Shown in pieces: positions 1-38,064 of a stretch of DNA of 38,064 nt. The notes below the pieces were generated by a model. The model saw only the letters and a program-made list of their open reading frames with translations. It searched no databases and was not told where the DNA came from. Made by a program: the position numbers and the translations under genes. Position 1 is the stretch's first letter; each line of letters begins with the position of its first letter. The stretch is from Alphaproteobacteria bacterium. GTDB taxonomy: Bacteria; Pseudomonadota; Alphaproteobacteria; Caulobacterales; Hyphomonadaceae. The stretch is from positions 1 through 38,064 of the forward strand of contig JAGWYJ010000032.1 in assembly GCA_018969425.1 (NCBI GenBank), read 5' to 3'.

Positions 1-648
1 AGCCGGATTGAGTTCGAGCCGGCGCATCCCTGGGTCTCGCGGGGAGGGGTGAAGCTCGCTCACGCTCTGGAGGCGTTCTCTCTCTCGTCTGAGGGACGGA
101 TATGTCTCGATATCGGCGCATCGACCGGCGGGTTCACGGACGTCCTGCTGTCTGCCGGCGCCCGTCAGGTTGTCTGCGTGGATGTGGGGCGCGACCAGCT
201 TCACCCCAGGATCAGGTCAGATCCGCGGGTGATCAGTCTTGAGGGGGTCGACGCCCGATCCCTGGACGCTTCTCAGTGGGAGACAATCGCCGGCAGCCGC
301 CCCTCGCTGGTCGTGTGCGACGCGAGTTTCATTAGCCTGTCCAAGCTGCTGGCGGCGCCTCTGAGGCTGGCGTCTGCGGACGCAGACCTGATCGCCCTGT
401 TCAAGCCCCAGTTTGAGGTCGGACGGGCGTTCGTCGGTAAGGGCGGCGTTGTGACGGATCATGCGGCAGTCGGTCTGGCTCGGGAAAGCCTCACTCGGTG
501 GCTCGGAGAGGAGGGTTGGAGAATTCTCTCATGGGAGGTCAGTCCGATCCGAGGCGGAGACGGAAACCTCGAGCATCTCTTTCACGCAAGGCGACTGGAC
601 CGTGACGAAGACCTTGATCGCTTGTCCGATGCTCGGGCGGACCGGTGA
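1..648 (+). CDS. tlyA: TlyA-family rRNA 2'-O-methyltransferase, 5' end missing
   Basis: The reading frame is open from base 1, so the gene begins before the window. The first visible residues (IEFEPAHPWVSRGGVKLAHA) match the link between the N-terminal S4 RNA-binding domain, which lies outside, and the FtsJ-like methyltransferase domain of TlyA. The SAM-binding motif DIGASTGGFTD is clear, followed by VVCDASFISLSKLL and LFKPQFEVGR...KGGVV, both typical of the family. Known TlyA proteins 2'-O-methylate cytidines in 16S and/or 23S rRNA and are often misnamed hemolysins. The GTG at 49 is internal and not the true start. The gene converges on aroC, with a hairpin between them. Confidence 0.9.
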   Translation, partial: SRIEFEPAHPWVSRGGVKLAHALEAFSLSSEGRICLDIGASTGGFTDVLLSAGARQVVCVDVGRDQLHPRIRSDPRVISLEGVDARSLDASQWETIAGSRPSLVVCDASFISLSKLLAAPLRLASADADLIALFKPQFEVGRAFVGKGGVVTDHAAVGLARESLTRWLGEEGWRILSWEVSPIRGGDGNLEHLFHARRLDRDEDLDRLSDARADR

Positions 649-1016
649 TGATGATCGACGTGCATGCAGAGCGGTCCATTCGGCTCGCGGGTTGAGGCGG
701 TTGCGTCCCCAGACGGGCAGGGAAGGCTTTCGCTTTCCCTGCCCGCCCTCGTCAGGCCCTGGGTTGGGGGGACGGGCCTGCTCCGTACGGGCGCCCGACG
801 CAGGGCGTGCAAGCCCGGCGCTAGGTCCGACCCGAAATGAAATCCTCCAAGAATTCAGCTCGCCCCGCCGAATTTGCTCTGACAGCATCGGCGAGCCAAA
901 TCCCCACTTTGAGAGTGGTCGTTCGCGTTATAGGGGCGAACGTTCGGGGCTGGCAACCTCCGTTAGCGGTTCTTTTTCGGACGGAATGTCGCGCCTGAGG
1001 GGAATGGGAGCTGGGT
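649..1016. other. Intergenic region between convergent tlyA and aroC
   Basis: This 368-bp gap separates two genes that point at each other. Open frames crossing it on both strands are arginine- and proline-rich, have no ribosome binding site and resemble no family, so I do not call a gene. The only clear structure is the hairpin at 714-745. Confidence 0.5.
714..745. terminator. Strong GC-rich hairpin, probable terminator of tlyA
   Basis: CGGGCAGGGAA (714-724) pairs perfectly with TTCCCTGCCCG (735-745). Two further pairs, one of them G-T, close a 6-nt loop. No T-run follows on either strand, so intrinsic termination may be weak, but the position about 65 bp after the tlyA stop suits a transcription barrier. 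Confidence 0.55.
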
Positions 1017-2120
1017 TCAGCGCCCTGTCTGACCAGCGTGGCGGAGCTTGTGATCGGCCAATACCGCCGCCAGCATGGCCTCCGCCACCGGCGCTGCGCG
1101 CACGCCGACGCAAGGGTCGTGACGGCCTCGCGTGCGGATGTCTTTGTCGGCGCCTGAGGCTGTGACTGTCTGGCGCGGGGTGAGGATTGAGGAGGTCGGT
1201 TTGACGGCCATCCTCGCCACAATGGGCTGACCGGTCGAAATGCCTCCGAGGATGCCGCCATTATTGTTCGACAGGAAACGCACATCGCCTCCGGACATCC
1301 TCATCTCGTCGGCATTGTCTTCGCCGCTGAGGGCGGCGGCCTCGAAGCCTGCGCCGATCTCAACCCCTTTGACGGCGTTGATGGACATGAAGGCGGAGGC
1401 GAGATCGGCGTCGAGCTTGCCGTAAATGGGGGCGCCCCAGCCGGCCGGGACGCCCTCAGCGACAGCCTCGATGATCGCTCCGCAGGACGAGCCCTTCTTG
1501 CGGACCCCGTCGAGATAGTCCTCCCAGAGGGGCGCTGCGCTGGCGTCCGGACACCAGAACGGATTGCTCGCGCAAGTCTCCCAGTCCCAGTTCTCGCGGT
1601 TGATCCGATGCGGGCCAAGCTGGATGACGGCGGCGCGCACGCGGATCGACGGCCCGAGAACCTTGCGGGCGACCGCTCCGGCGGCCACACGCGAGGCGGT
1701 CTCTCGAGCCGAGGAGCGCCCTCCGCCTCTGTAGTCCCTCAGTCCGTATTTTCGGTCATAGGTGAAGTCGGCGTGCCCGGGTCTGTAAAGCTCCCGAATG
1801 TCCTCATAATCTCGGGATCTCTGATCCGTGTTTTGGATCAGAAGCGAGATCGGGGTTCCCGTCGTGACCGGTCCGCCATGAAGGCGGCGAATCTCATCAT
1901 CTTCAAAGACCCCGGAGAGAATCGACACTTCGTCGTCCTCGCGTCTCTGGGTGACAAACCTCGAGGTTCCGGGTTTGCGGCGATCAAGCCATGGCTGAAT
2001 ATCGTCGGTTGTGAGGCCGATGCCGGGAGGACAGCCGTCGATGACGCAGCCGATCGAGGGGCCGTGGCTCTCCCCCCAGGTGGTGACGCGAAACAGATGA
2101 CCGTAGGTATTGTGGGACAT
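1017..2120 (-). CDS. aroC: Chorismate synthase AroC
   Basis: This enzyme converts 5-enolpyruvylshikimate-3-phosphate to chorismate with reduced FMN, the last step of the shikimate pathway. The family signatures are all present: [18 protein letters not shown] at the N-terminus, [20 protein letters not shown] in the middle and [20 protein letters not shown] near the end. I chose the ATG at 2120 (367 aa) because [12 protein letters not shown] is the canonical start in alphaproteobacteria. The frame stays open 28 codons further upstream, but that extension resembles nothing. No strong ribosome binding site precedes the ATG. The gene is divergent from pdxH, with 172 bp between the starts. Confidence 0.96.
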
Positions 2121-2292
2121 GAGCCCAGCTTGAAGCGCAAAAAAGTTCCTTTGAACAGTCGTCGGCCCCCCGGAAAAGGAAGGGGGAAATGACATTTCGC
2201 TCACGGGGGGACGGAAACGGGTCGCACTGGCGCAGGCGCGCGCTCGGCACTAGCGTAAACCTCAGGGCTCTCAGCTCGAAAGGGAAGGCCGC

Positions 2293-2970
2293 ATGACTGA
2301 TCGATCGGGACTGATTCCCTCAACTCCGTCAGCAGAGGACTATGCGGCGTCCGCCGCTTCATCGCCCGACGACCCTGCGCTGTTCGCCCGTACGGATCCG
2401 TTCGGCCTGTTCGCAGAGTGGCTCGAGGAGGCGAAGCGCACGGAACCCAATGACCCCAACGCCATGGCGCTGGCGACGGCTGACGAACTTGGGGCGCCGG
2501 ATGTTCGTATGGTGCTGCTAAAAGACGTCTCCCGGAACGGATTCGTATTCTACACAAACTCTGAAAGCCGAAAGGGCGTTCAGCTGGAGAGCAATCCGGT
2601 GGCTGCGCTGTGCTTCCACTGGAAGTCTCTCCGCCGACAGGTCCGGGTCTCCGGACCGGTTCTCAACGCTGCTGAGGCTGAGGCGGACGCCTATTTCGCA
2701 AGCCGCGCCAAGGACAGTCAGATCGGCGCCTGGGCTTCGCAGCAGTCGAGACCGCTGGAGGGACGTTTCGAGCTTGAAGCGCGCATTGCTCGTTTTGCCG
2801 CAGCCTATGGTCTTGGACGAACCCCTCGCCCTCCGCACTGGCGCGGCTATCGGCTCACCCCGACGCGAATCGAGTTCTGGAGAGATCGGCCCTTCAGGCT
2901 TCACGATCGTCTCGAGTTTCTGAGGGAGACGCCCGACGGCCCATGGCGAAGCGGGCGTCTTTATCCGTGA
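2293..2970 (+). CDS. pdxH: Pyridoxamine/pyridoxine 5'-phosphate oxidase
   Basis: PdxH oxidises pyridoxine or pyridoxamine 5'-phosphate to pyridoxal 5'-phosphate using FMN and oxygen. Length (225 aa) and motifs fit the family: [13 protein letters not shown] and [10 protein letters not shown]-like start, [19 protein letters not shown] (FMN binding), [12 protein letters not shown], the [14 protein letters not shown] block, and the C-terminal [11 protein letters not shown]...GRLYP. GGGAAGG lies just before the ATG. The PLP it makes is the cofactor of the decarboxylase and aminotransferase near 16-19 kb, but nothing here suggests co-regulation. Confidence 0.96.
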
Positions 2971-3076
2971 ACGAAGACTTTGCGAAGTCGTCACGCCCAT
3001 GGCAGGCTGACGTCACAAAAAGAAGATGGGCGCCCTTGCCGGAAGGCGGGAGGCGCTTCGCTCAAGGGAGGCGGAA

Positions 3077-4012
3077 ATGTCGGTCATGAAGCGCATGGCG
3101 TTGGCGTTGATAATGACATGTGTGTCGGAGAGCGCTGTCGCGCAGGAGCCCTCCTGGTGGACGTCGAAGTATGGAGAGGCCGACACCATCGGAGCGCTCA
3201 ATAATCTGTCTCCGGAAGGTGTGAGGAAGGCCGCCCGCCTGGTGACGTCTGGAAAGGTGTATGCTCTCGGAGTGCCGACCGGACCGGAGACGCCGGCCTA
3301 TGGGAACAGGACCTACAGGGTCGAGCGTCTGTCTTCGGGCGGCTCGGATTTCACCTCTAACGGGTCTGAGCGTGTGACCGCCTGGGACGAACGGGTGACA
3401 ACCTCGATGGGAATCGGGACCCAGATCGACGGCCTCGCCCATCTTGGGGTCGATCATCACTACTACAATGGGACCCCCGGCTCGCTTGTGGCGTCCTCTT
3501 ATGTGCTCGATCTCGCCTCCATTCCGGCGATCGTCACGAGGGGCGTTCTGGTCGACATGACCAAGCATTTTGGAAAGCCGATGCTTGAGGTCGGCGATGT
3601 TTACAATCGGCGCGAGATCGAAGCGGCGATGAAGGCTCAGAAGATCAAGATCGGAAAAGGCGATGTTGTGATTTTTCACACCGGTTGGCTCAAGATGGCC
3701 GGGACCGATCCCGACACCTTCAGAAGCCGGGAGCCGGGCCTTGGGGCGGAGGGCGCCCAGTTTCTCGCCGATCTCGGTGTCGTCGCGATCGGCTCTGACA
3801 CTGTGGCGCTGGAGGCGATACCCTTCGAGTCCGCGTCCCGGCCCTTCCTCGTTCACCAGACGCTCCTGGCCAAGAACGGCGTTCATATTCTCGAGACGAT
3901 CAATACCGCCGAGCTGGCCGCTGACGGCGTCAAGGAGTTCCTCTTCGTTCTTGGCGCTCCCCGCATGCAGGGAACGGTGCAGATGGTCATCAATCCGGTG
4001 GCGATCCGATAA
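3077..4012 (+). CDS. Secreted cyclase-family (kynurenine formamidase-like) hydrolase
   Basis: The protein belongs to the metal-dependent cyclase/formamidase family (PF04199). The usual HxGTHxDxPxH metal motif appears here as GIGTQIDGLAHL, with the first histidine replaced. Other family blocks are present, such as DVVIFHTGWLK and AIGSDTVALEA. I chose the ATG at 3077 (311 aa) because AGGGAGG precedes it at good spacing and the residues that follow, MSVMKRMALALIMTCVSESA, form a signal peptide ending AVAQ. It is therefore probably periplasmic. Substrate is unknown. A cytoplasmic relative is encoded at 33242-34021. Confidence 0.85.
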   Translation: MSVMKRMALALIMTCVSESAVAQEPSWWTSKYGEADTIGALNNLSPEGVRKAARLVTSGKVYALGVPTGPETPAYGNRTYRVERLSSGGSDFTSNGSERVTAWDERVTTSMGIGTQIDGLAHLGVDHHYYNGTPGSLVASSYVLDLASIPAIVTRGVLVDMTKHFGKPMLEVGDVYNRREIEAAMKAQKIKIGKGDVVIFHTGWLKMAGTDPDTFRSREPGLGAEGAQFLADLGVVAIGSDTVALEAIPFESASRPFLVHQTLLAKNGVHILETINTAELAADGVKEFLFVLGAPRMQGTVQMVINPVAIR

Positions 4013-4023
4013 CGTCCGGTCCT

Positions 4024-4404
4024 GTGCAGCCTGTGGCCGGGGACCTCGCCGCCGAGGCGTTCGACCGGATCTGTAGGTCCCGACCTGGGGCCCATCGCGT
4101 CATCCAGTGGGGAGGAGCGAGGGTCTGGAAGGTCGGGCCCAGGGTTTTCGCCATCGGCGCGGCTCTAGGCCCGGGCGCGTGGGGCGTATCGGTCAAAGTC
4201 ACCCCAATCGCGTTTGAGGCGCTTCGGGATGTCGAAGGTTACCAGCCGGCGCCATATCTCGCCTCGCGCGGTCTGACCTGGCTGCAGGTCAGGTGCGAGA
4301 TCGTTGAGGGAGCGGAGGTGGCCTCCCTGATTGAGATGTCCCATCGGCTGGTCACAGCGGCCTTACCGGCGCGTACGCGTCGCGAGCTGGGCCTCTCGGC
4401 CTGA
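4024..4404 (+). CDS. MmcQ/YjbR family protein
   Basis: This 126-aa protein has the MmcQ/YjbR (DUF419) pattern: an early AHRVIQWGGARVWKVGPRVF strand block, VSVKVTPIAFEAL, then APYLASRGLTWLQV and a C-terminal helix ending in the typical SHRLVTAALPARTRRELGL. YjbR folds like the DNA-binding domain of some transcription factors, but the role is not established. The start is GTG at 4024, 11 bp after the preceding stop; no clear ribosome binding site decides between it and GTG 4033. It may be cotranscribed with the cyclase-family gene. Confidence 0.8.
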   Translation: MQPVAGDLAAEAFDRICRSRPGAHRVIQWGGARVWKVGPRVFAIGAALGPGAWGVSVKVTPIAFEALRDVEGYQPAPYLASRGLTWLQVRCEIVEGAEVASLIEMSHRLVTAALPARTRRELGLSA

Positions 4405-4464
4405 TTGACACGTCCGCTTTCGTCCCTGACGGGAGCGGATAAGACGGGAAGTCGGTGAGCCTGA

Positions 4465-6354
4465 TCAGCCCAGTCGACGGGTTAGAGCGCCGTGCTGGTC
4501 CCAGAGCTCCCTGGGAAGATGCTCGCCGAACCGCTCGAAGAAGGCCGGAATGAGAGACGCCTCCTCCCTCCAGACGTCATGATTGACGGCCAGAAGCGTA
4601 TCGAGCTGACCATCCGAGAGCCCGAGCCCTCCAACATCGAGCGAGGACTTCGCAGGAACCCGGCCGATAGCGGTCTCGTTGGCGTGGGCCGTCCCCTCAA
4701 GCCGTCCGACGATCCATTTGAGCACCCGACTATTTTCTCCGAAGCCGGGCCAGATGAACTTTCCGTTGGTGTCCTTGCGGAACCAGTTCACGAAAAAGAT
4801 CTTCGGCAGCTTCGACGGGTCGGGCGCTGCGGCGCCGATTTTGAGCCAGTGAGCGAAGTAATCGCCCATATTGTATCCGCAGAAGGGAAGCATGGCGAAG
4901 GGATCGCGTCGAAGTTCGCCGACCCTGTTCTCCGCCGCCGCTGTTCCTTCGGACGCAACCGTCGATCCCATGAACACGCCGTGTTCCCAGTCGAAGGCCT
5001 CTGTCACGAGCGGCACAGCCGTGGCCCGCCGACCGCCGAAAAGGATCGCGGAAATCGGCACGCCTTTGGGATCGGCCCATTCCGGGGCGATGACCGGACA
5101 CTGATCGGCAGGGCAGGCGAAGCGGGCGTTCGGATGGGCGGCCGGTTCGCCTGATGACGGCGACCATTTCCGTCCGCGCCAGTCAGTCAGATTCGGCGGC
5201 GGGTCCTTCGAGAGGCCTTCCCACCAGACGTCTCCATCATCGGTCAGCGCGACATTCGTGAAGACCGTATTTTTCGCGCAGCTCTCGAGAGCGTTGCGAT
5301 TGGTTGCGGCTGAGGTTCCGGGAGCGACGCCGAAGAATCCCGCTTCAGGGTTGATCGCGTAAAGCCGGCCATCGTCGCCAAAACGCATCCAGCAGATATC
5401 GTCGCCCACCGTTTCGGCTTTCCAGCCGGGAATGGTCGGCTCCAGCATGGCGAGGTTGGTCTTGCCGCACGCGGACGGGAATGCGGCCGCTACGAAAGTC
5501 GAACGTCCTTCGGGGCTGGTCAGTTTGAGAATAAGCATGTGCTCGGCGAGCCAGCCATTGTCCCGCGCCATGACGGACGCGATGCGCAGCGCGTAGCATT
5601 TTTTCCCGAGGAGAGCGTTTCCGCCATAGCCCGATCCGTAAGACCAGATTTCCCGGGTTTCGGGATAGTGCACGATGTACTTCTCGTCATTGCAGGGCCA
5701 GGGCACATCCGTCTGGCCAGGCGCCAGAGGGGCCCCAAGCGTATGAACGGCCGGCACGAAGAAGCCGTCCTCCCCCAGAAGCTCCAGCGCATCGCGACCC
5801 ATGCGCGTCATCACGCGCATCGAAATCGCCACATAGGCGCTGTCCGTAATCTCAACGCCGAGGGCTGAGATTTTCGAACCGAGGGGACCCATGCAGAAGG
5901 GCACGACATAGAGCGTTCGGCCGCGCATGCATCCATCGAAAAGACCGTTCAGGAGAGCCCGCATCTCGTCCGGATCTCGCCAGTTATTCGTCGGGCCGGC
6001 GTCTTCTTCGCGCTTCGAGCAGATGAATGTCCGGCTTTCCACACGCGCGACGTCCTTGGGATCTGAGGCGGCGTAGAACGAGTTAGGTCTTTTGGTCGGA
6101 TTGAGCCGCCTGAGCGTGCCCGCCTCGATCAGCTCACCCGTGAGGCGTTCCCACTCTGCGTCCGACCCGTCGCACCAGTAGACGCGATCGGGCTGGGTGA
6201 GCGCGGCGATCTCTCTGACCCATGCGATGAGACGCGCATGCCGCGTCGGCGGTGCGTCAAGGCCGGGAATGCTGAGAGTGCGTGCGTCCCGTGAACCTGT
6301 CTGTCTGGCGACCACCTGAGCCTCGTCCGTCATCTTCATGAAGACCAATCCCAT
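4465..6354 (-). CDS. pckG: Phosphoenolpyruvate carboxykinase (GTP)
   Basis: The enzyme converts oxaloacetate plus GTP to phosphoenolpyruvate, CO2 and GDP, the entry to gluconeogenesis. It is clearly the GTP type: the P-loop [14 protein letters not shown] near residue 295 carries the family's reactive cysteine, and [32 protein letters not shown] and FVNWFRKD are all present. Length (about 630 aa) is normal. The start is uncertain: TTG 6357, ATG 6354 and ATG 6333 are all in frame before the conserved part. I chose 6354, with AGG a few bases upstream. A sigma70-type promoter lies about 100 bp upstream. Many alphaproteobacteria instead use the unrelated ATP-dependent enzyme. Confidence 0.95.
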
Positions 6355-6445
6355 CAACCTGCCGTTCGCACGAGACGGGAGCGGCCCGCTTAGTTCCTTG
6401 CAGCCCGCCCGACCACCCGCCGAATCCCGATGCCGGAGACCCGTA

Positions 6446-6459
6446 TCCCGATCTCGGGA
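6446..6459. promoter_or_regulatory. Dyad over the predicted pckG start site, candidate operator
   Basis: TCCCGA (6446-6451) and TCGGGA (6454-6459) form a 6-bp inverted repeat with a 2-bp centre. It abuts the predicted -10 box of pckG and covers the expected +1 near 6452, a position that suits a repressor. The protein that would bind is unknown. Confidence 0.45.
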
Positions 6460-6487
6460 CTATAGGTCACGCACCGGGGGATTCCAA
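6459..6487 (-). promoter_or_regulatory. Predicted sigma70 promoter of pckG
   Basis: On the reverse strand TTGGAA (6487-6482) is followed after exactly 17 bp by TATAGT (6464-6459). These match the consensus boxes at 4/6 and 5/6 positions. The expected transcript start near 6452 gives a leader of about 100 nt before pckG. Confidence 0.6.
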
Positions 6488-6653
6488 CGTCATACACCGC
6501 CCCCGCGAGCCCCCGATTTGCAAAGACCCGTCCTTTGGTGTCCGCCCCTGAACCGATCTGCCCTTCCTTAAGGGAAACCAGAGCCAGGGTCCGGAACGCG
6601 GTGACATAAGGGGCACGCCCACGGGCGTCGAGAGAAAAATGGGTGAGAAGGCG

Positions 6654-6699
6654 TGTCGCTTGGTCACAATGAAGCGACAGTCGGTTGGAATTTGTGACC
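6654..6699. repeat. Two interleaved perfect 8-bp inverted repeats
   Basis: TGTCGCTT (6654-6661) pairs with AAGCGACA (6672-6679), and GGTCACAA (6662-6669) pairs with TTGTGACC (6692-6699). The order is a-b-a'-b', so an RNA copy could fold as an H-type pseudoknot. As DNA the repeats could be two overlapping operators. They lie about 180-225 bp before the acyl-CoA ligase start. Confidence 0.5.
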
Positions 6700-6880
6700 G
6701 GGCGCGGCGGGGGGGCTGAATATCAGGCGGATGGAAAGGTCGCAGCGGCTTGAATCTGGGGTCTTGCGATCAAAAATGTCGAAAGGGTTAGCCTCGGGGC
6801 CGCCGGATGAATTGCGGCCGGCAGGGGCGGCGTCTAATGTCCGCGCTTCGATGCGACGGTTCGACATGGGAGAAGATTGA

Positions 6881-8614
6881 ATGGTGTTCGGTTTTGGCGG
6901 GAAAAAGCCCTCCCAGGTTAAGGCGGCTCCGCCCGTCAGCGCGGGGGCCTCGTCCGGGCTCCAGGCCCCCCTCTTCGGGCTGATGCAGGATTTCCCTCTG
7001 ACGGTGGACAAGATCCTCGAGCACGCGCGCGTCAATCACGGGTTCCGTGAGATCGTGACCCGAACGGTTGAGGGCCCGATTATTCGCCAGACCTACGCCG
7101 AGATCTATGACCGGGCGAAGCAGTGCTCCTCCGCATTGCTGGAGGACGGGATGAAGATGGGCGATCGCATCGCCACGCTGGCATGGAACACGGGTCGACA
7201 CATGGAGACCTGGTATGGGGCCATGTGCATCGGCGGTGTCCTTCACACCGTCAATCCTCGTCTGTTCCCGGAGCAGATCGCATGGATCATCAATCACGCT
7301 GAAGACACCCACCTCTTCTTCGACACGACCTTCCTGCCGATCGTCGAGGCCATTCATTCGAAATGTCCGACTGTGCGGCGCTATGTGCTGCTGACAGACG
7401 AGGCGCACATGCCGAAGGAAACCTCGATTCCCAACCTTGTCGCTTACGAGACGTATATCGCGGGCAAGTCAAGAGACGTGGTCTGGGGCGACTTCGATGA
7501 ACGCACCGCCTGCGGCCTTTGCTATACGTCCGGGACGACCGGAGATCCCAAGGGCGTTCTTTACTCGCATCGCTCGAACGTCCTCCATGCGCTGATGGCG
7601 CTTCAGAAGGACGGTCTGGCGCTTGGAGCAGGCGATGTCGTTCTTCCTGTAGTCCCCATGTTCCACGCCAACGCCTGGGGCATCACCTTCTGCGGTCCGC
7701 TGACAGGCGCCAGCATTATCATGCCGGGCGCCAAGATGGATGGCGCCTCGATCTTCGAGTTGCTCGACACAGAGAAGGTGACCTTCTCGGCCGCCGTTCC
7801 GACGGTCTGGCTGATGCTGCTTCAGCACCTCGAGGCCAACTCCCTGTCGCTGCCTCACCTTGGTCGCGTCGTCATCGGCGGGTCTGCTGTACCCGAGAGA
7901 ATTCTCCGCGCCTTCGAGGAGAATTATCAGGTGGAAGTCGTTCACGCCTGGGGCATGACGGAGATGAGTCCCATGGGTTCGCTCGGTTCGATGACCCCGG
8001 AGATTATCGCCAAGGGCCGGGATGAAGTGGTTCGCTACAAGCTGAAGCAGGGTCGCCCGCCTTTCGGCGTTCAGATGAAGATCGTCGACGACAATGGCGC
8101 GGATGTGGCTCGCGACGGGAAGACCTCCGGTCATCTCGTGGTTCGCGGGTGGGCTGTCGCCAGCGGTTATTTCAAAGGGGTTGGGGGAAACATTCTCGAT
8201 AAGGACGGATTCTTCGACACCGGAGATGTGGCCAATATCTGTCCGCTCGGCTTCATGCAGATCACCGACCGCGCGAAGGATGTGATCAAGTCTGGCGGCG
8301 AGTGGATCTCCTCGATCGACATCGAGAATATCGCCGTCGGCCACCCGGCCGTAGCCAACGCGGCCGCCATCGGCCTGGCGCATCCGAAATGGGATGAGCG
8401 TCCGTTGCTCATCATTGAGCTGAAGCCTGGCGCAAGCGCCTCTCGGGAAGAGATACTCACCTTCCTCGACGGCAAAATCGCAAAATGGTGGATGCCCGAC
8501 GACGTCGCCTTCATTGAGAAGATCCCGCTCGGAGCGACGGGCAAGATCAACAAGCTGCAGCTTCGCGACACCTTCAAGACCTACAAGCTTCCCACCATTC
8601 AGGCGACGGGATGA
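6881..8614 (+). CDS. Medium/long-chain acyl-CoA synthetase (AlkK/FadD type)
   Basis: This 577-aa AMP-forming ligase activates a carboxylic acid to its CoA thioester through an acyl-adenylate. The adenylation signature YTSGTTGDPKG is at residues 215-225, followed by the family blocks PMFHANAWG, VVIGGSAVPE, HAWGMTEMSPMG and GFFDTGDVA. The C-terminal GATGKINK supplies the catalytic lysine (about residue 555). The HANAWG and AWGMTEMSP wording is typical of the AlkK-like branch, which prefers medium-chain acids, but specificity cannot be read here. GGGAGAAG precedes the ATG. The stop overlaps the next start (ATGA), so the DUF1499 gene is translationally coupled. Confidence 0.9.
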   Translation: MVFGFGGKKPSQVKAAPPVSAGASSGLQAPLFGLMQDFPLTVDKILEHARVNHGFREIVTRTVEGPIIRQTYAEIYDRAKQCSSALLEDGMKMGDRIATLAWNTGRHMETWYGAMCIGGVLHTVNPRLFPEQIAWIINHAEDTHLFFDTTFLPIVEAIHSKCPTVRRYVLLTDEAHMPKETSIPNLVAYETYIAGKSRDVVWGDFDERTACGLCYTSGTTGDPKGVLYSHRSNVLHALMALQKDGLALGAGDVVLPVVPMFHANAWGITFCGPLTGASIIMPGAKMDGASIFELLDTEKVTFSAAVPTVWLMLLQHLEANSLSLPHLGRVVIGGSAVPERILRAFEENYQVEVVHAWGMTEMSPMGSLGSMTPEIIAKGRDEVVRYKLKQGRPPFGVQMKIVDDNGADVARDGKTSGHLVVRGWAVASGYFKGVGGNILDKDGFFDTGDVANICPLGFMQITDRAKDVIKSGGEWISSIDIENIAVGHPAVANAAAIGLAHPKWDERPLLIIELKPGASASREEILTFLDGKIAKWWMPDDVAFIEKIPLGATGKINKLQLRDTFKTYKLPTIQATG

Positions 8615-9456
8615 CCGCCCCCGGATCCGGCGCGCCTCCGCCTTTGCGCGGAGCGCGCCTATATCTTCTGTGGGTCGCCGCTGCGTTGTTCGTGGGAGGC
8701 TGCAGTCTCCTTCTGGCGGGGCCGGCGCTCTACCGTCTGGGGCTGGCGGACGTCGGGTTCGCCATGTGGGGACTGTCAGGGATCTCGATGTGGGTCTTCG
8801 CCTCGGGAGGGGCGGTGTCTCTTGTCGCGCTTCTCGTCAATGTCATGTCCCCGCCCCGAAGGGGCGCCGCACCTGCGGCGGCCCTCGCGCTGGTCTGTCT
8901 GATCGGCGTGCTGAGGCTTCAGGCGTTCGATCTCGAGCGAGAAAGCCTTCCGCCGCTTCATGATGTCCAGACCGATTGGACGCGGCCCGTGTCCTTCACG
9001 GTCCGGGCTCTGGAGGTGCGGGAGGCGGCCGGGGCTGCGCCGATCCGCGACGATGCAGTCTTCCCCGAGGAGGCCGGCGTCTGGGCGGGACGCTCATTCT
9101 CCGAGGCTCAGTCCGTCGTCTATGATCTCAAGCCCGTGCGTGTCGGAGTTCCCCCTCCGGAGGCGACGCTCGCCGTTGCTGAGGCGGCAGAACGCCTTGG
9201 CTGGGCTGTCATGTTGAATGATCCCCCCGGAGGGCAGGTGGAGGCCGTTCACTACTCCCGCTGGTACGGTCTTGCCTCGGACATTGCTGTCCGTATCTCG
9301 CCGGATGGAAATGGCTCCAGAATTGACGTTCGCGCCGCATCCCGGCAGACGGGCCCGGACATGGGAGCAAACGCTTCCCTTATTAAGTCCCTGATCGACG
9401 AAGTTTCCTTCGCTCTCAGGGGGCGCGGAGAGCCGGAGAGCTCTCCGGCCGGGTGA
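8611..9456 (+). CDS. DUF1499 membrane protein
   Basis: The 281-aa protein has three hydrophobic helices at about residues 17-40, 50-78 and 87-104, then a soluble DUF1499 domain. The domain is recognisable from PPLHDVQTDW, the conserved SRWYGLASDIAVRI block and GSRIDVRAASR...DMGANASLI. The molecular function of DUF1499 is unknown. Its ATG overlaps the acyl-CoA ligase stop by 4 nt, so the two are made together, which suggests a link to lipid or fatty-acid handling at the membrane. An 18-bp perfect palindrome lies in its last codons. Confidence 0.85.
   Translation: MTAPGSGAPPPLRGARLYLLWVAAALFVGGCSLLLAGPALYRLGLADVGFAMWGLSGISMWVFASGGAVSLVALLVNVMSPPRRGAAPAAALALVCLIGVLRLQAFDLERESLPPLHDVQTDWTRPVSFTVRALEVREAAGAAPIRDDAVFPEEAGVWAGRSFSEAQSVVYDLKPVRVGVPPPEATLAVAEAAERLGWAVMLNDPPGGQVEAVHYSRWYGLASDIAVRISPDGNGSRIDVRAASRQTGPDMGANASLIKSLIDEVSFALRGRGEPESSPAG
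9432..9449. repeat. 18-bp perfect palindrome at the end of the DUF1499 gene
   Basis: GCCGGAGAGCTCTCCGGC is self-complementary and lies just before the DUF1499 stop. With the hairpin at 9459-9478 it forms a double structure between two convergent genes. It may act in termination or 3'-end protection. Confidence 0.45.
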
Positions 9457-9458
9457 GG

Positions 9459-9478
9459 GCGGGGCCTTGGGGCCCCGC
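9459..9478. terminator. Hairpin between convergent DUF1499 gene and oppA
   Basis: GCGGGGCC (9459-9466) pairs with GGCCCCGC (9471-9478) across a TTGG loop, 3 bp after the DUF1499 stop and 11 bp before the oppA stop. No T-run follows, but the all-GC stem and position suit a bidirectional terminator. Confidence 0.6.
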
Positions 9479-9489
9479 GTCAGGCCATC

Positions 9490-11118
9490 TCAGCCCGCAG
9501 GGGGCGCTTCGGCTTTTCGACACATGTAACGCGACCGGTGGATGTCTTCCGCGTTGTCCTCATATCCGGTGATGTTCGGATCGACGATGTCCTGAGTGAC
9601 CCGCACGAGGAGGGGCAGGACCGCAGCATCGTCCAGAAGGATTTGCTCGGCCTGTTTGAGGAGTCCTGCGCGCGCGTTGGGATCGAGTTCCTTGCTCGAC
9701 TGATCCAGGAGCGCGTCATACTTGGGGTTGGCGTAGGCTCCGTAGTTCATCGGGCCTGTCCGGCTGTCGAGAAGGTAGAGAAAATTGTAGGCGTCGTTGT
9801 AGTCGGCGACCCAGCCGGTATCGGCGACAGCGTAGTCCTTGGACTGCAGCTGGTTGTAGAGGGCCTGCGTTTCGACCTGGCGAATTTCCGGTTTGACCCA
9901 GGGGGCGATGTCCGACCAGTTCGCCTGAAGCACAGGCGCGATACGCGGATTATCGCCGGAAGCGCGATGGGCGTACTCGAATGCGAACGGGCGGTCAGGT
10001 CCGAAGCCGGCCTCTTCAAGCAGCTGCTTTGCTTTCTGGAGGCGCTGCTCTCTCGGCAGGTCAGACCATGTGAATCGCGCGCCCTCCGGATACCCGTTCA
10101 TGCCGGGAGGAACGAAGCCGTACGCTGGGAGCTGTCCGCCCTTGAGAATGTTGGCGACAATGTATTCCCGGTCCATCGCCAGCGCGAGCGCTTCGCGGAC
10201 CCGGGGATCATTGAACGGCTCACGGGTGGTGTTGGCGACGACATAGGTGGTCGCCATCATGGGCGCTATACGCGGCCAGCCGGGAAGTTTCTTTCGGGTC
10301 TCTTCGAGCTGACCGCTGGGGAAGGAGTTGTTCATGTCGATTTCGCCAGCCTGCGCTCGACGCACCATCTGGTCGTGGTCTGCGATCGGAAAGTAGACGA
10401 TCTCGCTGAAGCAGAGCTCAGAGGCTCCCGAGAACGCCTCGTTCTTCACCGATCGAATAAAATCGCCCGATCTCCATTCCGCGAGCTTATAGGGCCCGTT
10501 CACCACCAGATTAGCCGGGTCCGTCCAGTCCTCTCCGTGAACCTTCACGACATGCTCTGGGATCGGAAACGCGGTGTAATGCTTGAGGACGCCAGGCAGG
10601 TAGGGCATGGGATGCTCAAGGGTGATCTCGAGCGTGTAGTCGTCGATCGCTCGGACTCCGAGCTGGTCGGTTGGCAGTCTCCCGCCATTCACGTCGCGGG
10701 CGTTCTTGATGCCGTACTGGATCGACGCATAGACCGCGCCGACCGTCTTGGGATCGAGCAGTCTGCGGAAGCCGTAGACAAAGTCATTCGCCGTCAGCGG
10801 CGTCCCGTCTGACCAGTTGGTCTGTTTAAGCTTGAAGGTCCAGACGAGACCATCGTCGGACACGGTCCAGCTCTCCGCCACGCCAGGCACCGGACGAGCT
10901 GCGGCGTCTTCGGTGAACAGTCCGATGAACATGTCCCCGATCACGTCGTTGGCCCAGGTGCCTTCCGCCTGCTGAGGGTCGAGGCTGTCAGGATTAGCGC
11001 CGATGCCGCGCCGCAGCTGCTCGGCGGCAGGCGTTCGGGGTTCTGTCTCGCCGCACGCGCCGAGCGCGAGAACTGCAGCTGCCAGGATTCCGCTGAGCGC
11101 TGCGAACCTGTGGGCCAT
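9490..11118 (-). CDS. oppA: Oligopeptide ABC transporter substrate-binding lipoprotein (OppA type)
   Basis: This 542-aa protein is a family 5 solute-binding protein that would capture peptides in the periplasm for an Opp/Dpp-type importer. The N-terminus is a lipoprotein signal with lipobox LGAC (lipidated Cys about residue 22). Family features follow: GIGANPDSLDPQQAEG, WTVSDDGLVWTFKLK, NWSDGTPLTANDFVYGFRRL and the REPFNDPRVREALALAMDR helix. I chose the ATG at 11118 because AAAGGAGA sits 8-9 nt upstream and it gives the right signal peptide. No permease or ATPase gene is adjacent; matching oppB-oppC genes lie 9 kb away (20245-22138), also on the reverse strand. Confidence 0.92.
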   Translation of the reverse strand: MAHRFAALSGILAAAVLALGACGETEPRTPAAEQLRRGIGANPDSLDPQQAEGTWANDVIGDMFIGLFTEDAAARPVPGVAESWTVSDDGLVWTFKLKQTNWSDGTPLTANDFVYGFRRLLDPKTVGAVYASIQYGIKNARDVNGGRLPTDQLGVRAIDDYTLEITLEHPMPYLPGVLKHYTAFPIPEHVVKVHGEDWTDPANLVVNGPYKLAEWRSGDFIRSVKNEAFSGASELCFSEIVYFPIADHDQMVRRAQAGEIDMNNSFPSGQLEETRKKLPGWPRIAPMMATTYVVANTTREPFNDPRVREALALAMDREYIVANILKGGQLPAYGFVPPGMNGYPEGARFTWSDLPREQRLQKAKQLLEEAGFGPDRPFAFEYAHRASGDNPRIAPVLQANWSDIAPWVKPEIRQVETQALYNQLQSKDYAVADTGWVADYNDAYNFLYLLDSRTGPMNYGAYANPKYDALLDQSSKELDPNARAGLLKQAEQILLDDAAVLPLLVRVTQDIVDPNITGYEDNAEDIHRSRYMCRKAEAPPAG

Positions 11119-11180
11119 GGTGCGAACTCTCCTTTGTGGGGCCGTGGTCACGGACCCGGGCTTTCCTTTAACGGAAACTA

Positions 11181-11215
11181 GCGTCAGAGTGGTTGAAATT
11201 GAAAGTGCCTGACGC
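11181..11215. promoter_or_regulatory. Inverted repeat between divergent oppA and an exported-protein gene
   Basis: GCGTCAG (11181-11187) and CTGACGC (11209-11215) form a perfect 7-bp inverted repeat with a 21-bp spacer in the middle of the 127-bp divergent region. It is a possible shared operator, but such repeats arise often by chance. Confidence 0.3.
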
Positions 11216-11245
11216 CGCCTGTGTCTTAGTTAGCTGGAATTTCTG

Positions 11246-11773
11246 ATGAAAATTCTGTCAGCGCTCGCCTGCTGGGTTGGCCTTTCACTGCTCGCGCCGA
11301 TCGCGACGGCGCAGGAAAGGCCCCTTGATCCTGTTCTGGCCTGTCTTTCCATTTCCCCGGACGCAGAGCGCCTCTCCTGTTTCGATCGGGAGGTGAAACG
11401 TCTCCGGTCTGAGGAGACCGACGGCCGCCTCGCGGTCGTTACGAGCGATCAGATCCGAAGGGTCGAGACTGAAGCCTTCGGACTGAAACTCCCATCCGTT
11501 CCCGCCCTTACCGGCGGGATCCTGTCTGGCGGGGCGAAAGGGGCCGCCCCGATGGAGGCTCTCACGCTACGCGTGGATCGCCTGGAGGTTGGATCAGACG
11601 GGCGCATGCGCCTTGTGATGGAGAATGGTCAGGTCTGGCGTCAGACGGACGACATACGCCTGGGCGGGTTGGGTAAAGGGCCCTGGAGGGCTGAGATCCG
11701 CCGCGCGGCCCTCGGCAGTTATATGGTCAAGCTGGACGGTCGGACCGCATTCCGCGCGGAGCGGCGGGAGTAA
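11246..11773 (+). CDS. Exported protein of unknown function
   Basis: The 175-aa product has a clear signal peptide (MKILSALACWVGLSLLAPIA, cleavage after ATA). A short motif with two cysteines follows (LACLSISPDAERLSCFD, Cys33 and Cys45), probably a disulfide. The C-terminal half has a beta-rich pattern, VMENGQVWRQTDD and WRAEIRRAALGSYMVKLDG. This layout, an N-terminal C-x11-C-F/Y-D motif plus an 'ENGQVWRQ' domain, resembles small alphaproteobacterial periplasmic proteins of unknown role. I cannot assign a function. It is divergent from oppA and 21 bp upstream of another exported unknown, so the two are probably one operon. Confidence 0.75.
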   Translation: MKILSALACWVGLSLLAPIATAQERPLDPVLACLSISPDAERLSCFDREVKRLRSEETDGRLAVVTSDQIRRVETEAFGLKLPSVPALTGGILSGGAKGAAPMEALTLRVDRLEVGSDGRMRLVMENGQVWRQTDDIRLGGLGKGPWRAEIRRAALGSYMVKLDGRTAFRAERRE

Positions 11774-11794
11774 CCTTTCGGGACGCAGGAGCGC

Positions 11795-12415
11795 ATGAAC
11801 GCGAGATCGGTTGTCGGCGGAATGTTGACAGGGCTTGCGGTCGTCTGGCCGGCTGAACCGGCCTTCGCCGATAGCGCGTCCTGCTATGTCAGCCGCTCAG
11901 GCGATTATGGCGAGATCATCGTGACCGTGTCCGGAGGCGCGCGCGACGAGGCTCCTCTGGCCTGGGCTCCCGCGCCAGAGCGACGGCTCGAATCCGACCA
12001 CTTCGCTCCCCCGGGATTGATGCTCGAGTACTCCGGACTTGTCCCTGAGAGACTGACGAGGCCTGTGTCGGCCCAGATCCTGGTCTCGCGGGTCGCCGAC
12101 AGCACTCTGGGACCAGGCCCCTCGATTGAATCGCTGAGCGTTCGTGCGACCCTGCAGTCAGGCATGGTCATGCTCTGGTCCTGGCGCGACAGGAGGGAGG
12201 CCGAAGCCCGCCTTGCACGCAATGTGGAGCATGCGGGCGAACGTCTGGTGATTGAGCTCCTGGGGCCGGACAGACAAGTTCTGGCGAGCTCATCCTTTCT
12301 CATTCGTCCTGACGGCGCGCTTCGTGAGGCGCTTCGAGGGGCTGGCGCGGAGGCCGGCGGTCTTGAACGGTCTCCTCAAGGGGAGTGTCGCGCACGCGCG
12401 GGAGCGGGTTCCTGA
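11795..12415 (+). CDS. Exported protein of unknown function
   Basis: The 206-aa product begins with a signal peptide ending PAFA-DS. The mature part looks like a mostly beta protein with a Ser-Phe-Leu-Ile-Arg strand near the end and a low-complexity Gly/Ala/Arg tail. I recognise no family. AGGAG lies very close (3-4 nt) to the ATG at 11795. It follows the preceding exported-protein gene by 21 bp and converges with the sulfatase gene, whose stop is only 11 bp away, so transcripts from the two sides would overlap. Confidence 0.65.
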   Translation: MNARSVVGGMLTGLAVVWPAEPAFADSASCYVSRSGDYGEIIVTVSGGARDEAPLAWAPAPERRLESDHFAPPGLMLEYSGLVPERLTRPVSAQILVSRVADSTLGPGPSIESLSVRATLQSGMVMLWSWRDRREAEARLARNVEHAGERLVIELLGPDRQVLASSSFLIRPDGALREALRGAGAEAGGLERSPQGECRARAGAGS

Positions 12416-12426
12416 CAACACTTCGA

Positions 12427-13947
12427 TCAGGCGGGCGGACCGTCCGCACCTGCCTTGAGGTTCGGGAATTTCCTTACGCTGTCCTCGTAATCGCGCTGGA
12501 TCTGATCGACGCTACGTCCCCTAAACCAGCCGCTGGTGAAACCGACATGCCAAAGCTCCTTGGGGTCTGACTCAAGATGGAAGACCCAGGGATAATTGGG
12601 CTCGGTCACGACCCCGACCGACACATTCTGTCCCGGGGCGCGCACCAGACCTTCGGCCGGCTCCCTGACCTTGAAGTGGATCTTGTAGCTTCGCCACTTC
12701 ACCGCCAGCAGCTCGTCACGGTAGAAAAACATACAATGCTCGCGGGCCGACTTTTCAGCGTCGCCGAAGAGAAAAGCGCTCTGGTCCACGGAGTCGACGG
12801 CCCGGTCTGACGGAATTCGCTCAGACGCCCCGGCGAGACCGGCGAATGTCCGGTAGAAGTCCAGAAGCGAGACGATCTCATTGCTGACCCGACCCGCAGA
12901 GGTCCGGCCGGTCCAGCGGACGATGCACGGAGTTCTGACGGCGCCCTCCCATGCGCTCGCGAATTCATTCCGGAAGGGGCCGGTGTCAGACTGGCCGCCA
13001 TAATCGATGCCTACGCCCTGAAAGCTCTGGGGGCCGTTATCGCTGGCGAAGACGACGATCGTGTCCTCGTCGATCCCGGCAGCGGACAGCTCGTCGAGGA
13101 TGCGTCCGACATTATAATCGATTTCGGCGAGAACGTTCTGATACTGCGTGCGGCCCGGCTTCACGAAATCAGGATGCGCAAGCGGCGGGACATGGGGCAG
13201 GGTGAAGGGGGTATAGAGGAAAAACGGCTTCTGTTCTTTTGATTTCCGACGGATGAAATCTACTGACCTGTCCGTGACCTCGCGATCGATGAACGGTCTG
13301 TAGGCGTAGTCATAGTCGCGAAGCGTGCGGCTCGGCTCGCCCTTGCGACCCTCCATTACGGGCTGTTCCTGATAGACCGCAGGGTCGAAGTCCGGTTGCA
13401 GCGCCCAGGCTGTCTCTCCGCTCGACCGGGGTATGCCGAACCATTCGTCGAAGCCCTGCATCGTCGGCAGTCGTCCCTGAGAGGATCCGAGGTGCCATTT
13501 CCCGAAGCATGCGGTGGCGTATCCAGCGTCCGAAAGGAGCTCTGACAGCGTGTATTCCCACGTGGCGAGCCCGTCCCGACCTTCAGAAATCACCACGCGA
13601 GACGTTCCGCTCCGGATAGGCATGCGTCCGGTCATGAAGGCGGATCGTGAGGGCGTGCACTCCGGTTCGACGTTGAAGTTCGTCAGGCGCAGGCCTTCGG
13701 CTGCGAGCTTGTCGATGCGCGGCGTATTCTGTCCGCGAATAGGACCAACATAACAACTGAGATCTCCCCATCCCATATTGTCGACGAGCATGAAAACGAT
13801 GTTCGGGGCCTTTCCAGGGGATCGGGCGCTGCGGCTTCGCGTCCGGGTCTGGGCGTCTGCGCTCATCCGTGCGGAGAGGGCAAGCAGCCCTCCGCCGACG
13901 AGCAGGTCTCGTCGGCGGGCGCCCGAAGGAGGAACGGGTGACTTCAT
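12427..13947 (-). CDS. Type I sulfatase with Tat-type signal
   Basis: The 506-aa protein hydrolyses a sulfate ester using a formylglycine made from Cys97 in CTPSRSAFMTGR (CxPSR motif). Other sulfatase features are GKWHLG and VFASDNGP. The N-terminal metal site reads VDNMGWGDL, with Asn57 where most sulfatases have the second Asp. This DN variant is, as far as I recall, seen in a branch of arylsulfatase-like enzymes. The N-terminus ARRRDLLVGGGLLALSA is a twin-arginine signal, so it folds in the cytoplasm and is exported, which suits modification by the FGE next door. Start ATG 13947 has AGGAG 10 nt upstream and overlaps the FGE stop (ATGA). Confidence 0.92.
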   Translation of the reverse strand: MKSPVPPSGARRRDLLVGGGLLALSARMSADAQTRTRSRSARSPGKAPNIVFMLVDNMGWGDLSCYVGPIRGQNTPRIDKLAAEGLRLTNFNVEPECTPSRSAFMTGRMPIRSGTSRVVISEGRDGLATWEYTLSELLSDAGYATACFGKWHLGSSQGRLPTMQGFDEWFGIPRSSGETAWALQPDFDPAVYQEQPVMEGRKGEPSRTLRDYDYAYRPFIDREVTDRSVDFIRRKSKEQKPFFLYTPFTLPHVPPLAHPDFVKPGRTQYQNVLAEIDYNVGRILDELSAAGIDEDTIVVFASDNGPQSFQGVGIDYGGQSDTGPFRNEFASAWEGAVRTPCIVRWTGRTSAGRVSNEIVSLLDFYRTFAGLAGASERIPSDRAVDSVDQSAFLFGDAEKSAREHCMFFYRDELLAVKWRSYKIHFKVREPAEGLVRAPGQNVSVGVVTEPNYPWVFHLESDPKELWHVGFTSGWFRGRSVDQIQRDYEDSVRKFPNLKAGADGPPA

Positions 13948-14918
13948 GATGTTGCGCTCCTGTCGTCTGTCTCGTTGATGCTGCGGACGCATCGAAATCC
14001 GATGTGGCTGGCCCCGGTGTCGATATCCTGCGGATGTCGGGCCGCCGGCCTGTACCGGCGGCAGTAGTTCGGTGCGCACATAAATGACCCCCCTTTGAGA
14101 ACCTTTCGGGGAATACGGCCGCCGCGGGGGCGATCGAGGCTCGCCTGTGCGTTCCGGTTCCGGGGGTTGCTGAGCGCACAGCAGGACTTCGGCGGCGCCG
14201 AATCTTTATGGGGAGCGAAGTAGTCGTCGGTCCACTCCCACACATTGCCGATCATGTCGAACAGTCCGAAATCATTGGCCGGAAAAGCGCCTACCGGAGT
14301 TGTGCCGAAACCTGTCGGGTCGTCTTCAGGAGGAGAAGGAAAGTCTCCGCGCCAGGTATTCGCCATCCGGCGGCCGTCCGGATGCAGACAGTCTCCCCAC
14401 GCGTAGACCGCACCCTTGAGCCGGCCTCTCGCCGCAAACTCCCACTCCGCCTCGGTTGGAAGACGCAGCCCCGCCCAGGAGGCGTAGGCGTCCGCATCTT
14501 CAAGGGCGATGTGGACAACCGGATGGTCCGGGTGGGCGGGCCTTCCCTCCGGTCCGAAGGGGCTGCGCCAGTTCGCCCCCCGGATCAGTCGCCACCACTG
14601 AGACGGATCCCGCAGAGATGCCGGATGCGGGGGCGGCGCGAAAACCATTGAAGCTGGCTGAAGCAGGTCAGGGTCCGCATCCGGATAGTCCTCCGAGCGA
14701 AGCGCCCGCTCTGCCACGGTCTCATATCCGGTCGCATCGACAAATCGCCCGAAGGATCGGTTGGTGACCGGGGTTCGCTGTATGAAGAAGGGATCGACAT
14801 CGACCAGACGCACGGGAGATTCTTCGGGGTAGAAGCCGTCGCATCCCATCAGGAACCGCCCTCCCGAGATGGAGACCAGATCCGCTTCCGAGGGGGGCTG
14901 GCGGTGGGTCCGTTCCAT
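13944..14918 (-). CDS. Formylglycine-generating enzyme (SUMF1/FGE)
   Basis: FGE oxidises the active-site cysteine of sulfatases to formylglycine, using oxygen and copper. This is a true FGE, not just a relative: both catalytic cysteines are present in GGSFMCAPNYCRRYRPAARH (Cys281, Cys286 of 324). The family blocks GGRFLMGCDGFYPEE, RLPTEAEWEFAARG and DMIGNVWEWTDDYF are intact. I prefer ATG 14918 over the upstream ATG 14963, because GGAG precedes 14918 and the upstream ATG lies inside the predicted -10 box (14953-14962). It is the first gene of a two-gene operon with the sulfatase. It probably also serves the second sulfatase at 18748-20205. Confidence 0.93.
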   Translation of the reverse strand: MERTHRQPPSEADLVSISGGRFLMGCDGFYPEESPVRLVDVDPFFIQRTPVTNRSFGRFVDATGYETVAERALRSEDYPDADPDLLQPASMVFAPPPHPASLRDPSQWWRLIRGANWRSPFGPEGRPAHPDHPVVHIALEDADAYASWAGLRLPTEAEWEFAARGRLKGAVYAWGDCLHPDGRRMANTWRGDFPSPPEDDPTGFGTTPVGAFPANDFGLFDMIGNVWEWTDDYFAPHKDSAPPKSCCALSNPRNRNAQASLDRPRGGRIPRKVLKGGSFMCAPNYCRRYRPAARHPQDIDTGASHIGFRCVRSINETDDRSATS

Positions 14919-14952
14919 GGGGCGAGGACTCCATCCCTCATCGTCACACGGG

Positions 14953-14962
14953 AATGCTAGCA
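14953..14962 (-). promoter_or_regulatory. Extended -10 box of the FGE-sulfatase operon
   Basis: Reverse-strand TGCTAGCATT supplies TGC plus a -10 hexamer TAGCAT, 20 nt after the AraC half-site. The start would be near 14947, about 29 nt before ATG 14918. Nearly the same element, TGCTAGCCTT, stands in the matching place before the decarboxylase operon (16103-16112). Confidence 0.55.
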
Positions 14963-14979
14963 TGCGTGGCTGGAGAGAC

Positions 14980-15016
14980 TTGATAATCAGCGTCGCAAGA
15001 TTGATAATTCACGACA
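14980..15016. promoter_or_regulatory. AraC-type operator, two direct half-sites 21 bp apart
   Basis: Half-site 1 is TTGATAATCAGCGTCG (14980-14995) and half-site 2 is TTGATAATTCACGACA (15001-15016). They start exactly 21 bp apart, two helical turns, as AraC-family sites usually do. Half-site 2 plus one base before it recurs exactly, inverted, before the decarboxylase operon. The proximal half-site abuts the -35 position of the FGE-sulfatase promoter. The operator lies only 21 nt before the araC-type start codon, so autoregulation is likely. Confidence 0.75.
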
Positions 15017-15037
15017 AAATGACGCTCGGGAGACGAG

Positions 15038-16042
15038 ATGCGGGAGTGGGTCCGGGTTCGCGCGCTGTCAGGGTTTGAGTCCTACGTCGATGAGCAGGGC
15101 GGACGGGCGCGCACCATACTCTCCCGACTTGGGCTGACACGCAGACAGCTGTCGGATCCTGAGGGCTGGATCCCGTTGCAGAGCGTTCTCCGGGCGTTCG
15201 AGATGGCCGCCCGGGAACTGGCGACCCCGGATTTCGGCTACCGATTTTCTAAGTATCGCGACTTCGGGTTTCTGGGCCCCGTTTTCATAGCCGCCCGTCA
15301 CAGCCCGGACGTCAGAAGCGCGCTGGAGTGTCTGACACGGTATTTCGGCATTCAGAACACGGGAGTGCGCTTCACACTGACTGTTGAGGCGGGACGAGCC
15401 GTACGCGGCTATCACGTCAATTCGTCCCTCAGGAAGACGGCGGATCAGTGGATTGAGGAATCGCTGACGACCTTTCCCGTTCTTCTGGAGGCTCTCTCGG
15501 GGCGTGAGCCGAGGGTCTCACGGATTCTCATGCGGCATGCCCCAAACCGCTCAATCAGGATTTATCGTCAGCAATTCGAAGCTGAAGTCCTGTTCAATCA
15601 GGCCATCGACGCAGTGGAGTTCGACGCAGACATCCTCGACTGTCCCCAGCCTTATCGAGACGCGCAGCTTCACGGTTATCTTCGCGACTATCTCGAATCG
15701 AGGTTGGCGGGCGGTGTTGAGGATATCGAGATGGTGGTGGCGACTGTTCTGGAGACCCTGATCCCCGCCCATCAGGGACGGATCGAAGCGGTGTCTGAGC
15801 AGCTCGGCCTTCATCCGAGAGCGCTTCAGCGTCGCCTGAAGGCGAGGGGACTGAAATTTGCGGATATCCTCGATGAGCGGCGGCGACTGATTTCCGAACG
15901 ATTGCTGCTCAAGGGAGGAATGCCGCTCGGAGAGATAGCCGCTCACGTGGGCTATTCTGAGCAAAGCGCTTTCAATCACGCCTTCCGACGTTGGCGGGGC
16001 ATGGCTCCCGGAGACTGGCTCGAGCGGCATGCAGAGCCGTGA
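15038..16042 (+). CDS. AraC-family transcriptional regulator (OruR/ArgR-like architecture)
   Basis: The 334-aa protein has an N-terminal arabinose-binding-type effector domain (PF12625-like; GWIPLQSVLRAFEMAA, FGFLGPVFIAARHSPDVRSA) and a C-terminal double helix-turn-helix (about residues 245-330: RIEAVSEQLGLHPRALQRRL, then GEIAAHVGYSEQSAFNHAFR). Relatives with this architecture, such as OruR, often respond to amino acids or related compounds. GGAG stands 6 nt before the ATG. It is divergent from the FGE-sulfatase operon and in line with the decarboxylase operon. The paired half-sites in both promoters make it the obvious local activator. The effector is unknown. Confidence 0.92.
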   Translation: MREWVRVRALSGFESYVDEQGGRARTILSRLGLTRRQLSDPEGWIPLQSVLRAFEMAARELATPDFGYRFSKYRDFGFLGPVFIAARHSPDVRSALECLTRYFGIQNTGVRFTLTVEAGRAVRGYHVNSSLRKTADQWIEESLTTFPVLLEALSGREPRVSRILMRHAPNRSIRIYRQQFEAEVLFNQAIDAVEFDADILDCPQPYRDAQLHGYLRDYLESRLAGGVEDIEMVVATVLETLIPAHQGRIEAVSEQLGLHPRALQRRLKARGLKFADILDERRRLISERLLLKGGMPLGEIAAHVGYSEQSAFNHAFRRWRGMAPGDWLERHAEP

Positions 16043-16047
16043 GACTT

Positions 16048-16085
16048 TGTCGCCCATGATCAAGCTTGTGTCGTGAATTATCAAT
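16048..16085. promoter_or_regulatory. AraC-type operator before the decarboxylase operon
   Basis: On the reverse strand the half-sites read TTGATAATTCACGACA (16084-16069) and TTGATCATGGGCGACA (16063-16048), 21 bp apart. The first is identical to half-site 2 of the other operator; with one extra base (16085) the match is 17 bp. Orientation relative to the controlled gene is the same in both promoters, and the proximal half-site abuts the -35 position. Confidence 0.75.
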
Positions 16086-16102
16086 GCAGGTCAGGGGCGG
16101 CT

Positions 16103-16112
16103 TGCTAGCCTT
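16103..16112 (+). promoter_or_regulatory. Extended -10 box of the decarboxylase operon
   Basis: TGCTAGCCTT gives TGC plus the hexamer TAGCCT. It begins 17 nt after the operator and 45 nt before the ATG, so a start near 16118 leaves a leader of about 30 nt. No good -35 box exists, as expected for an activator-dependent promoter. Confidence 0.5.
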
Positions 16113-16147
16113 CGCCTCATTGATCGGATCTGCATGAGGCGGACGCC

Positions 16148-17407
16148 ATGACGTTATCTTCCCGCACACCCTTTCCGCGTTCAGGACGCGAGTGGCCGGA
16201 CCTGCTCTCCGACATGCGGGCGCGAACCGAACGTGACGCCGATCCTCTGGAGGGACAGACAGCTATATTCTTTTTCCTGTCCGATCCGGAGACCTATCAG
16301 GTCGGAAAGCGCGCCTACATGGAGTTCTTTTCGGAAAATGCTCTTGGAGCGGCGCGCGCCTACCCTGGCATCGGGCAGATGGAGAGAGAGGTATGCGATT
16401 ATGGTCTGGAGCTTTTTCATGCTCCGCCGGAGGCGCGCGGGATATTTACGACCGGCGGAACCGAGAGCATTTTTGTCGCCGTGCGTGCGGCGCGGGAGGC
16501 GTTCAGGGCGAAAAACGGCGTGGGACGCGAGACCCAGCTGAACATCGTCATGCCGGTCACCGGTCATCCGGCCTTTGACAAATCTGCGATCGTCATGGAC
16601 CTGGAAGTCAGACGCGCTCCCCTGACATCCGATCTGCGGGTTGACGTTTCAGTTATGCGGGAGCTGATCGACGATAACACCATGATGCTTGTGGGGTCGG
16701 CGCCATGTTTCCCCCATGGGGTCATTGACCCATTGACGGAGTTGAGCGACCTCGCCGTCGAGAGAGATGTGTGGCTTCATACTGACGCATGCGTGGGCGG
16801 TTGGGTCGCGCCGTTTTTTGAGCGCATAGGACGTGGAACTCCGACCTTCGATTTCAGATTGCCGGGAGTCCGATCGATCTCGGCTGACCTTCACAAGTTC
16901 GGCTTCACGCCAAAGCCGGCGTCTACGCTCTATTTTCGTTCCGGCGAGGACGTGGAGCGGACGACGTTCCGTCTCGGATACTGGCCAAGCGGGGTCTATA
17001 CGACCGCGACGTTCTCCGGAACGAGACCTGGTGCGGCCGTTGCAGCGGCCTGGGCGGTTCTGAACCATCTGGGAATTGAGGGGTATGAACGCGCGGCCCG
17101 CAATCAGGCGGAGATGGTCGATCGCTACGTCAGCGGTTTGTCCGCCATTGAGGGTCTCATCTTCCATGCGCGACCGGATGTCACCATTCTCAATTTCGGC
17201 GCCGAGGACCTCGACATTTACTCAGTCGCGGACGGCATGCGGGCCAGAGGATGGGTGCCCGGGCTGACGACAACTCCCCGAGGCATGCACACTATGCTTT
17301 CGATGCAGCATGAACCTGCGAGGGAGCGGTATCTGTCGGATCTGAGGGATTGCTTTGGGACTGTGCGCGAGGCTCAGTCCAAGAGCGCGTCGACCGCGAC
17401 ATACTGA
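16148..17407 (+). CDS. Sphingosine-1-phosphate-lyase-like PLP-dependent decarboxylase/lyase
   Basis: The 419-aa protein is a fold-type I PLP enzyme of the group II decarboxylase superfamily, closest in wording to sphingosine-1-phosphate lyase. Visible features are TTGGTESIF (residues 101-109, phosphate contact), HTDACVGGW (Asp213 contacts the pyridine nitrogen) and SADLHKFGFTPKPASTLYFR (Lys250 forms the Schiff base). It lacks the N-terminal membrane helix of eukaryotic S1P lyases, as bacterial ones may. Family members either cleave phosphorylated long-chain bases or decarboxylate amino acids; which applies here is unknown. It leads the predicted AraC-controlled operon with the aminotransferase and sulfatase. 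GAGG stands 10-13 nt before the ATG. Confidence 0.85.
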   Translation: MTLSSRTPFPRSGREWPDLLSDMRARTERDADPLEGQTAIFFFLSDPETYQVGKRAYMEFFSENALGAARAYPGIGQMEREVCDYGLELFHAPPEARGIFTTGGTESIFVAVRAAREAFRAKNGVGRETQLNIVMPVTGHPAFDKSAIVMDLEVRRAPLTSDLRVDVSVMRELIDDNTMMLVGSAPCFPHGVIDPLTELSDLAVERDVWLHTDACVGGWVAPFFERIGRGTPTFDFRLPGVRSISADLHKFGFTPKPASTLYFRSGEDVERTTFRLGYWPSGVYTTATFSGTRPGAAVAAAWAVLNHLGIEGYERAARNQAEMVDRYVSGLSAIEGLIFHARPDVTILNFGAEDLDIYSVADGMRARGWVPGLTTTPRGMHTMLSMQHEPARERYLSDLRDCFGTVREAQSKSASTATY

Positions 17408-17417
17408 GGGCGCTGTC

Positions 17418-18743
17418 ATGACCTCATCAGGATCCGCAACTCCGATCGCCACCGACTGGTCGACTACGGGAGTGACCGAGCTTAGAAATCGCTACTATGC
17501 GGCCTCGCAGAGAAAGTTTGTGCCCTATGAGACCCCGCTCATCTTTCGTCGCGGCGAGATGCAGTATCTCTGGGATGAGACCGGCCGTCGTTACACGGAT
17601 CTTCTTGGAATGAACCTGTGCGTATCGGTCGGTCACGCCCATCCTCGTGTCGTCGCTGAGGTGCGGGCCCAGGTCGAGCAGCTGACCCATTGCACTACCA
17701 TGTTCTATCATCCTGTTCCGGCGCATCTCGCTCAGGAGCTGGCGGGGACCATGCCGTCGGGCCCGGAGTGGGTGGTCCATTTCACCAACAGCGGCGCCGA
17801 GGCGATCGATCTCGCGCTGATGATGGCCAGGGCCTATACGGGGCGTATCGATGTCCTCGCGCTGAGAACAAGCTATCACGGCGCAACCTATGGCGCGCAG
17901 TCGGTCACCGGCATCTCCGGCTTTCGACATAATGTTCCCCAGGCGGGAGGCGTGGCGTTTGTGCCCGAGCCGAACCAGTATCGCGGAGCATTCGGACCTG
18001 GCGTTCAGCCCTATCTCGACGAGATTGATCGGACCATCGCGTCCTCTACTTCCGGCCGGCTTGCAGGGATGATCATAGAGCCGGTTCAGGGCTATGGGGG
18101 CATTGTGCAGATGCCGCAAGGCTACATAGCCGGGGCGGTCGAGCGGGTCCGGGCGGCGGGCGGTCTTGCGATCATTGACGAGGTCCAGTCGGGCTTCGCC
18201 CGGACGGGCGATGCATATTGGGCGTTTGAACTGGACGGCGTGGTCCCTGATATTGTCGTGATGGCCAAGGGCATCGGGAATGGAATTCCCCTGGCTGCGG
18301 TCGTGGTGCGTCGCGAAGTAGCCGATGCGATGCAGGACAAGTTCGTCTTTCACACCTATGGAGCCAACCCCGTCGCCTGTGCGGCGGGTCGGGCCGTTCT
18401 TCGCGTGATTGAGGAGGATGGGCTTCAGGATAATGCGCGTTTGGTCGGGGCGGCCCTCAAGGAGGGGCTTCTGGATCTTCAGAGGCGTCATCCCCTCATA
18501 GGCGACGTGAGGGGAATAGGGCTCATGCTCGCCATCGAGCTGGTGACCGACCATCGCGAGCGGACGCCTGCAACCGCTCAGACAGCGGCCGTATTCGAAG
18601 AGACGCGGCGTCAGGGAATTGTCGTCAGCAAGTCAGGACCGTTTCGGAGCGTCCTCAGAATGGTCCCCCCTCTCTGCCTGTCGATGGACGACGTCTCGCC
18701 CGTGATCGAGGCCCTCGATCGGTCTCTGGTGGCTGGAAGGTGA
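17418..18743 (+). CDS. AGXT2-like class III aminotransferase
   Basis: The 441-aa protein is a class III PLP aminotransferase close to the AGXT2 / 3-aminoisobutyrate-pyruvate group. The key parts are SVGHAHPRV, HFTNSGAEAIDLALMMARAY (cofactor phosphate contact), YHGATYGAQSVTG, AIIDEVQSGF (Asp254) and VMAKGIGNGIPLAAV (Lys284 Schiff base). These enzymes turn terminal amines or beta-amino acids into aldehydes or keto acids. The related phosphoethanolamine phospho-lyase shares the fold, and phosphoethanolamine is a product of S1P lyase, so a lyase role is also possible. The ATG at 17418 lies 10 bp after the decarboxylase stop. Only 4 bp separate its stop from the next start. Confidence 0.88.
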   Translation: MTSSGSATPIATDWSTTGVTELRNRYYAASQRKFVPYETPLIFRRGEMQYLWDETGRRYTDLLGMNLCVSVGHAHPRVVAEVRAQVEQLTHCTTMFYHPVPAHLAQELAGTMPSGPEWVVHFTNSGAEAIDLALMMARAYTGRIDVLALRTSYHGATYGAQSVTGISGFRHNVPQAGGVAFVPEPNQYRGAFGPGVQPYLDEIDRTIASSTSGRLAGMIIEPVQGYGGIVQMPQGYIAGAVERVRAAGGLAIIDEVQSGFARTGDAYWAFELDGVVPDIVVMAKGIGNGIPLAAVVVRREVADAMQDKFVFHTYGANPVACAAGRAVLRVIEEDGLQDNARLVGAALKEGLLDLQRRHPLIGDVRGIGLMLAIELVTDHRERTPATAQTAAVFEETRRQGIVVSKSGPFRSVLRMVPPLCLSMDDVSPVIEALDRSLVAGR

Positions 18744-18747
18744 TGCT

Positions 18748-20205
18748 GTGAGGATTTCACTCGATTTCGGTGTGAGAGTTTCGGGACGGATCCGCGCTCT
18801 GGCTCTGGCGATCCTGACGATCTCTCTGCCGGCCTGCACGCAGTCGCCTGACCCTCATCAGGGCCGCCCCCCAAATATTGTCGTGATACTCGCGGACGAC
18901 CTTGGATACGGCGACCTGGGCGTGCAGGGAGCGTCTGTCTCCGTGACCCCGAGGATCGACCGGCTGGCGGCCGAGGGTGTGCGCATGACCGAGTTCTATG
19001 CGGCGCACCCGACGTGCTCGCCGAGCCGCGCCGGACTGCTCACGGGGCGCTACCAGCATCGCTTCGGTTTTGAGAGCAACCCGGCGCCGGTCCACCAGAC
19101 GGACCCCAATTACGGCCTCCCGGTGACCGAAGCGACGCTGGCTGAGCGGCTGCGTGATCAGGGTTATGCGACGGGCATGATCGGTAAATGGCATCTGGGT
19201 TATCAGGATGACAAGGCGCCCGAGGCGAGGGGGTTCGATGTATTTTATGGCCTGCGTCACGGTTCGATGGCGTACGTTCCCACCGGGCCTTCGGGACTGA
19301 AAACCGTTTTTCGCGGGCGCGAGGTCGAGCCGATGCCGGCGCATACGACTGAGGCCTTCGCCGATGAGGCTGTCAGCTTCATACGGGACCATCGCCAGTC
19401 GCCGTTCTTCCTCTACGTGGCGTTCACCGCAGTCCACGCTCCCATGCAGTCGACGGAGCCTTACCTCTCCAGATATTCGGACGTCGCAGACCCCAGGCGT
19501 CGCGCCTTCCTCGCCATGCTGACGGCTCTCGACGATGGGGTCGGACGGATCGTCGATGAGATTGACCGGAACGGCCTCGCTGAGGACACGCTGATCATAT
19601 TCACCAGCGATAACGGAGGTCCGACCTGGCAGACCACCTCATCCAACGGCCCGCTGAATGGCGTCAAGGCGTTGCTTCTTGAAGGCGGGATTCGCGTTCC
19701 GGCGATTTTTCGGCGCCCTGGCGAGCTGCCGGCCGGACGGGTGCTGGCGACCCCGGCGATTGGTCAGGACATAGCTGCGACTGTTCTTCGGACGGCCGGC
19801 GCGCCTGGAACGGAGGATCTCGACGGACGCGATCTGATCCCGTTTCTGGAAGGTAGCCGGGCAGGCCCTGTGCACAGGGCCCTTTATTGGCGCGCCCTGA
19901 GCCAGGGAGCGGCCAGAGAGGGAGACTGGAAGATACTCAAGGCTGACGACGCCTGGTTCCTGTTCAATCTTCGTACCGACCCCGGAGAGCGTCGCAATCT
20001 TGCCTCTGCTGAGCCGGAGCGGCTGACCCGGATGCGACAGGACTGGGAGAGATGGTCCTCCGAAATGATGGCGCCCCAATGGGTTAGGGAGGATCTTCCG
20101 GGTGGGGAGAATCGTCCGCGGGAACTCAAAAAACTGATTGAGGACTACGTAGCGGGCGCACCGGTCAATCCGCGTGAGGTGCTCTATGGCGGAGGGCCGG
20201 AATAG
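18748..20205 (+). CDS. Type I sulfatase, predicted lipoprotein
   Basis: The 485-aa sulfatase has the formylglycine motif CSPSRAGLLTGR (Cys90) and the full metal pair in ADDLGYGDLG (Asp50, Asp51), with GKWHLG and IIFTSDNGG further on. The N-terminus carries a hydrophobic stretch ending LPAC (Cys30), a plausible lipobox, so it is probably membrane-anchored in the periplasm. The start is GTG 18748, with GGAAGG 9 nt upstream. It is the third gene of the operon led by the PLP lyase. The FGE at 13944-14918 would activate it. It is not a close copy of the first sulfatase: it lacks the Tat signal and has the DD rather than the DN site. Confidence 0.92.
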   Translation: MRISLDFGVRVSGRIRALALAILTISLPACTQSPDPHQGRPPNIVVILADDLGYGDLGVQGASVSVTPRIDRLAAEGVRMTEFYAAHPTCSPSRAGLLTGRYQHRFGFESNPAPVHQTDPNYGLPVTEATLAERLRDQGYATGMIGKWHLGYQDDKAPEARGFDVFYGLRHGSMAYVPTGPSGLKTVFRGREVEPMPAHTTEAFADEAVSFIRDHRQSPFFLYVAFTAVHAPMQSTEPYLSRYSDVADPRRRAFLAMLTALDDGVGRIVDEIDRNGLAEDTLIIFTSDNGGPTWQTTSSNGPLNGVKALLLEGGIRVPAIFRRPGELPAGRVLATPAIGQDIAATVLRTAGAPGTEDLDGRDLIPFLEGSRAGPVHRALYWRALSQGAAREGDWKILKADDAWFLFNLRTDPGERRNLASAEPERLTRMRQDWERWSSEMMAPQWVREDLPGGENRPRELKKLIEDYVAGAPVNPREVLYGGGPE

Positions 20206-20244
20206 ACCCCTCGGGATCCGCCGTCGCGCGATCAAACGGCCAGG

Positions 20245-21147
20245 TCAGCGATCTTTCGGATCGAGCGCGTCTCTGAGGCCGTCCCCGATGAAGTTCAGCG
20301 AAAATAGCGTCACCACCATGGTGAGAGCCGGCGCAAGAAGCATCCATGGGGTTGAAAGTTCGCGCTGTCCCTCTGAAATCAGACGACCGAGGGATGTCAG
20401 AGGTTCCTGGACGCCGAGTCCAATGAAGGACAGGAAGCTTTCCTGCAGGATCACCACGGGCATGGTGAGCGTCACGTAGACCGCCACGGGACCGAGAAGG
20501 TTAGGCAGAATGTGACGGACGACCAGTCCGAGGGGCTGCACCCCTGCAGCGCGCGCCGCCTCCACGAACTCCTTCTGCTTCAGCATCAGGGTCTGGCCCC
20601 GGACGATCCGGGCCATGGTCATCCATTCGACTGCGCCGATAGCTAGGAAGATCAGGAAGATGTGGCGACCGAAGACAACCGTCACCAGGATGACGAAGAA
20701 GATAAAGGGCATGGCGTAGATGATGTCGACGATGCGCATCATGACCTGATCGGTCCGGCCGCCGGCGAAGCCGGCGATCGCGCCCCAGGCGACGCCGATC
20801 ACGAGACTCACGAAGGTGGCGATTGCGCCCACGGCGAGCGAGATCCTGAGGCCGGTCATCACCCGGGCGACGAGATCGCGTCCGTAGATGTCAGTCCCCA
20901 GGAGATGGAGATTTTCGAATGTAGGGCCGATCGCGAGGCGGTCGCGATACTGTGTGGCGAAGTCGTGAGGCCAGAGGAATGGGCCGAAGACGGCGATCAG
21001 AGTGATCAGCCCGAGCACCACGAACCCGGCCATTGCGGCGCGATTAGCCAGCAGCCGCCGCAGGGAATCGTCCCAGAGCGAGCGTCCCTTGACCACGGCG
21101 CCTGTGAGCAGCGCCTCGCTCTCTGACGGGGCGAGGAGGGGGGTCAT
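20245..21147 (-). CDS. oppC: Peptide ABC transporter permease (OppC/DppC type)
   Basis: This is a 300-aa inner-membrane permease of the Opp/Dpp family. It has the N-terminal OppC domain (LRRLLANRAAMAGFVVLGLITL), the LLGTDIYGRDLVARVMTGLRISL block, five further hydrophobic helices and the EAA-type loop EAARAAGVQPLGLVVRHILPN that docks with the ATPase. The gene follows oppB by 10 bp on the reverse strand. No ATPase gene (oppD or oppF) follows: the next gene downstream is the convergent sulfatase. The binding protein at 9490-11118 is the likely partner. Confidence 0.93.
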   Translation of the reverse strand: MTPLLAPSESEALLTGAVVKGRSLWDDSLRRLLANRAAMAGFVVLGLITLIAVFGPFLWPHDFATQYRDRLAIGPTFENLHLLGTDIYGRDLVARVMTGLRISLAVGAIATFVSLVIGVAWGAIAGFAGGRTDQVMMRIVDIIYAMPFIFFVILVTVVFGRHIFLIFLAIGAVEWMTMARIVRGQTLMLKQKEFVEAARAAGVQPLGLVVRHILPNLLGPVAVYVTLTMPVVILQESFLSFIGLGVQEPLTSLGRLISEGQRELSTPWMLLAPALTMVVTLFSLNFIGDGLRDALDPKDR

Positions 21148-21157
21148 GATGCGCGCC

Positions 21158-22138
21158 TCATTCGTATCGCACCTTCGGATCGAGCATGGCGTAGAGAAGA
21201 TCGGCGATGAGATTGAACAGGATGATAAGTCCCCCGTAGAGGATAACTGTCCCCATCACCCTCGGATAATCCCTCGTCATCGCCCCGTCGATGAAGGACT
21301 GGCCGATTCCGGGCAGGCCGAAGACGCGCTCGACGACGACCGATCCTGTGATGATCCCGACGATGGCGGGGCCAAGATAGGAGACAACCGGAAGGATAGC
21401 CGTGGGCGCCGCATGACGCATGAGGATGGCGGCGTCGCTGAGGCCTTTGGAGCGGGCGGTTCGGATATGATTGGAACGAAGGGTCTCGATCATGGAGGCT
21501 CGCATGAGCCGCGAGATGATCGCTATCTGCGGGAGAGCGAGCGTGATCACAGGCAGGAAGAGATTGTTGAACGTCATTCGTCCCAGGTCGAGTCCGCCGG
21601 CGGCGAACCAGCCGAGCCAGACGCCGAGGATCAGGGACAGGAGCGGGCCGGTCACAAAGGTCGGGATTGATATTCCCACCATGGCGAGCCCCATCGCGGA
21701 GTAGTCGGCGGGCGAGTTCTGCCGGACTGCGGCGATTACGCCGAACCCTACTCCCAGGAATATCGCCAGCGACATCGACAGCGCGCCGATGGTGAAACTG
21801 ACAGGAAGCCCTTCTCCTATGAGTTCGGAGACGGACTTGTCCTTGTTCTTCATTGAGGGACCGAGGTCCCCTGTCACCACTCGGCCGAGATATTGGAGGT
21901 ATTGCTCGTGCAGGGGGCGGTCGAGACCCAGGCTGGCCTTGAGGTTCGCTTCCACCTCCGGGGTCAGCTTCCGGTCGGTTGAGTACGGATTGCCTGGAGC
22001 CGCCCGCATCATGAAGAAGGCGATGGTGATGATCGCCAGCATGGTTGGGATCGCCGACAGGAGCCGGCGGGCCGCATAGGCCCACGGAAAGCGGCCGATG
22101 AAGCGCGATAAGGCGGAGGAGGATGACGCGTCGGACAA
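21158..22138 (-). CDS. oppB: Peptide ABC transporter permease (OppB/DppB type)
   Basis: The 326-aa permease has the OppB pattern: an N-terminal helix (RRLLSAIPTMLAIITIAFF), RAAPGNPY, ASLGLDRPLHEQYLQYLGRVVTGDLG, and the EAA-like loop RTARSKGLSDAAILMRHAAPTA. It ends in LIADLLYAMLDPKVRYE. The start appears to be TTG 22138, giving about 25 residues before the usual family start; no strong ribosome binding site is visible and no in-frame ATG occurs before the first helix. It is divergent from the TIGR01244 gene, with 108 bp between them. Confidence 0.92.
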   Translation of the reverse strand: MSDASSSSALSRFIGRFPWAYAARRLLSAIPTMLAIITIAFFMMRAAPGNPYSTDRKLTPEVEANLKASLGLDRPLHEQYLQYLGRVVTGDLGPSMKNKDKSVSELIGEGLPVSFTIGALSMSLAIFLGVGFGVIAAVRQNSPADYSAMGLAMVGISIPTFVTGPLLSLILGVWLGWFAAGGLDLGRMTFNNLFLPVITLALPQIAIISRLMRASMIETLRSNHIRTARSKGLSDAAILMRHAAPTAILPVVSYLGPAIVGIITGSVVVERVFGLPGIGQSFIDGAMTRDYPRVMGTVILYGGLIILFNLIADLLYAMLDPKVRYE

Positions 22139-22246
22139 AGGTGCTTACGCCATAGAACAGATTGAGGCTATATCCCGCTAGATAACGGATCAGGCGGTGA
22201 AGCGATAGTCGCTCATCGGCCGTCCGCCGGGAGGGGTCAGGAGAAC

Positions 22247-22678
22247 ATGTCGGATATCAGGCGCGTGACGGACGACTTTTCAGTGTCGCCGCAGATTTCG
22301 ACTGCCGATATCGCGGACCTTCCGAGGCTTGGCTTCAGGAATCTGATTAATAATCGCCCGGATGGAGAGACCGCGGATCAGCCCCCTTCCGAGGAGGTGC
22401 GCGTCCTCGCTGAGGCGGCCGGATTGACCTACATCCACGCTCCCTTCGTCGGCCCGCCGACGCCGGAGGCCGTTGCGGCGGTCAGCTCCTGCGCACAGGG
22501 GACGGGGGCTACGCTCGCCTATTGCCGCTCGGGAACGAGGTCGGTTACGGCCTGGGCGCTCGCTGAGGGCGTGTCGGGAAGACTGGAAGCCGAGACGATT
22601 GTGGGATATGCCGCACAGGCGGGGTATGACCTCTCGACGATGGTTGCGTATCTGCGCGGTCTGCGCTCCCGGGCGTGA
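22247..22678 (+). CDS. TIGR01244-family protein (phosphatase/sulfurtransferase-like, DUF442)
   Basis: The 143-aa protein matches the TIGR01244/DUF442 group, which has a dual-specificity-phosphatase-like fold. The N-terminus (FSVSPQISTADIADLPRLGF) and FRNLINNRPDGE are diagnostic. The active loop is AYCRSGTRS, with nucleophile Cys93 and Arg98, the short C-x4-R loop seen in sulfurtransferases. In some bacteria the domain is fused to the Blh persulfide-dioxygenase-like protein, which suggests sulfide/persulfide chemistry; here it stands alone. GGAG stands upstream of the ATG. Its true reaction is unproven. Confidence 0.85.
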   Translation: MSDIRRVTDDFSVSPQISTADIADLPRLGFRNLINNRPDGETADQPPSEEVRVLAEAAGLTYIHAPFVGPPTPEAVAAVSSCAQGTGATLAYCRSGTRSVTAWALAEGVSGRLEAETIVGYAAQAGYDLSTMVAYLRGLRSRA

Positions 22679-22829
22679 TGGGAGGGCTGGCGGCGCAAAA
22701 AGGAGCCTGGCATGACGGCTGGCGATGGATTGGGATCCGGTCTTGAAAATCGTGACCGAACATCGACAGATCTGGGTTGCGTTGGCGGTGATTTCATAGC
22801 TGCCGGGCTTCGAATTCAGGAGGTCGGTC

Positions 22830-23765
22830 TTGGCTAACTGGCTCTGGACTTCTGATTTCGTGGTCGAGGACAACATTGTCCTCGTCAAGAAAACAGGCCA
22901 TCGACTGTCCCTCGATGTGAAATTGCTTCACGATATCTTTGCGTGGCTCTGTTTTTACGCGACGGCTCAGGTATGGCGTCTTCAGAGGCGATTGACGGGT
23001 CACAGACGTCCCACGATCGCGTTTTTTCCTGACAAGCCGCGTCCCTGGTATCTCATCTGGCCTGTCATGCACTGCGCCGGCGCTCGTTTGGTCGATAGCC
23101 CTCAGAACGCGGACATCGTAGTTCAGTTCGATGATTCGACGACATGTTCGCCGATCCTGCCGGATCTCAGCGCTCGCGTGCGACGTGTGCGGACCGTGAA
23201 TTTCAATGCGCGGGACATTTCCAAGTCGACGGTGTCTGCAGCTTTCGGTCGGGTGGCGGGTTATGACCTCGCCCTGGATCCGCGGCGGCACAAGGGTCCG
23301 ATGGTCGACAAGTCAGAGATCAACGCCGCGCACGACGGGCGAGTGGTTTACGGTCCCCTTGAGCCGCAGGTGGGCCGTTCCTACCAGAAGCTGATCAACA
23401 ACGCGGCTGGAGGCGGGTTGGTGGAGGATCTGCGAACCTGCACCGTGGCGGGCGAACCCGTTCTGGTCTTCCGGAAGCGCCGTCCGGTTGCGCGGCGCTT
23501 CGCGAACGAGAATGTCAGCGTGGATATGGTGCGGCCTGAGGAGGTGTTTTCTCCCGCGGAGATCGACCTGATCCGTCGTTTTACTTCGGAGATTCGGCTC
23601 GATTGGGGCGGGGTCGATGTCCTTCGTAATCAGGATGACGGCCGGATCTATATTGTGGACGCCAACAAGACAGACATGGGGCCGCCGGTGGCCTTGCCTC
23701 TGGGGCAGAAGCTGAAGGCGACAAGGCGTCTGGCCCGTGCCTTCGCGGACGCCTTCGCTCCCTGA
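22830..23765 (+). CDS. ATP-grasp-like protein of unknown function
   Basis: I chose TTG 22830 because AGGAGG stands 8 nt upstream, an ideal ribosome binding site. The 311-aa protein is soluble apart from a hydrophobic stretch (HDIFAWLCFYATAQVW). Its C-terminal part, DWGGVDVLRNQDDGRIYIVD followed by ANKTDMGPP, looks like the metal- and ATP-binding end of ATP-grasp ligases. The N-terminal part has no motif I recognise. ATP-grasp enzymes join a carboxylate to an amine or thiol, so a peptide- or cell-surface-modifying role is possible but unproven. The nearest downstream gene is an MBL hydrolase 24 bp away, probably cotranscribed. Confidence 0.65.
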   Translation: MANWLWTSDFVVEDNIVLVKKTGHRLSLDVKLLHDIFAWLCFYATAQVWRLQRRLTGHRRPTIAFFPDKPRPWYLIWPVMHCAGARLVDSPQNADIVVQFDDSTTCSPILPDLSARVRRVRTVNFNARDISKSTVSAAFGRVAGYDLALDPRRHKGPMVDKSEINAAHDGRVVYGPLEPQVGRSYQKLINNAAGGGLVEDLRTCTVAGEPVLVFRKRRPVARRFANENVSVDMVRPEEVFSPAEIDLIRRFTSEIRLDWGGVDVLRNQDDGRIYIVDANKTDMGPPVALPLGQKLKATRRLARAFADAFAP

Positions 23766-23789
23766 GCTGGCCGACTGAACGGAGGTTCC

Positions 23790-24692
23790 ATGTCGGGCAT
23801 TCCCTATGTTCGTGATCTCGACGCCCCCTATGGCGAGATGATGCGCGTGACGCCGCGCATCAGGCGGCTTCTGGCCCCCAATCCGGGCCCTTTCACTTTT
23901 CGCGGAACAGGCGTCTATGTGATCGGCGAGGGCGAGGTCGCCGTGATTGATCCCGGTCCGGTCATCGACGACCACTTTGAAGCGCTCAAGCGGGCTCTCG
24001 CGGGCGAGCGGATCACCCATGTATTGGTCACTCACTCCCATTCCGACCACTCCCCCCTTGCTCACCCTCTGGCGGATTGGGCCGGATGCGAGGTGTTCGC
24101 ATCGGGTCGGCATGTTTCAGGGCGAGCTGAGATTGAAATGGAGGCTGATGACGACAGCCTCTTCAGGCCTGATATCGCTCTGGAGGACGGCGCTCTCCTT
24201 CGCGGTCCGGGCTGGACGATCGAGGCGATTGAGACGCCGGGTCATACGTCCAATCATCTCTGTTTCGCGTTGCTCGAGGAAAATGCGCTGTTTTCCGGCG
24301 ATCACGTGATGGGGTGGTCGACGACGGTCATCTCACCTCCGGACGGACGGATGGGAGATTATCTCGCCAGTCTGGCCAAGGTCCGGGCAAGGGGATTCTC
24401 CACCATCTGGCCGACGCACGGTCCTCCTATCACTCAGCCGGAACCCTTCCTCGACGCCTACCTTCGTCATCGTCTCGCGCGAGAACAGGCGATCGTCGAT
24501 CGCCTCGCCGCGGGCGACACGCGAATTCCGGAAATGGTCTCAGTCATTTATCGGGACGTTGATTCCCGACTTCATCCGGCTGCGTGCCATTCCGTTCTGG
24601 CGCATATGATTCATCTGGTCGAGGCCGGCCGGGTGTCCGCCGTCGGCGAAGGGCTGCAAGCCCGATATGCTCTTAAGCCGTCAGTCGGGTGA
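23790..24692 (+). CDS. MBL-fold metallo-hydrolase (LACTB2/glyoxalase II-like)
   Basis: The 300-aa protein has the metallo-beta-lactamase metal motifs in order: VTHSHSDHSP (HxHxDH), ETPGHTSNHLCF and FSGDHVMGW. Together they bind two zinc ions. The C-terminal third resembles the winged-helix tail of LACTB2-like proteins. Such enzymes hydrolyse thioesters, phosphodiesters or RNA; the substrate here is unknown. AACGGAGG stands 5 nt before the ATG. It follows the ATP-grasp-like gene by 24 bp and converges with sppA, whose stop is 7 bp away. Confidence 0.9.
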   Translation: MSGIPYVRDLDAPYGEMMRVTPRIRRLLAPNPGPFTFRGTGVYVIGEGEVAVIDPGPVIDDHFEALKRALAGERITHVLVTHSHSDHSPLAHPLADWAGCEVFASGRHVSGRAEIEMEADDDSLFRPDIALEDGALLRGPGWTIEAIETPGHTSNHLCFALLEENALFSGDHVMGWSTTVISPPDGRMGDYLASLAKVRARGFSTIWPTHGPPITQPEPFLDAYLRHRLAREQAIVDRLAAGDTRIPEMVSVIYRDVDSRLHPAACHSVLAHMIHLVEAGRVSAVGEGLQARYALKPSVG

Positions 24693-24699
24693 CCCGGGT

Positions 24700-26460
24700 T
24701 CAGCGCTCAAGGATCATGGGCGAGGTCAGCTGGACGCCCTGAGTCTGGCTTCTTTCCAGATGCTGGAGAAGGGCCTTTGTCCTCGCCTCTCCGAGCACCG
24801 ATGTGATGGTTTCGGCAGCCGGAAGAGCAGCCGACATCTGAGCGGCCGTAAAGGCCTCTCCGAACAATCCGAACGGCGATCCGCGGTGGAAGTCCAGTCG
24901 AATCCGGGCCTTGTCCTCCGGCTTGAGGCCCGCCAGCTCCTTGGCCTTCGCGATGGCGTCGATCAGATCTCCCGTCTCATCGATCAGCCCTAACTTCAGG
25001 GCGTCCTCGCCGGACCAGACGCGTCCGCGGGCGATCGATCGCACGGTCTCTATAGGCAGGTTCCTGCCTTCCGACACCAGGGTCGTGAAACGATCATAGG
25101 TCTCCCCGAGCATGGCTCGGAGTTTCGTCCGCTGCGCGTCCGACAGACGCTCTGCGGAATTGAAGGACGCATAGTCTCCTCCGACGGTGATGGACGCCGG
25201 ATTGACGCCGACCAGTCTAAGTCCGTCCGCGATCGCCACCTTGCCCCCGAAGACGCCGATTGAGCCCGTGATGGTCGATCGCGACGCGACGATGGCGTCG
25301 GCCCCGGCGGCCACATAATAGCCTCCGGAGGCGGCCGCAGATCCCATCGAGACTACGACCTTCTTGCCCTTCTCCTGGAGCCTCTGAACGGCGCGCCAGA
25401 CCTGATCCGACGCCGTCGCCGAGCCTCCGCCCGAGTCCACCCGGAACACGACGGCGTCGACGTCCGGATCATCTTCAAGGGCGATAAGGCTCGCTGCGAC
25501 CGTATCAGAGGCGAACCGGGCCGTGTTCAGCGAAAGCAGATCGGGGGCCCCGCCCGATCCGTTGATGATGTCGCCCTCACCGCCCACGATGGCGATTACG
25601 GCGTCCCCGTCCGAGGCGATTGAGGGGTGATAGTCGTCAATATCCACGAGGTCGCCATCACCGCGCTTCCGAGCTTCGTCTGCAGCGTCTTCCGGCCAGC
25701 CGATCTTGTCGACGAGGCCGAGCGTCAGCGCCTGATCTGCGCCGTAAGGGCTCGCCTCCAGAAGCGACTTCATCTTGTCCGGAGTGATCTTGCGATCGCC
25801 GGCCATATCCGCGACGGAGTGAGTCCAGATGCTGGAAGCGAGCGCGGTCATGGCCTCCTTATGCGGCGCGGAATAGTCTGACTGCTTGTAGACATCGGGC
25901 GCGTTCTTGAACTCGTGGAACTGCTCAATTTCTGCAGTCAGGTTGAACCGCTTGAAGGCGTCGCCGAGAAACAGGGTTTCCATCGCCATGCCAGGCACTT
26001 CGAACGAGGCGCCCGGTTGCATCCAGATTTCGTCAGCCGCTGAGACAGCTCGATAGGCCGAGGGACCTGACACCAGAAATCCCTGCGAGTGGGCCATTAC
26101 GAACTTTCCTGCGCCCTTCAGTCGCAGAAGGGCTTCCCGAAGCTCCTCCGCCCGTGAGGAGCCGATGTCGACTTCGGAGGCTCGAATGAAGACGCCCCGT
26201 ATCTGGGGATCGTCGACAGCGGAGTTCAGCTTGAGCAGCATCTCCACGAACGACATTTCTGGAAACAGCGCCCCGAAATCGCTTGAGATCGGCTGATCGG
26301 GGTACCCTGCGCGGAGGTCGATATGAAGGACATGAGCTCCTGACGCGGTCTGGGGGCCGTCCTTGGGAAGGAAGGAGACGATCAGGACGAGAGGCAGGAT
26401 AATGAAGAAGAGGAGCAGGGCGGCGAGCCCGCCCAGGAAACTCAGGAAGAAAGTCTTCAT
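24700..26460 (-). CDS. sppA: Signal peptide peptidase SppA, 67-kDa type
   Basis: The 586-aa protein is the long, two-domain SppA that degrades leftover signal peptides in the inner membrane, facing the periplasm. A single N-terminal membrane helix (about residues 5-31) is followed by two crotonase-like domains. The catalytic serine is in SMGSAAASGGYYVAAGADAI (Ser378, by alignment with E. coli Ser409). The general-base lysine lies in EQFHEFKNAPDVYKQSDYS (Lys185, matching E. coli Lys209). Length matches the 67-kDa form. The ATG at 26460 begins directly with the membrane helix. It converges on the MBL gene. Confidence 0.93.
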   Translation of the reverse strand: MKTFFLSFLGGLAALLLFFIILPLVLIVSFLPKDGPQTASGAHVLHIDLRAGYPDQPISSDFGALFPEMSFVEMLLKLNSAVDDPQIRGVFIRASEVDIGSSRAEELREALLRLKGAGKFVMAHSQGFLVSGPSAYRAVSAADEIWMQPGASFEVPGMAMETLFLGDAFKRFNLTAEIEQFHEFKNAPDVYKQSDYSAPHKEAMTALASSIWTHSVADMAGDRKITPDKMKSLLEASPYGADQALTLGLVDKIGWPEDAADEARKRGDGDLVDIDDYHPSIASDGDAVIAIVGGEGDIINGSGGAPDLLSLNTARFASDTVAASLIALEDDPDVDAVVFRVDSGGGSATASDQVWRAVQRLQEKGKKVVVSMGSAAASGGYYVAAGADAIVASRSTITGSIGVFGGKVAIADGLRLVGVNPASITVGGDYASFNSAERLSDAQRTKLRAMLGETYDRFTTLVSEGRNLPIETVRSIARGRVWSGEDALKLGLIDETGDLIDAIAKAKELAGLKPEDKARIRLDFHRGSPFGLFGEAFTAAQMSAALPAAETITSVLGEARTKALLQHLERSQTQGVQLTSPMILER

Positions 26461-26629
26461 TCCGCTTCTCCCAACCGTTCAAGGTGGAGACAACGTCTTA
26501 CCGGCAATCGCAAAACATTGAAACCTGTCCGCGTTGACCGGCGTCGGCTGTCTGGATTTTCGGAGGGTCGAGAAAGCCCTCCGTTTGGAGGTCTCCGCCG
26601 GGACCAATCCGTGATCATCAGAAAACGGC

Positions 26630-26706
26630 TGGTCGGAGTAGCTGGATTCGAACCAACGACCTCTTGCTCCCGAAGCAAGCGCTCTACCAGGCTGAGCTAT
26701 ACTCCG
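26630..26706 (-). tRNA. tRNA-Pro (anticodon CGG)
   Basis: The reverse strand folds as a complete 77-nt tRNA. The acceptor stem is CGGAGTA/TACTCCG, the anticodon arm CTTGC-TTCGGGA-GCAAG (anticodon CGG, reading CCG), the T-arm CCAGC with TTCGAAT, and ACCA is encoded at the 3' end. Confidence 0.95.
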
Positions 26707-27114
26707 GCGGAGCGGGGGCTATAGCGACTTTCAGCGTTCGGCGCAATCATCGCTGCCGAGGCTCTTTTGAGGTTGTTTTGACAACGACGGGGCGATGGAT
26801 CCGGCCTCTGCGGCTGGAGCAGGGCGAGGATTGATGATGCGCCCATCTCTGAGACATCCGGGGCGCCCCCCCTATGAAGCTGGCGGGATGGGCGTCGGGA
26901 TAACGCCTGGTCGCGCGGTGAAGATGTGGGACCGTGACAGGACGCCACCTGCGCTGCCGTACGAACGGGTCAGGTGGCCAGGGACTCTATTTGGGCAGGT
27001 TGTTCCCGGCGGCCCAGGAAAGGTTACCGGCCGCGGGTCGGAATCCCTGAATCAAAGCCGTTTTCTGCCTGTTGCGTTCGGAACGCGAATTGCGTAACTG
27101 TCCCGACTTCCTGC
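26707..27114. other. 408-bp region between two tRNA genes, with hairpins
   Basis: No convincing gene is present. An open frame at 26795-27097 (+) has no recognisable family and no good start signal. The centre holds a nested hairpin: GCCACCTG (26944-26951) with CAGGTGGC (26971-26978), enclosing CCGT/ACGG around a 4-nt loop. A second short stem lies at 26992-27016. A small RNA is possible, but I see no motif of SRP, 6S, RNase P or tmRNA. Confidence 0.35.
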
Positions 27115-27189
27115 TGGGGCGTAGCCAAGTGGTAAGGCAGCGGTTTTTGGTACCGCCATCCCTAGGTTCGAATCCTAGCGCCCCAGCCA
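27115..27189 (+). tRNA. tRNA-Gln (anticodon TTG)
   Basis: A complete 75-nt cloverleaf: acceptor stem TGGGGCG/CGCCCCA, D-arm GCCAAGTGGTAAGGC, anticodon arm GCGGT-TTTTGGT-ACCGC (anticodon TTG), T-arm CTAGG-TTCGAAT-CCTAG and an encoded GCCA end. Confidence 0.95.
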
Positions 27190-27580
27190 GGGACCAGCAT
27201 TTTCCGCCGATGGGTCGTCCGACCCGTCTGCAGTGTCTCCCGTAGACTTGGAAGCTCGGTTAGTCCGGTTCCGTCTCTGTCCTGTCCGCAGCAAGTGACC
27301 TCGATCAGAACCCGGTTCGGGGTAGAGACTGTCGTACCTGTCGCAGCATGGGGGCGTCCTGCGTTCATAGGGCTTCGACAATTCTCCGGGCGATCGCCGG
27401 TCTCGGTGAACTGAGGTCTGGGAAATACGGACGTCTCAAGTCGTTATCGGGTCATGGTCGTCAGAGCCCCGCGAGGAAGTCCTGGCGGACATAACCTCCC
27501 GTCACTAGGGACTCTCTCCCGTCCTCCGCAACGGTGCAGCGGGGTGGGGCGGTCGGGCGAAGAGGCGCAGCGTCCGCGCG
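27190..27580. other. Intergenic region after tRNA-Gln
   Basis: This 391-bp gap lies between the tRNA and the convergent GH3 gene. Open frames on both strands are arginine-rich and look like chance. I see no clear terminator, integrase site or repeat, although such tRNA 3' ends are common integration sites. Confidence 0.4.
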
Positions 27581-29920
27581 CTATCGGCGTGGCGGCTCGG
27601 AGGCGACCCGGGCTGGACCCGTCACCTCGAATACGGTTCCGGTCGTTGTCGCGGAACTGGCTCCGACCCACACGTCAAAGGCGCCCGGGTCAATGACCCA
27701 TGTGCGCTCCGCCGAGTTCCAGTACTTCACGCTGTCTTCGGTCAGCTCGAACGAGACCTCGCGGCTCTCGCCCGGACTAAGCGTGACGCGTTCAAAGCCC
27801 TTCAGCTCCCTCACGGGCCGCGAGGCTCTGCCTGAGCGCTGATGGACATAAAGCTGGACGACCTCATCGCCAGCTCTCTGTCCCGTATTTGTGACGCTGG
27901 CCGATACGATAATCCTGCCTCCTGGAGCCAGCGAGGGCGCATTCAGCTTCGGGGCGGAAATTGAGAAGGTCGTGTAGCTGAGGCCATAACCGAACTCGAA
28001 CAATGGAGACGACGGCTTATCAAGATAGCGCGTGCTCTGGTCGTTTGGACCGTGGGATCGGTTATGCGCATAGAAGATCGGCAGCTGTCCGGCGCTTCGG
28101 GGCCAGGTGACCGGAATCTTGCCCCCGGGACTGACGTCGCCAAACAGCGTTCGGGCTAGGGCGGTTCCGCCTCGCGTTCCGGGATGCCAGGCTTCGAGAA
28201 TGGCAGGCGCCCGATCAATGATTCCGCTCAGGTCCAGAGGGCGGCCATTGATCAAAACCACCACAAGGGGCTTCCCGGTCTTCTGGGCTGCGTCGAACAG
28301 GCGAAGCTGACCTTCTGATAGGGCGAGGTCGGAGCGCGAGGCCCGCTCGCCGCTCATTTCCGCTGTCTCCCCAAGCGCCAGAATGATGAGGTCAGAGCTA
28401 TTGGCGAGATCAAGGGCCTTGGAAAACTCGGCGGCGGACTGGTCGTCTGTCCACGCTTTCGGAGGACCGCCCGTAAAGGCGTCGAAGGGGGACGGGAATG
28501 TTCGTCTCAGCTGAATGCCGGGCGCTGTTTCGACAACGGCGCCTGCTCCCAGCCGATCCCGTACGCCCTGAAACAGGCTGACAGTCCTGGCAGGGTCGTC
28601 ATTGAAGACCCATGGGCCCAGCGTATCGTCGAGGGAGTTCGCAAGGGGACCTATGATCGCCACGCGTTTGTAATCTGTGTCCCTCAGCGGAAGAACGCCG
28701 TCATTCTTGAGCAGCACAAACGACTTCTCAGCTGAGATTTGCGCAAGGTTCAGATGGGACTCGTCGGTCAGCACGCGCTGCGCCCGCTCTTCATCCACAT
28801 ACGGCGTCTCGAACAATCCCATTTTCAGTTTGGCGAGCAATACGCGTCGCACGGCCTGATCCAGGACCGATTCCGCCAGTCGACCCTCGCGAACGGCCGC
28901 AGGCAGCGACGCGAAGTGCGCAGCCCCCAGGCCCATCGACATATCGTTGCCAGCCGTCAGGGCGCGTTGAGCTGCGTCGGGCAGATCTCGGGCAAAATGC
29001 TGCGTGACCAGATTGGCGACACCGTTGGCGTCTGAGACAACCCATCCTTTGAAACCGAGTTCATGCCGGAGGATGTCTGTCAGCAAGCCGCGATTTGCGG
29101 CGGCCGGTATGTCATTCAGATCCATATAGGCCGACATGATATTGCCGGCGCCGGCTCTGACAGCCGCTTCAAAGGGCGGCAGGTAGACATTGTAGATATC
29201 CGAATCCGAGATTTGCACGCTTTCATAGTCGCGACCGCCAGGCGCGGCCCCATATCCCATGAAGTGCTTCGGACCGGATATGATGTGATCTGGAGCCCCC
29301 AGCCTCTCCCCCTGGAAGCCGATGACCTGCGCACGGGCGAGGGCGGAGGCCAGAAAGGGGTCTTCCCCGGGACCTTCGACCATCCTGCCCCATCGCGCAT
29401 CGCGGGCGACATCGAGCATGGGAGCGAAAGTCCAGTGTATGCCGACGCTGCGCGCCTCCCTTGCGGCCACGGCCTGCGCAAGTTCTACGATGGCGGGATC
29501 GAATGAGGCCGACTGGCCGAGCGATGTGGGGAAAATCGTTCTGAAGCCGTGCATGACGTCGAAGCCGACAAGGAGAGGTATCTTCGTACGGCTGTCTTCG
29601 ACTGCGATCTTCTGTAGCCTGTTCAGGATCTTCGGATCGCTGACAAACAGAATGGCGCCGACCTCGCCACTTCGGATCTGCTTTTCGATGGCAGCTGTGG
29701 ACCCCAGGACGAACTGCTGATTGAGTTGGCCGGCCTTCTCCTCAAGCGTCATGCGCGAGATTATCTTATCAGCGCGTTTTACAAGATCCTCTTCAGCGTT
29801 TGTCCGAGGCCTCTGAAAAACGGAACCGGAAACCGCCTCTCCGCTTGACTGGCAGGACGACAGGCTCACGGCGGCCAGCGCAAGGGCGCATGACGCTAGC
29901 ATTTTGAACATTGGGCGCAC
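27581..29920 (-). CDS. Glycoside hydrolase family 3 beta-glucosidase-type lipoprotein
   Basis: The 779-aa enzyme has the full three-domain GH3 layout. The N-terminal barrel contains the KHF motif (residues 218-220) and the nucleophile Asp297 in GWVVSDANG. The middle domain contains LALGETAEMSGERASRSDLA, typical of BglX-type beta-glucosidases. The C-terminal domain is fibronectin III-like (FEFGYGLSYTTFSIS). The start is probably GTG 29920, because AGGAG lies exactly 6 nt upstream; ATG 29911 and 29902 are too far from it or leave a shorter signal. Lipobox LSSC (Cys23) predicts a periplasmic lipoprotein. It probably removes glucose or related sugars from oligosaccharides. Confidence 0.93.
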   Translation of the reverse strand: MRPMFKMLASCALALAAVSLSSCQSSGEAVSGSVFQRPRTNAEEDLVKRADKIISRMTLEEKAGQLNQQFVLGSTAAIEKQIRSGEVGAILFVSDPKILNRLQKIAVEDSRTKIPLLVGFDVMHGFRTIFPTSLGQSASFDPAIVELAQAVAAREARSVGIHWTFAPMLDVARDARWGRMVEGPGEDPFLASALARAQVIGFQGERLGAPDHIISGPKHFMGYGAAPGGRDYESVQISDSDIYNVYLPPFEAAVRAGAGNIMSAYMDLNDIPAAANRGLLTDILRHELGFKGWVVSDANGVANLVTQHFARDLPDAAQRALTAGNDMSMGLGAAHFASLPAAVREGRLAESVLDQAVRRVLLAKLKMGLFETPYVDEERAQRVLTDESHLNLAQISAEKSFVLLKNDGVLPLRDTDYKRVAIIGPLANSLDDTLGPWVFNDDPARTVSLFQGVRDRLGAGAVVETAPGIQLRRTFPSPFDAFTGGPPKAWTDDQSAAEFSKALDLANSSDLIILALGETAEMSGERASRSDLALSEGQLRLFDAAQKTGKPLVVVLINGRPLDLSGIIDRAPAILEAWHPGTRGGTALARTLFGDVSPGGKIPVTWPRSAGQLPIFYAHNRSHGPNDQSTRYLDKPSSPLFEFGYGLSYTTFSISAPKLNAPSLAPGGRIIVSASVTNTGQRAGDEVVQLYVHQRSGRASRPVRELKGFERVTLSPGESREVSFELTEDSVKYWNSAERTWVIDPGAFDVWVGASSATTTGTVFEVTGPARVASEPPRR

Positions 29921-29939
29921 CGGTTTCTCCTGTCGATTG

Positions 29940-29976
29940 CTCAAGTCAGACGCTTCAGGATGACTTGAGGCGTCTG
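29940..29976. promoter_or_regulatory. Mutually exclusive hairpins just upstream of the GH3 ribosome binding site
   Basis: CTCAAGTCA (29940-29948) pairs perfectly with TGACTTGAG (29961-29969). CAGACGC (29947-29953) pairs with GCGTCTG (29970-29976), with three more pairs beyond one mismatch. The two stems share bases, so only one can form. They end 9 bp before the AGGAG at 29927-29931. This could be an RNA switch or, as DNA, a dyad operator. Confidence 0.45.
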
Positions 29977-30307
29977 TTCGCCAGCGCCTGAATGTCGGCG
30001 ACGATGATCCAGCCGTCCAATTGCCTGAACTCTGGGGTCTGATGATAGCCGCTGGAGCGGATGACGCCAATTGTCAGGGCCTCCGTCTTCGCCAGAGCAG
30101 ACGTCTGTCGAACCGGAGACGCGACGTCCGGTGGAGGCCGCTTGACCTCGCCCCGGGTATGGTCTGGACATTTCGCCGGGGTTGAGCCTCCGAGCTGCGC
30201 TCCCCCTTTGGCTGCTGACGAACCCTTTCGTGACGGGCGACCAGGCCCGCACGCATGAAGGCTCCCAGATCTCCTCAGGGGCTCAGAAGCACGACGAAAA
30301 ATCAGCG
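29977..30307. other. Intergenic region upstream of the GH3 gene
   Basis: About 330 bp between the GH3 leader and the stop of the next reverse gene. I found no family-like open frame and no clear terminator. It presumably carries the GH3 promoter, but no good pair of boxes stands out. Confidence 0.35.
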
Positions 30308-31309
30308 TTATGGCGCTGCGACGGTTTTACGAAGCAGAACCACATTGTCGATCTTGATGTTTCGCGACCAGAGAAATTTCGCAGCACCGAACTCGTCTTC
30401 AAGTTCAGTGTACGCCGCTTTTGGTCCGAACTGCTTACGGGTGTAAACTGTTGCTGAAGGCCAGTTTCTGTCATTGAAGCCTGGCGTGGCCCAGTCTTCG
30501 GGCTCGGCGAAATGGACCGCCTTGCAGGCGTTGACATTCCGGCTGTTTGCGCAGGCAGGTTTGATAGGACATGCGCTGGAATCGCGTTCCCCGGCTGGTC
30601 CGAATTTCAGGCAGGCGGTGCTGTCGAGCGGAGCCAGGTAGAACGCCTCCGCCTTCCAGCTTTCATCGGTTCGCGTTCCGTCGCTGAAGGAGGCGACGAC
30701 GCCTCCGTCGCCCACATTGTATCGAGCGTACTCCATGCCGACGCCGAGATGTTCCTCCCAGTCCACGGCTCGCAGACCGATCGTCATCGGATAGGTGGCC
30801 TTGAACCGGCATGCCGTCGAGTTGAAGGGCGTGAAGGCGATCGGGTCGCGACAGACGAAGGCGCCGTTCACATAGAGTTCAAAGTAATTGTCTGCATGAA
30901 TAAGAGCGGTCACTTCCACACCGTCAGGATTTACGACAACCGTCTCAAGCTGGGCGACATAGTCGGGGTTGATCCCTTTGCCTGTGCAGTCGTTGAAAAG
31001 ATCGACCCCCGTATCTCCCTGATGCGTGGCGGCCGGCGCCGACCAACGGCCGCCATCCTCATCCGTGACCGTCCCGATGCGCGCCTCTGCAAACTGCGTC
31101 GATGAAGAAGCGCACCTTGTCGGGGATCCGGCGTTCACACCGGCAGTCGTCGGGCCAATAGAAGCGTGACCGCCCATGGCGGAGAGCGCTTGCCGCGATG
31201 ACGGATCCTCGTTTATCGGGAAAGACGCCTGCGCCATGACCTTGTCGCAGCCAGTACTGAACGCGCACGTGAAAATGACAGCCGTCGCCAGAGTTCCAAA
31301 CGTCTTCAA
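30308..31309 (-). CDS. Cysteine-rich secreted protein of unknown function
   Basis: I chose TTG 31309 because AGGAGA stands 8 nt before it and the product then begins with a good signal sequence (MKTFGTLATAVIFTCAFSTG, then C). The cysteine after STG could be lipidated, though the lipobox is poor. The mature part has at least eight cysteines, pointing to disulfides and a periplasmic or surface location. A central beta-sandwich-like stretch (HADNYFELYVNGAFVCRDP, then FTPFNSTACRFKATYPM) looks like a carbohydrate- or ligand-binding domain. I do not recognise the family with certainty. It lies upstream of the GH3 gene, same strand, but 387 bp away. Confidence 0.65.
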   Translation of the reverse strand: MKTFGTLATAVIFTCAFSTGCDKVMAQASFPINEDPSSRQALSAMGGHASIGPTTAGVNAGSPTRCASSSTQFAEARIGTVTDEDGGRWSAPAATHQGDTGVDLFNDCTGKGINPDYVAQLETVVVNPDGVEVTALIHADNYFELYVNGAFVCRDPIAFTPFNSTACRFKATYPMTIGLRAVDWEEHLGVGMEYARYNVGDGGVVASFSDGTRTDESWKAEAFYLAPLDSTACLKFGPAGERDSSACPIKPACANSRNVNACKAVHFAEPEDWATPGFNDRNWPSATVYTRKQFGPKAAYTELEDEFGAAKFLWSRNIKIDNVVLLRKTVAAP

Positions 31310-31533
31310 GTTTAAGTCTCCTGATGGGGCGACCGCGTCCGGAGGAGCGGTTACGGTAAGCTGCAAGATATCCGGGTGATGACGATGTCCTCTACGAGGG
31401 CAGGCGGATCAGGATCCGGAGGGTATGAGAGTGGGGCTTGGTTCGGGAGGCGGTCCTCGTCTCCTGAGAAGACCGGCGGCTGGGATGGGTGTGAGGATGT
31501 GCGCATCCTCAGCGATGAGTCAGCAGCGCTGAG

Positions 31534-32367
31534 TTACTTCTCTACTCCGGCTCGAATGTAAAAACAGTCCCTCTGCGATACCTCAACATCGCATGGAAAG
31601 TCGACGATCTGCGTACCCTTTGGCTGCCTTCTAAGCGTTATCGGCATAATCATCGGGCGTTTGAGATAAAGCGGATCGGTTATCTCAACTACGCCTCTGA
31701 TCGTGTCATGATCGATCATTCGGTAGGTCTCGCGAACGGTACGCTGATCGCTGCCGGGAGCGTTTCGACCGAGTCCGGCCCATTGGGCATTTAGGTGGGT
31801 GGTGTCGATAATGAGCGTTGTGCCCTCGAAGCGCGCGATGGCGTGACCTAGAACCGTGTGGGGACCCTCCGGGCTCGCCGTCGGAACAAGATACGCGGTC
31901 CGAACTGTCTGCCAGCTTTCGGGGCGGATCGTCAACGTGTCGTCATCGAGGGGCCATTTCTGAAGCTCGGGAATGTGGGCGATCGAAGGTAAGCCCGGCG
32001 TCTGGCAGTTGCTTGCTGGGTTCAGGAGCGGGTCATAGGTTGCGAACTTCGCTTTCCCTGCATCGGTCATCAGATCTCGGGTTCGCATGTCGCCATGATC
32101 AAGTCCCTTGGCCTGGTCTTCCTGGCTCACCTCCATGGGGCCGGAGTGCGGAACGGGCCCGTCCGGAGGGAAGGGGCGACCCGGCCTCTGGGGCGCCAGT
32201 GGCTCCGGAGCCCAAACACCTTCAAAGTCCGAGTGATTGTCAGCAAGCTGGGGGGAGGGATCCGCAAGCGCTCCTGAAGTAAGAGCGAGGCAGGCCAGCC
32301 CGACAGTCAGGTAATGTCTCCGCCGGATGGTCTGCTTGCCTCTCAAGCCGGATGCTTGTGTGACCAA
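31534..32367 (-). CDS. Secreted protein of unknown function
   Basis: The product (up to 277 aa) has a signal peptide (HYLTVGLACLALTSGALA) preceded by a basic stretch. The mature part resembles a widespread alphaproteobacterial secreted family with NCQTPGLPSI, LGHAIARFEGTTLIIDTTHL and ETYRMIDHDTIRGVVEITDP blocks; its function is not known to me. The start is uncertain: TTG 32367 has no ribosome binding site, and another TTG eight codons in would also keep the signal peptide. It reads in the same direction as the cysteine-rich gene, 224 bp away. Confidence 0.6.
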   Translation of the reverse strand: MVTQASGLRGKQTIRRRHYLTVGLACLALTSGALADPSPQLADNHSDFEGVWAPEPLAPQRPGRPFPPDGPVPHSGPMEVSQEDQAKGLDHGDMRTRDLMTDAGKAKFATYDPLLNPASNCQTPGLPSIAHIPELQKWPLDDDTLTIRPESWQTVRTAYLVPTASPEGPHTVLGHAIARFEGTTLIIDTTHLNAQWAGLGRNAPGSDQRTVRETYRMIDHDTIRGVVEITDPLYLKRPMIMPITLRRQPKGTQIVDFPCDVEVSQRDCFYIRAGVEK

Positions 32368-32736
32368 CAGACACTAAACCTGTAACCCGCCTATGCCTGC
32401 TTTGCCGCAATATGTCGCAAATTGTCGACAGGAATGATTCAGGCGAAAACCGGGAATTCGCGGGGGGGCAGGCTTCGGAGGTCGATGAATCCGTCGGAAA
32501 GCCCTGAGGCGGTAATTCTCAGAGACCTGATACCTGCGCCCCGTTTCAGGCAGAGGGCATTTTCGGACAGAAGTCTGAACCGTCTTTATCCCGAGGATGT
32601 TGGACGTCGATCGCTCACGGCGCGCTTAAGGGCTTCATGGCTTGCGAAGACGATCCCGGGAGGGACATAAGACGGATCACGGCGGCGCGCCGATCTCCGG
32701 ACGCCTTGACTGAGCCCAGAAGTAAGGGAGAGGCGG
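32368..32736. other. Intergenic region before the VOC protein gene
   Basis: About 370 bp between divergent genes. The only candidate gene is the small frame at 32485-32670. The segment 32401-32421 is locally AT-rich (CAATATGTCGCAAATTGTCG), a plausible promoter area. No repeats or terminators were seen. Confidence 0.4.
32485..32670 (+). CDS. Possible small protein, unknown
   Basis: A 61-aa frame starts at ATG 32485 with GGAGG only 3 nt upstream. The product begins MNPSESPEAVILRDLIPAPR, is basic and has no signal peptide or membrane helix. I recognise no family, and a chance frame cannot be excluded. Confidence 0.3.
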   Translation: MNPSESPEAVILRDLIPAPRFRQRAFSDRSLNRLYPEDVGRRSLTARLRASWLAKTIPGGT

Positions 32737-33120
32737 GTGAGGAGAACCTGGCCCATCATTGCGGTCTCCAGCGTGTCCGAGAGCCTTGCATGGTATCAGG
32801 CTCTGTTCGGTCAGCCTCTGGCCGCTCCGGCTCATGATCATTTCGGGATGATCAGGGATGAGGATGAAACTGTCCTGCTGTGCCTCCACGCGTGGGGGGA
32901 GCATGACCATTCGTCGTTATTCTCTCCTGAACGAGGCAGGCCTGGTAATGGATTGATCCTGTTCTTTCGGGTGCCCGATTATGATGAAGTCCTGACGCGC
33001 GCTCTCAGTCTTGTAAACGTTCTGGAAGCTGAAACGCAGGTCAATCCGGGCACAGGGACCAGAGAATTCGCCATCCGGGATCCGGATGGATATTCGGTCA
33101 TGATCAGTTCTCTGACCTGA
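32737..33120 (+). CDS. VOC-superfamily (glyoxalase/bleomycin-resistance) protein
   Basis: The 127-aa protein has a single VOC fold: VSSVSESLAWYQALFGQPL at the start, HFGMIRDEDETVLLCLH in the middle and the ending TREFAIRDPDGYSVMISSL, where the Glu/Asp region binds metal in many members. Single-domain VOC proteins include isomerases, dioxygenases and binding proteins for antibiotics, so the function is open. The start is GTG 32737, with GGGAG 6 nt upstream. A strong hairpin follows the stop. Confidence 0.85.
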   Translation: MRRTWPIIAVSSVSESLAWYQALFGQPLAAPAHDHFGMIRDEDETVLLCLHAWGEHDHSSLFSPERGRPGNGLILFFRVPDYDEVLTRALSLVNVLEAETQVNPGTGTREFAIRDPDGYSVMISSLT

Positions 33121-33139
33121 AGCTCGTAAGCCTGATATC

Positions 33140-33176
33140 CTGAGCGACACGGCGGCGAATGCCGTCGGTCGCTCAG
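33140..33176. terminator. Long two-part hairpin between convergent VOC and cyclase-family genes
   Basis: CTGAGCGAC (33140-33148) pairs perfectly with GTCGCTCAG (33168-33176). Inside, ACGGC (33149-33153) pairs with GCCGT (33161-33165) around a 7-nt loop. It lies 20 bp after the VOC stop and is followed by a mixed T-rich stretch (CTGTTCTTAC), so it is a good terminator candidate. Confidence 0.65.
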
Positions 33177-33241
33177 CTGTTCTTACTCCGTACCTTTTGC
33201 TTCCGCTGCTGCGTCCGTCCGATCCGCTCGGCGGCGGTCAC

Positions 33242-34021
33242 TCAGGCCTCAAGTATGGCGACCACCCTCGACCAGCCTGCAGAGGCCCCCTTAATCTTGA
33301 CCGGGAAACAGGCGATCTCATACCCGAATGGAGGCAGAGACGAGAGGTTGGCGAGTTTCTCCATTTGCCAGTACGGGATCTCCCGGCCTGCCTTGTGGCC
33401 TTCCCAGATGATGGCCGGATCTCGCTTTTCCGCCCAGCGGCGGGCGGTATGGCTGAATGGAGCGTCCCACGACCAGGCGTCTGTGCCCACCACCCGAACG
33501 CCTCGTTCAGTCAGGTAGAGTGTCGCCTCTCGTCCCATGCCGCAGCCGGCATGAATGTAGTCCGGATGGCCGAAAATCTCTCCCGCCCTGGTATTCACCA
33601 GAACGATATCGAGGGGCTGGAGGTCGTAACCGATCCTCGAGAGTTCTGCTTCAATGTCCCTGGGGCTGGCGACATGGCCGTCCGGAAGATGACGGAAGTC
33701 GAGTTTGACCCCAGGACGGAAGCAGTAATCGAGAGGCGTTTCATCAATCGAGGGCGCGCGCCTCGCACCGTGATCTGTCGTTGAGTGGAAGTGCCAGGGC
33801 GCATCCATGTGGGTGCCGTTATGGGTCGAGATCTCGACTGTCTCCACCGCCCAGCCCTCTCCATCCGGCATGTCTGCTCGCGTCAGTCCGGGAAATGACC
33901 GCGCCATATCTCCGACCGTTTCGGCATGGGCTCGATAGGTGATCTTCGGCTCCATTCCGGGAGGGTCGGAGGGAACTCCGACTTCGAGGGCGATCGACAG
34001 GTCAATGATGTGACGAGCCAT
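33242..34021 (-). CDS. Cyclase-family (kynurenine formamidase-like) metal hydrolase
   Basis: The 259-aa enzyme carries the intact family metal motif HNGTHMDAPWHF, followed by HPDYIHAGCGMGREATLYL and VVGTDAWSWDAP, the blocks expected for PF04199 enzymes. Known members hydrolyse N-formylkynurenine or cyclic amides/lactones; the substrate here cannot be read. I chose ATG 34021 because GGAG lies 9 nt upstream and MARHIIDLSIALEVGVP matches the family start. It has no signal peptide, unlike the secreted relative at 3077-4012. No kynurenine-pathway genes are near. It converges on the VOC gene. Confidence 0.88.
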   Translation of the reverse strand: MARHIIDLSIALEVGVPSDPPGMEPKITYRAHAETVGDMARSFPGLTRADMPDGEGWAVETVEISTHNGTHMDAPWHFHSTTDHGARRAPSIDETPLDYCFRPGVKLDFRHLPDGHVASPRDIEAELSRIGYDLQPLDIVLVNTRAGEIFGHPDYIHAGCGMGREATLYLTERGVRVVGTDAWSWDAPFSHTARRWAEKRDPAIIWEGHKAGREIPYWQMEKLANLSSLPPFGYEIACFPVKIKGASAGWSRVVAILEA

Positions 34022-34266
34022 GCGGCGTGCTCCGGAAGAGAATGTACGAGCGGACCCCGCCGACCGTATCAGGCTCGGAACTTTGCCTGACATCCAGCGG
34101 CCCTTCAATCGCGAACGGTAGCGCTGATCTCAGAACATTTTGAGCCCGGGAGGAGGTCTCGCGGCTGGCGACGCGAGGGAAAGCAGGCGGCTTGTCTGAT
34201 CGCAAGGCGAAACATTGCGCCTCGGGACAGGATTTCATCCGAGTGGGTTCTTGGAGAGGCGAATTG

Positions 34267-35109
34267 ATGACCTGGAAAGATGTCCTGGTGTTTGCTGATG
34301 GAACGGACAGCGGGGTCGCACGGGCGATTTGCGCCGGCGAGATCGCTGCACTCTCCGAGGCGGATCTTGCAGTCTGCGTCCTCGCTGAGATGACCGCCAT
34401 GAGTGTCGGGGGCGTATCTCCCGCGATGTCGGATGCGCATGAGCAGGCTCGAAGGTCCGCCAGAGACGACGCCGGCCGTTTGCTGGAGGCTATTGAGAGC
34501 GGCGCCGGGTCTTTAAGTTCGAGATTCGCAATCAGCGTCCTCGAAACCCCTCACGCTGACGCTTCGCGTCTGGTGTCCTCTCTTGCCCGCAGCAGCGACC
34601 TCGTGATCTGCGCTCAGCCCATTGATCAGGATGGGACGTCTATGGATGAGACGGTTCTGACAAGCTGTCTGATGGGGTCGGGTCGACCCTGTCTTATGCT
34701 GCCGAGACGACCTGGGTGGTCGATGATCGGCAGACGGGTTCTGGTGTGCTGGAACGGATCTCGTGAGGCGTCGCGAGCCGCCCATGACGCCCTGCCTCTG
34801 CTGGCGCAGGCTCAGGCGGTTCTGGTCATGCTCTCCGGACCAGAGGACAGAATGGATGGCACAGACAATGGCGGTCTTCTTCGCGTATGCACCCATCTTT
34901 CACGCCATGGGGTGAGGGTTGAGGGGCCGGAAACCTCGGCGGCCGCAAAAGGCGCAGGTGAGAGAATACTCGGCGCAGCCGATGAGTTTGGAGCCGATCT
35001 GATCGTCATGGGCGCCTTCGGACGCTCGCCCTGGCGTGAGCGCATGATGGGAGGCGTGACGCGCAACGTTCTGAGAACGACTCGTCTCCCAGTCTTCCTG
35101 TCTCATTAA
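34267..35109 (+). CDS. Tandem-domain universal stress protein
   Basis: The 280-aa protein consists of two UspA domains. The second has the ATP-binding signature near its end, LIVMGAFGRSPWRERMMGGVTRNVL, matching G-2x-G-9x-G. The first domain is degenerate in that motif. Such double-domain proteins are common in alphaproteobacteria and are usually induced by starvation or stress. The ATG at 34267 (GGAGAGG upstream) gives MTWKDVLVFADG, the usual UspA first strand. The frame is open further upstream but not conserved. The IS element starts about 230 bp downstream. Confidence 0.88.
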   Translation: MTWKDVLVFADGTDSGVARAICAGEIAALSEADLAVCVLAEMTAMSVGGVSPAMSDAHEQARRSARDDAGRLLEAIESGAGSLSSRFAISVLETPHADASRLVSSLARSSDLVICAQPIDQDGTSMDETVLTSCLMGSGRPCLMLPRRPGWSMIGRRVLVCWNGSREASRAAHDALPLLAQAQAVLVMLSGPEDRMDGTDNGGLLRVCTHLSRHGVRVEGPETSAAAKGAGERILGAADEFGADLIVMGAFGRSPWRERMMGGVTRNVLRTTRLPVFLSH

Positions 35110-35341
35110 GAGGGAGGCCGATCAGGAGGTCGCGCTCAATGAGGGCCATGTCCGCTCTGGAAAGGTCGTCTTTGTGAGCGGGACGGCCCCGCCAGGTGAA
35201 ACGGCGGCAGGAGGCGCAGGCTCATACATGCAGGCCCTTGCATCCCCAGACTCCAGATCGCCGCGACGCCCCCCGGAAAGGCGAGGCAGGGGAGGCCGCC
35301 CGTTCAGGCGACCTCCCGCTACTGTCAATGACAACCACAGA

Positions 35342-35372
35342 TGTCCGGTTTTCGTAGCAAGGTAAATGTCCG
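35342..35372 (+). repeat. Left terminal inverted repeat of the IS
   Basis: Starts TGTCCGGTTTTCGTAGCA and contains a second TGTCCG at 35367-35372, 25 bp after the first. The same two-box layout occurs at the right end. Confidence 0.85.
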
Positions 35373-35415
35373 CCTCTTACCTGACCCCTGATAAGGGTTC
35401 GGCCGCCGGGCGGAC

Positions 35416-36579
35416 CTAGGCGGCTGAAGTCTCGCTCTTCTCTCCGGGATGGGTCTTGGGCGCGGGCACAGCCTCGTAACGGGCGAGGAGCCTTGGTCCG
35501 TGGAAGATGGCGAGGCGTCCGTCCGGGTATTCCTGAACCCGGACGGACGCCTTTACAAAGTGCCGGCGGTGCGTGTGCTCTGGGATCTGCAGGATGCGTC
35601 CTTCGTAGCGCACGGTATTGTCCTTCGAGACGACGCGCTCTTCATGGATGCAGAGGATGTTGGCCAGATCGCCGACGAAAGGAATGAAAGCCGATCCGTC
35701 CTCTTCCGCCGCGACGCTGAACCGGGCGTTGTGTTGGGCTATGTAGACGTCCCTGAGCCAGGCATTCGCCGTCTCGATATCGTTGATCCGGGCCAGCCTC
35801 ATATCCTGCGGCAAGCGTCCCTGCAGCGTGCCGAAGACGCGCTCCATCCGACCGCGCGCCTCAGGCGAGTAGGACGGTATATGGTTGATCCTCAGCTGGG
35901 CCAGAGCCCGGCCGACCTGTGTGGGATTGTTCCTGTCGACCTTTCCGCCAGCCTCCGGAGTGTTGAAGTAATGGCTGCCCCGATCGGTGTAGAAGGCTGA
36001 AAACAGACCGTATTTCTCGATCGCCTCAGCAAGCCCGCGAAACGTCGATGCAGTCCCCTCCTGCTCGCAGAAAAAGGCGGAGAGGATACGCCCCGTGGCG
36101 TCATCCAGCGTTACGATCAGGTCGCAGGGCGCACGCCTGCCGCAGAACCAGTCGTGCGTCGAGCCATCCTGGAACACCAGCATGCCTGGGAGCGCCGAGC
36201 GGGGACGCCTCCTGCGGTGGGGCCCGCGTTTGCTTGAGGGCTTCACCAGCCCGCGCAGGTAGAGCACGGACTTCGTCCACGTGTAGCCGTATCGAAACTC
36301 CGGATGGGCTTTGCACAACGCCTCATGAAAATGCTTCGGCGTGAAGTCGAAATACTTCGTCCGGTACTGGTCTGCGACAAAATTCGCTGTCTCATCAGGG
36401 GCCTTGTTCGAAGCTGGCCGACCGCGACGCCTGTCCACGATCGCCTCGGCGCCCCCCTCCTCATAGCTATCCCGCAAACGGCGAAAATGCCGCTCGCTCA
36501 TCCCCAGCAGCTCAGCCGCCTCTATACAGCTGAGCCGCTTCTCTCTCACCCGTCCGATCGCATCAACGATCCGAGCCAT
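35416..36579 (-). CDS. IS1202-type transposase
   Basis: The 387-aa transposase has an N-terminal helix-turn-helix (IEAAELLGMSERHFRRLRDS), a KAP/RRRP-rich linker and a DDE integrase core. The catalytic residues are probably Asp138 (LVFQDGSTHDWF), Asp199 (FYTDRGSHYF) and Glu246 (EARGRMERVFGTLQGRLP). The C-terminal part (TVRYEGRILQIPEHTHRRHF) is also typical of the ISNCY/IS1202 group. I chose ATG 36579 because GGAGG lies 5 nt upstream. The frame is intact, with no stop or frameshift, so the element may be active. Confidence 0.9.
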   Translation of the reverse strand: MARIVDAIGRVREKRLSCIEAAELLGMSERHFRRLRDSYEEGGAEAIVDRRRGRPASNKAPDETANFVADQYRTKYFDFTPKHFHEALCKAHPEFRYGYTWTKSVLYLRGLVKPSSKRGPHRRRRPRSALPGMLVFQDGSTHDWFCGRRAPCDLIVTLDDATGRILSAFFCEQEGTASTFRGLAEAIEKYGLFSAFYTDRGSHYFNTPEAGGKVDRNNPTQVGRALAQLRINHIPSYSPEARGRMERVFGTLQGRLPQDMRLARINDIETANAWLRDVYIAQHNARFSVAAEEDGSAFIPFVGDLANILCIHEERVVSKDNTVRYEGRILQIPEHTHRRHFVKASVRVQEYPDGRLAIFHGPRLLARYEAVPAPKTHPGEKSETSAA

Positions 36580-36618
36580 ACGAACCTCCGAAAGCAAAAC
36601 GACCCCCCCGGTGAAAAC

Positions 36619-36649
36619 CGGACAAATCGTGTGCTACGAAAAGCGGACA
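36619..36649 (-). repeat. Right terminal inverted repeat of the IS
   Basis: On the reverse strand it starts TGTCCGCTTTTCGTAGCA (one mismatch to the left end over 18 bp), with TGTCCG again 25 bp further, in the same register as at the left end. Confidence 0.85.
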
Positions 36650-36694
36650 TATCGAGTGGCGCCGACCGCCTGCACCGGGCCTAATTGTCGAGAG

Positions 36695-36708
36695 GCTACA
36701 ATTGTAGC
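36695..36708. repeat. 14-bp perfect palindrome after galE
   Basis: GCTACAATTGTAGC is self-complementary. It lies 32 bp after the galE stop and 45 bp from the IS end, in AT-richer DNA. It may be a terminator stem or a protein site; no T-run follows. Confidence 0.35.
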
Positions 36709-36739
36709 AAGATAAAAGCGGCACTCAGAATGAAAGTCA

Positions 36740-37735
36740 CTAGCTTATTTTAAGTTCCGCATTGGCGGACAGAGCCTTTTCCCAAGCAAGGGCGTGCTGA
36801 ACGATTGTATCCAAATCATCAAACCGAGGCGTCCAGCCTAGTTCCGCACGGATCCTGTCACTTTTGGCCACAACAGAGGCTGCGTCACCTGGCCGACGAC
36901 GTGCCATCCGAACGGAGAAATCGGCTCCAGAAACCCGCTTAACCGTCTCGATTACGTTCAGTACAGAGAACCCACGACCGTATCCGCAATTCAACAAAAG
37001 ATTATTTCTGCCTGAGCGAAGTGCATCGAGGGCGAGCAAATGCGCAGAAACAAGATCGCTAACGTGTATATAGTCTCGAACGCCGGTACCGTCGGGGGTC
37101 GGATAATCTGTCCCGTACACGTCAATGCCGTTTCTTTTTCCGAGCGCGGCTTGAACGCACACCTTTATCAAATGGGTCGCTCTTTCGGTAGATTGGCCTG
37201 CGCGCCCTCGGGGATCGGCACCGGCCACATTGAAATAACGAAGAATTGCGTGGGGAAACCGGTGCGCAATCGAAGCATCTATTAAAATTCTTTCGGTCAG
37301 GAGCTTCGAAGCTCCGTAAGGCGATTCAGGATTGGCTGGCGTAGCTTCTTCGACAAACTCGCTAGTCGGCGTTCCATAAACGGCTGCGGTCGATGAAAAG
37401 AGAAAAGGTCGCCCGCCCGCGGCTGCGAGTGCTTCAATCATACTGTGCGCTTTGATTGTATTGTTTCGATAATACCCAAGCGGATCTCTGACGCTGTCGG
37501 GAACGACCGTCGAGGCTGCAAAATGTATGACAGAGTCTACGCGCTCGCGATCGAGTATCTGCCGAGCGCCTACTTCGGCTATGTCGCAATTATAGAACAC
37601 AACACCGTCGGGAACGGCAGGTCGGAAGCCTGTTGTTAAATTGTCTACGACAACGACGTCTTCCCCGCGGTCGCGGAGTGCGAGCGCCATATGCGACCCG
37701 ATATAGCCCGCTCCACCCGTAACAAGGACTGCCAT
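36740..37735 (-). CDS. galE: UDP-glucose 4-epimerase
   Basis: The 331-aa enzyme interconverts UDP-glucose and UDP-galactose, feeding polysaccharide synthesis. The Rossmann motif is VTGGAGYIGSH. Catalytic residues are in FSSTAAVYG (Ser/Thr) and SPYGASKLLTE (YxxxK), with RYFNVAGADPRGRAGQ, YGTDYPTPDGTGVRDYIHV and the C-terminal RRPGDAASVVA all typical of GalE. GAGGTGAG stands just before the ATG at 37735. Base composition is clearly lower in GC than the rest of the window. With IS sequences on both sides, this suggests acquired surface-polysaccharide DNA. Confidence 0.94.
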   Translation of the reverse strand: MAVLVTGGAGYIGSHMALALRDRGEDVVVVDNLTTGFRPAVPDGVVFYNCDIAEVGARQILDRERVDSVIHFAASTVVPDSVRDPLGYYRNNTIKAHSMIEALAAAGGRPFLFSSTAAVYGTPTSEFVEEATPANPESPYGASKLLTERILIDASIAHRFPHAILRYFNVAGADPRGRAGQSTERATHLIKVCVQAALGKRNGIDVYGTDYPTPDGTGVRDYIHVSDLVSAHLLALDALRSGRNNLLLNCGYGRGFSVLNVIETVKRVSGADFSVRMARRRPGDAASVVAKSDRIRAELGWTPRFDDLDTIVQHALAWEKALSANAELKIS

Positions 37736-37928
37736 AGCTCACCTCATAAGGCGCGGTTCGACGGGACCAATCCGCGAACTCGCATGTGGAGCATCAAGCG
37801 GGCTATTGCAAGAGGCGGCTTTGTGGTCGATAGATTATAGACTTAGGAGTAGAGAGCGGTGTCAGCGAATTTGTCGTCTGAGTTTGGTGTGAAAGTATAG
37901 GCTCGGGCGGCCGGAATAGGGTGACACA

Positions 37929-38064
37929 TTGGCTTACTCACCCGAACGTAAGGCAGCGGTTCTGAAGAAGATGCTGCCTCCGAACACGATCTCCCTTCGC
38001 CGGCTGTCGCAGGAAGAAGGGATATCGGAGATGACCCTCTCCAAATGGCGGGCTGAGGCCCGGG
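37929..38064 (+). CDS. Transposase N-terminal part (OrfA-like helix-turn-helix), runs off the window
   Basis: A frame begins at TTG 37929 and stays open to the window end. It starts MAYSPERKAAVLKKMLPP and continues SLRRLSQEEGISEMTLSKWR, the first helix-turn-helix of IS3-like OrfA transposases. The upstream stretch near 37860 (TGTCAGCGAATTTGTCGTC) may be the end of this element, but its partner lies outside. Confidence 0.7.
   Translation, partial: MAYSPERKAAVLKKMLPPNTISLRRLSQEEGISEMTLSKWRAEAR

Follow-up and report, generated by a model that had tools for sequence, protein, structure and literature searches.

The window, the whole stretch of 38,064 nucleotides that was analysed, contains a gene for an AraC/XylS-family regulator between two oppositely directed groups of enzyme genes, with a pair of direct half-sites on either side of it. 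The features, from left to right, are these:

12427-13947, minus strand: type I sulfatase 1, with a CTPSR motif and, by eye, a twin-arginine-like N-terminus
13944-14918, minus strand: formylglycine-generating enzyme (FGE), start ATG 14918
14953-14962, minus strand: TGCTAGCATT, extended -10-like element of the FGE operon, its TGCTAGC beginning at 14962, 17 nt past the gene-near operator end
14980-15016, plus strand: left operator, two direct half-sites, TTGATAATCAGCGTCG (14980-14995) and TTGATAATTCACGACA (15001-15016), pointing away from the FGE gene
14980-15008, plus strand: sigma-70-like site TTGATA-17-GATAAT in the left operator, 10/12 consensus letters, reading into the regulator gene
15038-16042, plus strand: AraC/XylS-family regulator, Arabinose_bd (PF12625) and HTH_18 (PF12833)
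16048-16084, minus strand: right operator, two direct half-sites, TTGATAATTCACGACA (16084-16069) and TTGATCATGGGCGACA (16063-16048), pointing away from the lyase gene
16056-16084, minus strand: weaker sigma-70-like site TTGATA-17-GATCAT in the right operator, 9/12 consensus letters, antisense to the regulator gene
16103-16112, plus strand: TGCTAGCCTT, extended -10-like element of the lyase operon, its TGCTAGC beginning at 16103, 18 nt past the gene-near operator end
16148-17407, plus strand: PLP enzyme nearest sphingosine-1-phosphate (S1P) lyase, PF00282
17355-18743, plus strand: class III PLP enzyme nearest ethanolamine-phosphate phospho-lyase, open reading frame as listed
18748-20205, plus strand: type I sulfatase 2, with a CSPSR motif

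The regulator belongs to its family by both domains, matching PF12625 over residues 21-203 (109.3 bits vs 27.6) and PF12833 over residues 253-330 (68.5 bits vs 33.6), and the genome has no second match to it at E<=0.001. Its best solved relative is the AraC-type protein VirS (PDB 8rcx), distant in sequence and aligned at near full length (residues 5-326, E 5.8e-40). The best NCBIfam model is that of the AraC-like QhpR (NF049968), which covers residues 46-327 over model positions 1-283 of 284; at 175.7 bits against a cut-off of 250, identity with QhpR was rejected. Structure prediction without an alignment was uninformative (mean pLDDT 42.3).

Among the enzymes, the FGE start is placed at ATG 14918 in preference to that at 14963, which overlaps the -10 element. 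Its GGSxMCxxxYCxRYR stretch, in which GGSFMCAPNYCRRYR aligns to GGSYMCHRSYCYRYR of 1y1e, holds a cysteine pair that we take to be the catalytic one. Both sulfatases carry the C-x-P-S-R formylglycine motif, and the start of sulfatase 1, chosen by inspection, shares an ATGA overlap with the FGE stop. The first gene of the right operon had been called a decarboxylase in the preliminary description. This label is probably wrong: the nearest solved proteins are S1P lyases (PDB 5eud, 3mad and 5k1r), at 251.2 bits vs 109.8 for the tyrosine decarboxylase MfnA, with E values of 1.9e-73 for 5eud (residues 95-414) and 5e-68 for 5k1r (residues 8-407) vs 1.5e-30 for MfnA. MfnA (TIGR03812) is the best NCBIfam model, yet it scores 241.6 bits against a cut-off of 299.4 and was rejected as an identification. 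The lyase here differs from the solved S1P lyases in being grouped with two sulfatases and an FGE, and cleavage of S1P by it is putative. The class III enzyme, whose true start is probably further in than that of the listed frame, has the ethanolamine-phosphate phospho-lyase 6tor_A as its best solved relative (292.7 bits; next 232.3), which suggests a putative enzyme of that kind.

The two operators share their layout and many of their letters. Both are 37 bp long, with half-sites spaced by 21 bp. Read on the gene strand, each consists of a TGTCG-N3-ATTATCAA-type half-site, twice, and the 5-nt linkers, TCTTG and GCTTG, have four of five letters in common. A block of 17 bp is identical between them (15000-15016 and, inverted, 16069-16085) and extends to 19/20 over 15000-15019 / 16066-16085; it is the promoter-distal half at the left operator and the promoter-proximal half at the right one. 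Checked against the sequence, the preliminary description stands as to the coordinates and letters of both operators, their spacing, their like orientation relative to the target gene (both run away from their own gene), the identical block and the common TGCTAGC element. The half-site ending that it gave, CGaCa, holds for three of the four half-sites; the remaining one ends in CGTCG.

Such resemblance is not readily produced by chance. Tests free of any motif built from the sites used 4,000 Markov shuffles of the two intergenic regions, in which the longest word common to both on the gene strand reached at most 12 bp, compared with 17 bp in the sequence. Self-similarity at lag 21 is 11/16 in the left region (P 0.0225) and 12/16 in the right (P 0.003), values as high in both jointly were seen in 0/4,000 shuffles, and among lags of 10 to 32, both regions have their maximum at 21. 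A 7-mer common to both at the -10 place has a P of 0.0065. The twin operators are thus real, and the improbability by chance that had been claimed for them is borne out by the common word and the joint lag. Further, the genome (3,245,086 bases in 91 contigs, completeness 99.98) contains the exact 17-mer twice, once on either side of the regulator gene; one other place resembles it with 3 mismatches and has no partner half-site at +/-21. The genome scan that had been proposed, with half-sites at 21-bp spacing, returned only the two operators at <=3 mismatches, the 37-bp pattern being circular in that it was built from them. A position-weight scan scored the operators at 48.8 and 48.0, the next place at 14.9, and at most 14.2 in 10 Markov windows; it found no tandem site upstream of the gene for a solute-binding protein (SBP) or of oppB, so the visible regulon consists of two operons and the regulator itself, and the transporter genes are not claimed as members. 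The window has more single half-sites at <=3 mismatches than shuffles do (125 vs 80), and such loose matches therefore carry no weight; at zero mismatches, only the four named half-sites are present.

The promoters beside the operators are of a kind that may need assistance. TAGCAT and TAGCCT make poor -10 hexamers, and the -35 position, placed here with a 17-bp spacer, reads CAAGTC on the left and AATGCA on the right, neither like TTGACA. The operator end extends into this position by 3 bp on the left and by 2 bp on the right. Both operators therefore have the arrangement of a tandem operator by the -35, namely two direct half-sites at 21 bp with the proximal half at the -35 edge, which is the usual place for activation. 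In known tandem AraC/XylS sites, the promoter-proximal half likewise lies at the -35 edge, and the AraC I1-I2 spacing is comparable. PMC4514859 gives CACC-N5-CTTCAA-N6-CACC-N5-CTTCAA for MekR (PmekA) and TGCA-N6-GGNTA-N6-TGCA-N6-GGNTA for XylS (Pm), from the letters of which a 21-bp period was counted here. As listed there, both are like the operators described here in having two direct half-sites with a 21-bp period upstream of target operons, and they differ from them in half-site letters. A further difference is that two operators here flank one regulator gene and that the left one holds the regulator's own likely promoter.

Because dimeric AraC/XylS activators have published tandem sites of this layout, a local regulon is well supported, and we infer that the adjacent regulator probably controls both flanking operons as a local AraC/XylS-type switch. 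As a dimer, it would bind the two tandem half-sites before each operon, the FGE-sulfatase operon on the left (operon 1) and the lyase/phospholyase-like/sulfatase operon on the right (operon 2). From the -35 edge, it would help RNA polymerase to use extended -10-like promoters that lack a recognisable -35, probably upon an inducer derived from the pathway substrate. The single switch of the preliminary description thus agrees with the twin operators, their layout and the adjacent AraC/XylS gene; its decarboxylase does not survive, and its activation step is carried over as a prediction.

Overlooked in that account was a sigma-70-like site of the left operator, directed into the regulator gene. 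When 14850-16250 was scanned for the sigma-70 consensus, two such sites turned up, each within an operator, against a shuffle mean of 0.2. The left one is the best of the region, with a predicted start near 15015 followed by GGGAG and the regulator ATG at 15038, and is likely the regulator's own promoter. Because the left operator contains this likely promoter, its occupancy should repress the regulator gene, on the opposite strand, while activating the divergent operon, and autorepression is accordingly a likely property of the switch. The 21-bp period of the TTGATAAT half-sites itself yields the 17-bp sigma-70 spacer. The right-hand site may be only a by-product of the motif.

If the similarity went back to a duplicated promoter, or followed from sigma-70-like promoters (TTGATA-17-GATAAT), and did not mark an operator, that would explain the sigma-70-like scores of the two operators, obtained in both cases on the strand opposite that of the target gene. 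However, the right-end promoter would then run antisense into the regulator gene, the CGACA half-site ends and the CTTG of the linkers are also alike although they lie outside the sigma-70 promoter parts, and the similarity of left and right largely stops beyond operator and -10; we consider such an origin extremely unlikely. Repression, by comparison, is likely at one place, where the left operator covers a good sigma-70-like regulator promoter, and the adjacent regulator might therefore use these operators as a repressor or mixed regulator of both operons. At the operons themselves, however, the half-sites lie upstream of the -10, in like orientation, and reach the -35 by no more than the overlaps given above, and -35 letters so far from consensus are expected of activator-dependent promoters, which makes repression of both operons improbable.

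Nor does the identity of the bound protein follow from the sites, as the sequence here gives no direct link between protein and site, and a DNA-binding protein encoded elsewhere might use them with the adjacent AraC-type gene as a bystander. The 17-mer and the site pair are nevertheless confined to both sides of this gene, and more sites would be expected of a global regulator; a bystander role is, in our view, very improbable. The preferred reading is thus control by the adjacent regulator.

The family, class, order, plasmid and contig searches yielded no relative that has the regulator as well as the operators. The regulator had matches in 2/104 other genomes of the family at E<=1e-40, both 30-31% identical, in 0/384 other genomes of the class at E<=1e-60 and in 0/397 of the order at E<=1e-45; the class and order searches scored at most 5 first-look candidates per genome, so misses are possible, and the three samples (105, 385 and 398 genomes) overlap. 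Among plasmids, 450 records matched, all below 60% identity and, among the 30 matches listed, at 26.9-29.7%. The search of genome contigs yielded no ortholog, and the DNA of 14900-16200 had no match among plasmids. Apart from the two own sites, the operator pattern at <=3 mismatches matched 19 times in the family, spread over 16 of the 104 other genomes. Each match stood on a contig of its own; 17 had three mismatches, 2 had two and none was closer. A reversed control pattern matched 0 times; the 19 matches are background.

The enzymes, in turn, do recur. In the Pseudomonadota MAG KLAP21 (L027), the lyase (71% identity), class III enzyme (81%), sulfatase 1 (65%) and sulfatase 2 (59%) are found together, accompanied by a TonB receptor; no FGE was found in the stretch fetched. 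An alkyl sulfatase (Alkyl_sulf_dimr, L027:4026-6038) lies beside this cluster, in line with a sulfated alkyl substrate. The L027 genome has no operator pair at <=3 mismatches and only a 25% relative of the regulator, elsewhere in the genome. Absence of the half-sites from a conserved cluster had been named in advance as evidence against the operators, and to the letter such absence is seen here; but because regulator and sites are absent together, this genome neither supports nor refutes the operator reading. Loose half-site counts, 4 in L027 (shuffles 2.2) and 13 in another lyase locus, L028 (shuffles 6.4), were not used as evidence. By sequence comparison, at least two genomes carry the enzyme set as a unit, and its control as described here has so far been seen in the window's genome only.

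Lyase homologs are more widespread than the cluster. At E<=1e-60, they occur in 76/105 family genomes (own included; 39-46% identity in the others) and in none of the other genomes of the genus; at E<=1e-118, with at most 4 candidates scored per genome, in 14/385 genomes of the class (own included); and in the phylum sample in 1/398, which is the own genome. Fifteen lyase loci were compared, from 12 of the 13 other class genomes (not G395) together with L026, L027 and L028, several of them cut by contig ends. A class III enzyme like that of the window adjoins the lyase directly in 2/15 (L027, 81%; L048, 49%), with a 23% relative 5 kb off the lyase in L050. Window-like sulfatases adjoin it in 1/15 (L027), an FGE match of 32% is present in L041, and the regulator is beside a lyase homolog in 0/15. 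The Sulfitobacter lyase (L026, 61%) has genes for an amino-acid ABC transporter and for a GntR regulator as neighbours, and no sulfatase; among plasmids, the class III enzyme has its closest relative (68%) in Mesorhizobium, where it adjoins a LysR regulator and is without a lyase. These counts and neighbourhoods weaken the idea of one fixed pathway, and since sulfatases adjoin the lyase in only one of the 15 loci, the idea of a sulfated substrate rests on two genomes.

As to what the operons may do, phosphoethanolamine is the substrate of the phospho-lyase. It is also a product of S1P lyase, as stated in PMC5234717, so that the pairing of lyase and class III enzyme is metabolically sensible. 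Together, the gene families suggest that a sphingoid-like amino alcohol, possibly sulfated, is broken down; the pathway would probably desulfate and cleave a sphingoid-like or other 2-amino-3-hydroxy compound. No literature on S1P lyase together with sulfatase in an operon or gene cluster was found in the paper library searched. The type of switch is well known and ordinary as gene regulation; the enzyme set attached to it is unusual. More tentatively, and with doubt prevailing over the combination as a whole, the locus might be a self-limiting two-operon switch, its regulator promoter built from an operator, for an undescribed pathway that desulfates sphingoid-like amino alcohols before S1P-lyase-like and ethanolamine-phosphate-lyase-like cleavage. 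For an uncharacterised regulator, the link to its targets is specific and testable, and it suggests how sulfated sphingoid-like compounds might be catabolised. Identity of the inducer would name the pathway substrate.

Several neighbours in the window are of separate note. Parts of an oligopeptide-type ABC transporter (SBP, OppC, OppB) flank the cluster at 9490-11151 and 20245-22138, with no ATPase gene among the scanned window ORFs and no operator; oppB/oppC-like genes (37%) also adjoin the lyase homolog in L044. Between the SBP gene and sulfatase 1, ORFs 11246-11773 and 11795-12415, the latter with a signal-peptide-like start by eye, have no Pfam or PHROGs matches and may not both be genes. 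A transposase-like gene (PHROGs) at 35416-36597 adjoins the stretch of lowest G+C in the window (36001-38000, 0.561). Finally, 6881-8614 encodes an AMP-binding ligase. The lyase homolog in L049 has a gene 54% identical to it as a neighbour, and the Sulfitobacter lyase is followed, at the second and third gene, by an aldehyde dehydrogenase and an AMP-binding gene, which hints that the lyase's aldehyde product is used.
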